From Rhizomys pruinosus (taxonomy: Eukaryota > Chordata > Mammalia > Rodentia > Spalacidae), in contig VZQC01005745.1 in assembly GCA_009823505.1 (NCBI GenBank), forward strand, positions 371,984 to 435,983: a stretch of 64,000 nt of DNA, given 5' to 3'. The notes beneath the pieces are model-generated. The model was given only the letters and a program-made list of their open reading frames with translations. It did no database searches and was not told the origin of the DNA. The position numbers were made by a program, and so were the translations under genes. Shown piece by piece: positions 1 through 64,000 of the stretch. Each line of letters starts with the position of its first letter. Within the stretch, counting starts at the first letter, position 1.

Positions 1-300
1 TGTTATAATGTAAATCACTTTAACAGGCTCTAGAATCTAACTACCACTTGCTTTGAGACTCTATACTGTATATGAGTGAATTGTATGTATGCATATTTTA
101 GAGTAATATAGGGCTGGAGGAGGAAAATGTGAATTCCTAAACATAAAAAAACAGAGAAAGATGCAGGATAGTTATGGCAGAAAATGAGAGCTGGGGTGGG
201 GTGGAGGGAAGGAAAGGGAATGTGTCTAAACTGAACTGAGAAATGATGTCTGAAATATACAAATGATCAATAAAAGCATTATATTGAAAAACAAAAAAAA
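1..300 (+). mobile_element. L1 3' UTR end, 5' part outside window
   Basis: The stretch matches the L1 3' UTR at 34732-34905 (shared blocks around TGTTATAATGT and ATATTTTAGAGTAATAT). It then shows the G-rich polypurine tract (194-222), AATAAAAG at about 270, and an A-rich end near 290-300. The same polypurine-plus-tail module is seen at 28846-28962 and, inverted, at 44090, 48170 and 55010. The L1 body, if present, lies upstream of the window. Confidence 0.75.
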
Positions 301-350
301 ATATTGCAGACTTGTAATCACCTAGACTCTCGTTTTTTCATTCATATTTG

Positions 351-525
351 AAAAAAGAAATATAAAGCCGGGTGTGGTGGCGCACGCCTTTAATCCTAGC
401 ACTCGGAAGGCAGAGGCAGGTGGATCTTTGTGAGTTCAAGGCCAGCCTGGTCTACAGAGCGAGTTCCAGGACAGCTGGCACTACAGGGAGACCCTGTCTC
501 AAAAAGACCAAAAAAGAAATATAAA
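351..525 (+). mobile_element. B1 SINE with 16-bp target-site duplication
   Basis: Complete B1 (367-509) from GCCGGGTGTGGTGG to CAAAAAGACC. It is flanked by exact copies of AAAAAAGAAATATAAA at 351-366 and 510-525, so the insertion boundaries are certain. CpGs are partly retained (GGCGCACGCC), which suggests a fairly young copy. Confidence 0.95.
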
Positions 526-3030
526 TTAGTAGGGTTACAGCCTTAAACTTCTGTGGAAGACATATCAAAAGCAGAATTTCATTTTAATTCAACTATATTT
601 GAGCTAAAATCAATTTTCAGTTAAACTTTTGTGTTTCAAGAACTATATAAACCAAATGTGGCAACTCATACTTACTCATCTTTAATATTCTCATGATGAT
701 CTCAAGATTAAATTATGTGATTAGAAACTATCAAATGAGATTTTCGCTGAATTGTAGGGAAATAATTTATAATGCTGAACAAAAGGTTTATGAAAAAGAA
801 ATAATTTTAAAAGATTGAATAAGTCATCTGATTTTTTCTAAACTTTTATCAAAACAGGCCTACAGTATTCCTGTATTGCCTGACAAGTAAATTAGAACCT
901 GGTTCTTTTCTAGTGCCCAGTTCATCTCACTCTCAATATAGAATATAATTTCCACAGCAGAACTAAGATAATTCTATACTTGCAATTCATTTTGTAATTT
1001 TTATTCCCTAGTTAATAGTCATAACATTTGAGTATACTACTGATACAAATGACAAAGGAATATTGTAGAAAATATAAACAAAACTTGTTGAAAGATGAGC
1101 CGAAGATTCTTAGTTATTAACAAATGAATCTCAAAGTTTCTAATAAATGATTCCCATCAAAATGTAATTAAAATTACTTTAATTTTGATCAAATTAGTTG
1201 AAGCATTTATAAATATTTGTTGAGTTCCAGAGATATAAATATAAATCCATGGCCCATTGACATCCTTTTAATTAAAGAAAAACTATTAGTCCTCTAAAAC
1301 TGTCAACATGTCAGAGGAGTTTTGAAATTTCTAAGACGGTAAAAGTTGTGTCACATCATAGAGGTTGTGTTAATTGATTAGCAAAAACATATTTGAGATT
1401 AATAATATGCATTGTTTTGAATATTCAGGGATATAAAATTACACTACCGTCTTAATAAGTCAGCAACTGTATAATTTTTAAAGCTTTTAACCCTTTCTGA
1501 TTCAGAGACTATGTATTTTATTCTCTGTTACACAGGTTAATCCATTCTCCACAGTGAAGTGCAAAAATTTCAGCAATAACATATTCTGTTCCACTGTTAA
1601 CCATATAAAATATTGTTTACACTCCAGGACTGTTGCTTCAGGAAATTATTGATGAGAGCAATCACTTCTTCGGTAGAAATGGAGAAAGTCCTTTTTGTCC
1701 AACCAGGGGCACTTCCAGCCCTTGCTTTATCTCTGTGGCACAGAAGCATGCAAGATTGGATTTCAGGCTTCAAATATTAAAAAGAAGAAATAATAAGCTG
1801 AAATAAAAATCTTTAAAAAGAAAGTCTTTAAAAATTCACTTGGGAACTTTTGTCAAGCTCTCAGCCATCTCCCTTTCTTCAGAATTCTTTGTTAAATACG
1901 AAACGAAGAGCAGAGACTAAGCTGTACAGTGTAATCGGCACCCAACTTCAAATGCGACTCGGTGCTACTGAACATTATAATTGCAATTATAACTCCACAT
2001 TGGTTCATGCATAAATTATTCAAATTTAGGCAATAGATTATTCAAACATTATCTCTGAGAAACACTTCTGAAAGCTCACTAACAATTATGCTGCAACCCT
2101 TTACTAACAAATGCCATGCAATTAAAAGCTTAATGTACATTATAAACCCTGAATTGGTCAACAACATTGTTTAACACAAACCAGTTTTTAACAATGATTT
2201 ACTATTAAAAATTTCTCTTTGTCAAATCTGAAAAACAATATTTTCTGTAAAGAAAAAAGCTGAAAGTGAATCTACATTGTTCAAATTGGGCATATATATT
2301 TCAAAGACTTCTTTCATAAGAATATGGAAATCTGAATATTTTTTGAAAGGAGGCTCTCAATTATTATTAAAATTCTAGTGAAATGTCAGTTTCATATGAT
2401 GTTCCCTATCAGGTTGCATAAAAGTGTATTTTCACATAAAATCTAAATTAAACATTAGAATGACTTCCTATGAATTCTCAAGTCAATCATTTGGACCTAA
2501 CTTCTGTGCCTGTCATAAGATTCACAATGAAGCAGTGTTGCTGGGGTGGTAGATTTTGTGAATTTCCCTTTTAAGGACTGTTTAAAACATCACCTGTTGG
2601 ATGTACCCATTCCCCTTGATTACCTTCAGGGAGCACTGCCTCAGTCATATGGAATTCTTTAATCAATTATTGTTGTCTGATCCATGATGGTTGTCAGTTA
2701 ATGGTAACTTTGATTTAATATATATGATTTTAAAAATAGAGGTTGGATAAATGCTTGCTGCTTGACTTCTGCATGAAGAATTTATTCCTCAGCTATGAAA
2801 CGTCAGCAGATCGGTCTTTCTTCCCTTGTGACTATGTCTCTTTTTGCAAGGGCTTTCATTCATTCAGAGTGAGTCATATACCTATTCCTAGCCAAGTACC
2901 CAGGCAGCCAAATTGCCACTCTCATTGGCTAGAGATAAGTTGCTTGGCTTGGAATAATATGAGTGTTACAGTGATATTATTGATGAAAACAATAAGTACA
3001 AATCCTTAGCCACTTTAGGGTAAAAAGACT
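526..3030. other. Unique AT-rich DNA, no gene seen
   Basis: No recognisable repeat or coding signal. An 88-codon open frame at 2743-3009 has no recognisable domain and is at the length expected by chance. The part at about 1900-2230 looks like a conserved non-coding element (see findings). Confidence 0.6.
1900..2230. promoter_or_regulatory. Candidate conserved non-coding element
   Basis: AT-rich, complex sequence without repeats. It contains the perfect palindrome ATAATTGCAATTAT (1977-1990), which has the TAATTG/CAATTA core bound by homeodomain proteins, plus further ATGCAATTA and TTCATGCATAAAT motifs. This composition is typical of developmental enhancers, but nothing here proves conservation. 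The call is inference only. Confidence 0.2.
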
Positions 3031-3239
3031 CCAAAAGAAAAATGACCAGTTTCTTTCTTGGCTAAGAGTGGGAAATGTCCTTATATCTGCTAGTATACTT
3101 GCCCTTTCCTGAGGCCAGAGATGCCAGTACTATCTATTCCAAAGATGTCTCTAGTTCTCCAATTAGAGGTAGGGATGCCAGAAACTGGGTCTGGTTTTGT
3201 ACTTTATCTAAAAGAGTATCCTGTTCCTGGAAGCCAGGC

Positions 3240-3545
3240 TGAGGACATGACCAGAATCTCAAGGGACCTGGACTCCTAGAATGGAAACTGTATTAACTAG
3301 CTCAACTCTCTTTCCCCTCCCCCCTCAACTAAGTCTTAACTCCCAATTCATGAGGCTCAATGGAATCTGCCCCCACAAGAACCCTGCTGTACAAGAGCTC
3401 TGCCTTCATCGTTCTTAAGCTCCCTATAATAAGATACTCCATTTTAAAACTCAGCTCTGTGGTTTGTGAATTTCATTCTTGGCTTGAGGTGGCTTTGGTG
3501 GGCCGTTGAGTTTACTCTCAAGCTAAGCACAGCAGGCTCCATCAC
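3240..3545 (+). mobile_element. Possible solo LTR
   Basis: The composition resembles a retroviral LTR: C-rich tract at 3309-3327, a TATAATAAG-like box near 3426, and a U5-like GT-rich end (TTCATTCTTGGCTTGAGGTGG). No target-site duplication was found and the family is not recognised. It may instead be ordinary unique DNA. Confidence 0.25.
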
Positions 3546-4006
3546 TCTCAAAGACACCTTCCTATATCAATATCATCTGCTACTTTTATATTTAAAATAC
3601 AAGTATTCCTTTGTCTGGACCATACCCAGATGACCACACCCAAATTTTCTCCATATTATCTATGTTGCCTTAATTTTATAATAAAGTAATTTTTTCTCTT
3701 AAATAGCATGTGTGTCCTGTGTGTGAAGAGTACGGGTTAATACTTTGCCTTATTTTCAACTCATAATCTCCTATTGGAAGTTAAAATTTATAGGTTGCCC
3801 CCTGTGGCTGTGTTTCTGCCAGCATAAGACAGGTACAGGGTTTGCTACAATATAAATTTCTTTCTGCGTGTGTGCATTTATAGGCCACATCATTCCACAG
3901 AAACTTCCAGCATGGCTTATAGAAGAATATTCTGTACAAGATGAGACTAAATGGCATGAAATCTAAAGAGAACCAAGAGCAGACAGAGAGCAGAAGTACA
4001 GGCCAT
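3546..4006. other. Unique DNA, nothing recognised
   Basis: AT-rich non-repetitive sequence. No coding or RNA signal seen. Confidence 0.5.
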
Positions 4007-4370
4007 AAAAGAATAAGGACAGGGGGCTGGAGAATGGCCTAGCGGTTAAGAGCACCGACCGCTCTTACAGAGGACCCGGGTTCGATCCCCAGCACCCACA
4101 TGGCAGCCGAGAACTGTCTGAAACTCCAATTCCAGTAGAACTCCAGTTCCAGGGGAATCCGACACCCTCTTCTGACCTCCACGGCATTGCATGACACGGG
4201 TGCACAGACTTGCATGCAGACAGTACATTCATACACNGTTCCAGGGGAATCCGACACCCTCTTCTGACCTCCACGGCATTGCATGACACGGGTGCACAGA
4301 CTTGCATGCAGACAGTACATTCATACACATACAGAAATAAATAAAATTAAAAAAAAAGAATAAGGACAGG
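4007..4370 (+). mobile_element. B2-type SINE, falsely lengthened at an N
   Basis: tRNA-derived SINE starting GGGGCTGGAGA with A box TGGCCTAGCGG and B box GGTTCGATCCC. Target-site duplication AAAAGAATAAGGACAGG lies at 4007-4023 and 4354-4370. A single N at 4237 sits between two identical 91-bp copies of its 3' half (4146-4236 and 4238-4328). The real element is probably about 92 bp shorter. Confidence 0.92.
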
Positions 4371-5784
4371 AACTATGGTACATTCTTATGTAATTTACAG
4401 AGAAACATGACAGATTTGTTTCTGGTCTATGGAAGTAGAAGACCAGGGAAAGTACAACCTCCTTCCAAAATGTCAGAAGTCCTTTGAGATTTTGAAAAAG
4501 AGACACAAAGTTTAATAGACACAGACAAAAGTCTACAACCATAACAAAAGGACACATCATCATGCCATGAAGCCTATGAAATAACAATTTAGGGAAGTCC
4601 CTTCCAGTGACCTGCTCAAAGAGATCCTGGTTTACATAGTTACAATCATTATCAGTGAGTAATTTTCCTCCACTGAAGGGAGCCAGGAACACTAGCCAGA
4701 AAAATAATGCCATCAAAATGGTAGTCATGATTCCACAGCTAGCAAATAGACCTTATTTTATGCTTCTACCATATTCTGTATATTCTGTTGCAAAGAAAAA
4801 GGAGATGAACCATAAAAATTTGTAATAATCTATTCTATGCATAAGTAAGGAATGGATATGAAGTGTTAGCGGATTTTTTTTATCCCAATAAAGAGAAATT
4901 CACGTATCCAGGACTTCATGAGAAATAAAAGAAACCAGGGAAGTACTGCCTTCATCTTTCTTTTGTTATTGAAAAAATCAAATCAGTACAGAAACCTTTC
5001 ATATCAAAATTATATGTATTCTTATTCAAACACACCAAGACCAAAAGAACTAGAATGTATTTTAAAGAAATAAATAGCATTAATTTTCCTTCTTTCAACT
5101 TGGTTGGAGAATAAAATGATTAGATTTTGTATCTGCATTAATGAATAATTTAAGAGTTGTGAAGAAGACACTAATTGTTGATAGAGCAACTTCTGCTGAA
5201 GAACACTCATTTAAATAAGCAGAGTGCCATGGGGTATTTCTGCCACTCTAGGAACTTCAATGCTGCATTAATTTAAAGAAAGAGTTATAAGCAATCAAGT
5301 TGCTTGTGTATAGCAAAGGACCATCTCCTGAGAAGTATTCTAATGCATGGAAAGAGTGTAACACACTATGTGGGGTACAGAAAAACAAAAATGGATAGAG
5401 GAATCCCATAGAGGTTCACAAAAGACTGGTTGTGACAGTTTGTACTGTAGATATTCCACAAGTGCTACAAACACAGCTAATCTGTATTAACACTCTGTAG
5501 TCACACTTGATAATGAACCCATGACCTGTAAAAGACGGCAATGATTTATCCTACCAATAAATAGCAAGGAGATTCAGTCAGCTCCTATGTACTAAAATAC
5601 ACTGTAAAGGAAGTGCTTTCATAGACACAGAAGTCAAAAAAATTCCTTAGGCTTTCACAAATGCTAAAAGTACAGCCATGCTGCAGTACAAGGAGTTTTA
5701 ACAAACTGAGAGAAAGGAACATGCAATGAATCTTCCAGTGCCTATATCTAGGAAAGTGACCTGAAAACACTACATCCATTTTTT
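4371..5784. other. Unique AT-rich DNA
   Basis: No recognisable repeats. A 135-codon open frame on the minus strand (4321-4728) starts at the SINE boundary and shows a hydrophobic start, but it has no recognisable family and no retrocopy hallmarks. I treat it as chance. Confidence 0.5.
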
Positions 5785-7183
5785 TAAATATATTTTTAAT
5801 GTGTATTTGTAGATTTTTGTATTTTATATTTCATACACAAAATTAGTCCTGTTTATAACCCTTCCCTAGTGGAACTTTCCCATAGTCCCCTTCCACTGGA
5901 TTTCATGCATTCTGTCATTTATGTTAACTATCTAGTTAATGTGCCCTGACGTCCCTCAGTGTGAATTCATCCACTGGAGTCTAGTCAGCCTAGAGTCACT
6001 CCCTTAAAGAAAATTAGCTCTTCCTCACCCATTAGTAGTCAGCTCCCCAACAGTTCCTCGGCTAAAATCAGGGCCTGCTGACCATTTCCACAGTTTTGTG
6101 TTGGGTTTTTGTCTGCTAGAGTTTGCATAGATCTTGTGCATGTTGACACCATTGCTGTAGGTTCATAAGAGCAAGGTCCCAAACAGGAGCGTTTAGGGCT
6201 CTATTTACATATGGTCATTCATCTCCTCCTGGCTCATACAATCTTTCCTCCCCCTTTTCCACAATGGTACCTGAGCCCTGGGTTCATTGCCCTCTGTTGC
6301 ATGAGGGAGCATCACTGATGAGAGTTGACAGATGCATTAGTGTTCCTTCTATCCTTTCTTCCACTATGTTTTGTGAACCTTAGTTGTAGAGGTTTCATTG
6401 TGCATGTGCAACTTAGAATTGGGCATCTCACAAATACTTATTCTCTGTGTGTTCCCAGTTATAAAACTCTGTAATAGACTCTGGTGCAAAAGAAGCTTCT
6501 TTGATGAGTGGTGACTGACATACTTGTCTGTAAAAATGAGGATCCATATTTTGCATTTGTTGAGGGATGTGACAGACTGGGGGTATCCTCTAAGATAGAT
6601 GACCTCTCTGTCCATGTATATTTGGCTGGTTACAGTACCTCAGATGAGTTCCCTCCCATTGAGTGAGTTTTAGATCCAATTATGTAGCTGTCAATTACCC
6701 CCAAGTTAAAAGTGTCACTATTGCCCCAATATAGCTTGCTGTGAAAGTCATTGTTGCGGTTATTAGGACTTAAAGCTGGAGTTGGAACTTTGATTGAATT
6801 TTCCCTTAGCAGTTTGCATAGTGTTCTCCAAAACTATGGGAGCTAGCTTTCAGGGAGATATCTTCCAGGTCAATTCCAGTTCCGTTGCTCCAAGTCTTGT
6901 GTCCAAAGTATGTCTTGTCTTCAGCAATATGGTCTTATCTTCAAGTTCTGGGAGGCAGCCAAGGGCTGTTGCAATAGTCTGTGTAATTTTGGGAGTTTCT
7001 TGGACTACCCTGGCAAACAACTCAAAGACAGGTTTCTCCTGTATAGAACTATTTCTTGTTATATGGGCTTCAGCTATATACATGGACTCATGTTGAGATA
7101 TTTTATATGTAAATTTTCTGTAAGTTTTTAAACTTGTGCACTAAAGGCATTTTAATATAGAAAAATAGATATTGTATGCTTTT
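5785..7183 (-). mobile_element. Antisense Lx-like L1 3' region
   Basis: Long stretch resembling the 3' non-coding part of old murine L1 elements read in reverse. Landmarks are the clauses on TCCACTGGAGTCTAGTCAGCC (about 5970), TCTTCCTCACCCATTAGTAG (about 6022), CATGTTGACACCATTGC (about 6138) and GAGTTCCCTCCCATTGAGTG (about 6647). A related piece lies at 9045-9440. It is heavily diverged and has no coding capacity. The subfamily name is from memory. Confidence 0.65.
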
Positions 7184-7451
7184 AAAATAGAGATTAGGCT
7201 AGAGAGATTGATCTGTGGTTAAGGTGGTTAAGAGCACTGACTGCTCTTGCAGAGGACCTAGGTTTAATTCCTAATACCCACATGGCAGCTAACAACCATC
7301 CTAACTCCAGTTCCAGGGGATCCAATGCCCTCTTCTGACCCCTGCAGACATTGCACAACATGGGTGCACATGTATACATGCAGGCAGTACACTCAAACAC
7401 ATAAAATAAAAATAATAAATAAAATATAAACAAGGAGAAAACTAGAGATTA
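7184..7451 (+). mobile_element. B2-type SINE, older copy
   Basis: Degenerate tRNA head (7197 onward), GCAGAGGACC, CACCCACATGG-like block and ACTCAAACACATAAAATAAA tail. Imperfect target-site duplication AAAATAGAGATTA (7184-7196) and AAAACTAGAGATTA (7438-7451). Inserted at the end of the antisense L1. Confidence 0.85.
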
Positions 7452-8579
7452 AGTGACAAAGCATTCAAGCCATGGGACTATGGTTATTTGTGTTCTTTTC
7501 CAATTGTTCTGCAATAAAAACCAACTACTTTTAAAGTCAGAACAAATAAATTCTATTCTGTGTATAATATAATGTTAACTAGTTGAAAATATCTGTACTT
7601 GCTCTTCTATGCTCTGAAGTACATTTAAATTATATTTCATATTTATGTAAATATATACATCTAATTTAGTACACATTTGCATACATATTTTGCCCTTATG
7701 TTACTCTCTCAGCATAGTTCTGATTTAAACTTTCCTGTGTAAGTCAAAGTTCTACTAACATGAGCTCACACTCCCAAAACTATGAGTTCTCAACAGTGAA
7801 GACATAAGTTTTTTCATCTTTGGTCAATGTCATAGAATGCAAAAAATAATCAAATATTTCAAACATAAGATTTAAGTATATATTCAGACTCTACCATCTT
7901 TAAAGGTCAGTGGGTTTCAAATATAAAGCCACCAAAAGAAAGATATAGTTTCCATGATCATCAGATGATAAAGCCTTTGTTAACATTATGTACTAAAGAA
8001 ACCTCTACGTTGTATTTTGAAGAGACCCAAATAAGTGCAATTTAAACTCAATAAAAATTTCAAGGGGAAATAAACTACATTCTGAAAACACTGTATTAGA
8101 ATAAGAGGGTTAGTCTAATAAAAACGTAAACCAATTGTCTCTATTCAGAGTGAGACACCAACAAATCCAATTAAATACACAGATTTCATGACATTTTGAT
8201 ATATTTTAGAGAGTGCCTTGAAGAGACGTACAGGGCATACATGGCTACATCTAATTGAATCAGTAATTCTGCCACTGACATTCACTGAATGCTTATTACC
8301 AGTCACTGAAAAGATGCCAGGATTCACAATCAAAAGAACTATACTCAGAGAATAAATCTTAATTGTATCCTACAGCAACCCTTCCTATATTGTGTATGGG
8401 TTCTCAGTTCTGTGACAGATGAGCTGGCTTCACATCATTCCACCTCTTACATCTGTCTCACATGCATATCTACACATATAATTTGCTACATTTGCATGAA
8501 AATTGCAGAAAATATAATATAATCAAGGTGTCAGAGACTAGGACTCTCTATCTGGTCTTCAGACATCATACTCTCAGCC
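7452..8579. other. Unique AT-rich DNA
   Basis: No recognisable repeat, coding or RNA signal. Confidence 0.55.
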
Positions 8580-8909
8580 CTCTAACTTTAGCCCATGCTA
8601 CTCTTGTCCATTAGCATATCCCTACAGCTTGGATCTCTAACTTTAGCCCATGTGACTCTTGTCCATTAGCACAACCCTACAGCTTGGACCTCTAACTTTA
8701 GCCCATGTGACCCTTGTCCATTAGCACAGCCCTACAGCTTGGACCTTTAACTTTAGCCCATGTGACCTTTGTCCATTAGCACATCCCTACAGCTTGGACC
8801 TCTAACTTTAGCCCATGTGACTCTTGTCCATTAGTACATCCCTACAGCTTGGACCTCTAACTTTAGCCCATGTGACTCTTGTCCATTAGCACATCCCTAC
8901 AGCTTGGAC
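8580..8909 (+). repeat. Minisatellite, 55-bp unit x 6
   Basis: Six consecutive 55-bp units beginning CTCTAACTTTAGCCCATG and ending CTACAGCTTGGAC, without length variation. Copies differ at scattered single positions (for example GACTCTTG/GACCCTTG/GACCTTTG). The array ends exactly at 8909. No spacers are present, so this is not a CRISPR-like array. Confidence 0.95.
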
Positions 8910-9044
8910 CTCATTTCTTTTGCAATTTAAATCTTCTTTCCAGCTTCTGAAGCATCTAGCTAGTTCCTTGACATTCTGAAATATGTGGGAGTCCATTCTT
9001 TTGCTTCAGACTAAGCTGAGATGCAAGTTTAAGAAACCTAGAAC

Positions 9045-9440
9045 TAGCACCCTCCCTTAGCCACCCCCCCCGGAGTTCATACATCCTGTCATTTGTTTCA
9101 AAGCCTATTGTGTCAAATTAGTGTCCCCACATATCACCTACTGAGGTCTAGTAAACCCGTCTGGAGTCCCTCGCTTTCAGAATATCAGCTCTTCCTCACC
9201 CAGCAGTAATCAGTTGCCAATATTTCTTCAGCTAAGATGGGTCTGCTGTCTGTTTCCCAAGTTCTAGGCTGGGTTTCTCTCTGTGTGAATTTGCATGGGG
9301 CTTGTGTATGATGACACCATTGCTATAGGTTCATATGAGCAGGATTCCAGGAGCTTGAAGGACTCTATTTCCATATAGTCATGCAACCCCTCCCTGTCTC
9401 TTATAATCTTTGTGCTCCCTTTTCCAAAGTGGTCCCTGAT
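9045..9440 (-). mobile_element. Antisense Lx-like L1 3' region fragment
   Basis: Shares phrases with 5900-6280: TCTTCCTCACCCAGCAGTA, GATGACACCATTGCTATAGG, and the T-rich block TCTTATAATCTTTGTGCTCCC followed by TTTTCCAAAGTGGTCCCTGA. Diverged, non-coding. Confidence 0.6.
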
Positions 9441-9602
9441 GGCAGGGTATGGGGGGGGATACCAGTGGGGAAGGGGAGTATGAAGATGATTAAGATTGAC
9501 TGAGATGTTCTATATGAAATATAGAACATTTCAATTAAAAATGTCTATTTTTAAAAATGAAACATAGAGAAAATTAAGGTTGTTATCTGCCAGGAGACAT
9601 TT
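9441..9602. other. Short unique stretch with a hairpin
   Basis: Contains the inverted repeat GTTCTATATGAAATATAGAAC near 9508. Nothing else recognised. Confidence 0.4.
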
Positions 9603-9619
9603 TGTTGCTGCTGCTGTTT

Positions 9620-9653
<34 letters not shown>

Positions 9654-9778
9654 GATAGGCTCTACCTGAAACCCCAGCTGGCTGGAACTTGCTATGTAGA
9701 CCAGGCTGCCCTCTATCTCACAGATCCACCTGCCTGTGCCCCCAAGTGCTGGGATTAAAGGGTTCCACCACCAAGTTC
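9603..9778 (-). mobile_element. B1 SINE (antisense) with (TTG)n tail
   Basis: Reverse-complement B1 (about 9653-9778): TATGTAGACCAGGCTG, CAAGTGCTGGGATTAAAG. It is preceded by a (TTG)n microsatellite (about 9615-9651) that represents the mutated A-rich tail. Confidence 0.85.
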
Positions 9779-10086
9779 CACCATGACACAGTCTTCATGC
9801 TTTGTAGCTACCATATTTAAAGGTCTCCCCCATGAAAGGAAGCCAGTTATGTTCGATTCTCTGTGGCTGAAGAAAATATGTGGGTTTCTTCCACAATAAA
9901 ATTCTTCATTTTCTTCCAGATTTCTCCTCCATGGTAAACTTAGCAAAATTTGTGCATCTTGTGAAAGTTTGTTCCTGTTTAGTGTACATTCTTTTAACAC
10001 ATATAGTCATTTGTGTATATATGTAAGCCCATGTCAAATAGCTTATAGTTCAACTCCTTCTACAGTATCAGTATGCCAGATATATT

Positions 10087-10353
10087 CAATCATTTCTTTT
10101 TTTTTTTTTTAATTTTTTTTTTTTAATGTGTATGAATGTATTGTCTGCATGCAGGTCTGTGCACCCGTGTCGTGCAATGCCGCGGAGGTCAGAAGAGGGT
10201 CTCGGATTCCCCTGGAACTGGAGTTCTCCTAGAATTGGAGTTACAGACGGTTCTTAGCCGCCATGTGGGTGCTGGGGATCGAACCCGGGTCCTCTGCAAG
10301 AGCGTCGGTGCTCTTAACCGCTAGACTATCTCTCCAGCCCCCAATCATTTCTT
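10087..10353 (-). mobile_element. B2-type SINE with 12-bp target-site duplication
   Basis: Antisense B2 with CpG-rich body, intact B box (GGGATCGAACC in this orientation) and the internal duplicated block (GAGTTCTCCTAGAATTGGAGTT). Flanked by exact CAATCATTTCTT at 10087-10098 and 10342-10353. Confidence 0.95.
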
Positions 10354-10554
10354 ATCGTGTCTTGAAAGAAATGCATCTTCTATATTTTGCTATCTCTTAA
10401 GAAATATGAATTCATCATAAATTTTCTCCCACAGCTTCCTACAGCAGAGGTATCATATCATTCCAGTGAAAATGGTCTTATTACATTGGCTCTATCATTG
10501 CTTCCAATACACATCATCCAGCTCTGATCTTGTTAATATCATTATGTTTCACGT

Positions 10555-10795
10555 GTAACCAATTTACATTCTAATCAGGAAACTTTCAGGGTTCAAGTCT
10601 AAATGCCTCTCCTTTACAAAGCTTTCCACAGAACTTTGTTCCTGGAAACCATTTTGTGTTCAAGCAACTGTCAACAATGCACAAATCACTTTCCGTCCTT
10701 TTCAATACTTTCTATTACTTAATATACTCTATATTTTCTCAGTTTGTATATCATGGACTGAAGTTTTACACAGAGCTCATAGCAGGCAGTGTACA
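10555..10795 (+). mobile_element. Probable L2 fragment
   Basis: Resembles the mammalian L2 3' region: AAATGCCTCTCC, then TTTACAAAGCTTTCC, ACAAATCACTTTCCGTCC, TTTGTATATCATGGACTG and a terminal CATAGCAGGCAGTGT. Diverged, so the match is by pattern only. Confidence 0.45.
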
Positions 10796-11019
10796 GCTGA
10801 CCAAAAAAATAGTAAGAGGCAAAATATCTTAATGGAATCCTAAAGAGGAAGGGAGAAAAAAGTTATCTGTTTCAAATGTGTCTATTTCATTATGATCCAA
10901 CTTAATAAGGAATACTTCAGTAAATAAATGTTTTCTTTTTTTCTCTGAGGTAGCATCTTGGAGACTCATGGTAACCCAGGTTCTTTAAAGGAACAAACCT
11001 GATATAATATACATACAGA

Positions 11020-11480
11020 AGAGAGGGAATTTACTAAATTGGCTTACATGGTATGGGCTATGTCATCTAACAAGGGCTGTCTTCGTATTGAGAGTCCAAG
11101 GTCCAAGCAGTTGCTTGGTCCAAGCAGTTGCTTGGTCCATAAAGGTGGATGTCTTAACAGTCCCAATCCAGTGTTGAAGGCCTCAAGGCTCTTAGGAGAG
11201 CTTGTAGTCTTCAATCCAGGTAGGAAGGCCATGCTGTGTTCTGATGAATGCCAGCAAAGGACAGTGACAGCAATGCCAGTGATCAATACATCAGCAAGGA
11301 GGAAGGCAGGCAGGCAGGCAGGCAGGCAAACGCAGCACCGCTTTTCCTCAGACCTCTTTATATCTGGGCTATGAGACACACTCAGGGGAAGGGCCCACAC
11401 ACACACAGTTAATCCTTCCAAGAAACACCCTCCCAGACCTGCTCAGAGGCATGTCTCTTACTTTATTCCAGATCTAATGA
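11020..11480 (-). mobile_element. Rodent LTR-like interspersed repeat
   Basis: Resembles a common murine repeat that begins with TTACTAAATTGGCTTACATGG and mentions AGTTGCTTGGTCCATAAAGGTGGATGTCTTA-like text. In antisense it has a TATA-like box (CCCAGATATAAAGAGG at about 11350). It contains a short (CAGG)n run (about 11305-11328) and an 18-bp direct repeat of GTCCAAGCAGTTGCTTG. Family not certain. Confidence 0.35.
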
Positions 11481-11716
11481 ATTTGACAACCAAGATTAAG
11501 CATAATAACAACTTAATACCTTAAGAATCCTAACATGAACTAATGCCCTGAGTAGATAATTTGATTTTCAATGTACTCCTAACCCCTGATTCAACTCCAC
11601 CTTTTTTGATAGAATGCCTCAATCCAGCATCCTAAGAAGAGTTGTTGTTCCTTAGTATTATTTTTTCTTTTTTAAATTTTTCTTTCTTTTTCTTAGGAGT
11701 TGCTTCTATTTTATTT

Positions 11717-11915
11717 TTTTATGTGTAGAAATAATTTGCCTTCAAGTATGTATATGTTACACCTGCATGCCTACTGCCATGGAGGCTAGAAGATGGCATC
11801 AGACCCCCAAGAATGCAGTTAAGGCCAGTTGCCGGCTGCATGTGAGTGTTGGGAATCAGCTGAACCCAGGTCCTCTGCAAGAGCTCTTAACCACTGAGAA
11901 ATCTCTCAAATCCAT
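11717..11915 (-). mobile_element. Old B2/B3 SINE
   Basis: Antisense tRNA-derived SINE: GGAGGCTAGAAGATGGCATCAG, GTGAGTGTTGGGAATCAGCT, CCAGGTCCTCTGCAAGAGC and CTTAACCACTGAG. Strongly diverged and internally deleted. Confidence 0.75.
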
Positions 11916-11929
11916 GTTCTTTAGTATTT

Positions 11930-13370
11930 TAGATTTTAAATTTAAGTTTGCTTTGGTTCTTTCTTCATAAGCACTTTAAATAGAAATGCATTATTTAAAG
12001 TAAAAACTTGTTTGAGCCTAGTTCTATTGGATATTTTATGTTCATTTGTTTGTGGAGACAAAAATGACAAGAATGCAATCGCCTTTGTGTATTAAATAAT
12101 TCACACTGTCAAAGGTCCTTCGGGTTTTACTAAGACAGAATTGGCCTCTAACAATTTGAGAGATGTGGACCTCTAGGTACAATTTCCTTTCTCAATTCTA
12201 TTACCTTTTTTCTGATATTATATGTTGAAGATATCTGTGACAATGAAACTTCAGAGATGCATTATTTTACTGGGAAGTTTTTATTTCCCATGGGATAAAA
12301 CTCTTTCTGGAACCAAATTAGAGATCATTTCTAAATTTTGTTTTCATTCTTTACCCAGGGAGAGCTCAACTACAAAATAAGCTCTAAGGACATTTGCCTT
12401 TTGACTGCTGCTGAATCTACAGTACATGAAGAATCTCTGATATTTAATAAATACTTAAGAAATGGGTGCCTGCATCACGAAAAGATTATTTTCTCTCTGT
12501 ATTGTCTAATTTCTTACTATGCCTTTCTTTACCAAAAGCACCTGCCTACTCCTGCCTGCAGCTTGCACATCCCAATGATGTTTCAAGGAACTATTGGACA
12601 GAAACCATTTTAAAGTGCTCTGCCAGTGGTAGGCTACTAGTGCATATGTACTGAAAGGAAAGTGTGGGCAGCAATGGTGGACAAGCCCAATATCAGATGC
12701 ACAAAATAGAAAATTCATTGAAATAAAAAAGTCCACTGCTTTAGTTTATAAAGATTTTTAACTAATTAGCATAGAGCTATAAATATTTCACTTTTAGATA
12801 AAATTCACTATCAATATGTGACAGTCCACATAAGTCTCTCTCCTGGACTGTTGTCACATACAGACAGCATCTGAATAAACTCTCCACACACAAATCTTGT
12901 ACCCTTAGAAACTCCTGCTTCGTTAATTATACTATATATTGCAGATTCCCTTATGTGCTGATTGAGTTATTAATATTTCAGAAGTGAAACTGATTCATAT
13001 TTAACTTCTGTCACTGGTACTCACTGTGTGGCAGAGATTCCTATGTAAGAACAAGGAAGCCATGTGCCTCCAGCTGTGAGCAAACTAGGACTAGAGATGT
13101 GTCCCTGGGCCAGCCACCTTCTTATTGTCAGCATGCTGTCTGTTAGAACAAATCACCTTCTAAGCCCTGTTTCATGGAATCAATGCTGCTTATTGTACAT
13201 GATTTCAGTCCTACATTTATGTTGATAAGTAGATATATACTTTGCATTATAAGATGTTTTATTCAAAGTTAATTTTGTTTTTTAATGCTGAACCACAGAA
13301 CTTAAATTCTGTGTTATAGCATTAAAATTACACATAATTTTCAGTCATAAGAATGGAAATACAAAATAGT
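11930..13370. other. Unique DNA
   Basis: No recognised repeat or gene. Overlapping open frames at 12338-12736 are short and on both strands, without family resemblance. Confidence 0.5.
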
Positions 13371-13374
13371 GTCT

Positions 13375-13770
13375 AGTTTCTTTTCCTGTTGCTGTGATAA
13401 AATACTCTGACAAAGCAATTTAAGAGAGAAGTGGTTTTATTCTGGCTCATAGTTCCAGGTGACAGGGTGTCCTGGCAGGGAAGTCACAGAGGCAGGTGCT
13501 GGAAGGAACTGGTAATATCACATCTGCAGTCAAGAAACAGAAAGTGGAGAATCCTTGAGCTCAGCTCACTCTTTTTCATTTAGCCCAAGTCCCCGCCCAT
13601 GAGATGGTGCCCACCCACCTGCCCACCACCACTATATTCAATATGGCTCTTCCTGGCTCAAGCCAGTTTAAGAAAAATCTGTCAGAAAAATGGCCATAAC
13701 TCAACCTGATTTAAACAATCATTGATATCCCCAATTTTGCAAGCTCAAGATTGAAATTAACTATAACAAA
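13375..13770 (-). mobile_element. Old rodent repeat, hAT/URR-like (antisense)
   Basis: Begins TTTCCTGTTGCTGTGATAAAA then ACTCTGACAAAGCAA and GGTTTTATTCTGGCTCATAG, the reversed terminal module of a very common rodent non-autonomous element, continuing through TGGAGGCAGG-like text. I recall this family as URR/hAT-Charlie-type, but the name needs checking. Related copies are at 13813, 17578, 24150, 28665, 32561, 36440 and 61548. Confidence 0.55.
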
Positions 13771-13812
13771 CGGTAACAATGAATTTTTAACTTTACTGTC
13801 TAATCCCTTTGT

Positions 13813-14155
13813 GATGGTTTGAATAAGAATTCTCCCCAGAGTTTCCAAGTACTTGGGCAATTTGTCCCCAGTTGGTGGCATTGTTTTGGGAGGTCTTAGA
13901 AGGCGTAGCCTTCCCAGAGGAAGAATGTCACTGGGGGTGAGACTTCGGAGTTCTTAAACCTTCCTGGATATCTAGTCCCTCTCTTGCTTCCTGAGCCTGC
14001 TTGAAGATGTGAGCACTCCCCTGTCCTCCAGCCACCTCTGCCTCCATGCCTCCCTGCCGTGATGGACTCTGATTCCTCTGGAACCATAAGCTCAAATCAG
14101 CACTTCCTTTTGTAAAAATCCCATTGGTCACAGCAACGGAATAGTGACTAATAAG
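13813..14155 (+). mobile_element. Old rodent repeat, hAT/URR-like (sense)
   Basis: Begins GTGATGGTTTGAATAAGAA and ends CACAGCAACGGAATAGTGACTAATAAG, with internal TTGGGAGGTCTTAGAAGGCG and GCCGTGATGGACTC. The termini are roughly inverted versions of each other. It stands head-to-head with the copy at 13375-13770. Confidence 0.55.
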
Positions 14156-14199
14156 TCCTACTATTCTAATTTGGCTCTCTCTCTCTCTCTAGGTTTTAT

Positions 14200-14990
14200 T
14201 TTTGTCGTTGCTGCTATTGTTGTGTATTGCTGATTGGACATGCTAAGTACAGGCATCTCTAGAACTTGTTCACCTAGATGCACTAAAATCTTGTGCCCAT
14301 TTGCTCCTTTTTCCAGACATTAGCACTTAACAGTTTACTCAGAGTCCACAGATCTATTTTAGAAGCTACATGGGATAATGCACTACTAGTCTTTCCGTAG
14401 CACTCATTCTGCACAATGACCTCCACATCCATCCAGGTTACCATAAATGACATGATTTCCTTCTTTGTGGTGGGCTTTGATTATACTTTATGGGTTTTTT
14501 TTCTGTTGTTTTTGTAAGATCACTCATGCAACAGACACAGAAAAAGTTAGTATACATTTTCAAATAAAATAGCTGCACTTTGTATTCAAATGAAAACATT
14601 GTCTTGAGATCTCTAGTAAAGGCACAATATTTACAGTAGAGAAATATTGCAAATTATAATACATAGACTATTGAAAAGATATACAGGAGGAAGGACACTG
14701 TAGGCATGTAGTTAAACATGAAGTTTGCCATTGAATTTACAGTAGTTAAGATCATAGTCATGGCTTTTCTTCTCTTTGTTTTTCTCATTCCAAAATACAT
14801 ATATTACAAAAATCTCTCCAACATCACTGGTGGAGAACTAGTTCATTACCTTTAATACTAACACGATATTCTGTGGTTTAGTTACCTTGTAGTTTATAAA
14901 GCCATTCCTCTACAGATAGGCATACTCTCCATTTCCAGCATTTTCTTTCCCTTTGACTCAAGATTATTCCCCATATTTTTTAAAATAATG
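14200..14990 (-). mobile_element. Old L1 ORF2/3' fragment (antisense)
   Basis: Diverged antisense L1: CACATCCATCCAGGTTACCATAAATGACATGATTTCCTTC-type text at about 14420-14465, and AAAGCCATTCCTCTACAGATAGGCATACTCTCC at about 14900. A less similar stretch separates these pieces. No open reading frame. Confidence 0.5.
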
Positions 14991-15009
14991 TTTTGGTTTG
15001 ATTTGATTT

Positions 15010-15180
15010 TTTGGACTAGGACCTTGCTTTAGAGCCATGGGTCACTTAGAACTTCCTATGAAACCCTGGCCTGGAATGCATTATGTAGACCAGGATCACT
15101 TCCCATTTGCCACCATCCTCCTTGTCTGCCTTCTGAGTGCTACAATTACAGGTATGCATATCCCCAACGCCCCTAGCTGG
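15010..15180 (-). mobile_element. Old B1-type SINE
   Basis: Antisense B1-like text: CTGGCCTGGAATGCATTATGTAGACCAGG, TTCTGAGTGCTACAATTACAGG. Diverged from the other B1 copies here. Confidence 0.6.
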
Positions 15181-15217
15181 TAATGGTGGCCATGCTTTGT
15201 GTGACAGGTTCCTATGA

Positions 15218-15415
15218 ATGGCATTGTTGAGTAACGTTAGCATATCTGTATCCTGGTAGATGTTGTTGAGTAACATTAGCCTATCTGTGTCCTGGTAGAT
15301 GTCGTTGAGTAACGTTAGCCTATCTGTGTCCTGGTAGATGTTGCTGAGTAACGTTAGCCTGGTCCTGGTAGATGTCGTTGAGTAACGTTAGCCTATCTGT
15401 GTCCTGGTAGATGTT
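15218..15415 (+). repeat. Minisatellite, 39-bp unit x about 5
   Basis: Tandem units reading TTGTTGAGTAACGTTAGCCT followed by ATCTGTGTCCTGGTAGATG. One unit has lost the ATCTGT segment. Single changes such as ACATTAG/ACGTTAG distinguish copies. Confidence 0.93.
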
Positions 15416-15689
15416 CCCGGCTTACTTTCTCAGCCCTGCTCCACACCCTGCTCTTCGAGAGTTAGGTCTTCTTCAGGTCAACACGGGTGGCAGGAGGCTC
15501 AGCTCCTTTTTCTTTGGATGGAACATTTTCTGTGCTCTGATTGTGATCCTGTGTATGCGTAGCACAGTTTCCTGAGTACAGAATTAGAACACATTTTTCT
15601 TATTTTTATTGGCCATTTAGAACATCTTTCCTATTTTTCTAGAGAATCATTAGCATTTTTGAGTACTCTAAAAGCTCTTTAGTGAGCCA

Positions 15690-15870
15690 GAAAGACAACT
15701 AGGCAGGAAAGACATTTGCTGTGCAAGGCTGACAATCTGAGTCCCATGCACAGAACCTAAGGTAAGTGGAAGGAGAACCAACTACAGGAAGTTGTCCCCT
15801 GTCCTCTACATAAGCACAACGGCACCCCTGTCCCCCCACACATCATGCACACATAATAATTATTTTTATT
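15690..15870 (+). mobile_element. B3-like SINE, old
   Basis: Sense tRNA-derived SINE: GACATTTGCTGTGCAAGGCTGAC, CCCATGCACAGAACCTAAGG, GAAGTTGTCCCCTGTCCTC, ending in ACACATAATAATTATTTT. Confidence 0.65.
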
Positions 15871-16079
15871 AATTATTTTAAAAGCTCTTCAGTAACACAT
15901 ATAACATGTTGCACATGGTACTAACAAGTAGAATCTAGTTTACAGTCATAGTAAAATGAAAACGAATGAACAAAGGTCTTTTCCAGGAATTCAAGAAAAA
16001 CACTATCAAAAACTCTATCAGAAAAGCCCACAACATATGTACAAATAAAATAGAATATGTGGTCAATCCATATAGAAGA

Positions 16080-16600
16080 CAAAATGTTGATACTTGGAAT
16101 GCAGTAGTCATAGCTAATGAAAGCAAGACTTGAAACAGTAAGAGAAACAAAACATGAAGATGAGCAAGAGTTACTTTATCACAAAATGATCGTACATGTT
16201 AGAGGCACAGGCAAAACTAAAATAGTTCTAGTTAAACATAAAATTGAATATTATCAAATTAACATTAATGTCTTAAAAGTGATTACTAAAACAAAGATCT
16301 AAGAAAATTTCTATAGACTCTGGAAACAAAAAGACAAATTTTCTCTATTTGTATGACAGAAAAATCCAAGGTATGAAATACTCAAAATCGAACTAATAAA
16401 AGATGCTATCAAAGTAGAAAAATACAGCATAAATATGCAAAACCCAAAAGCTTTCCTGTATTCTAGCACTTAGTATCCATAAATGAAAACTGGACAAAAG
16501 TATAAGTATCTTTGAGAATGGCAAAACCAAAAGCAAATTTAATCTTAATATATTAGCAAACGCATTTTAACACTATAAAATATTATTCAAAGAAATAAGA
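16080..16600 (+). mobile_element. Old L1 ORF2 fragment
   Basis: Diverged L1 reverse-transcriptase-region text: GCAAGACTTGAAACAG, CATGAAGATGAGCAAGAGTTAC, GAAAAATACAGCATAAATATGCAAAA and CTTTCCTGTATTCTAGCAC. Frames are broken throughout. Confidence 0.5.
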
Positions 16601-17300
16601 ACTAAATGAAGAGTCCTGGTGGGAACACTCTGCTCTCTTGTGCCAGGGACTGGCCTATTCCTTACAGGCTCTCCTGTTGGAAATAAACAATACTGTAGAA
16701 TACCACACCAGTCCACCTTGTTTTCATGGCGGGTCACTGTGAGAACAAGACTATTCCATAATTATTCATGAACACAGACAAAATGTGATCATTAGAATAG
16801 CAGCTGGCCAGCAGTGCTCCACCCTGCTAATGTGAATGCTGCTGCTTCCTCATGAGTGACAGTTTTAGTCTTATTTTGGTCCTTACACCTTGTGACTGCC
16901 TTAAGGATAGAGTTTCCAATTGTAAAATTTCCCTTGCTGGCTTCAGGTCCTTGAACCCTCTTCAGAGTTGCTTAGCATGAACTTAAATCCTATGGTAGCT
17001 TAATTTTAACATTCAAAGATTCTCAGGGGCCTGCGATGTTCTCCTTTGCTTCAAAGAACAACAAATCAAACATATTTAGCTATAGGCTGATTCTGGTGGT
17101 CAATTATCTAGTAGGCAGTGACAAAAGGTGAGAGAATTAACAGTAAGTATCTCAGTTCTGAGACTATTCTTTTCATGTTTAAAAGAAATTATAGTTACAC
17201 TCTTCCTTTGATGTTTGTTATATACTAGAGCTTACACAAAATTATCTCGAACTTTATATACAATATAAATGCATGCCTGAGAATAGTGGTTTTCAAAAGG
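16601..17300. other. Unique DNA
   Basis: No recognisable element. Confidence 0.45.
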
Positions 17301-17309
17301 CAACCAGCC

Positions 17310-17375
17310 TGGTGTACATAGTGAGGTCTAAGTCAACTGGGGCTATATAATGAGACTTTGTCTCGAAGAAGCAAC
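17310..17375 (+). mobile_element. B1 fragment, diverged
   Basis: CCAGCCTGGTGTACATAGTGAG ... AATGAGACTTTGTCTCGAAG corresponds to the 3' half of B1. Confidence 0.6.
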
Positions 17376-17429
17376 ATGAGAGGGATCTCTGTGGTGATGA
17401 AATTGTTCAGTATCTTCAGTGTGGTTGTC

Positions 17430-17430
<1 letters not shown>

Positions 17431-17466
<36 letters not shown>

Positions 17467-17491
17467 TATATCATCACTATATATAGTGATG
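17431..17491. repeat. (AT)n with adjacent 20-bp palindrome
   Basis: Alternating AT tract followed by CATCACTATATATAGTGATG (about 17472-17491), a perfect inverted repeat able to form a cruciform. Confidence 0.85.
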
Positions 17492-17577
17492 TTGCTTTCA
17501 GCTGAATACATATGCACATGCCTGAGTACAGTCAAAGTAGTAAAATCTACAATCACAGCAATGTCAACAAATAAGTT

Positions 17578-18410
17578 ACATTTCTGTTGTGAAAAAATAC
17601 CATTACCAAGGTAAATTATAGAAGGAAAAGTTTATTTGGCTTACGGTTCCAGAGGGATGAGAGTCCATCATACCATCTAGGCAGCAGAGGCAGCCAAGAA
17701 GACAGCTGAGAGCTCACATCTACAAGCACATGCAGAGGGATGAGAGTCCATCATACCATCTAGGCAGCAGAGGCAGCCTAGCAGACAGCTGAGAGCTCAC
17801 ATCTACAAGCACATGCAGAGGGAGAGAGTCCATCATACCATCTAGGCAGCAGAGGCAGCCAAGCAGACAGCTGAGAGCTCACATCTACAAGCACATGCAG
17901 AGGGATGAGAGTCCATCATACCATCTAGGCAGCAGAGGCAGCCAAGCAGACAGCTGAGAGCTCACATCTACAAGCACATGCAGAGGGATGAGAGTCCATC
18001 ATACCATCTAGGCAGCAGAGGCAGCCAAGCAGACAGCCGAGAGCTCACATCTACAAGCACATGCAGAGGGATGAGAGTCCATCATGCCATCTAGGCAGCA
18101 GAGGCAGCCGAGCAGACAGCCGAGAGCTCACATCTACAAGAACATGCAGAGGGATGAGAGTCCATCATACCATCTAGGTAGCAGAGGCAGCTGAGCAGAC
18201 AGCTGAGAGCTCACATCTACAAGCACATGCAGGAAGCAGAGAAGGTAAAATTGCAAATGAGATTGGGCTGTGAACTCTCAGCACCCGCCCCATGACTTGC
18301 TTTCTCCAGAGCAACCTCATCTGGGAAACCTCCCCAAACTGTGCCACTAACTGACAAAGTATTTAAGCACTTGGTGCCTATGGGGGACATTTTTATCAAA
18401 CCACAACAGT
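17578..18410 (-). mobile_element. hAT/URR-like repeat enlarged by an internal minisatellite
   Basis: Starts CATTTCTGTTGTGAAAAAATACC, continues AAAGTTTATTTGGCTTACGG and ends TGGGGGACATTTTTATCAAACCACAAC, the reversed layout of a common rodent repeat. Between its two unique ends, a single 83-bp segment is amplified to seven copies (17651-18230). Confidence 0.6.
17651..18230 (+). repeat. Minisatellite, 83-bp unit x 7
   Basis: Seven units of AGAGGGATGAGAGTCCATCA... ending ...CTACAAGCACATGC. One unit lacks a single base. Differences are few (AAGAAG/AAGCAG, CAGCTGAG/CAGCCGAG), which points to recent expansion from part of the surrounding repeat. Confidence 0.96.
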
Positions 18411-18520
18411 GATATTTGATGTGATATTATACAATAATTTTACATAATGCAATTTATTGGGTAAAACTTACAGAAGTATGTTCTGTGCTTGTTATTTCTT
18501 TCTTTTCTTTTTTTTTTTTT

Positions 18521-18679
18521 TCTTTTTGAGACAGTCTCCCTGTGGCCTTCCTCTACCCCCACCTGGCCTGGAACTCCCTATATAGGTCAGGATGGCTTTG
18601 ATCTTACAGAGCTCTGCCTGCCTCTGCCTCCCTGGTGATGGGATTATGGGATTAAAGGCATATACCACCACACCCGGCT
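18521..18679 (-). mobile_element. B1 SINE (antisense)
   Basis: Poly(T)-led B1: TTTTTGAGACAGTCTCCCTG, GGGATTAAAGGCATATACCACC, ACACCCGGCT. Confidence 0.9.
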
Positions 18680-18746
18680 GTATTATTTCTTATAGTGTTA
18701 TCTGATCTTACAATTACATCAAAAATTTCAATTAAAAATGTTTTTT

Positions 18747-18996
18747 AAAAAAATCAAGGTTTGGGATGGAGAGATGGCCTAGCGGTTAAGAGTGCCGACT
18801 GCTCTTGTAGAGGACCCGGGTTCGATCCCCAGCACCCACATGGCAGGCTGAGAACTGTCTTTAACTCCAGTTCCAAGGGAATCTGACCCCTCTTCTGACC
18901 CCCGCGGCATTGCACAACACGGGTGCACAAACCTACATGCAGACCATACATTCATACACATACAAAAATAAATAAAATTTAAAAAATCAAGGTTTG
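18747..18996 (+). mobile_element. B2-type SINE with target-site duplication
   Basis: Body 18764-18980, with TGGCCTAGCGGTTAAGAG and GGTTCGATCCCCAGC intact. AAAAAATCAAGGTTTG-type repeats flank it. This copy lacks the internal duplicated block seen in other B2s. Confidence 0.93.
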
Positions 18997-20044
18997 TAAG
19001 GGAAAGAAATTAATATTACTAGAATGCATATTTTACTTTCAAATCTGTGAACCCGAACAGTAGATAGTTATGAAAATAACGGCATCAGTAAACTAGGCTA
19101 TAATATTTAGAAATATATTCATTATTATTCATACTTATTTATATAAATGTATGAGTTAAATCTTATTGCTTAGATCAATGAAAGGAATTTCAAGCTTCTA
19201 GCAAGCAATATGTAATACAATACAACATATTATCTTACAACTTAAGTAATTTTAGATGATACATTGAATGCAGCCATTTACTCAAAGAATAGTAAACAAA
19301 ATTATTGCTTTAGCAAAATAACATAAATCTAGTGTTAAAAGTTGTGTATTTTATTTCAATTATGCTTTTTGCATGATAAATGGCAATTTATGTGTGTTCA
19401 GTAGAAGCACTATCGTGTTTTCAGTTAAACATTGAAAAATGATGTCTAGTATAAATATATATATATATATATATATATAAATTTTTTTTTTTTTTACAAA
19501 GTGGAAGACAGCCTATCAACCCAGTAACACAGACGCCTCCTGGGAAAGAGTTGCTGAAGGAAAGTTTCACTCTGTGGTCAAACTGTCATGCTACTAAGCT
19601 CCATTGCAGAATTTCAGATAAATCAAATACATAAGGCCCTTTTCCAAAGACTGCCTTATCTCCAGGAAGTAAGTTTCCTGTTCCTGCTATGTTACCATTT
19701 ATCTTGATTTCCTTAATTATTTTCAGCTGGTCTCCTTAATCCTCTTAATTATAGCTTCTTCAAAACTCACCCCTATGTACTCCACTTGCACTATTATCAG
19801 ATCATTTCATTATCAATTATCTGTAAAATTAGTTCTTAAATTATTCTTGCTTTTTAATAACTTACTGTTCTCACCCATCAACCTCTCTAATTCTAAGGTA
19901 GTATTTTTAGGTACATTTCTTATTCTTTCTCTCCAGACTATTAATCAAAGGCCACACTGATACTTTTCCTACAAATACCTGAAATACTCTCTATCTCTGC
20001 AGAGTCCACAACACAAATCTGAGTTTCCCAATGATAGTGGGCTT
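18997..20044. other. Unique AT-rich DNA with (AT)n and poly(T)
   Basis: An (AT)n run (about 19451-19480) is followed by a T-run (about 19483-19496). The T-run could mark an antisense poly(A) tail, but no target-site duplication was found. Otherwise nothing recognised. Confidence 0.45.
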
Positions 20045-20301
20045 AAGAATTACTTGCTTGGGGCTGGAGAAATGGCTCAGCGGTTAACAGCGCCAACTGC
20101 TCTTGCAGAGGACAGGGTTCGATTCCCAGCACCCACATGGCGGCTAAGAGCCATCTTTAACTCCAGTTCCAGGGGAATCCGAAGTCCTCTTCTGACCTCC
20201 TCGGTATTACACAACATGGGTGCACCGACCTACATGCAGGCAGTACACTCATACACATAAAAAATAATAAATAAATAATTTTTTTAAAAAAGAGTCACTT
20301 G
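20045..20301 (+). mobile_element. B2-type SINE
   Basis: Head GGGGCTGGAGAAATGGCTCAGCGGTTAAC, B box GGTTCGATTCC, tail CACATAAAAAATAATAAATAAA. Imperfect target-site duplication AAGAATTACTTG / AAGAGTCACTTG. Confidence 0.9.
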
Positions 20302-20424
20302 TACAAAATCTTACTCCATTTCCCTCAATCCTGATAAAGAGCTCATGGTAAGCCCAGAGAGTCTGTATTTCAGACAGGCATCTCATGGGATTCTGATACA
20401 GGATATGTGTGGTCAGTTCTTAAG

Positions 20425-20603
20425 AATCCTAGCATCCAGGCATGGTGGTTCAGGCCTTTAATCCTAGCACTTGGAGGCAGAAGCAGGGGATCTCTGTGAG
20501 TTCAAGGCCAGCCTGGTCTACAAAGTGAGTTCCAGGGCAGCTAGGGCTTGCAGCGAGACCCTGTCTCAAAAAGGACCCCCCCCCCAAAAAAAAATTCCTA
20601 GCA
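20425..20603 (+). mobile_element. B1 SINE with target-site duplication
   Basis: TCCAGGCATGGTGGTTCAGGCC ... CCCTGTCTCAAAAAGGA followed by C- and A-runs. AATCCTAGCA / ATTCCTAGCA flank it. Confidence 0.92.
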
Positions 20604-20844
20604 CCACAAATAAAAGCGTGGATGGTTCTCATCCAAGAGTCCTAACAGATTCCAGAGTAGTCCCTTGGGAAATGTCTCAGAATTTTCATCAAAAGTTGAA
20701 AGAATGGAGCACTGCTTCTATCAAATCCCCAAGAAAAACAAGGTTAGTATTTTGTCGTATCTTTATGACCAAGTCAGTCAGACAATATACTTAGTGTCAA
20801 GAGGAAGCAGAGGCCAAAAGAACCCAAAGAATTCCTTCCACATG

Positions 20845-20985
20845 ACTGGGTCTATTTCTTCCTCTGCTGTGGAATGAAGATAACATTCTACTCCACAGGG
20901 AAATTGCATCAGGCAACAGACATACACTATAAGCAATTATCCCACACTTGAATCCATTCTAAGCGCTAAGTAAATATTAGCTCAT
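20845..20985 (+). mobile_element. MIR fragment
   Basis: Ancient tRNA-derived MIR: TTCTTCCTCTGCTGTGGAATGAAGATAAC, then ATTCTAAGCGCTAAGTAAATATTAGCTC, matching the MIR core and its 3' end as I know them. Confidence 0.6.
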
Positions 20986-21350
20986 ATGGTTTTCTTTGGG
21001 GGCCTTTTCACACTTTCCTTGGATAGCTTTATTCTTATTAATTATGTACATTCCTATATGCTTATGTTCAGAGTGAAGCATCCATGCACTGTGCCGAGAT
21101 CTTTCAGGTATGATTACTGGATCAGAAAGTCTACACTAAAAAAAAATTATTTGTTTTCCTCATTTGTTTAATTTTCTTTGATTTGAAGTGATAAATATTT
21201 TCAGAAAATCGAGAGGAAAATATTACAAGCTTAGAGTCTGTTGGAAAAGAAAACATCTTTCTCACATCACATCACCTTGTTCCTTCCCCATGTCCTAATA
21301 TAAATGTTCCAAAGTCTCAGAAAAATAACATTTTCTTTTGTGGAAACAAA

Positions 21351-21641
21351 AATAACAAAAATTGGGGGCTGGAGAGATGGCCTAGCGGTTAAGAGCGCCG
21401 ACCGCTCTTACAGAGGACCCGGGTTCGATCCCCAGCACCCACATGGCGGCCGAGAACCGTCTGAAACTCCAATTCCAGGAGAACTCCAGTTCCAGGGGTA
21501 TCCGAGACCCGCTTCTGACCTCCGCGGCATTGCACGACACGAGTGCACAAACCTGCCTGCAGACAGTACATTCATACACATACAGAAATAAATAAAATTA
21601 ATAAAAAAAAATTAAAAAAAAATAAATAAATAACAAAAATT
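21351..21641 (+). mobile_element. Young CpG-rich B2-type SINE
   Basis: Body 21364-21628. A box TGGCCTAGCGG and B box GGTTCGATCCC are intact, with an intact anticodon-stem-like pair (GAGCGCC ... CGCTC) and many CpGs. It carries the internal duplication (AACTCCAATTCCAGGAG / AACTCCAGTTCCAGGGG). Exact target-site duplication AATAACAAAAATT at 21351-21363 and 21629-21641. Confidence 0.96.
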
Positions 21642-22136
21642 ATTGCCATAGATCTGCTTTTTTATGAGCATAATAAATATTTCACATTCCCTATCAAGTC
21701 TGAGAAGGAGAAAAAGAAAGACCTGTGAATGTGATATGGAGAGCCTTCCCAGAGCCGGCTGATGCCAACAAGGTTTTAGAGAAGAGCAACTTGGGGCTTG
21801 AACCTTTAAAAATAAAGGGAAAGGCAATCTACGCTCATGATTTCACTTAGTGACCTGCCAAAGGGACTTCGAAAAGAGCAATGAGTGTGTGCTGCTCTGA
21901 CACTTGGAGAGTCCTAAATTGTTTCTTCTCCAGAAACAAAAACAATGTGCTGGTTATCCATTCAAAAGTCAGTAAATGCAGAACTTCCCTACTTCGGGGA
22001 GGCCCCAGCCTGATGAGGGAGAGTTTACTATCACCTTCTCCTGGATTAGATTTTTCACAACAGGTATCTATATTTTCATGCCAGAAGATACAGACCATAA
22101 ATGGTGTTTTTGCATGAACCATGCTCCTTGGTCTAC
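21642..22136. other. Unique DNA
   Basis: No recognised repeat. Short open frames on both strands are unsupported. Confidence 0.45.
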
Positions 22137-22376
22137 AAGTTTTCTTTTTTCCTTTTCTTTCTTTTTTTGTTTTTTTTTTTTTTTTGGTTTTGTTTGTTTG
22201 TTTGTTTGTTTGTTTGTTTGTTTGTTTGAGACAGAGTCTCCCTGTAATCCCAGCTGTCCTGGAACTCACTCTGTAGACCAGGCTGGCCTTGAACTCACAA
22301 AGATCCACCTGTCTCTGCCTCCCAAGTGCTAGGATTAAAGGCGTGCACCACCACACCCGGCTAAGTTTTCTTTTTT
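22137..22376 (-). mobile_element. B1 SINE with (GTTT)n tail and target-site duplication
   Basis: Antisense B1 (about 22228-22362) ending GCACCACCACACCCGGCT, with a (GTTT)n tail (about 22185-22228). AAGTTTTCTTTTTT occurs at 22137 and again from 22363. Confidence 0.93.
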
Positions 22377-22532
22377 TCTTTTTACTTTTCTTTCCTTTTC
22401 TTTCTTTCTGTCTCCTATTACTTACATCAAAAAAACTGTTCTTTTAGATCAGGTCCCTGAGAATATATTATGGTTAACTCTGCCTAGCTGAGATTATAAA
22501 ATATTAAAGGGACCTAATAATCGTTACCTCAG

Positions 22533-22551
22533 TCTTAATAATCTTGTGTGC

Positions 22552-22594
<43 letters not shown>

Positions 22595-22850
22595 TTTTTG
22601 AGACAGGATCTCCCTTTAGTCCCAGATGGCCTAGAGCTAGCTCTGTAGACCAGGCTGGCCTTGAACTCACAGAGATCTGCCTGCCTCTGCCTCCCAAGTG
22701 CTGAGATTAAAGGCATGTGCCACCATGCCAGGCCTAAGTCAGTTCTTAGCCATGATGTGGGTGCTGGGAATCAAACCCTGGTCCTCTGCAAAAGCAGTCA
22801 GTGCTCTTAACCACTGAGCCATCTCTCCAGCCCCCAATCTTAATAATCTT
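22533..22850 (-). mobile_element. Chimeric SINE: B2 head joined to B1
   Basis: Read on the minus strand, the element is a B2-type tRNA head (22837 down to 22736; GGCTGGAGAGATGGCTCAGTGG, B box GGTTTGATTCC). The head is joined directly to a B1 (22735-22594) and a (CA)n tail (22593-22546). A single exact 13-bp duplication, TCTTAATAATCTT, flanks the whole (22533-22545 and 22838-22850). The two parts therefore appear to have been inserted as one unit, comparable in design to the known B4 (ID head plus B1) but with a B2-type head. Confidence 0.85.
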
Positions 22851-22974
22851 TTAATTTTAATAAATAGCTAAAGTATGGGATGTTTTGGGACTTTTGAGAT
22901 TTTCAGTATATTTAAATATTCTGTATGTGAAGCTATCTACATTCTTCTGTCCAACTTTTAACCATGTACTCACT

Positions 22975-23193
22975 TAATAAAATGAAAATCAAACATCTAA
23001 CACATCCTAGGCACTATCCTTGATTCAAGCAGTTTAAAGTGTTTACCAAGAAATTTTGTATGCCCTTTACAGTTAACTGTTTGAGTAAGGAATTCATCCA
23101 TCTCCACTTTATGTATGAAACAGTCGAGAAGCAGAGTTAGGATATATTTCATGGGGCCACACAACAAATAGATCTTACAGCAATGACAAACTT
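22975..23193 (-). mobile_element. MIR fragment (antisense)
   Basis: CCTAGGCACTATCCTTGATTC and CATCTCCACTTTATGTATGAAAC ... CACACAACAAATAG match the antisense MIR/MIR-like pattern (cancellation of the GAGGAAACTGAGGC motif region). It stops at the inverted repeat. Confidence 0.5.
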
Positions 23194-24142
23194 TATATGT
23201 GTCTTGAGTGTTGTATGTGGGTATTGTTTCTGTATGTGTAATTCTAGAGCTAATGTTTACCAGTCCTCTCAGAGATTCTGAGAACTACCTAATGCCATTT
23301 AATAATTACCTAGTTGGAATGGAAATTGGCCAGATTTTGTTTTCTTGTTTGCAATTAAAACCAGTAATGAACATGCTTCTCTTACCCTTATGCACCACAA
23401 TAGAAATTTCCCACAGAAGCTAATGAATTTTTGTTCTCAGTAGTCAGCACATTGGAATTTTGGTTACATTGTATCATGTCTTAGGTGAAGATTCCTGGGA
23501 AGCATCTTTACTCCATCTTGGCACTGTGCCCATCACTTTGAGATCTAAATCCATGAGATTTGGAGCTCTTAGTCTTCTGGGTAAACATACCTGGAAAGAC
23601 CTAATAATGTTAATCTTGGAATTCAATGGAAGATCTTGTAGCCTGAAGGGTATTTGCTCCAACACTAGGATTTCTCAGATATCGACCCCTTCAAAACTGG
23701 TCCCTCTGGAAAGAATCATTTTACCTAGGTCCAATGGCTGTTTTACATGGAGAACATTCAGAGAATCATTCTAGTTGGATGTCCCTCCTGTGAAACCACA
23801 CCACAATGGAGGATCTCCCTCCTGCTCAGTCTGCTTCCCAGGAATCTTCACCTAAGACTTGATACAATGTAACCAAAATTCCAATGTGCTGACTACTGAG
23901 AACAAAAATTCATTAGCTTCTGTGGGAAATTTCTTTTGTGGTGCATAAGGGTAAGAGAAGCATGTTCATTACTGGTTTTAATTGCAAACAAGAAAACAAA
24001 ATCTGGCCAATTTCCATTCCAACTAGGTAATTATTAAATGGCATTAGGTAGTTCTCAGAATCTCTGAGAGGACTGGTAAACATTAGCTCTAGAATTACAC
24101 ATACAGAAACAATACCCACATACAACACTCAGGACACATATA
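23194..24142. repeat. Large inverted repeat: 311-bp arms, 327-bp loop
   Basis: Left arm 23194-23504 and right arm 23832-24142 are reverse complements with only three mismatches that I can count (about 99% identity) and no gaps. The arm tips read TATATGTGTC / GACACATATA. The loop (23505-23831) is not repeated elsewhere in the window. The open frames inside the arms (71 codons each, near-identical) simply mirror each other. No target-site duplication outside the arms was found. It resembles a foldback structure, but no known family is recognised. Confidence 0.95.
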
Positions 24143-24149
24143 ATAATAT

Positions 24150-24515
24150 TCATTATCACATGTGATAACTGGCAACATCCAGAATCCCCTGAGACCTCCA
24201 TGCATGGCTGTGGAAGATTATCTTGATTCTATTAATTGAGGTGGAAAGACCTCTTCACCATGGGTGTCACGATTCCCTGGCTGGGATGCTAGATGCTATA
24301 AATGGAGAAAGGGAACTGAGTAGCAGTAGGCACTCTTACTCTCTGTTTACTGACTATGACTCGTATACAACCACCTGCTTCCAGCTTCTGCCATCTTGAC
24401 TTCCCTGCTGTGATGTCCTATACCCTTGAACAGTGAGCCAGAAGAAATCCTTTCTGCCTTAATTTGCTTTTGTCAGAGTATTTTATCACAGGGAGAGGAG
24501 AAGAAACTAAGACAA
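24150..24515 (+). mobile_element. Old rodent repeat, hAT/URR-like (sense), 5' end missing
   Basis: Internal GATTATCTTGATTCTATTAATTGAGGTGG and terminal CCCTGCTGTGATGTCC ... TTGCTTTTGTCAGAGTATTTTATCACAG ... AAGAAACTAAGACAA. The 5' end is truncated at or near the inverted repeat. Confidence 0.55.
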
Positions 24516-24519
24516 CCTC

Positions 24520-27500
24520 TCTACACAAAACATCACTGTCTCATTAACACACACGTCTCACAACTGATATTGGAAACCAAACCATCTGCCACATCAACCA
24601 GAAAGCCATGGACCTTCAGCATCATGCCTGTTAGGATGAGGTGAGTCCACATTTGACTTGCAGGAAAATCTGTCAGCTGCTGAAACACAAGTTAGATAAC
24701 TAAGTATTTATATGCATTTTCAGTAGGTGAGATTCGTTTGAGACAGTTTGAAAGAGAACCTTTAAAGATGGCAGTGACCATAATCCATGTCTCCACAGGA
24801 GGACTATCTAGATTTTCATCTGTGTATACAGTGTGAGTTACCTTGTCAGCATATGTTAAGTACTGGTGCAATTGAATAGGAAATCAAAATCCAGCATCCC
24901 TTTCTTGACCAAAAGTTTACTTCTATCCTTTTCTGTATACACAGAAAGTAGTGTCATATTAATTATGTGTATTTATCATGTTGCAAAAGCATTTTATACT
25001 TCTTTAACTTTTTCCTAATCAAATTTTAATTATTTCAATTCATCTTTACTTCTTAAACTCACTGTAGATTCTGTATTGTATAGCACATGGACCAAAGGCA
25101 ATTATCAAATAAAATAATAACATTCCTAGACATAACACTCCAAATGATTCCTGCTCACTAAGAAAAAAATGGAATTGTGTACACATTTACATATTTTACT
25201 CATAATCACCAAGCAATTCTGTTTCACTCATGAGATTGGGTCAATTATTTTTTACTTAAATCAAACTACCTTAGTTGAAAGGAACATTTGTCATAATTAT
25301 TTTTAAAGTCGGCATAAAACTAACTAATTTCAGCTGTTATTTTATGAGACAAATCCTAATTTAGTCTTCTACTTCCACATTACTCTTCTAAACATAACTA
25401 AAATCTTCCTAATTCTGGTACCCTTTTGGTTTACTCTGGCTTCTAAGGGTGATTTGTAAAGTTGTGACCTCAAGTGCAGGATCAGTAGTGAGGTAAGGTA
25501 TCTCCCAAGTCAGCTTGCTGTCTGCCTCATTTGCCTGTGATAAGGCAAACAAAAAGTTCAAAGAAGGCAGAGGAACCTGAACTAATCATTCTATGGTTTC
25601 TTTTATTTTGTTTGTCATGTCTAAACAAAGTACATGCACAGTTTATCTCAAAGCATTGGTGACGCTTTCTCATGCATTGGGATTATACCAGTGTTTAGGA
25701 ATTTACTGACAATTCATCAGGTTTGGGGGAGCACTATTCGACAGAAAAATTATATATTGTTATAGCAATAACATTGATATTACTTTATGTTAAAGAGAAT
25801 GGCAAAAAACCAGTTTCACGACTTTCAAAATCTTACCTGTAAAAGTAATTTTAAACAGGATAGTTGCCTAAATACATCAGAAAAAAAAATCTTTGTGGGA
25901 GTCTCTGGAGTCCGAACTTTTCGTTAGATGTAAAATACTGATGTGCTTGTTAAGACTCAAAGGGATTAAATGTAATTTGCATGTGATAGCTTTGTTTCTC
26001 ATGGTAATTATGAGCCTAGGAAAATAAAAGAATGCAGTCTCTGACAACTTAGGTATTGGATTAAAAAAAAGAATCTTTTTTAATTAATAAGAGATATGAA
26101 AAGGAAAATAATATTTGACTATTGAACTGCCTATACAAAGAAAAATCAACAAACAGATTAATTGAAAAAGTTATTCCAACCACTTTGGGGATTTAGTTAG
26201 GGGGGAAAAAAAGTCATGATTGACATTTTTGCTTTCTAGCTAGCTGCTTTGGAAGGATGTTTATATAGCACAGCCTCACTGTTGTTCTGGAATTCACAAG
26301 AAATTCTTCAGTACCATCTTACCCAGATGAAAAACAATGTAGATTGAGCTAAAATGTAATGAAATAACATTTTAGGTTATTATGACTATATAAGTATATT
26401 TGATGTCAAGATTGTTTATATGCTGTTATCCTCTAACTTTGCTATACAATTCTTAATTGCAACAAACAAAATGAAAACTCCAAAGCTTAGGAGAACTGGG
26501 CTAGACACAACAAGGTCTGAAAACAGCAAAGATTAAATGCAAAGTAGAGAATAGCTGTGTTTACTGAGTATGCTAGAGGAATAATTAATAACTAATGCTT
26601 TCTTTGAAATAAGATGCAAGAAGACATAAGCTAAAGAAAATTAATAAACCTGATTGTTAGTAGGCAACACAATGAGGTCAGATGAAGACTTGCATCTTAT
26701 CTCTGCCACTTCCTCACCAGGGACTTTAAGAAGGTGGCATTAATTTACCTTCAGTTTCCCTATTAATAAAACAAGCCAAATAATTATATCCCTTGTGCAG
26801 CTATATGTTGAGATTAAATACTTTGATGGAAAACCCTCAATATCTGTTCATTCTGAGACAAAATTCACTCTAATACTGAATTCTTGACAATAAAAAAATA
26901 AAGATGGAAGGTTGAAATAATAGCAGACTAATTAGTAGAACTTGGATTTGTGCTTAATAACATGTATAATATTCTGAGAGAAATAAGTGAAGGTTTTATA
27001 AGCATTCCTGGCTCTCTGGTTTTATCTACTCAGTTGTAAGAAAACATGCCCACCAAAGCCTGTGTGTTAGTCATACAGTCAGCCAACTTTCTGTTAAGGA
27101 GTTCGGGGCAGCCTACTCATCACTCTGATCATTTTATTTTTATTTGAGGACTTTAGCTTTCAAAGAGTTAAGCAATCAGTCACAAACTGGCCCAGATTTA
27201 ATAAAATCAGCAGAACAAAAATGAACCTACATTTCAAAGCTTCAGACACTAAGAAGAGCAGACAGAACCAAGGGACTACCTGAAACTCCAATTCACATGA
27301 AAGACACTCTTCAAGAATTATGTGTGTACTCTGCTTTGGAAAAGTCATGGGACAATTGTGATTTGAGCAAAATCTCTTTTTTTCTATGATATTTTTAAAT
27401 GATGCTTATTGTCATTAGTGATAAACCTTCAGGTATTCTGCTTTCTGTCCAACCTGATAATTATTTGCCTGCATTCTGCAAGAATTGATTCCCCTTGACA

Positions 27501-28660
27501 CAACTGAGTGTTTTTAATGGTAATATGCAAATTCACATATCTAAAAGAATCTCTTTCAGTATGATATAAGCAAAAAAATAGATTCACAATTGGACAGATG
27601 CATTTTTGTCATGATATTTCTTGGTAGCATCATTAAATATCACCTCCTGTGACAGTACTCAAGGATATTTCTAATTCAGTATTTCAAAACGACCAAGAAG
27701 ACTTCACAAACACATTGGGAGGTCATAATGTTTTCACAGAAAAATACTATTCTTTTGAATAATAAATACCTTTTCTCCACTTCAAACATGTTTTTATTCA
27801 GTAATATGTTCTTATGACTATATGCATCCATAATATAAATGAACTATAATTTTTAAGAGATTCGTAAGGAAAAAAAAAGACTAGTTTCCAGGAATCAAAT
27901 TTAGGTTCTGGTATTTAAACTTGATGCACCTTAAATGTTCCAGAGAATCCAATGTATCTAAAACCTAACACAATGAAATCTACTATCAAGCCCCTATAGA
28001 TAATATACAGCCTGTCATATATCCAACTTCCTTTTCCAGAGCTTTAGATCTTCATCCCCAAGTCCTTATTGAGCATCTTCTACCTCTGTGTCACAAACTG
28101 ACAGCTCACAGTTATGTCTAAACCTATTATCATCTCTTTTGCAAAATCTATTCCTCTTTGATGTTATCTTCACCTTATAGTTTAAAATATTTTCCAATCC
28201 TCTTTGTTCAAAATAATATATTGTTTGTCACTTGCTTTTCCCAAGCACTTAATAGATAACCAAGCTTTACATATTCTCCCCAAAAATATCACTTATTTAT
28301 TCCCTTTTTGCCATTCTTAATACCAATAGACCCCCTGATGCATACCTCCTATAGATTCCAGCAAAGTCCTTGAATGGGCCCTTGATTTTGTATCTTGAAC
28401 ACAAGTACTTCATCCATATTTCCAAAGATGTCCTTATCACTCACTCTACTCAAAAATATAGCTTCCTATTACTTCATAAAATTGAAACACGTTACTTACC
28501 CTGTTAATCATAGGCTCTATGATCAAACCATAATCTATCTTTAATCTTTTATACCAGTGTATCAAGCCTATTTATTGAATTATTACTTACTGTGCTAGGT
28601 GTGAGTGTATTATTGAGATTATTTGGCCTTTTATATAAAACTGCATTAAAAGATTTTTGG
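24520..28660. other. Repeat-poor unique block (about 4.1 kb)
   Basis: Apart from one MIR (26665-26870), I see no SINE, LINE or LTR here, in contrast to its flanks. Octamer-like motifs ATTTGCAT (about 25975) and ATGCAAAT (about 27525) occur. No coding potential was detected beyond a 62-codon chance frame. Confidence 0.55.
26665..26870 (+). mobile_element. MIR SINE
   Basis: ATCTCTGCCACTTCCTCACC, AATTTACCTTCAGTTTCCC, TATTAATAAAACAAGCC, GTTGAGATTAAATACTTTGATGG follows the MIR consensus order along its length. Confidence 0.75.
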
Positions 28661-28664
28661 ATGG

Positions 28665-29172
28665 CTAATCTTGGTTGTCAACTTGACATACCTAGAAAGA
28701 GAGAACCTCAGTTGAAGGCTCAGTCACACTGTCCTGTGAGCATATCTGTGGGGCTTTTTTGTTAATTGATGTAGGAGGGCCCAGCCCACTGCAGGCAGAT
28801 CCATCCAGGAGCAGGTGGGCCCAGGCTGTGTAAGAAACGTTAGCTCGATGGGGTGGGGGGGGGAAGGAAAGGGAAATAAGCCTGAACTGAATTGGAAAAA
28901 ATGTATGAAATGCACAAAGCATCAATAAAAATTAATAAAAAAAAAAAAAAAAAAAAAAAAAAGAAACGTTAGCTCAATAGGAGTCTGAAACCAAGCCAGC
29001 AGGCAGCGTTCCTCCAGGCTCTCTGCTTCAGTTCCTCCCTCCAGGTTCCTGCCGTGAGCTCTTGCCTTGGCTTCCCTTGAGAACCAACTATAACTTCCAA
29101 GCCCAAATAAACCATTTCCTCCTCAAGTTGCTTTTGATCATGGTGCTTTCACAGTAACAGAAAACAAATGAA
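28665..29172 (+). mobile_element. Old rodent repeat, hAT/URR-like, split by an L1 tail
   Basis: Begins GGATGGCTAATCTTGGTTGTCAACTTGACA and contains GGAGGGCCCAGCCCACTG. It ends AAGTTGCTTTTGATCATGG ... CACAGTAACAGAAAAC. It is interrupted at 28846-28959 by a short L1 insertion. Confidence 0.6.
28831..28974 (+). mobile_element. Extremely 5'-truncated L1 insertion
   Basis: Only the G-rich polypurine tract, AATGTATGAAATGCACAAAGC, AATAAAAATTAATAAA and a poly(A) of more than 30 remain. Exact target-site duplication AAGAAACGTTAGCTC at 28831-28845 and 28960-28974 within the host repeat. Clean example of L1 target-primed insertion. Confidence 0.95.
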
Positions 29173-29319
29173 AACTTCTGTTCCTTTGTAAGAAAGTAGC
29201 ACTTACTCTGGTAAATTTCTTGTTATGGATGAGTTAAACAATATACTATATCTGTTCAAGTTATTATAATGCCTGTTACTTAACTCACAGCCGAATTAGG
29301 TTGTTATGAGGAAATGTTG

Positions 29320-29720
29320 ATGTTTTCAAAGATACCTCCAGGGAGGTTGCATGATCTTGTGACACAAGGAAGTAAACAGAGGCAGTGGAAGCAGGGACAG
29401 TTTATTGGTAGATAGTACACTTCCAAGGATGAGGAAGCAAAAAGCTGAGTTGCTCAAGCATAATATTGTATGAAGGATTAGAGCCTTTACATCACACTGG
29501 ACATGCTTCTTGCGTGTTTAGGGATCATTTGCATAACACTGGCTTTCTTGGGTGTGTTCCATTACATGTGTAGGTAAGTACAACTTCATTCTTGGCATCT
29601 CATTAGCATCTTAGCTGTCCATCTTGGGTGGATGTGTATTTTAGTATTAGAAAGAGCGGAAGGTAGCCTTCGGGAGTGCCTCTGCACTTGGCCGAAGGCA
29701 AGACTTGGTTGACTCCAGCC
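29320..29720 (-). mobile_element. Possible antisense LTR
   Basis: Read in reverse there is a polyadenylation-like AATAAACTGTCCCTGC (about 29395) downstream of a TATA-like region, an LTR-like arrangement. No ends or duplication established. Confidence 0.35.
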
Positions 29721-30540
29721 AGGGGCCTTTCCACCCTTCCTTTTTGCTCCTGTTTATTCCATATGCTAATTTTTCAGACTTTGCTCTAAGCTCTCTCAGA
29801 CCTCACTTTCTGTCCTACTTTCCTGCCTCAATATCAATAGCCATTTGCCTGGTTCCCTGGATATTTGCGTTTTTCCTTTCTGGTAGTTTTTTTTTTTTTA
29901 ATTTATTTAGTCTTATTTGTTCCAGGTGACCTTTATTATTACTAATATATCTTTTTAAAATTCAGATCAGACAATAAATCAGGCAAAGGCACCATGGTAT
30001 ATTGCTGGAATATGGCACACTCTATATCCCATAGAGCAAACATCACCCATTTGGCAAAACTTTTAGCTATCATTTCTGCTTTCAAACGGTTTCCCTAATT
30101 AACTTTTCAATTTTTTAACCTATCTATACAAAAAGACTATCAATTTTAAACCTCTTTCAATGACAACCCCACCATGCTTTCATTAAAAGCCTTTGATCTC
30201 ATACAGAGTTACCTGGCTTCCACAGAAACAAATCATCATACTGTCTAGTTGTCTTTTCAGTTAGCATAGGTACAAATTCAACAAATTACTCAATCCTGCC
30301 CTGACTGCCAGTCAGCGGGCATTATCCTCTTGAGAGAAGCCAAACTCCACGTGCTTGTCCTAATGAACTTTGGCAAATGAAAATAACTATCATAAATCCC
30401 TTTGGTCACTTTTAAATTGACTCATATATGTCTTAATACTTTCCAGGATTTATTTCACTACTACCAGAACACAAAAATATGCTTCAAAGAGTCGTCCTAC
30501 TTATGTATCTAAAACTTTTATCTCTTTTTGGCAATTTTGG
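29721..30540. other. Unique DNA
   Basis: No recognised feature. A 74-codon frame at 29705-29929 is unsupported. Confidence 0.4.
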
Positions 30541-30544
30541 GAAA

Positions 30545-30970
30545 ATCATGATGTGATGACTGGAGTGACTCCATTTCGAACAAAGAAAACATTTTAACAG
30601 CTTATTCCCTAGCTAAAATGTATTTTTAGCTCAAGGCTGCATAAACAAATTCCAGAAGCCCTGACCCCTTTCCCTTTCCCAGAAATATAAAACTGCTGAC
30701 CACCTGCTTGCTCAAACCTTGGCCGCAAATTAAAACATAGACTATTATAACATGACTAACTGCTGGTTTGAGCGTTGGTAACATGCTTATCTTGTGGTTT
30801 TTGCCTTTTGGTTTGTGTCTTTAAAAGGCCTGCTCCTGCCCTACTCCACACAGTGTTTCAAGCCCTAAAACGAAGCTGGCTTGCCAGCATCTGCTTAATA
30901 AATTTGTCTGATTTAAATGTGAAATTAAGTCTGATGGTGTTTTCCCAGTGATCACAAACTCTGTAACAAT
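30545..30970 (+). mobile_element. Probable solo LTR
   Basis: Ordered LTR signals: AGTGACTCCATTTCG near the start, TATA-like TCTTTAAAAGGCC (about 30820), AATAAA (30897) followed by GT-rich text, ending near TCTGTAACA. No flanking internal retroviral sequence and no clear target-site duplication. Confidence 0.5.
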
Positions 30971-31167
30971 GTCTCTCATGACATTCTAGGTATCATCCCA
31001 AGCACAAACCATAATTATATTAACTTAATGTTGAAATTGTTAATACTTAAACAAAAATGGGAGAATTAAGGATTAACTGCTGAAGAACAAATTATACTTT
31101 ACATATTTTGAAAAATAACTTATATTCTACTTTTTTAAATTTTTCCTCCTAATCCCTCCACCTGTTG

Positions 31168-31417
31168 GAAAATCATCTTTTTTAAAATTTCATTTATTTT
31201 CGAATGTGTATGAATGTACTCTCTGCATGCGGGTTTGTGCACCCGTGTCGTGCAATGCCTTGAAGGTCAGAAGAGGGCATCGGATTCCCCAGGAACTGGA
31301 GTTAAAGACAGTTTTCAGCCACCATGTGGGTGCTGGGGATCAAACCCGGATCCTCTGCAAGAGCAGTTGGTGCTCTTAACCGCTAGGCCATCTCCACAGT
31401 CCCTGAAAAATCATCTT
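31168..31417 (-). mobile_element. B2-type SINE with target-site duplication
   Basis: Antisense B2 (about 31180-31404) lacking the internal duplication (GGAACTGGAGTTAAAGAC). GAAAATCATCTT / GAAAAATCATCTT flank it. Confidence 0.93.
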
Positions 31418-31630
31418 AAAAACCTATATTTTATCATAACCTATGTGCTTTTCCAATGCTCTTCTTCCCATGATACTTATTCCAGAGACCCAAGATGATA
31501 TCATGTTTAGCTATTCCAATGCATTTCTCAATGGCCTGGGAGCCATGCCTTTGAAGTTTAAACATCGAGGAAAAAGAGGCACTTTCCTCCATCTTGTAAA
31601 AACACCTCTTATGTTAAGATGCAAATTCCT

Positions 31631-31742
31631 GGGCTGGAAAGAAGGCTAAGCAGTTCAGAGAATGTGCTGCTCTTTCAACTGCAACAGTCTCTACATACTT
31701 CCACATAGGCAGAACATACACATACACATAAATAAAAATACA
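31631..31742 (+). mobile_element. B2 fragment, old
   Basis: TGGGCTGGAAAGAAGGCTAAGCAG ... CTCTTTCAACTGC ... ACACATAAATAAAAATAC: head and tail with the middle deleted. Confidence 0.7.
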
Positions 31743-32404
31743 AGTGAATCTGTTTTGGTGCCAGCATCAAATTGTCATATTCTCTATGGCTTGTAGTATT
31801 ACGCCAGGATAGAAAGGCACAGAAAATTATGAGGACATAAGAAAGAGAGAGGAGCCCTTCCCTGGAGTCCTGCTGAAGCCTGTCCCAGCAGAGAAACAAA
31901 CACTGGATCACAATTAACTGCTTCTGGCCATTCTCCCTTCCCAAACACAAACCTGCAATTTTCTAGGAATCTTACCCAAAGCTTCATTTATGAGGAAAAG
32001 ACACGCACTTTAGAATAACCACTTGGGCAACTCAGGTGGATCCTGGTTTTACCTCATGAGATTTTAAGTCCAACCAAGGCATCTCCAGAGCCGCCTAACT
32101 TATGGTACAACTAAAAAAAAATTCTTAGCAAATTTGAGGTAGAGATTGAGAACCTGAGAGTCACCAAAATAGTCTATGTGGCTAAAGATAAAGCAATTAA
32201 TTGTGACTCTCCCTCCAGTATCTTCTAGTCACATCTGAGTCTGTATTACTTTTTGTTACCACCTTATGGGAAGGCATGCTCATGATTGAGAATGTCTTAA
32301 TTTCTCTTAATGCTCTATATTAAAATGCATTGACAAAATCTCCAAATCTGCTTAAATAGGGTATACCTGGAATTCTTTGCTATGTGGCTATACTTTTTTT
32401 AAAT
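31743..32404. other. Unique DNA
   Basis: Nothing recognised. Confidence 0.45.
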
Positions 32405-32560
32405 GGGGGGGGCACACTGGAGAGACTGCTCAAGGGTTCAGAGGACACTGGTTTGGTTCCCAGCACTATATATTTGCTATCAACCGTCCTTAACTCTTGT
32501 TCCAGGGAATCCCACAATTCTTCTGGCCTCTGCAGGCATTATCCAACACAAGTATACTGT
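32405..32560 (+). mobile_element. B2/B3 SINE, truncated
   Basis: CACTGGAGAGACTGCTCAAGG, GGTTTGGTTCCCAGCAC, TTCTGGCCTCTGCAGGCATT. The 3' tail is replaced by the next repeat. Confidence 0.75.
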
Positions 32561-32945
32561 TGTAGTTTGTCTTCCATTGCTATGACAAAACACTCTGACC
32601 AACACCAACTTGGGGAGGAAAGGGTTTATTCAGCTCACATCTCCTGGGTCACAGTTCATCACTTAGGGAGCCCAAGGCAGTAACTCAGGGCAGGAACCTG
32701 GAGGCAGGAGCTGAAGCACAAGCCATGGAGGACTGCTGTTCACTGGCTTGCTCCTGGCTTGCCCAGCTGCCTTCTTTATACTGTCACTGACTCAACAATC
32801 AAGACAATACCCACAGATGTGCCAACGAGGCCAATTCATGACCAAATTTTCCCCAATTTGAGGCTCCCTCAACCCAAGGTGTGTCAACGGTTGACAAAAG
32901 CTACTCCCAGCACACTCATACCATATACTACTTTAACCATAAAAT
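32561..32945 (-). mobile_element. Old rodent repeat, hAT/URR-like (antisense)
   Basis: CTTCCATTGCTATGACAAAACACTCTGACC, GGGGAGGAAAGGGTTTATTCAGC, GGAGGCAGGAGCTGAAGCAC, TTTGAGGCTCCCTC: a complete-looking reversed copy of the common rodent repeat. Confidence 0.6.
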
Positions 32946-33089
32946 AAAAAAGAAAATAAATTATTTTTTATCTATGGAAGGGCGTCTGTCATATTTCAAA
33001 CACTGGGACTTGGGGTAAATGACCTGGAACTAACCCAAAAGCATCCTCCCTGAAGACAAATTCTCATAGAATCAGAACATATTGTATTA

Positions 33090-33600
33090 TGCAAACTGAT
33101 AAGGGATAAAACCAATTAATGTTCCTACCCAGCTGTAAAGCCCAACCTTAGCTAAGGAACTATTGGCTACCCATAGCTGCTGGGAGAGGGAATCCATTTT
33201 CTTTAAGGATGGGGCACTAAATACTTAACCAGGATCCAGGGGATCCACCCACAGTGAAAGGCTTTGGGTGACACAAATTTGACTGGATAGGCCTTAATAT
33301 ATATATAAAAGAATACATGAAGCCTGGTGTGGTGGTGCACGCCTTTAATCTTAGCACTTGGGAGTCAGAGGCAGGCGGATCTTTGTGAGTTCAAGGCCCG
33401 CCTGGTCTACAGAGTGAGTTCCAGGACAGCTGGGGCTTCAGGAGCCCCTGTCTTGAAGGACCAAAAAAAAAAAAAAAAAAAAAAAGAACACATGAAATCA
33501 AGTGGGGACTTTAAGAAGGGAGTGGGTATAAAAATGTGATCAAAATATAATGTAAGAAATTTGCAAAAATTCTATTGAAATTTTTTAGAATTTTCAAATT
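33090..33600 (+). mobile_element. L1 3' UTR (Lx-like) split by a B1
   Basis: GAGAGGGAATCCATTTTCTTTAAGGATGG, CCAGGGGATCCACCCAC and, after the B1, ATCAAAATATAATGTAAGAAATTTGC. The order matches the 3' end of murine Lx-type L1. Confidence 0.6.
33307..33495 (+). mobile_element. B1 SINE with poly(A) and target-site duplication
   Basis: B1 from CCTGGTGTGGTGGTGCACGCC to GAAGGACC plus A-run, flanked by AAAAGAATACATGA / AAAAGAACACATGAA. Inserted into the L1 3' UTR. Confidence 0.93.
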
Positions 33601-33659
33601 AGGAATCTCTGTACCTTTTGTTCAATTTTACTGTAAACTTATAATTCTCTTAAAAATAT

Positions 33660-34905
33660 TGTTTTAATTTGTAGACAACAAAATTAAACCCCTACTTCTC
33701 ACACTGTACAAAAATCAACTCCAAATGGATCAAAGATCTCAACTTGAAACCCAAAACCCTGAAGGTGATAAAAGAAAAAGTTGGCAAGAACTATAAGACA
33801 AAGGTGTAGGAAAAGACTTTCTAAGTCAGACAGTAGCTGCACAGGAAATAAGGTCAACAATTGAGAAATGGGGCCTCATCAAACTCAAAAGCATCTGTAC
33901 AGCTAAAGAAATAAACAAGGAACTGAAGAGAAAACCCACAGAGTGGGAGGAAATCTTCACCAATGATACATCTGACAGAGCATTAAGGTCAAGAATATAA
34001 AAACTACTCAAAAAACAAAGAAGTAAGAAAACAAATGACCTACTCAAAAGATGGAGTAAAAAGCTGAACAGAGTCTTCACCAATGAGGAAGTAAAGATGG
34101 CTGAGAAACATCTTAAAAAGTGTTCAGCATCATTAATAATTAAGGAAATGCAAATTAAAACCACTCTAAGATATCATCTCACGCCAATAAGACTCACTAA
34201 GATCAAGAAAACAAAAGATACCAAATGCTGGAGAGGTTGTGGGGAAAGGGGAACACTCATCCACTGTTGGTGGGAATGTAAACTCATACAACCGCTGTGG
34301 AAAGCAGTGTGGAGAATCCTTAAAAGACTCAAAATGAGCCTACCACCTGACCAGCCATACCACTTCTGGGTATATGCCCACAAGACTCATCCTACTGCAA
34401 AGATACATGCAAATCTATATTTATTGAAGCTCTTTTCACAATAGCGAACAAGAGTTAGAACCAACCCAAATGCCCCTCAACTGAGGACTGGATGACAAAA
34501 AAGTGGTACATCTACACAATGGAGTTCTATGCAGCAGTAAAGAAAGATGACATCATGAGATTTGCAGGTAAATGGATGGAACTTGGAGCCATTATGTTAA
34601 GTGAAGTAACACAGTCCCCCCAAAAACACCAAAAGGGGAATGGTTTCCCTCATTTGTGGATGCTAGGACCAACATCCCGCAATTGAAAAAAAAGCTGAGC
34701 AATATTATTGTTATGTTTCTTTCTATCTGAAAGTAATTATGATGTTATAATGTGAATATCTTAATGAGCCCTAGAATTAACTTACCACCTACTTTCAGGC
34801 ATGGTAATTAATGCACATGGGTGGAAGGTATATATTCATATTTTAGAGTAATATAAAATTAAAAGAAAAATCTGAACCCCTGAATATAATAATAAAAAAA
34901 GAAGG
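33660..34905 (+). mobile_element. 5'-truncated L1: ORF2 C-terminus and 3' UTR
   Basis: The sense strand encodes the C-terminal part of L1 ORF2p, the reverse transcriptase/endonuclease protein that drives retroposition. The frame 34097-34444 contains the cysteine-rich motif CWRGCGERGTLIHCWWEC (about 34226-34280). After a frameshift, 34492-34686 carries the WYIYTMEFYAAVKKDD block and ends at the stop. Upstream (33660-34090) the frame is broken. The 3' UTR follows to an A-rich end near 34905 and matches 1-150. Endonuclease and catalytic reverse-transcriptase regions are absent, so the copy is dead. Confidence 0.9.
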
Positions 34906-35257
34906 GATGTGTGGATGAAACTGATCAATGAATACCAAGCTGGTCACATACAGCATGATGCTTTGGTGTACGATTTTACAGTAGAATAAATATAGATGTG
35001 ATATTGCAGGCATTTCAAAGCCTCAAAGAAAGAACTGTGTAATTTTGTTCAGAACTGTGGAATTTTTAATCACAAATAAATTATACATGTTTAACAACTT
35101 AGACATGTTCAGCAGTTTTTAAGTTTTAAACAATGTATATATTCATGAAACATCATGTGATCCTATAAATATGCACAACTTTATATTTGTATACATCAGC
35201 CAAAATAAATTAAATTAAATTAATTAAAAAATAAAAAGACAAAAAATATTGTTTTAG
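34906..35257. other. AT-rich stretch, possible older retroposon tail
   Basis: Ends in TATACATCAGCCAAAATAAATT with A/T-rich runs, like an old L1 tail, but it is not assignable. Confidence 0.3.
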
Positions 35258-35345
35258 TCAATTGTGGTGGGATATGCTGTTAGTCTCAGCACTCAGAAGG
35301 CAGAGGCAGGCAGATCTTCTCTATGAGATGCATGCCAGATGTAGT
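35258..35345 (+). mobile_element. B1 fragment
   Basis: CAATTGTGGTGGGATATGC ... CTCAGCACTCAGAAGGCAGAGGCAGG: 5' half of B1. Confidence 0.65.
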
Positions 35346-35699
35346 TACTAGAAAATCCTAGTAAATAAACCTGAAAATAAACACTTTAATTTTAAAAAGC
35401 TTTTTAAAATAATTGAGATTTGTCTTTGTAATCTCATTTCCAAATGCCATTGCATTTTGGATTTCCATTTATTCAATAATAGAATTGGATTTTTAATCTG
35501 ATTAAACCCATACGAAGGAGGGAGTTATATGCATTTTTAATACACAGTGTGGCTTAAGCTGAGGTCCTTAAAAGATTAAGGAAACTCTTCAGGTTGCTGA
35601 GAGTTACAGCATGGAGCTATCCCTCTGTCCTCTTGTAAGAAACATTAAATATTAATCTTTTCTTTCAAACTCTATCATACTTTTTGCTTATGACAAGTA
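35346..35699. other. Unique DNA
   Basis: Nothing recognised. Confidence 0.4.
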
Positions 35700-36120
35700 A
35701 TTCTAATATTGTAACCACCCCACATATGCACGCATATCCTGTAAGATTTTCTTTATGGAAAATCCCTAATTCATTCCTGGAACCTGATGTCCTAGGGTAG
35801 GGAGCCCTCCCCAGCCCCTCCTTGTCCAACCTTTTCTCCCTTCCTTTGTCCTAATTCTTTTACACTAGCCAACCAGGAAAGACTGTGAGATCACATCTCA
35901 GCCAATGGGGAAAATCACACAATATTCTTACATTAGGGATAAAAATCTTTCAAACTTCCAGGTCAAATGTGCTTGCTGGAACTGACTGAGGACACAACAC
36001 ACCGTTTTGCAAAAATTAAAACTGCCTTGACAAGATAGTTTCACTTTGTTTTGGTTGGTGGTTTTTGTGCAGTATCAGTGAGGTCCTAGAACCTCTGATT
36101 TTATCCCTAACATCATTTAT
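35700..36120 (+). mobile_element. Probable solo LTR
   Basis: C-rich U3-like region (35800-35840), TATA-like GGGATAAAAATC (about 35935), ATTAAA (about 36015) and GT-rich segment GTTTTGGTTGGTGGTTTTTG, ending ATCCCTAACA. No target-site duplication established. Confidence 0.45.
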
Positions 36121-36202
36121 TGTGATAGCATAATTTGAATTCAGATATTGTGATACCTGCAACCATGTTCTTTCTGCTCAGAATTGCTTTGGTTATCATG
36201 GC

Positions 36203-36240
<38 letters not shown>

Positions 36241-36440
36241 CCATGTGAATTTTTTTTGGTAGTCTCTCTCTTTAGTTCTCTGGAGAGTGACATTCAAATT
36301 TTGGTGGCTATTGTGAAATAGATTACTTCAGTAATACAACCATTTTTACAACGTTAATTCTGCCAAACCAGGAATTTGGAACTTCTTCAGTTTCTTTTTT
36401 AAGTGTCTTATAGCTTTCATTTTAAGTCATTAACAGTCTT
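36120..36440 (-). mobile_element. L1 ORF2 fragment (antisense) with (TG)n
   Basis: CAGAATTGCTTTGGTTATCATGG, TTCCATGTGAATTTT, ACGTTAATTCTGCCAAACCAGG, TTAAGTGTCTTATAGCTTTCA follows the antisense L1 ORF2 text. A (TG)n tract (about 36207-36238) has grown inside it. Confidence 0.7.
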
Positions 36441-36710
36441 TCTTGTTGTCTCAGTCCACCCTGGGATCCAAAGAGTTGATCACAGCAGCAAGACAAACTC
36501 ACCAGTGAGAGAGAGGCAAGCCACAAGAAAAAAGAGACCAGCTCCCTCTGCCATGGCCTTTTATACTGGCTGCCAGCAGAAGGTAATGCCTACATTTAGG
36601 GTGGGCCATCCAGCTTGAGATAATCCAATCTGAAGATCTCTTTCTCATATTTGTTCATCCCTAATCCAGTCAAGTTGACACCCAGGATTAACCATCACAG
36701 ATACTATATT
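36440..36710 (-). mobile_element. Old rodent repeat, hAT/URR-like (antisense end)
   Basis: Contains GCCATGGCCTTTTATACTGGC and ends GTCAAGTTGACACCCAGGATTAACCATCACAG, the reversed start of the family seen at 28665. Confidence 0.5.
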
Positions 36711-38240
36711 ATATAATCACTGAAAAAAATCTGGCCTTCTGGTCTTCTGAGAGTTTAAATGGAAATCTAAGTGCTTAATAGACATCTTAATTTATAATGC
36801 CAGAAACTGGGTCCATGTGTTTCTAGTATCCTCTTATTCCAGCATTCTTAGCTTAGTGTCTAACATGTAGTAGTCATTTGATATATTTTATCAGTTGAGC
36901 TTATATTGCTTAACTTCACATAAAACCAAGCATTTCAGGAAAAATAAATTCATTTCAATTACATTTAGTGCCAAATATTATTGTGTACACATTCTGAGAA
37001 CATAGTATTATGATGAATAGCTGTACTGACACATTTATACTTATTTCAACTCTGCTATTACTGAATAATTCTTTCTGCTGTTCTCCTTGTCTCTGGAATG
37101 TCTTGCGTGCACATGATATTAAATACGCAAACAAGGCTGATCTGAAATTTTAAGTGATCTTGAGTTGTATCTCCATAAGATGTGGTCAGATGAATATGCG
37201 AGGCTGCATTGTATGATCTTGTCAGTACTTCTTACCAACTTTAAAGTTGTATAGACATGTGACACCTGAAACCAAATTCATTAAAAAATGAATTCATCCC
37301 TCTGTTAGGCTTTTGTGGTTGACTTTGTCCAAGGATCTTTCTGTGCCCAACAATGATATAGAAGACAAGATGGCGACCTACATGGCTCTGAGATTCAAAC
37401 TGTGGTTCATTGGTTAGATAGAAAGAATATTGAACAATGAGCACATTATATGCTTAATTTTCTTAATAGCATATTGCCTCAGAATTTCAAGAAAATGAGT
37501 TCTAATGAAAAAAATGAAAGTATAAAGTGAAATGCATGTGAACACATTTGCATTGCCACAGAAGTACAGCTGAGCAGAACATGCAGCAAGGAAGTAAATA
37601 GTCCATAAAACTGATATGGCCACTGCCACACCTCTACCAGATCAATATTATTTGCTAAGAGCTCAAGAGCTACAACAAATAACACATTGTTTTAAAAAGC
37701 TCTTATGAGAGTGTAGTATAATAAAACTAAGTGTAGAAAAGAAACAAAGCACTAAATATTAAAAAATAAATAAATGAAAGCATAAGCTATAGAAGTATGT
37801 CAACACTTACAGGTTTTTATAATGTGAAGATCAAATATGTCTCCCTCTTAAACCTGTGAAATTCTAGACAAACGCATTTCACTGAAGCAATACCTGAACT
37901 GTAGACAATTCTCAGACACCAAAGAAATAGCCAATTTACAATGTTCCCCTGAAAAATATATACTTAACATGTTATTTTGATGGTGTCAGATTCAATTGTC
38001 AACATCTTAATTGGAATTTTTCATGTTTCAATTTGTTTTGCTAAGATGTCATGGAGTGTAGTGTTGCAAATAAAAGCATCTTTTCTAGCAGGGAAGAATC
38101 TCAAAGATTACATGAATTCGTAGGTTTGATTTCCAAATCTCTTACTTACTATGGACTTTGTTCTATTTCTGCTATCCTTTCTAGCACATTCCTTGCTTTT
38201 CACTGCCATCACACTAGTGAGTTAAGTTTTCCTTACTCTT
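36711..38240. other. Unique DNA; possible MIR/L2 end at 36840-36905
   Basis: TAGCTTAGTGTCTAACATGTAG ... TTTGATATATTTTATCAG resembles the MIR/L2 3' tail. Otherwise no recognised element. Confidence 0.35.
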
Positions 38241-38423
38241 TCAACTTACTTTTTTTTTTTTTTTTTTTTGTCTTTTCGCAGCAGGGTCTCTGTAGCTCCA
38301 GCTGTCCTGGAACTCACTCTGTAGACCAGGCTGGCCTTGAACTCACAAAGATCCGTCTGCCTCTGCCTCCCAAGTGCTAGGATTAAAGGCGTGCGCCCCC
38401 ACGCCTGGCTCAACTTACTTTTT
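38241..38423 (-). mobile_element. B1 SINE with target-site duplication
   Basis: Poly(T) then antisense B1 (about 38271-38409) ending GGCGTGCGCCCCCACGCCTGGC. TCAACTTACTTTTT occurs on both sides. Confidence 0.94.
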
Positions 38424-39255
38424 AACTTTCTTAACTAAATCTCGATGGTTATATAAAACATAACTTGTAGATAGTTTGAACCCTTGTGATTTTTTTTCTT
38501 TATTTCAGTTACAAGGAAGCCCGTAGTTCCATTTCAGGTTTTTCGTCTCATTAATAACAGAATTTAGAAACAGACTCAGAAGAATTGACAATAATTTTAG
38601 TAGATGTTGAGAGAAAAGCAAAAGGGTAAGCAAGTTGTAAATCTCAGCAGCTGCCTGGAAGAGGAGGCTGGAGAAGAAGAAAGAGAGACATGTTTTTGAG
38701 TTAGAATTCAAGAAAGCAGGCACATTTAGCAGGAGTGCCAAACAGCAACATGGTGGAAAGGGGGGAAGTTTCAAAGAAAGCATGAGCAAGCCCAGAGTGT
38801 CCGAGAAAGCAGAACTGGGCTTTTGGACAATGCCTGAAAGAAAAATAGAAAGGAGGAAAAGGAAAAGTTGAGCCTTTAAAGTTAGCACTCAGAGAGGGGC
38901 AACACTAGTAATCCTGCCCAGTGAAAGCTGTAAACAGCCTCATCCACAGAGGGGCTTTGGGGGTACAAGTACATTTTCTTATGAAGGTGATAATTTTCCT
39001 CTCATGTCCTTAGCATATCTTCAGATGAATCAGTTTTGGAGGGAATGACCTTTTGGAAGGTGACTGATAAACCCCCCTGGATTAACTTCTTGAACAAGAA
39101 GACAATAGTACTCAATGTTCTAATCTTTTAGTGTAGAGCAGACTATCATGTCTGCCCAAGGACAAAGGTAGAACTCTGATTCCATTACTTTCAACCAGGA
39201 GGAAGTAACATTTCCTTAATGGCCTTAATATATCTCAGATACATCTACCTTTTCA
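38424..39255. other. Unique DNA
   Basis: No repeat recognised. The 127-codon minus-strand frame at 38505-38888 is leucine/serine-rich and low-complexity. No retrocopy signs, so it is not accepted as a gene. Confidence 0.45.
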
Positions 39256-40690
39256 TATAATATTTTAAATCCTAAGGAGGGGCAGTTTTGATGTTTACCT
39301 TTCTGGTGTTATAGGGTAATGCAAAGTGGGATCCAAAGCTGATGAAAAGGAGGGGATCCATCCTCAGTGACCTCCAAAGCTGCTAATTCCAATAACATTC
39401 CTACCTTAAGAGTTGAGACCCTAAAGTCATTTAGAACATGGACTAAAATAAAGGTTTAGAAAGAAAGGCTCAGTACCTACACTCATTCTGACTTTCAAGT
39501 CTTGGGTGGGGAGAGTAAGGGAATCCAGACAGAGGGAGTTAGATTGGAGTAGGAACATCAGAGAACAGATCAACTGTAAACAAAAGGAGATAAAATTAAG
39601 ATCGTTGTTCCATAGCTTCACTACTAAGATTGCAATAGATAACCGTAGACCAGGAAGGAGAGCCCCCAAATACTTCCCGCATTTCTGACTCCTGGCCAAG
39701 ACAGACACTTCTGGCTTCTTGCCAAGGAAATAAATGGAGACCCCAACCCTAAACTGTCTAACCACTTTCAATTTCCTGCTTGCATCCTCTATCTTTAGCA
39801 CAGAATATATTACCAGGCACAGCGGCTACTTAGGCACTATTTGTGGCATGAAAAAGTAAAGCTTATACTTCATGTTTTTAATGATTTTCAATATATATAT
39901 ATATATATAATATATATATANCATTTTACTTTTTAAATACAGGGGGCATTAAGTACCTTTCTCCTCTCCACACTGGCCCTTCCTTTTATATATCCTCCAG
40001 CATACAATCTACTTTTCCCATATAATATTTTATTTAAATCCTAAGGAGGGGCAGTTTTGATGTTTACCTTTCTGGTGTTATAGGGTAATGCAAAGTGGGA
40101 TCCAAAGCTGATGAAAAGGAGGGGATCCATCCTCAGTGACCTCCAAAGCTGCTAATTCCAATAACATTCCTACCTTAAGAGTTGAGACCCTAAAGTCATT
40201 TAGAACATGGACTAAAATAAAGGTTTAGAAAGAAAGGCTCAGTACCTACACTCATTCTGACTTTCAAGTCTTGGGTGGGGAGAGTAAGGGAATCCAGACA
40301 GAGGGAGTTAGATTGGAGTAGGAACATCAGAGAACAGATCAACTGTAAACAAAAGGAGATAAAATTAAGATCGTTGTTCCATAGCTTCACTACTAAGATT
40401 GCAATAGATAACCGTAGACCAGGAAGGAGAGCCCCCAAATACTTCCCGCATTTCTGACTCCTGGCCAAGACAGACACTTCTGGCTTCTTGCCAAGGAAAT
40501 AAATGGAGACCCCAACCCTAAACTGTCTAACCACTTTCAATTTCCTGCTTGCATCCTCTATCTTTAGCACAGAATATATTACCAGGCACAGCGGCTACTT
40601 AGGCACTATTTGTGGCATGAAAAAGTAAAGCTTATACTTCCGGTTTTTTAACGATTTTCAATATATATATATTATATATAATATATTATA
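39256..40690. repeat. Direct duplication around an N; likely assembly artefact
   Basis: About 39256-39900 and 40021-40670 carry the same sequence (offset 769). No difference was seen over roughly 600 bases: the 124-codon frames at 39427-39801 and 40196-40570 are identical. A single N at 39921 lies between them in an (AT)n tract. The 100 bases after the N look like a noisy version of the sequence just upstream of copy 1. A false duplication from overlapping contig ends is the simplest reading. Confidence 0.85.
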
Positions 40691-40712
40691 ATATATTATA
40701 TATATATATATA
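40662..40712. repeat. (AT)n microsatellite
   Basis: Interrupted TA-rich tract following copy 2 of the duplication. Its counterpart at 39889-39920 abuts the N. Confidence 0.9.
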
Positions 40713-40934
40713 TTTAGTCATTTTAATGTAAGTATGAGGAACTTTTTAAACCATCATGTCGAAGTTCTTAAAAAATATTTCATATGAGATCTGTAGCTTC
40801 CTATTCCTGACACAATGAAGAAAAGTCCAGATATCATCATCTCAAACTCTGATCTCAACAGAGCCCATTTTACATATTTTGAAAAGCCAACTTTCAAGGA
40901 TTATTACTTAAATATGCATATATACATCCATGTA

Positions 40935-40965
40935 CACACACACACACACACACACACGCACACCC
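40935..40965. repeat. (CA)n microsatellite
   Basis: Run of CA dinucleotides, ending CACGCACACC. Confidence 0.9.
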
Positions 40966-41456
40966 CTCATTTATCCTTAGTTTTTGCCTCTTGTAGAATA
41001 AGATTTGACTCTCAGTCAATCAGTCAACCTATGAAAGGCAAGTAACAGTTCACAGTGACATTTTTCTGTTGCTTCCTACTCCCCAAAGCAAAAATAAAAT
41101 ACATTTCTCAGAAAAACCAAATGAACCTCATATGAATAAATTGTTTTCTTTACTATTTTCATTTTTTCAAGGAGAGCTGCTTTTACCTGAAAGTCCTTTC
41201 ATTGACTGAGTTGGTATCATGCCGTCTGACCTTTCTGTTATTGTTCTCCCGGCTCTCTGGCATTTTTGATGTTTTGGCTGTAATAATAGTCTTGAAGCAT
41301 GGAATGGACTTTCTGAGGCAATTTTCTCCCTGAGGATTTAAAACTTGGTCTTTATTTTTTCACATACTCCAAACAAATTACTTAAAAAATCAAATGGAAA
41401 TACAGTTAGTGCAGAAAGTTGACTCATGTGTGCTTTGTCCGTTTAAGTGCTGCTTG
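40966..41456. other. Unique DNA
   Basis: Nothing recognised. Confidence 0.45.
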
Positions 41457-41729
41457 AAAAAGAACAGTGCTTGGGGCTGGAGAGATAGCCTAGCGGTTAA
41501 GAGCACCAAGTGCTCTTGCAGAGGACCCGGGTTCGATCTCCAGCACCCACATGGCGGCTGAGAACCGTCTGTAACTCCAATTCCAGGGGAATCTGACGCC
41601 CTCTTCTGACCTCCACAGCATTGCATGACACAGGTGCACAAACCTACATGCAGACAGTACACTCATACACATACAAAAATAAATAAAATTTTTAAAAAAG
41701 AATATTTTTTTTAAAAAAAGAACAGTGCT
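41457..41729 (+). mobile_element. B2-type SINE with target-site duplication
   Basis: Body from 41472. Head GGGGCTGGAGAGATAGCCTAGCGG, B box GGTTCGATCTCC, no internal duplication. AAAAAGAACAGTGCT at 41457-41471 and 41715-41729. Confidence 0.95.
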
Positions 41730-43292
41730 CTAGACTCCTTTAGGGTTTCTTTTTAATCTTGAGTGATTTGTGAGTTCAGAACTAAATGCAGAGTGTTATA
41801 GGATGATGATATTTCATTTGTAGATTGTCCTGGCATGGAAAAGCTTAGGTCAGGGCTGTCCATGCGTGTGAGCAACTTTGCTCTTCTGGGAATGTCCTTG
41901 CAACACACTCATTCTTGACATGTCCTCCTCTGTCTCCAAAAGTTGACTTTTTCTGATTCAACAATTTCTTTTAGTCAAGACATTCAGCTGCTTCCCAAAT
42001 TAAAAAGAAAAGAATATAAAAGAAAATCAGTCTTTTTCAAGTTACAAAACAACCTCCCCCTGCTGAGCTAACAGATTTCTCTCCCTTTTGTCTCAGAAGG
42101 AGACAGAATAAACTCTTCCTAATATCTGCAGCTGTTTCACAGGTTGATGACTTCAAAAAAACTTATTTTAATATTTCAGAAATGGACATTTTTCTGTATT
42201 TCATTTTCAACAGTAATTAAAACAAAATTTGCAAATATAAATTATTTTGTCAATCATTTTATTTATCAATATGTACTAATGAATAAATTATCGGAAAAAT
42301 ATTTTATTTAACTCATATGAGTGATAAAAAACATTTGAAACAATTAAGTAAAGATCTCTATGCCCTTAAGTATGCATTTAATCTGAAGTTCTTTGCTATT
42401 TTCTAAATATCAAGAAAATAACTCTGAAAGATGTAGTTATTGTTAACCTTTGTGTTGGCCTAAATATTTATAATGTAATGCTTAATTACCTACTAAATTA
42501 ACTATAAGATGATTTTAGAAGGTTTTTTAAAAGATATAACAGAAACAAAATTGTAATACAAAGAAAATATTAGAGTGTATTTGTGAGATGAAATTTTAAG
42601 CACATATAAAAGGAATAACATTTGTTGTGAACTAAGCTATGTAGAGCACACACATCACAGACTGTGCAGCAATAGTTTTAAGTAAAAAAGGAATCTAAGC
42701 ACAAACAGGGAATATAAAGAACAATGGGAAAAGACAGGCTCATAAGGACCCTTGCAACTCTAAACAAACTCTTCCTTCCACCTGGTTTTTGGCTCCTGAA
42801 TTATGTCTGCTCAGTCCATCTCATTCATGTTTGTGCTGTCACCTAAGAGATTTGCAGAAGCTGTAAAAGACTAATGTTCTCTTGTGGACTGAGCTACTAC
42901 TGGGGTTTCAGCCCCTTTAGAGTATAGACTGCCATTGTTGGACTACCCAGGCTATATCATGGAGACCAGTACAGGAAGATCAAGACAGGACATGGTGCTT
43001 ACTGGACCTCATTTGTTGACCATAGGAAGGGAAAACCCCAGTGTGGAGCACAAGGGCAAGAATGATGGTGGTTTGGGCTTGTCAAGGAGGAGCCTTCAAA
43101 CATGACATCTTTCAGCCTAATAAAGAAAAAAAATCATAAGCCGCAGATGCTAAAAACCTATGATATACACGGCATACATATGTGCATATTTTGGAGTGAT
43201 GCATATTGGAAGGAAGGAATAATAATAATAATAACAATAACAACAACAACAAAAATATTGGATCAAAGAACTAACTGAAACGGTGAACTTCT
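41730..43292. other. Unique DNA with short (AAT/AAC)n
   Basis: A trinucleotide-rich run lies at about 43220-43252. The text at 42880-43140 is reminiscent of a rodent interspersed repeat but could not be assigned. Confidence 0.4.
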
Positions 43293-43541
43293 GCATCGAG
43301 AATTTTTTTTTTAATGCTCCATAATATTTTACTGCAATACTCTTTCATTTCAAAAATAAATACACTGAGATACATTGAAAAGTACTGTGATATTAAAACA
43401 TACAAAAGTTTTTATTGTTGGTTTGAGGCTCCATTGCTTCTTTGTCAAAATAATGTTGATAGACTGACATTTTTGTAGCTGGGTTTAGTGACTTGGAGGC
43501 CAGGAGAAGAAATGAGCTTCACGTACAGCATCGAGAATTTT
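43293..43541 (-). pseudogene. Short processed retrocopy of an mRNA 3' end (parent unknown)
   Basis: A 221-bp insert (43307-43527) is flanked by exact GCATCGAGAATTTT at 43293-43306 and 43528-43541. It begins with a T-run, that is, an antisense poly(A). Read on the minus strand it is AU-rich, 3'-UTR-like, with AATAAAA about 120 bases before its end and AGTAAA about 20 bases before the tail. It is not a SINE or L1 that I recognise. The most likely origin is a truncated processed copy of a cellular transcript. The parent could not be named and no coding frame is convincing. Confidence 0.75.
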
Positions 43542-43690
43542 GAGAGAGACTGAGAAAAAGATGAAAAACGTGTTTGGCAGAATGCATGAGCTCTTGTGGG
43601 GGCCAAAAAGGAGGACAGGGGTCCACATTTGGTTTGAAATTTTGTATGAAATGCCCAAACTTCAATAAAATTGGCTTTGAAAAAAAAAGA
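43542..43690 (+). mobile_element. Poly(A)-tailed retroposon 3' end (host of the retrocopy)
   Basis: AATTTTGTATGAAATGCCCAAACTTCAATAAAATTGGC-type end with AATAAA (about 43663) and an A-run at 43680-43688. The pre-insertion sequence continues left of 43293. L1-like, but unassigned. Confidence 0.4.
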
Positions 43691-44089
43691 CCAATGTATG
43701 CATTACACACTCAAGCACAATCTCAAAATTTTTCAAACTAAAACTTTCACCCTAGTCTTCACTAAATCCCTTAATGGACTCAGTTTATGCATCATCTCCC
43801 AGAACTGCTGGATGATATATATGCAAAACTTTACCATCCTTCTGTCTTGCCAGGGTATTTCATATTAATGCATCCCTTCTGTATGCAGGCTTTGTCATAT
43901 TCAGATTAGCTATTTATTCTCCATCTCTTTCTACAAAAATCTATATTCTTCAGTTTTTTTTTTCCTATGCCTTCTTTGTTTTCTCTTCCTTCCTTAACCA
44001 GTTGGAAGACCAAGGCTGATGCAGAGAACTACTTTTCCAATCAGTATTTTTTTTTCAGAGTTAAATATTTATTATTTGCTATCCTTTTT
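43691..44089. other. Unique DNA
   Basis: Nothing recognised. Confidence 0.4.
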
Positions 44090-44235
44090 TCACTTTTTAT
44101 TGATGATTTGTGTATTTCATACATCATTTTCCAAATCAGTTCAGGCATATTTCCCTTTCCCTTCCCCCCACCCCACCCCACCCCATCCCAGATCATGCAT
44201 TCTGCCATAACTGTCCTGCATCTTTCAGGTTTTTT
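44090..44235 (-). mobile_element. L1 3' UTR (antisense, short)
   Basis: TTTTTATTGATGATTTGTGTATTTCATACATC, then the C-rich tract (44160-44192) and TGCCATAACTGTCCTGCATC, as in the copies at 48170 and 55010. Confidence 0.85.
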
Positions 44236-45700
44236 CATTTTTTAACATCAAGTAATATTTATGAGTACAAGCATCCTTCATGTAAAACCAATTTGCAAGC
44301 AGTTGTGCCCAAACCCACACAGCCCATGGGTTCCACCATCCAGTGGGGGGGGGGGCTTGTATGTTCAATCAAGTTGATCAAATGAGTGTCCAGACTATAT
44401 TGCTGTAGTTTCACCATTCACCCCAATCACAGCCCTTACATTCTACCACGATCCCTCTTCCCCAGATTGTTCCCTCGGCTTAGAAAAAGAGCACAGGTGG
44501 ATGAGAAGCAAAACAGTCTACTTTCTCTGGAGCTGTTGTCTTGGACTCTGGTCAATTCTGGCTGTTTCCTTTCATGTGCTGACAGTTTGTCCAGGAATAA
44601 CCTTTCAATCCTACTAATGAAGCACAAGCAATTAGATATATAGGTATTTAAACAGTACTAATTGTTATGGTAGGTTACTTTGGTATAGACACAGATGTTT
44701 GGATGAATTACAATGTTAATCCATGAATTACATTTCTTTCTGTTAAATATGACACGGTCTTACTGTGGCTAATAACATCTCCTAACCATCAGAGGATGTA
44801 AGCTTGTGGCATCAGCCGTGGGTTATTCCTCCAAGAAGAGAGCTAATAGCCAATTAGATTTGGGATATACAGGCATATGGCTGCCACTGCTGAGGTCGTT
44901 CTCCAACTGTAAATTGGAGCCAACTGTTATAGAGGTAATTGCTTATAAAACCAGTAAAACTGCCTTCTTTAATTGACTAATAGACATAGGAACTGTGAAA
45001 AGGATTATTCTCTATTCAGAACCAAATATAATACTAAAGTCTCCTTAAGCTATGCACTTAAGCAAAATATATTAATACAGGAGCTCTGACATCAGCAATG
45101 GATTATTCTACCAAGGAGATGTTGGCCAGGGGATCCAAACCCCCACAAAAGGTAAAGGCTCCTTGCCTCTAAACTGGGATATCTTCAAGAAGAGAAGCAA
45201 TAAGGCCCTGCTGTCGAAGACCTGATGTAAACATGGGAAAGATGTATTGAGACCACACTTGCAAGTATACAGATGGTCTCTGGAATACCAGAGAGTGTTA
45301 CCAAAGGCCACTAAACCAATAAAGCAAATATGGGTCTCCTTGAGTCAAGCAAGACTCCTCTGTCAGCACCAGCTATACCCCACCTGCCTGGAAATCCAAT
45401 CAGTATCTTATCCTTCACCTATATCTTCTCTACAGATCACCATCTTTTCCTCTACCAATTCAACAGTTAGATATAGAGCTGTTATACAAAAGGTGTTATA
45501 CAAAACCTTAAATCTTATACATTCTTCATATTAAAAGCATTATTTAATTAAACAAGATAGGCTATGAAGAAAAAGTATGAAAACTGCTTGTGGTTTTAAG
45601 TTCTTTGATGGAGTTCCATGAGATTGAGATGCTGCCAAACATCTCAGGCTAGACTTCAACCATGATTTTGACAGAACATACTTAATAATCATTACCAAAA
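44236..45700. other. Unique DNA with a diverged internal repeat pair
   Basis: About 44809 (GGCATCAGCCGTGGGTTATTCCTCC) and about 45089 (GACATCAGCAATGGATTATTCTACC) are related. A G-run of 12 lies at about 44345. No family recognised. Confidence 0.4.
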
Positions 45701-45702
45701 AA

Positions 45703-45857
45703 ACTTAGCGTAGTGACTTAGAAAGCTTATTATACCAGCACTTTGGGAAGCTGAGGCAGGAGTATGACCATGAATTTAAATCCAGTGTGGACCTCTTGGT
45801 GATTTCTAGGCTAACCTAGGCTATAGAATAAGATTCCATCTCAAAAAAAAAAAAAAA
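45703..45857 (+). mobile_element. Old B1-type SINE
   Basis: TACCAGCACTTTGGGAAGCTGAGGCAGGAG ... AATAAGATTCCATCTCAAAA plus poly(A): an early 7SL-derived monomer, with more Alu-like spelling than the young B1 copies. Confidence 0.7.
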
Positions 45858-46156
45858 TCAAACACAAAACAAATGACAAAAGCAAAAGCTCAAAACAAAG
45901 AGACATTTGAAGTGACACATAGGAGACGGTAAATGTGGTATGTTTCAAGACTGAAAGAAAGGAAAAGTCAAGGAAATCCTACCTCTTAACATGGTTGACA
46001 TTTAAACAGATTTACAGGCAAATGAGACAAACCCAATACAACAAGAATCTCTCTCTTGTTCTAAACAGTAGCAGGAAGTAAAATATGATAAAATATTTAC
46101 ATGAACTTTTAAGTAAAAGAGGAGTTGGGGAAGTGCCCAATATTCTACCTACTCTG
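45858..46156. other. Unique DNA
   Basis: Nothing recognised. Confidence 0.4.
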
Positions 46157-46159
46157 TGA

Positions 46160-46164
46160 GTGAG

Positions 46165-46212
<48 letters not shown>

Positions 46213-46255
46213 TCCCTCTCCCTCTCCCTCTCCCTCTCCCTCTTCCTCTCTCTTT

Positions 46256-46289
<34 letters not shown>

Positions 46290-46295
46290 CTATGT
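46160..46295. repeat. Compound microsatellite (CT)n-(CCCTCT)n-(TG)n
   Basis: About 45 bases of CT, about 40 bases of CCCTCT hexamers, and then a TG run. The pyrimidine/purine-asymmetric part is H-DNA-prone. Confidence 0.95.
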
Positions 46296-46416
46296 GTGGT
46301 GTACTGAATAAATTACTTCTCTGATTTAAACAAATGTGAATATCAGGGTCAGAAAAGAAGACTGGAAATAGAATCTGAGGGAGACATAAAATTGTCAAGC
46401 TCCTTGAAAGATGAGT

Positions 46417-46703
46417 TATAGACCACATAATTTTTTTTAATTTTTTTACTAATTTTATTTATTTATGTATGTGTATGAATGTACTGTCTGCATGCAAGTT
46501 TGTGCACCCATGTAGTGCAATGCCGCGAAGGTCAGAAGAGGGTGTCAAATTCCCCTGGAACTGGAGTTGTCCTAGAATTGGAGTTCCAGACGGTTCTCAG
46601 CCGCCTTGTGGGTGCTGAGGATCGAACCCAGGTCCTCTGTAAGAGCAGTTGGTGCTCTTAACCGCTAGGCCATCTCTCCAGCCCCGATATAGACCACATA
46701 ATT
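46417..46703 (-). mobile_element. B2-type SINE with 16-bp target-site duplication
   Basis: Antisense B2 (46433-46687) with internal duplication. Exact TATAGACCACATAATT at both ends. Confidence 0.95.
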
Positions 46704-47418
46704 ACAGTATCCAAAAATAAGCACAGTGTGTGTTTTCTGTAGCTTTCTTTGATGAGTCACACACTATAGAAGTTGACATTTTCGGATCAATTTGCTTCAA
46801 CCTGCTTATATATCCTTCCCAATTCTGATTACTCATTTGTGAAAAGCTGCCCATATGCTGCCCTCTTAACTATCACTTCGACCATTGTCTTAATTTACAT
46901 GATTTGTGCCCCTTGTTCTTCTCAGTCTTGCTAACTCAACAGCTGTGACAGCTCAGTTTGTTGACTTCTCTATGACAAAACTCATTGATTTCCCACAGTG
47001 CCTATGAAAGGCAAGGACAATTCTTTAGGGTTTGTTTAATTTAATTTTCCATAACATATGATTGGTACATCAACATTTTCTAGTCTTAGGTTTCATCCAT
47101 ATTTAGTAATGCATCCTAAGACTAAGGATTCCAGACAGGTATATTTGGAAGTTATAATCCAGATTATCTCTGAAAAAAATCGGATTTGTCTACCTGTGAA
47201 ATAAAACAGCAAGAGACTATTTTTGAACTAGTAGAAGGAAAGACGATACTAATGAACATTGATTGGTAAGATGGCACACTTGAAAGTGGCAAGCAAAAAA
47301 TGAGCAAATAAAAAGAAATGTTGCATATTGGTGCCATAGAGTAGAAAAATAACAAAATGGTAGAGCTAAATATATCCTTTTTTCTGTTTGCCACCATATT
47401 AATTAATTTAAGTGCTAA
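46704..47418. other. Unique DNA
   Basis: Nothing recognised. Confidence 0.45.
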
Positions 47419-47620
47419 TTGGGGCTCACTATATATATATATATATATATATAATTTTTTTTGATATTTTTGAGACAGGGTCTCCCTTTAGTCCAAGCTG
47501 GCCTGGAGCTTGCTCTGTAGACCAGGCTGGCCTTGAACTCACAGAGATCTGCCTGCCTCTGCCTCCCGAGTTCTGGGATTAAAGGCGTGTGCCACCACAT
47601 CCAGCATGGGGCTCATTATA
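47419..47620 (-). mobile_element. B1 SINE with (AT)n tail and target-site duplication
   Basis: Antisense B1 (about 47467-47606) preceded by (AT)n (47431-47452). TGGGGCTCACTATA / TGGGGCTCATTATA flank it. Confidence 0.93.
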
Positions 47621-48165
47621 TTCTAATAAAATAATTGTAACTTAAAAAAAATCTTTAAATGGCAATAATCATTTGATTCATTTTATATTTACAAAGCATA
47701 AATAATTCTAATAACTCCAAAATGATGGCTAATTACAAACATACTTAAAATTTATTTAATAAAACAAATAGAAACAGGCAGCTGTTTGTACTTGAGTTCC
47801 TCAAATATAGAAACAGAAAACTACTAAAAACCAAATAAAGAGAATTACCAAAAAAAAAAAAATGATTGAGAATTGGCTTCCTAACAACAACAAATCAAGT
47901 CAGAAACAATCCCATTATATTTTCAAAATGATGGAAAAATAGACACCTAAAATATAAACGCTAATAAAAACATTGCACAGTGATGAAAATAAGGTAGAAA
48001 CTTATAAGAGAAAGTAAGAACTGAGAGAAGCCATTACTAGTAGATTCACAATGTGATGTTACAGGATCACCCTCAGGAAGAACAAAAGTAATTCATCTTA
48101 AAGCTAAAGAGAAAACTGAAGAACAATAAAAATGGGAACCATATAAATTTATAATAACTCTTTTC
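47621..48165. other. Unique AT-rich DNA
   Basis: A poly(A) run at about 47850 without assignable element. Confidence 0.4.
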
Positions 48166-48700
48166 TAATTAATATTTTTATTGATATTTTATGTATTTCA
48201 TACATCATTTTTCATTTCTGTTCAGGCATATTCCCCTATCCCTTCCCCCCACCCCACCCCAATCCATCCCAGGTCATGTACTTTATTTATCATAACTGTC
48301 CTGCATCTTTCTCTCAGTCTTTTTTTATGCTTAGGAATTTACATTTTCCTCCATTAATTTTATGTTATTCTAAAATATGGATACATACTCTCCACCCATA
48401 TACAGTAATTACAGAGTCTGAAAACAATTGGTGGGTGGATTCTAGAGCCCACTGAGGGATTCACAACATAGTTGCTTACAGATAAACCAGAAATATAACC
48501 ATACTGTCATTCAGCTTACCTTTCATCTGGGGGATTTGGTGTTAGCATCCACAAATGAGGGAAACCATTCTCCGTTTGTCTTTCTGGGACTGTGTCACCT
48601 CACTCGGCATAATGGCTTCGAGCTCCATCCATTTACCTGCAAAGTTCATAATGCCATCCTTCTTTACCGCTGAATAGTACACCATTGTGTAGATGTATTA
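48166..48700 (-). mobile_element. 5'-truncated L1 (antisense)
   Basis: 3' UTR with C-rich tract (48245-48262), then antisense ORF2 end: CTCCATCCATTTACCTGCAAAG and GAATAGTACACCATTGTGTAG near 48670, the counterpart of TMEFYAAVKKDD coding in the sense copy at 34492. Confidence 0.9.
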
Positions 48701-48866
48701 CATTTTTAAATAAAATGTACAATAAATCAAAATTAAAGTTAACTACTAAAAACAATGTTTTATAGTATAAAATATAGAAATTGAATATGCAACTATATTT
48801 TAAACCTATAGTGATTTTTCTCATAGCTATTATTTTCTAACAAAGTTGCATAAGGTGGAGTAAATT

Positions 48867-49097
48867 AAAAGTTGTATTAATGGGGCTGGAGAGATGGCCT
48901 AGTGGTTAAGAGCGCTGACTGCTCTTGCAGAGGACCTGGGTTCGATCCCCAGCACCCACATGGCGGCTGAGAACCATCAGTAACTCCAATTCCAGGGGAA
49001 CTCCAGTTCCAGGGGAATTTGACACCCTCTTCTGACCTCCGCGGCTTTGCACGACATGGGTGCACAAACCTACATGCAGACAGTACGTTCATACACA

Positions 49098-49140
<43 letters not shown>

Positions 49141-49163
49141 AATTTTTTTAAAAAGTTGTATCA
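48867..49163 (+). mobile_element. B2-type SINE with (TAAA)n tail
   Basis: Body about 48880-49150 with internal duplication, tail of about ten TAAA units (49098-49140). AAAAGTTGTATTA / AAAAGTTGTATCA flank it. Confidence 0.93.
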
Positions 49164-49174
49164 AGAAGCTGCCT

Positions 49175-49365
49175 TGTCTAGCAAGATGGTTCAGATGGCA
49201 AAGGTGTTTGCTACATAAGCCTGACAACCTGAATTCGATCACTAAACCCCACATAAAGGTAGAAGAAAACTAGACCTGAAAGCTGTTCTCTGACCTCCAC
49301 ACTCACACCCTGGCCTGGGAACACCTGTCCACACTCACATAAAATCACACACACACACATACTTT
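49175..49365 (+). mobile_element. B3-like SINE
   Basis: TCTAGCAAGATGGTTCAGATGGCAAAGG, AACCTGAATTCGATCAC, TGTTCTCTGACCTCCACACTC and a CACACACA tail. Confidence 0.7.
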
Positions 49366-49368
49366 AAA

Positions 49369-49550
49369 GCCATATTGATTTTTTTTTTTTTTTGGTGTTT
49401 TGAGAGAGGGTCTCCCTATAGCCCCAGCTGGCCTGGAACTCGCTTTATAGACCAGGCTGGCCTTGAACTCACAGAGATCTGCCTGCCTCTGCCTCCTGAG
49501 TGCTAGGATTAAAGGCATGTGCTACCACACCTGGCAGCCATATTGGTTTT
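49369..49550 (-). mobile_element. B1 SINE with target-site duplication
   Basis: Antisense B1 after a T-run, ending ACCACACCTGGC. GCCATATTGATTTTT / GCCATATTGGTTTTT flank it. Confidence 0.94.
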
Positions 49551-50477
49551 TAAAAAAGAAAAGTTAAAGATAAATGTGCTTAATAATAGAAATAAAGGCA
49601 CAAGAGGGTCCGGCGGCTTGTGGTCTGCACCTTTGTGCGGGCCACGGGGAAGTCACCTGGGCAAGCATCTGCCGCAGGTATAATGGCATCCAAGTCATCA
49701 ATTTCTGTAACAGAAAAAAAAAATTATAGTCACTTTGTAGTGATAAGAATTACAGAGAGTCACTTTCTAGTGATAAGCTCCAAGACCATGAGAAACTCTA
49801 TGCAGAGGCAAAGTTCAACCACAAGAACAACAACAGCAGTAGCAGTGCTTTGCTTCAGTGACAGCTGTGGATCATCACCGCCTCAGATACCTCACAGGGC
49901 AGCTGCTGGTAAAAGCCACTGCATACGTCCAAGTACCCTCTGACAACAAACTCTTATTAACACATTCAGCTGGCTATGTTTATACCTGGACACCTCCTCG
50001 AGTCTGCAGAGCTACATGGCTGAGCCAACATGGTGAAATCCCAAACTGAAGCAGCTCTTTGCTGGGTCTCCACCTGACTGGGGACTATCTTCTCAGGGAA
50101 TGTAGGGATCCTACTTGACTCTCTTAGGAAGAGCTCTCAGAGGTGTGTGTTCTGAGGCTTCTTTGGGGTTGACAGGATCTGCCAGTAGGAGGTGTGCTGC
50201 GTCTCAGAAGCTTCGGGTGAGATCTACACCGCAACACTGGCTTACCAGATGAACCAGCTCATCTCTTCAATAGGTTCTTTCTGAGTTGGATTTTTCTTCT
50301 AAAACTATCAGATTTCAATGAGCCTAAGCTAGAATTCACTCTTTTAAAGCCCTGATCTCTGAGCAAAGTCCTTCTCTTACCCAGATCAGCTCTCCAAGAA
50401 GGCTCAAGAGGCAGGGTCTCTGACAGCCATTTTTTTTTTTTTTCCTGGCTTACTGTGCTTGGCCATTGTTTAGAAAC

Positions 50478-50716
50478 TTACTTCCTTTTTTAAAAAACTA
50501 TTTTTTTATTTTATGTATATGAGTGTATTGCCTGCATGTATGTAAGTCCACCTGTGTCATCCAGTGCCCGTGGAGGTCAGAAGAGGGCACTGGATGCCCC
50601 TGGAACTGGAGTTATGAACATGTTATCTGCCATGTGGGTGCTGGGACTCAAACCCAGGTCCTCTGCAAGAGCAGCCAGTGCTCTTAACCACCGGGCCTGT
50701 TCAGCTTATTTCCTTT
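50478..50716 (-). mobile_element. B2/B3 SINE inside the retrocopy
   Basis: Antisense element: GTGGAGGTCAGAAGAGGGCACTGG, CATGTGGGTGCTGGGACTC, GTGCTCTTAACCACCGGGC. CTTACTTCCTTTT / CTTATTTCCTTTT flank it. It post-dates the retrocopy or was present in the parental 3' UTR. Confidence 0.9.
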
Positions 50717-51416
50717 TAACATACAGCATGCTTCCTGGGGTTTCATCTCTCTTGCCCCTGCCCTTACTCCACCCTCCTTTAGCCTAAACAGACTGCCCGT
50801 ACTATCCTACTATCCTGACCAGTCAGAACACCAGTCCAGACACACTTAAAAAGTGTTACAGGAAAGAAACGATATGAAAACAACCTGCAGCAGAGGAGTT
50901 GCTGCTCGACCTCACACTGTACAATATGAATCAATAGCCGGACCCCCTTTCTGAGGTTCACCCAGTTTCTGTATAGATAGGAACAGTATTAGCTGATGGG
51001 GAAATTTTCTTAGCTACTCATGCCACTCATATAAGAAAAAGAAAAAATATAATAACTAGGTTGCAGATAGTCTCCTCTCTGGTATTTAGTACAATATTCT
51101 ATACCTAGATAGTTAATGATATTTATTAATTGAAACAAAACATAGTTAAATTCTGCCAAGCATATTTGCATTCCCAGTGTTAAATATATTTAACTTCAAG
51201 ATTTCAACTCTGACCAAAATATAGAATACGTCAGCAAAGAAACTTGGTTTTCTGAAATAAATGATGTTATATGAGCCACACTGAATACTGTGGCTGGAAG
51301 AGTTTCTACAGAAGTGTCTGCAGTGTCATTAGCACACCTACTAAAACACTAATGTATGAAACAGTGCCCACTTAACACTACAGCATCGCTGATTAAAGTT
51401 AATCCCAGTATAAGCA

Positions 51417-51806
51417 CAATTGCTGGTTAATATTGACAACATCCCAGTGCAAGCACAATCACTGGTTAATGCTGACGGCTTCCCAGTGCAAGTACAATCA
51501 CTGCTTAATGCTGACGGCTTCCCAGTGCAAGTACAATCACTGGTTAATGCTGACGGCTTCCCAGTGCAAGTACAATCACTGGTTAATGCTGACGGCTTCC
51601 CAGGGCAAGTACAATCACTGGTTAATACTGACGGCTTCCCAGTGCAAGCACAATCACTGGTTAATGCTGACGGCTTCCCAGGGCAAGTACAATCACTGGT
51701 TAATGCTGACGGCTTCCCAGTGCAAGCACAATCACTGGTTAATGCTGACGGCTTCCCAGGGCAAGCACAATCACTGGTTAATGCTGACGGCTTCCCAGGG
51801 CAAGCA
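51417..51806 (+). repeat. Minisatellite, 39-bp unit x 10
   Basis: Ten exact-length units CAATCACTGGTTAATGCTGA + CGGCTTCCCAGTGCAAGCA, with a degraded half-unit before and a stub after. Variants GTGCAAG/GGGCAAG and GTA/GCA mix between units. Because 39 is a multiple of 3, open frames run through on both strands (13-residue protein repeats). These frames are a by-product and not evidence of a gene. Confidence 0.97.
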
Positions 51807-52032
51807 CAATCAAAGCTTCTATGGAACCAGCGCTTAGAAGATATTGGGCAGCAAGCATGCCACACAGAACCAGCCTCGAAACTTCCTCTGTGTTCACTCT
51901 GCTCCTTCACCTAGTTGGATACTTTCATTTATTTATCCTCTTACACATTTTTAATACACTATTCTCTTATTTTCCTATCAAGTATCCTTTTCTAAAATGA
52001 AGGAGTGATTTAGAAAAATAGAAAACATTTCA

Positions 52033-52140
52033 GACCTAGGCATGCATGCCTATAATTCCAGGACTCAGTAGGCTGAGGCAAGAGGGCTTCTAAGTCTAAG
52101 GACAGCCTTTTGATACAAAGAGTGATCCTGTCTCAGATAA
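52033..52140 (+). mobile_element. Old B1 fragment
   Basis: CATGCATGCCTATAATTCCAGGAC ... GAGTGATCCTGTCTCAGATAA: diverged B1. Confidence 0.6.
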
Positions 52141-52317
52141 TTTAAATAAATATCTTCTGTGAAATATATGTTAAAAAAAGAATCCATTAGGAGTAAATTA
52201 TCTTAAGCTTTGAAAATTGGTCTTAGTAACATAACTTTTATATCTCTATAAAATTATATTTTAAATAAATAAAAGTCTCTCTTTGGCCTATGAACAAATT
52301 ACATTTCCCCTCTAAGA

Positions 52318-52381
52318 GCTGTGGGTACAGTCCAGTGATAGAGCTCTTGTCTAGCATGCAATCTCAGGCAACATACAAACA

Positions 52382-52422
<41 letters not shown>

Positions 52423-52440
52423 GCATACATGCATGCACAG
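52318..52440 (+). mobile_element. ID-like SINE with (CA)n
   Basis: GGGTACAGTCCAGTGATAGAGCTCTTGTC has ID-type tRNA-Ala-like spelling, followed by a (CA)n run (about 52384-52422). Confidence 0.55.
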
Positions 52441-52776
52441 CACTGCTACTAAAGACCTCAATCTGACCAAAGTATAAACATAATACATAATTTCTTCCTT
52501 ACAGTATTTCATATCACCTGACAAGTTCTCTTTGCATATTTAAAAGTGCAGGTGGTATCTTAGAGAGAGAAACAGACAGATAAATATAGAGAGAATAAGA
52601 GAGAGAAAAAAGGAAGGGCAGGTGGGGGCCCAAAACATTATGAGCATTAACCATCTAATTTCAAGATGGAAACCTCTGAAATTACCAGCTCGCAGCCAGA
52701 GTAAGTAGAAATAAAACAAAACACAGAACACACTTGATGCTTACATCATTATTGTTTCAAAATGTTAATATAATAA

Positions 52777-52956
52777 GGATCTTGCCAGGTGTGGTGGCGC
52801 ATGCCTTTAATCCTAGCACTTGGGAGGCAGAGGCAGGCAGGTCTCTGTGAGTTTAAGGCCAGCCTGGTCTACAGAGTGAGTTCCAGGCCAGCTAGGGCTA
52901 CGGGGAAGACCCTGTCTCAAAAAGACCAATATATACATACATATATATGGATCTTG
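52777..52956 (+). mobile_element. B1 SINE
   Basis: CCAGGTGTGGTGGCGCATGCC to CTGTCTCAAAAAGACC and an ATATACAT-rich tail. Short duplication GGATCTTG on both sides. Confidence 0.93.
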
Positions 52957-53367
52957 AAGTCTTCTAATTTTTATATTTATTGGAGGTGGTCCCTGTTCAT
53001 TTTAAGTCTCTTGCTTTTATTTTATGCATAAATATTAAGATCTCCAGAAATGAAATGTTAGCATTCTTGTTTTCATTTCATTAAATTTAATACATAATAA
53101 GACCTTAGTAATTAAGTATTTTGCATTATTTACAGTAGGATATCATTAGCCCTGCTCCAAAGGCAAAATTTTAAAAATCAATTTGGTGAAAGATTTGCTA
53201 GTTTTACACAGAGATTTGTTATCATAAACTCAAGCTGGTTCTATTTTGATGTAAATGACTGGGATGCTGTCATTAATTCTTCCAAGGTCATGGTTGTGAA
53301 ATAAACAAAATGTGAGAGCTTTAAAAAAAAAAAAAAAAGAAAGAAAAAAAAAGAAATAAAGGCACAA

Positions 53368-53971
53368 AAACCTAGAAAGAAAACAAAATATTAATGATAA
53401 ATATAGAAATTATGAAAGTATAAGACAAACTTATAAGAGTCATCCAAAAAATTAGTTGAACACAATCATAACCCCAAAAACATGTGCAAGGATTTCTAAA
53501 TAACTACTAAGAGAACAAATGGTCCTAATGTAAGCAAAATTAATATATTATGACCAGTGTGTATTTGGAATGAAAAACAAATTGAACAAAAGCTGCCAGC
53601 ATTATTTTCAACATACTATACATATGTAAATTGTTCAACAATATTTAATAATCTCAATAGTACTCATAAACACACTCAATAAACATCAATGTCCATTCAA
53701 AATGAAACTGCTCAGCCAAAAATTATTACATGGGAATATTATTAAATGTGAAATAATCTACTAAAAGATCTTTACTACATTTACTCATGAACTTTGACCC
53801 ACCATGTCTCAAAGACTGGAAATGAGATGAAATGCCCTGTACCAATACCAGTTTCATAACTTCAATGACAGTTCTAACCAGTGTCACCATAGGAAATAAA
53901 TAAAACTTTATATACTGAAAATAAAAATAAAAGTGTGACATTGTCAATATCAGTCAACAATTTGATTGTTT
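53368..53971. other. Unique AT-rich DNA
   Basis: Nothing recognised. Confidence 0.45.
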
Positions 53972-54244
53972 ATAAAAATTTAGCCGGGGGGCTGGAGGGA
54001 TGGCCTAGCGGTTAAGAGCGACGACCGCTCTTGCAGAGGACCCGGGTTCGATCCCCAGCACCCACATGGCGGCTGAGAACCGTCTGTGACTCCGGTTCCA
54101 GGAGAACTCCAGTTCCAGGGGAATCCGAGACCGTCTTCTGACCTCCGCGGCATCGCACGACACGGGTGCGCAGACCTGCATGCAGACAATACATTCATAC
54201 ACATTAAAATAAAAAATAAATAAAAAATTAAAACAAAAAAATTA
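53972..54244 (+). mobile_element. Young CpG-rich B2-type SINE inserted at a B1 start
   Basis: Intact A and B boxes, internal duplication and many CpGs (CACGACACGGGTGCGC). Flanks read AAAAATTTAGCCGGGG and AAAAAAATTACCGGGG, so the target-site duplication appears to include the first bases of the following B1. Confidence 0.9.
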
Positions 54245-54398
54245 CCGGGGGTGTGGTGGCGCACGCTTTAATCCTAGCACTCGGAAGGCAGAGGCAGGCA
54301 GATCTTTGTGAGTTCAAGGCCGCCTGGCCTCAGAGTGAGTTCCAGGACAGCTGGGACTCAGGGAGACCCTGTCTCGAAAGACCAAAAAAAAAAAAAGA
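54245..54398 (+). mobile_element. B1 SINE
   Basis: CCGGGGGTGTGGTGGCGCACGC to CTGTCTCGAAAGACC plus poly(A). Several single-base deletions (CACGCTTTAATCC, GGCCGCCTGGCCTCAG). Confidence 0.93.
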
Positions 54399-54411
54399 AA
54401 TCTTATTTTTA

Positions 54412-54622
54412 TTATACAATTTATTTATTGTATGTGTGTGCCTCTGCATGTGTGTATGTGCAATGAATGTGTGGTATGTGTGGAAGCAACATATGCCATG
54501 TATGGAGGTTAAAGGACAACTCTGGATGCCAGTGTTCCCCTCCCATCATGTATGTTTCAGGGATTGGAGGTTTCAATTGGGAACAAACTCCTTTACCCTT
54601 CAAACCATCTCACTGGGCTGAG
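54412..54622 (-). mobile_element. B3-like SINE (antisense)
   Basis: GTATGTGTGGAAGC ... GGAGGTTAAAGGACAACTCTGG ... AAACCATCTCACTGGGCTGAG: diverged B3. Confidence 0.7.
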
Positions 54623-54800
54623 AAATTTTTCATTAAAATTATAGAGTAAACTATTGTAATTAATAAATGAACTTAGTGAAGTCAATATTTTAAAGTGTAT
54701 GTTTTTAAGCTACAATGAAAAGTTGCAAAAGTATTAGGATTAGATCAAAGTACCAAATATATATAAAGTATTCAAATTATAATGTTTTCATGTTCTACAT

Positions 54801-54992
54801 GAAAATTATAGAACAAAGCTGGGCATGGTGGCTCACGCATTTAATCCTTGCACTCGGGAGGCAGAGTCAGGTGGATCTTTGTGAGTTCAAGGCCAGCCTG
54901 GTCTACACAGTGAGTTCAAGGACAGCTGGGGTTACAGGGAGACCCTGTCTTGAAAAGACAAAAAAAAAAAAAGAAAAGAAAATTATAGAACA
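54801..54992 (+). mobile_element. B1 SINE with 15-bp target-site duplication
   Basis: B1 AAGCTGGGCATGGTGGCTCACGC to GTCTTGAAAAGAC plus A-tail. Exact GAAAATTATAGAACA at 54801-54815 and 54978-54992. Confidence 0.95.
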
Positions 54993-55004
54993 TTATACTT
55001 TAAA

Positions 55005-55650
55005 TTTTTTGTGTGCTTTTATTGATGTTTTGTGTATTTCAGACATCATTTTCCAATTCAGTTTAGGCATATTCCCTTTTCCCTTCCCCCCACCCCACCC
55101 CAGATCATACATTCTGCCATAACTGTCCTGCATCTTTCTCTCAGTCTTTTTTTTATGCTTAGAAATTCACATTTTCCTCCTTTAATTTTATATTACTCTA
55201 AGATATGGATACATACTCTCCACCCATATACAGTAATTACAGAATCTGAAAATAAGTGGTGGGTGGATTCTAGAGCCCATTAAGAGATTTACACTATAAC
55301 AACATAGTTGCTTTCAGATAAACAGAAATACAACAATAATGTTGTTCAGCTTGCCTTTCATCTGGGGGGATTTGGTGTTAGCATCCACAAATGAGGGAAA
55401 CCATTCACCTTTTATTCTTCTGGGACTGTGTTACTTCACTTAGCATAATGGCTTCGAGCTCCATCCATTTACCTGCAAAGTTCATAATGTCATCTTTCTT
55501 TACACTGAATAGTACTTCATTGTGTAGACGTACCACATTTTTGTCATCCACTTGTCTGTTGAGAGGCATTTAGGTTGGTTCCAGCTCTTTGCTATTGTGA
55601 ACAGAGGTGCAATAAACATGGATGTGTATGTATCTTTGTGGTAGGATGAG
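55005..55650 (-). mobile_element. 5'-truncated L1 (antisense)
   Basis: C-rich tract (55085-55100), the same 3' UTR as 48166-48440, then the ORF2 end. The minus-strand frame 55500-55820 includes the L1 ORF2 C-terminal text PLFTIAKSWNQPKC and WYVYTMKYYSV, fused to out-of-family residues from the neighbouring SINE. Confidence 0.9.
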
Positions 55651-55654
55651 AGAA

Positions 55655-55850
55655 AGGTTGAAGAAATGGCTCCACAGTTAAGAGTGCTTCCTACTCTTCT
55701 AGAAGACCAGAGTTCTGTTCCCAGCACCCACAATGAGCAGCTCACAGCTTCCTGTAATTCTAGCTCCAAGGAGATCAAATACCCCTTCTGGCCCCCTAAA
55801 GTATCTGCATACATAGACAAAGAAAGGGTCTTTAAAAAAAAATTAGAAAC
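55655..55850 (+). mobile_element. Old B2/B3 SINE
   Basis: GAAGAAATGGCTCCACAGTTAAGAG, GTTCTGTTCCCAGCACCCAC, CCCTTCTGGCCCCCT: diverged and with a short A-tail. Confidence 0.75.
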
Positions 55851-56143
55851 TTATTTAAAGGTACAATATGCTTAGATGTAACAGCCCATAAACTAGAATG
55901 ATCAAATGACTAATCAGTACAGGAATGTGTGCCAAGAAACGTTAGTGATGGATTAGTAAAATAAGCCTTCATACGCATACTAGAAGAGCTAAAGTCATCA
56001 AATAAGACTACAAAGACTTGAGTATTTCTGGTGGTCTGTAAACTGGTACCATACTACAATGTGATTTACAAACGTGGAACAAACCCATGCACATATATAC
56101 CTAGTGGCTGTATTCCCAGTTATTCTTCCAACATAAATGTACA

Positions 56144-56185
<42 letters not shown>

Positions 56186-57464
56186 GAATATCCACAAACG
56201 CATTCACCAAAATGTAAAATGCCAGTTTACATTAGAATGTTTAAGTTGTATATTCAACAATAAAGTGATGAGTTAAAGAAAGGGAGGTGGCACTATACGG
56301 GACATATTTCCACTTATGTCCAAAGCACATTCATTCACCTCTTGAAGTGAGTATGAAGATAGTGACTGCCTTCAGGGAGGAGGGAGATATAATGGGTGAG
56401 AGGCACAAAGAGGAAGATGGGAGCCAGGCTGGGCTGCCATGTGTTTTGTCTCCAATGAGAAATAGTAGTATGGGTATTGCATGTTAGTATTCAAGTATTG
56501 TTCCTTTGTCATTTTGCACAATTCTTTGAACTTATGTCATTTCACTATAACAATGAGCTAAAAAAAGTTTTATAATGCTCAAATGCATGCTGAAATTTAC
56601 CATGCAGTTTACTTTTTATGTTAAGTATGCATTTATTGATACATAATAGCATAAATATATTATTTCAATTTTAAGTCCACAGTTCTAGTACTAATAAAGT
56701 CACAGCATGCTATAAAAATATTTTATCCCTATAAAAAGTTTATGTGCAGTGCTTTGTGATTCCAAATCCATTAACATATTAAGGCATGTAGAATTTTACA
56801 GATGACACAGTCAATGACTCTGCAGCAAACTCCAGTTTGTAAAACACCCTAAAATTGCAAAAAACAAAAGCTATTGCTTGATTTGTGTTTATAAAACCTA
56901 ATAACACCCCACCCCCAATTAGCAACTTCAAATATAAAAGAAAAATGCTAGTAAATCAGGTAATGGTCTTGAGAAGCCATGCCTTTTGTCTCATCCTTAG
57001 ATCTCTTTGCATCTTTGGTGTCACACAGAGAAGGAACAATGTCTAGCCTGATTGAGAAAACCATACTTGAGATCTGTACAGCAGAGCATGTTATTAGCCA
57101 CAGAGAAAATCAGTGTTTCATGCGGTGCTTGTCATAAAAAAACTATCAGCCTAATTCTGCATCAGCCTCATTTTCTTTATTGATTACCTCTAACTAATGA
57201 ACTGATATTGTGATGGTAGTTTTTGTTCTTCATCTTTGTTACCAATGATTTTGTGTTTAAATAACAAGCCTTAATGCTAATCATGTATATGAGTTCTAAT
57301 GGTTTAATATATTCCTGACATAACAAATAAAGAACAAGTAAAATTGCTCTTTCTTTTGGTTTGTTCAAGCAACAATGTTTACCAGGTTGAAGGCACTTTC
57401 AAAAGCTTAAAAGGACGAAGTATGTATAAGATTAGTAAAATTATAAATCTTCAAGGAACTTGAA
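55851..57464. other. Unique DNA with a (CA)n tract
   Basis: (CA)n at about 56143-56183. TTTTACAGATGACACAG at about 56795 could be an antisense MIR remnant. No gene recognised. Confidence 0.4.
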
Positions 57465-57690
57465 GATAGTTTTGATCTTGTGCAGGTCTCATGTGGGTAG
57501 AGGTGCTACGAGTTCATGAATTCAACAGCCATGTCATGTCCAGAAGACACTGTTTACAGCATGTCTTCACCTTCAACTCTTTCACTCCCTCCATGCTCTC
57601 TTCGATGATATTCCCTGAGTGGTTGTAATACAGAAGTCCCATTCATAGCTGGGCACTCCACAGAAGCTTATGCTCTGTACTTTTACTACT
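57465..57690 (-). mobile_element. L1 3' UTR fragment (antisense)
   Basis: GATCTTGTGCAGGTCTC, AGTTCATGAATTCAACAGCC, CATGTCCAGAAGACACTGTTT and CTGGGCACTCCA in the order found in murine L1 3' ends. Confidence 0.75.
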
Positions 57691-57974
57691 TTTACTACTT
57701 GTAAGTTACATTAGTAACTTACTATTCAGTCCAAAAAGAAGGTTCCCTGTTGAGAACTGAAAGCTGCAGTAATCCTCAGTTAAACAGAAATGAATTTAGA
57801 AGGCAGTTCAAAACTAGATCAATTTAGCAAATTTGTAGTTGTAAGTTCTCTACTATGGTCTAGGAACTCTCCAAACATGGGTTCTTAGCCAGATTTACAG
57901 ATCAAGGCATGAGTTTCCTCATGTGCAGTAGTTAAATTCAAGAAATAACTTCAGAAGACATCTCCCATGCTCTT
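57691..57974. other. Unique DNA
   Basis: Nothing recognised. Confidence 0.4.
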
Positions 57975-58255
57975 TATTGGGAAGATTAATATTGTGAAAA
58001 TGTCCATCCTACCAAAAGCAATCTACAGATTCAATGCAATGCCCATCAGAATTCTAACTCAATTCTTAACAAAAATTGGAAAAACAATCATAAAATCCAT
58101 TTTGAAGCATAAAGACCCTAGGGAGCCAAAACAGCCCTAAACAATAAACCCCCTCCTAGATGCATCACCATTCTTGCTTTCAAATTGCAATACAGAACTA
58201 TAATAATGGAGTCAGCATGGCATTGGCATAAAAATGGACACATTGAGCTTGGAGA
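57975..58255 (+). mobile_element. L1 ORF2 fragment
   Basis: GTCCATCCTACCAAAAGCAATCTACAGATTCAATGCAATGCCCATCAG-type text (57999-58047) and TTTGAAGCATAAAGACCC correspond to ORF2 beyond the reverse-transcriptase core. Frames are broken. Confidence 0.85.
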
Positions 58256-58717
58256 GCAATAATGAGAGACTTGAGTTCAGGAAGAGGAAAGAAGCCAGGA
58301 TCTCCCTGGCAATGTTACCCTACCCTACTGACTTAATACAACCTCTCCAAGATTCTAACTTCCACCCAAAGACTGCAGACTGAGTCATGCCTTTGCGCCA
58401 TGGTCATTCTACTTCCTAGGTTTGTCCCTCCAGCCCAGAGCTGGTAGTTTTTTAATTTATTTACTTTTTGTTGAAATCCACATTGATTTCTCATTCTTGA
58501 TTAGATTCCTAGTTTATTCTATCAAGATAAACAATTATCTGCATTAAATTCCCTATGTCCTAAACATTGAGTGTTTCCTATTTTCTTTATTGGTCTTTAA
58601 CTTATATTCTTCATTTTATTCTTTTAACACTTCTTTGTATATTTGACTCATTTTTCCCATTACTTTTAAAATTATTCCCTATACCATCTGGCATATTTCC
58701 TACTACAATGATTTTAT
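58256..58717. other. Unique DNA
   Basis: Nothing recognised. Confidence 0.4.
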
Positions 58718-59003
58718 AAAAATGTGAATTGTAGGGGGCTGGAGAGATGGCCTAGCAGTTAAGAGCACCGGCTGCTCTTCCAGAGGACCCAGGTTTTGAT
58801 CCCCAGCACCCACATGGCAGCTAAGAACCGTCTGTGACTCCAATTTCAGAACTCCAGTTCCAAGGGAATCCAAGACCCTCTTCTGACCTCTGCGGCATTG
58901 CACGACATGGGTGCACAAACCTACATGCAGACAGTACATTCATACACATACAAAAATAAATTTTAAAAAATTAAGAAAAACTTTTTAAAAAATGTGAATT
59001 GTA
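58718..59003 (+). mobile_element. B2-type SINE with 16-bp target-site duplication
   Basis: Body 58734-58987, internal duplication partly deleted. Exact AAAAATGTGAATTGTA at both ends. Confidence 0.95.
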
Positions 59004-60881
59004 TTTCTGAAGGGAATTTGGTAAAGTTAAATATTTAATGGGAAATTAAAACAGAATCAAGAATGTTCATTCGAAATGTAGACAATCACAGTAAACCTAA
59101 AAGTAGTGATGAACTACTGTCCAACTAGAATTTATCTCAACATCACAATGATTGAAGGAAGACCACAGCATGACCCACCTACTCCTCTACCAAACTACCC
59201 CAAATCCTCCTGAAATGAATAGTAGTGGTAACCTTTGTTGTAGGTGAAAATTCAGTAGTCTTAGCAGAACAGTAACATAACAACTGTAATGGCTTGTAAT
59301 TTATACCACAATTTGTAAAATGCAGACATTCTGTGATGGTTTCCATGGCTACATGCATACAGAGAAAAGTGAGATTACAGAGGAAAATCAGCTATGACTG
59401 AAATTTAGAAGGCAAAATGAGTAACTCTGAGAATGAGGGAAAATGTTTCAAAAATGAAGTGTTACGATTAAAGCCACATTATAAAATGCATGGTTGCTAT
59501 TATAAACTGACAGTGATGTGATTAACAAGAAATACTTTTGGATAAAGCAAAAGAAACATTGAATGCAAGCAAAAGATAAGTCTGCACTACACAGAAACCT
59601 ACGGAAGCCAATCCCCAGCCTCGCTTCAGGTGAAAAAGCAAGTTTCTAGGATCTCAAAATTCCATAGATGCTGATCGCTTTCAGCTCTTCTGGAGATTTG
59701 AGTCAGGAATGAACACTTTCAGCCCTTCTGCAGGGTAATTTTATCGGGTGAATGTTCCAGAACTTATTGTTTTACATCCTACCTTCTTACTAAAAAGCCT
59801 AGCCTTCCGTGATGCCCTAATTCTCATGTGGTATAAAACAAAGGACAAATTGGGAAATATAGCAAAGCACATATATTAATCTAAATTAACACTTTTTAAG
59901 CTTCTGTTTATTTGCTTTAGTAGACTAGCACTAAACCAGTTAGCAATAAATAGCATTAATCACATTATATGAGCATCTGTGAAATAAATTTAGAGTGAGA
60001 AAAGGAAATGAACAAGATAGCTGTCATATATAATTAAATGGCCAGCATAAAGCTCTTTAAAATTTGAGACTAAGGATGCAGTACTCAGAAGAGTGCTTGC
60101 CACACAGTCACCATGAACAATCGTTTCAATCTGAAAATTATAAAAATAAGCAAAAATATAATTCGACCCCTTGTCACAAGACCGTAATTCCAAACTAAAT
60201 TTTGCTTTAGCACAGAAGCAACTAAAACTGAACCAAAAGACCCTCATTGTACTACAGAAGCTGACTGTGCTACAAAAGCTGACTGATCTTGCTGAAGGAG
60301 ATAAAAGAAAAAACATTGCCCAACTAGGGAATTGTGGAAATGGTGAAGTCTGTTGAAATAAAAAGAAAAGGAATTGCAGATAAACAGTAAACTCTGCTTG
60401 ATAAAGTTATTGTTTCTTATGTAAAGTTAACAACTCTGATAGTGCTGTACTGTAGGGCATCCCCACCTTACAATGCTGATTAGACAGAGATCCTTGTGAT
60501 GTCAGAACAACACAAAGCGACTAGGAACAACACTTCAGATTTAAATTGTTTTACCTTTTCCTAGGTTATGGTGTGTAAATAACACCCAGGTTGTTTATGG
60601 TTCACAGTTGATGAGCAGGGTTGGCGAGGCAGAGTTTCCAGTCAACATGCAGTCACAAGGGTGAGCAAGCAGAAATCAACACCGCTGTGTGCTATATTCA
60701 GGAGCATTGGTGTATTACACAAAAGCATGAGGAGTTTGTCAGCTGAAGATCACATACTCATACTCGAATTACTCAGTTAACTATATGCATGAGAAATGAT
60801 AAGGACCAATTTCTGCACTTAAAATGATATCTATAGCTGTAAATATTTACTACTATTCACCTCTTCTTTTATTGTTTATTT
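59004..60881. other. Unique DNA
   Basis: No repeat recognised. Short frames at 59990-60356 on both strands are unsupported. Confidence 0.45.
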
Positions 60882-60957
60882 GTGGTACTGGGGATCAGAC
60901 CTAGGGTTGCATGCATGTAAATCAAATACTGTACCACTAAGCGATACTCCAGTTCAC
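60882..60957 (-). mobile_element. ID-type SINE (antisense)
   Basis: GGTACTGGGGATCAGACCTAGGG ... ATACTGTACCACTAAGCGATAC is the reverse of an ID element head with recognisable A and B boxes. Confidence 0.7.
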
Positions 60958-61215
60958 ATACATTCAGAGATATGTTTATATGTGTGGACTAGACTACCCA
61001 CATTTCTTTGCTATTAAATTGAGAGGAACTGAAAGGACACTGAGGTACCAATAAGTGTCCAGATCCTCGTTGCTATTACTAAGACAGCTAGAGGGACACT
61101 CCTCTAATTGGGGCAGTGGGTAGGAAATAAGCTAAGTACTGTTAAGGATTGTTAAATAAAGCTAAGTACTCATAAGTGCCATTAGAATTCTTATATCTAT
61201 GCTGAGTTTCTATTG
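60958..61215. other. Unique DNA
   Basis: Nothing recognised. Confidence 0.4.
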
Positions 61216-61340
61216 AGTCATTTATTTATTTATTTATCTATTTATTTATTCATTCATTCATTCATTTATGCTTTGTTTAGTTTTGCTTGAGACTGGGTCT
61301 TCCTGTAGCTCCAGCTGGCTTGGAACTCTTATTGTAGGCT
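61216..61340 (-). mobile_element. (ATTT/ATTC)n and antisense B1 fragment
   Basis: Tetranucleotide run (61218-61268) followed by TTGAGACTGGGTCTTCCTGTAGC and CCAGCTGGCTTGGAACTC, the 3' half of a B1. Confidence 0.75.
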
Positions 61341-61547
61341 CAATAATACATTTTCTCACAGACTTTTCCAATCATCATTGATTAGTGACTAGCCTTAAAT
61401 TCTTATGGAAGGTATATCAAGTTAAACTCAAACAAAGACATGCTTTACCTTACCTTGCCTATTATAAGCCTAAAATTTTCATGATAAATTTTAATTTGTA
61501 AATTAGAGACAGTAAAGCATTAGCAATAATAATTATTCCTGCTTAAA

Positions 61548-61810
61548 TCTGAAATGTCCCCCACAGACTCCTGTGTTTGCGCACTGGTCCCCAGCTGGTG
61601 GGATTGTTCTAGAAGGTTGTAAGCCCTTTTCAAAGTGGAGTGTCCCTGGAGGAAATGGGTTACTCGGGCCAGACTGTGAGGTTTTATACCTCAGACCCAC
61701 TTCCTCTTCACTCTGCTTCCTGACTGTGGATGGAATGTGACCAGCAGTTTCCAGTTCCTCCCCCTGCCTTTCCCACTCTACATCAAAGATTAAAACGTTA
61801 CGTATGAAAT
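61548..61810 (+). mobile_element. Old rodent repeat, hAT/URR-like (truncated)
   Basis: GAAATGTCCCCCACAGACTCC, GTCCCCAGCTGGTGGGATTG, ACTCTGCTTCCTGACTGTGGATG. The terminal segment present at 24440-24515 is missing. Confidence 0.5.
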
Positions 61811-62005
61811 ACACAAAAATTCAATTAAAATTATACAAAAAACTTGCTTTATTAAAAAGAATAAAAGCCTTGAGACTGTAAGTACAGACTTCCCAGTCCC
61901 TGCACTGGAGCATCTGATTCTGAGCCTGTGTGTATAGAAAGCAAATGTTTTGGAAAAGATAATATAGGATTTCTAACCCCAAATAGACTGAGTAGTTACA
62001 CAGTA

Positions 62006-62127
62006 TCAAATGCTGACAACTTCCTCCATCAAATGCTGACTTCCTCCATCAAATGCTGACTTCCTCCATCAAATGCTGACTTCCTCCATCAAATGCTGAC
62101 TTCCTCCATCAAATGCTGATTTCCTCA
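62006..62127 (+). repeat. Minisatellite, 20-bp unit x 6
   Basis: First unit 23 bp (TCAAATGCTGACAACTTCCTCCA), then four exact TCAAATGCTGACTTCCTCCA units and a terminal variant. It abuts a MIR. Confidence 0.95.
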
Positions 62128-62225
62128 GCCTCTTAGTTTTCTCAGTAGTAAGAATGGAAACAAATCTAACTTCATGAACTGAATAAAATATTAGAACCTA
62201 GCACAATGTTGAGCTCTAAATGGAC
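62110..62225 (+). mobile_element. MIR fragment
   Basis: TTTCCTCAGCCTCTTAGTTTTCTCAGTAGTAAGAATGG and AACCTAGCACAATGTTGAGC follow the MIR core. Confidence 0.55.
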
Positions 62226-62329
62226 CATGACAGGCATTCTTTTGCTTCTTTTTAATCCCCTTGACATTAAGGTATTTATGACTTTGAAATCCACAGTTAT
62301 CTATAATTATGTTGACTGGTAACATAAAG

Positions 62330-62430
62330 ACAGGAAGTTCATCCTCACCACTCTGTTCCTCATACTTACACCATTGTGGCTGGTGTGTAGTTGGGGCACA
62401 AAACTATTTATGGACTGAATTGTTTCAGAC
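62330..62430 (+). mobile_element. Possible L2/MIR tail
   Basis: GGTGTGTAGTTGGGGCACAAAACTATTTATGGACTGAATT resembles the L2/MIR 3' end. Weak. Confidence 0.3.
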
Positions 62431-64000
62431 TCACTCTTTACTGGTTCTAGTTTTGCCTACAAATTTACTATTTTGACAAATCCCACTCCTAACAGATTAT
62501 ACATAGCAAAATCTAACCCATAAAATGAAAAGTAAAAAATACATTAAAAACACTCTTGAAAAACAAAGAAAATTAAATTCTTGGGTAGAAATATTTGAAA
62601 ATTGGATTAAAATTAAAAGGCATGAACGTTTGAAATGGTTCACCAAAATTGCTTTTCTGAGTCATGCAAATATGCCGATTGCATTCCTATAACTATTATA
62701 TGTCTAAGTAACATGGAATATTTAAGTAGACATTGAAACTTTTCCCAGAATAGAAATGATCATTAGTGTGAGTCTAATTGAGTCCCTGCTGAAGGTGGTA
62801 AAGGCAGCTCATTTATTCCCCAGAGTGGGGAAGTCCTTTTCACAGCTTCAGCTTGTTCCGGTGATCTTGAAGATGCAGCTGACAAACAGGACCCTAAGAT
62901 GACTTCAGGGCAGATGGAACTAGACAGAATCTTTTCAAATAACACATAATCCACTCTTTGGAAGAAAAACCATATCAATGAAATAAAAATGAAAGACTCT
63001 GCTCCTTATTAGTAACTGTTGGATGTAGAAGGATTCCTTGACAAATTGATTTTTGTATCTGAAGAAGAAAATTAAGCATTTTTCTATTAAGGGTACATTC
63101 ACAAAGGTATTTTTCTAACTAATTCTCATTAAAGATATTATCTCTGAAAATTATTGAACAGAAATTAGAGACCAAGATAGTGGCCCCATGCTCTGAGAAA
63201 CAGCAAGCAAATGCTCTTCTAGCATCAGTTAATTACTTTTGCCTATTAACTTTCTGCAGAACCTCACAGATAACTCATGTCTCCTTTATTTTCTCTTGGG
63301 TTTCTGAGATTATAAAGTAAGTGAAAGACTTTTGAGTATCTCTGTATGAAAAGCAATCTTACCATTTAATAGAAAGTTTGCAATGAGGATTTAGGTTTTC
63401 CCCAACTTTCTATAATTGATTTGAAAATTGTAGGCACTAATATCGGTGGAACAAGAATGGCTTAGGAGCTAAATTAGATGATTAATTTAGAGCACTATTA
63501 TCGCCTGGTAATTGCCATTATGCTAAGATGTGCCAGGGAGTTAACGAATCAACATTTAGATTTTTAATGTATATTGCTTGCTTTTTCAAGTTTCATTGTG
63601 CATAACTTTTATGGGATTATGTTCTAAACACTATAATCTCCTTTCTATTGTTAGTTTTTCACAAGCAAGCCAAGAAGTAGATCATCTCTACCATATCAGT
63701 GAAGTACAGAGAGTTGACAAGCCTGTTCTGGGTGCATCTTAGAATGAGCAAGCTGCTGTGTCAACCAAGGCAGTCACCTGCAGAGGGGTTTCTCTGAACT
63801 TCTGTCTTCACTCACCCTGATTAGTATAACCTGACCAAATATCACTAACATTAGCCAAATTTATCCCAACTTAGAAGTATAGGGGAAAAGTCATATTGCG
63901 ATGATATTACTCCCATGGAGTTTTTAAGAACAACCATAACAAAGACCTGGCTAAATGTCTTGAGTTTTTGCACTTCCTTGCCAGTTAGCCTTTGCTTTGC
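62431..64000. other. Unique DNA to window end
   Basis: No repeat or gene recognised. The part at 63430-63620 (GATGATTAATTTAG, GGTAATTGCCATTATGC) is AT-rich and homeodomain-site-rich and could be regulatory. A 71-codon frame at 62763-62978 is unsupported. Confidence 0.4.

Follow-up and report, generated by a model that had tools for sequence, protein, structure and literature searches.

A 312-bp segment in the genome of the rodent Rhizomys pruinosus occurs twice at one locus, as two arms in opposite orientation that differ at 1% of their positions and are the only two copies of this sequence found in the assembly. This arrangement probably arose when old single-copy DNA underwent a local inverted duplication, as a one-off event. 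That reading follows from the presence of the whole unit and of its loop at one place, and of the arm at two, in 3.67 Gb of assembled sequence; from CpG counts of zero, zero and one in the arms and the loop, in line with DNA that is old and non-mobile; and from outer edges that share words of at most 4 nt, together with the absence of an Rfam match and of any Pfam domain among the four open reading frames tested out of 42. No function is needed to explain an inverted duplication of this kind.

Geometry and content of the inverted repeat

The window, i.e., the whole stretch of 64,000 nucleotides of contig VZQC01005745.1 that was analysed, carries the left arm on the forward strand at 23193..23504 and the right arm, its reverse complement, on the reverse strand at 23832..24143, with the spacer that would form the loop at 23505..23831. 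The arm pair aligns over 312 bp, ungapped and with three mismatches (99.04% identity), on either side of 327 bp of spacer; in one alignment the pair runs on, at 98%, to a length of 323 bp. The mismatches fall at 23204/24132, 23401/23935 and 23477/23859—a T.G mispair at the first and T.T mispairs at the other two if the strand is folded as a hairpin—and leave runs of identity of 11, 196, 75 and 27 bp along the arms. No exact inverted repeat of the window with partners no more than 2 kb apart is longer than the run of 196 bp. The maximum was 14–16 bp in 10 dinucleotide-shuffled windows used as a control, and 28 bp elsewhere in the window, where each side of the locus was searched separately. The presence of the inverted repeat in the assembly is confirmed. 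An earlier note on this DNA, which had placed the structure at 23194–24142 with arms of 311 bp, was correct to within 1 bp per side, and its three mismatches, lack of gaps and 327-bp loop were all reproduced by alignment.

Neither arm has a CpG and the loop has one, against a window mean of about two per 312 bp, with about a quarter of all 312-bp windows having none. At gathering scores, Rfam gave no match in the window, and of the 42 stop-to-stop frames of at least 30 aa around the unit, the 4 that were tested held no Pfam domain above its cut-off; there was one sub-threshold match, to RADX (E 0.22), whose 9.8 bits fall short of the 33.4 required. These negatives agree with the earlier note, which had recognised no known element, and the arms and loop, judged by their sequence, look like old non-coding single-copy DNA. 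Across the window, no Pfam domain at E 0.01 was obtained for the 10 tested of the 64 open reading frames of at least 85 aa. A viral, phage or coding origin was considered and rejected, there being no phage match at E 0.01, no viral-contig match (one 34-base word), no Pfam domain in the frames tested and no Rfam match, with the phage and viral negatives carrying little weight here. A scan for bacterial promoters and terminators, uninformative for such a genome, returned six promoter-like sites against 4.1 expected and no terminators.

Within the left arm, about 17 nt (23238–23254) resemble what we take to be a conserved stretch of 18S rRNA; the likeness is probably due to chance because Rfam gave no match in the window. 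The window also holds many related dispersed repeats, presumably SINEs and named by us as such, in keeping with the muroid assignment.

Copy number and background frequency

The window's own assembly, of 3.67 Gb in 3,921 contigs, was searched for further copies. The 949-bp unit was found at one place, along with its own two arm-on-arm matches; the 327-bp loop alone was likewise found at one place, and the arm alone at two, both of them the arms of this locus. The left flank (22840–23193) has one match in the same genome. No near-identical dispersed family of the unit, the arm or the loop was found by this search, which omits very common words, scores the best candidates only and tells more strongly against near-identical copies than against old, diverged copies. 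Further comparisons were made within 264 kb of the same genome: there the arm and loop had no nhmmer match outside the locus, and with permissive blastn they gave short weak matches only (best E 0.03), while the repeat in the right flank had 12 further nhmmer matches with E from 1.8e-24 to 0.2. A search with the 949-bp unit had been suggested in the earlier note, by which a single copy, if supported by reads, would indicate a local inverted duplication; a single locus and no dispersed copies are what the assembly returned.

The background was sampled in 304 kb, of which 294 kb are not N, made up of the window and 24 stretches of 10 kb each searched alone; 20 of the 24 lie on the window's contig, making this a poor genome-wide sample. 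The only inverted pair in it of at least 300 bp and at least 95% identity with partners at most 5 kb apart is the present one, and the remaining pairs of at least 90% identity and at least 60 bp are 88–161 bp long. The portions of the literature surveyed yielded no published density of comparable inverted pairs in rodents.

Outer edges and flanking repeats

Old repeats flank the unit on both sides. On the left, a weak MIR-like match on the reverse strand (22985..23191) ends at the arm edge, and 10 of 1000 shuffles score as well; on the right, an old URR1-like repeat on the forward strand (24156..24514 by pairwise alignment) begins about 12 bp outside the arm, with about 45 bp of the consensus absent at its 5′ end. 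Both matches were made with what we take to be the MIR and URR1 consensus sequences. The right-hand boundary depends on the aligner, in that nhmmer places the aligned part from 24193 and the envelope from 24156. The URR1-like match is the better supported of the two; URR1-like matches that start nearer the 5′ end occur in two of the sampled stretches (L005 and L022) and elsewhere in the window. The earlier note's view that the structure interrupts a MIR on the left is therefore weak; the truncated hAT/URR-like element that it saw abutting on the right starts, by pairwise alignment, some 12 bp outside the arm.

As a test of which arm is the original, the flanking repeats were also extended across the unit and compared with shuffled sequence. 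When the MIR was extended from the left flank into the left arm, the loop or the right flank, the score was reached by 500, 224 and 277 of 500 shuffles, respectively. With the 5′ end of URR1 joined to the right arm, 153 of 300 shuffles reached the score; with the loop or the left flank all 300 did, with the left arm 28 and with the reversed loop 85. Anchored extension gave, out of 1000, 953 for the right arm, 989 for the loop, 567 for the left flank, 184 for the left arm and 433 for the reversed loop. The lowest fraction, 28 of 300, belongs to the join of left arm and right flank, but it becomes 184 of 1000 under anchored extension, by which the missing 5′ end of URR1 does not stand above shuffle level in the arms, the loop or the left flank. 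When six copies of the right-flank repeat were set against three joins, with no shuffle control, the copies disagreed: the right arm with the right flank was best for three of the six, the left flank with the right flank for two and the loop with the right flank for one. An L2 match in the loop fell short of the mean of its shuffles, 474 of 500 of which reach its score, and its extension from the loop into the left arm was equalled by 285 of 500. In the MIR and URR1 tests, then, no old repeat crosses either outer edge at a score clearly above shuffle level.

The outer edges have an exact word of at most 4 nt in common, so that a target-site duplication is not convincingly seen. Since both flanking repeats stop close to an edge, insertion of the unit as a whole is mildly favoured; against this stand the lack of a donor in the assembly and the commonly fragmentary state of old repeats.

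Origin of the inverted repeat

We infer the mechanism of copying (template switching or fold-back synthesis), its direction and its age. During replication or repair, a growing strand would have jumped onto the complementary strand of this region, used it as template for about 312 nt in the reverse direction and then gone back, so that a second copy came to stand inverted at a distance of 327 bp from the first; the three differences between the arms would have been gained later. The divergence of 3 in 312 sites amounts to 0.96%, with Poisson limits of 0.2–2.8%. Rodent sequences change at 2–5e-9 per site per year, and with these rates the duplication might be about 1–2.4 million years old (0.2–7 at the Poisson limits), a figure that becomes a lower bound should gene conversion act between the arms. 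The duplication is probably recent. Two considerations run counter to so simple a history: a local copy predicts one ancestral outer edge, whereas an old-repeat match stops at the edge on the left and another begins close to it on the right; and the gold-standard template switches of great apes are far shorter, and the fold-back duplications of patients far larger, than the arms seen here.

The best surviving alternative is a variant of the duplication origin, in which an older inverted repeat has had its arms kept alike, e.g., by gene conversion; if so, the 1% divergence would not date the origin. Active maintenance of long inverted repeats has been inferred in Caenorhabditis (PMC1803023), and the identical run of 196 bp within the arms would suit it, but three differences spread over 312 bp require no conversion, and we regard this history as rather unlikely. 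The earlier note had called the arms young or homogenised, and their divergence fits both readings.

A fold-back or chimeric join made in the assembly, which the earlier note had raised as a possible artefact, is improbable to a further degree. Of the 11 N runs seen in the assembly, 4 do have a direct repeat at or near them (4237 and 39921 of the window, and in the stretches L013 and L017). Those four, however, are direct repeats at or near N, whereas the inverted repeat sits within 35 kb free of N (4238–39920), and an artefactual second arm would be expected to be identical save for sequencing error, whereas the arms differ at three sites. Because the stretch is N-free and the arms differ, an artefact is unlikely.

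The earlier note had thought a new foldback element possible. Such a transposon, or a MITE-like one, would have the 312-bp arms as its terminal inverted repeats; it would account for inverted arms around a short core and for old-repeat matches that end at or near both outer edges, but it is very hard to credit given one locus in its own genome (by a search that skips very common words), edges sharing no exact word above 4 nt and no Pfam domain in the four frames tested; on copy number (unit one, loop one, arm two), a dispersed element was rejected.

The potential for a hairpin RNA bears on what the locus might do. A transcript across the unit is predicted to fold into one long hairpin with about 310 bp of double-stranded RNA, in line with the long duplex that the earlier note had envisaged. 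The predicted energy is −655 kcal/mol, whereas 20 shuffles average −230 and never reach so low a value, and the mouse Optn gene offers (PMC11239679) a natural inverted repeat with a stem of about 300 bp and a 1-kb loop that yields low-abundance endo-siRNAs. Any inverted repeat of such length would fold well, however, and the arm is without a third near-identical copy in the assembly to serve as a target, making a functional hairpin RNA gene that yields endo-siRNAs, on the basis of this predicted fold, a very slim prospect. It would be just as bold to suppose that a recent single-event inverted copy, of a size class of about 300 bp with a 300-bp spacer, is now a transcribed source of long-hairpin double-stranded RNA. 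Maintained arms and a hairpin RNA are both compatible with the local inverted duplication, and the chances given here to the alternatives are therefore not all exclusive of one another.

Comparison with known systems

The template-switch inversions of great apes parallel the present case in that a segment is copied as a nearby reverse complement, often leaving an inverted repeat; in the gold-standard set, the copied length is 12 nt at the median and never exceeds 128 nt, as against 312 nt here with a 327-bp spacer (PMC7954356). At the other end are fold-back inverted duplications in human patients, with single-copy spacers of 766 to 70,466 bp (PMC3907307), and the palindromes of MCF-7 cells, whose spacers include 467, 657 and 2,286 bp (PMC4057610). 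Both resemble the present locus in their inverted copies around a single-copy spacer (PMC3907307, PMC4057610), but they come from patients or a tumour line, and their duplicated segments are much larger than 312 bp. The arm length seen here thus lies between the great-ape template switches and the large fold-back duplications.

The Optn repeat (PMC11239679) shares with this locus a stem of about 300 bp at one place and long double-stranded RNA, which here is predicted; it lies in an expressed gene, its small RNAs have been measured and its loop is about 1 kb, whereas the present locus, with a loop of 327 bp, is known from sequence alone. The long inverted repeats of Caenorhabditis (PMC1803023) likewise have nearly perfect long arms; there, maintenance is implied by a comparison of species, whereas here there is one genome, and gene conversion as the means is our own reading. 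Higher eukaryotic genomes are described as holding many imperfect and near-perfect long inverted repeats, and those with a stem above 30 bp, identity above 85% and a spacer below 2 kb are classed as recombinogenic; by geometry alone, the present locus falls within the class set out for the human genome (PMC4319165).

The inverted repeat is a structural change at one locus, and on its own it matters little. It may be used as a data point in estimating the frequency of mid-size inverted copying in mammals, and it is a natural locus at which to ask whether a 300-bp hairpin gets cleaved, edited or lost. A further lesson is that copy number within the same genome should be tested before a foldback element is named.

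Other repeats in the window

Two direct repeats of the window lie at or near N runs. At 4146–4236 and 4238–4328, a perfect 91-bp direct repeat has the single N of position 4237 between its copies and looks like contig ends left unmerged. A direct duplication of about 700 bp (39225–39928 and 39985–40698), whose first copy contains a single N close to its end, at 39921, has all of its 24 differing columns near the two ends and an identical middle of about 600 bp; it is probably an assembly overlap and gives two identical frames of 132 aa. Direct repeats abutting N runs elsewhere on the window's contig (L013 1010–3716 and L017 4840–5080) belong to the same class of error.

Tandem arrays are a further feature of the window. 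Those at 8579–8912 (55-bp unit), 17650–18232 (83-bp), 15224–15415 (39-bp) and 62005–62126 (20-bp) match at 87–97%. Another array, with a 39-bp unit in 10.5 copies at 51341–51914, is open on both strands as repeats of 13 residues, with a frame of 189 aa on the reverse strand and frames of 166 and 144 aa on the forward strand.
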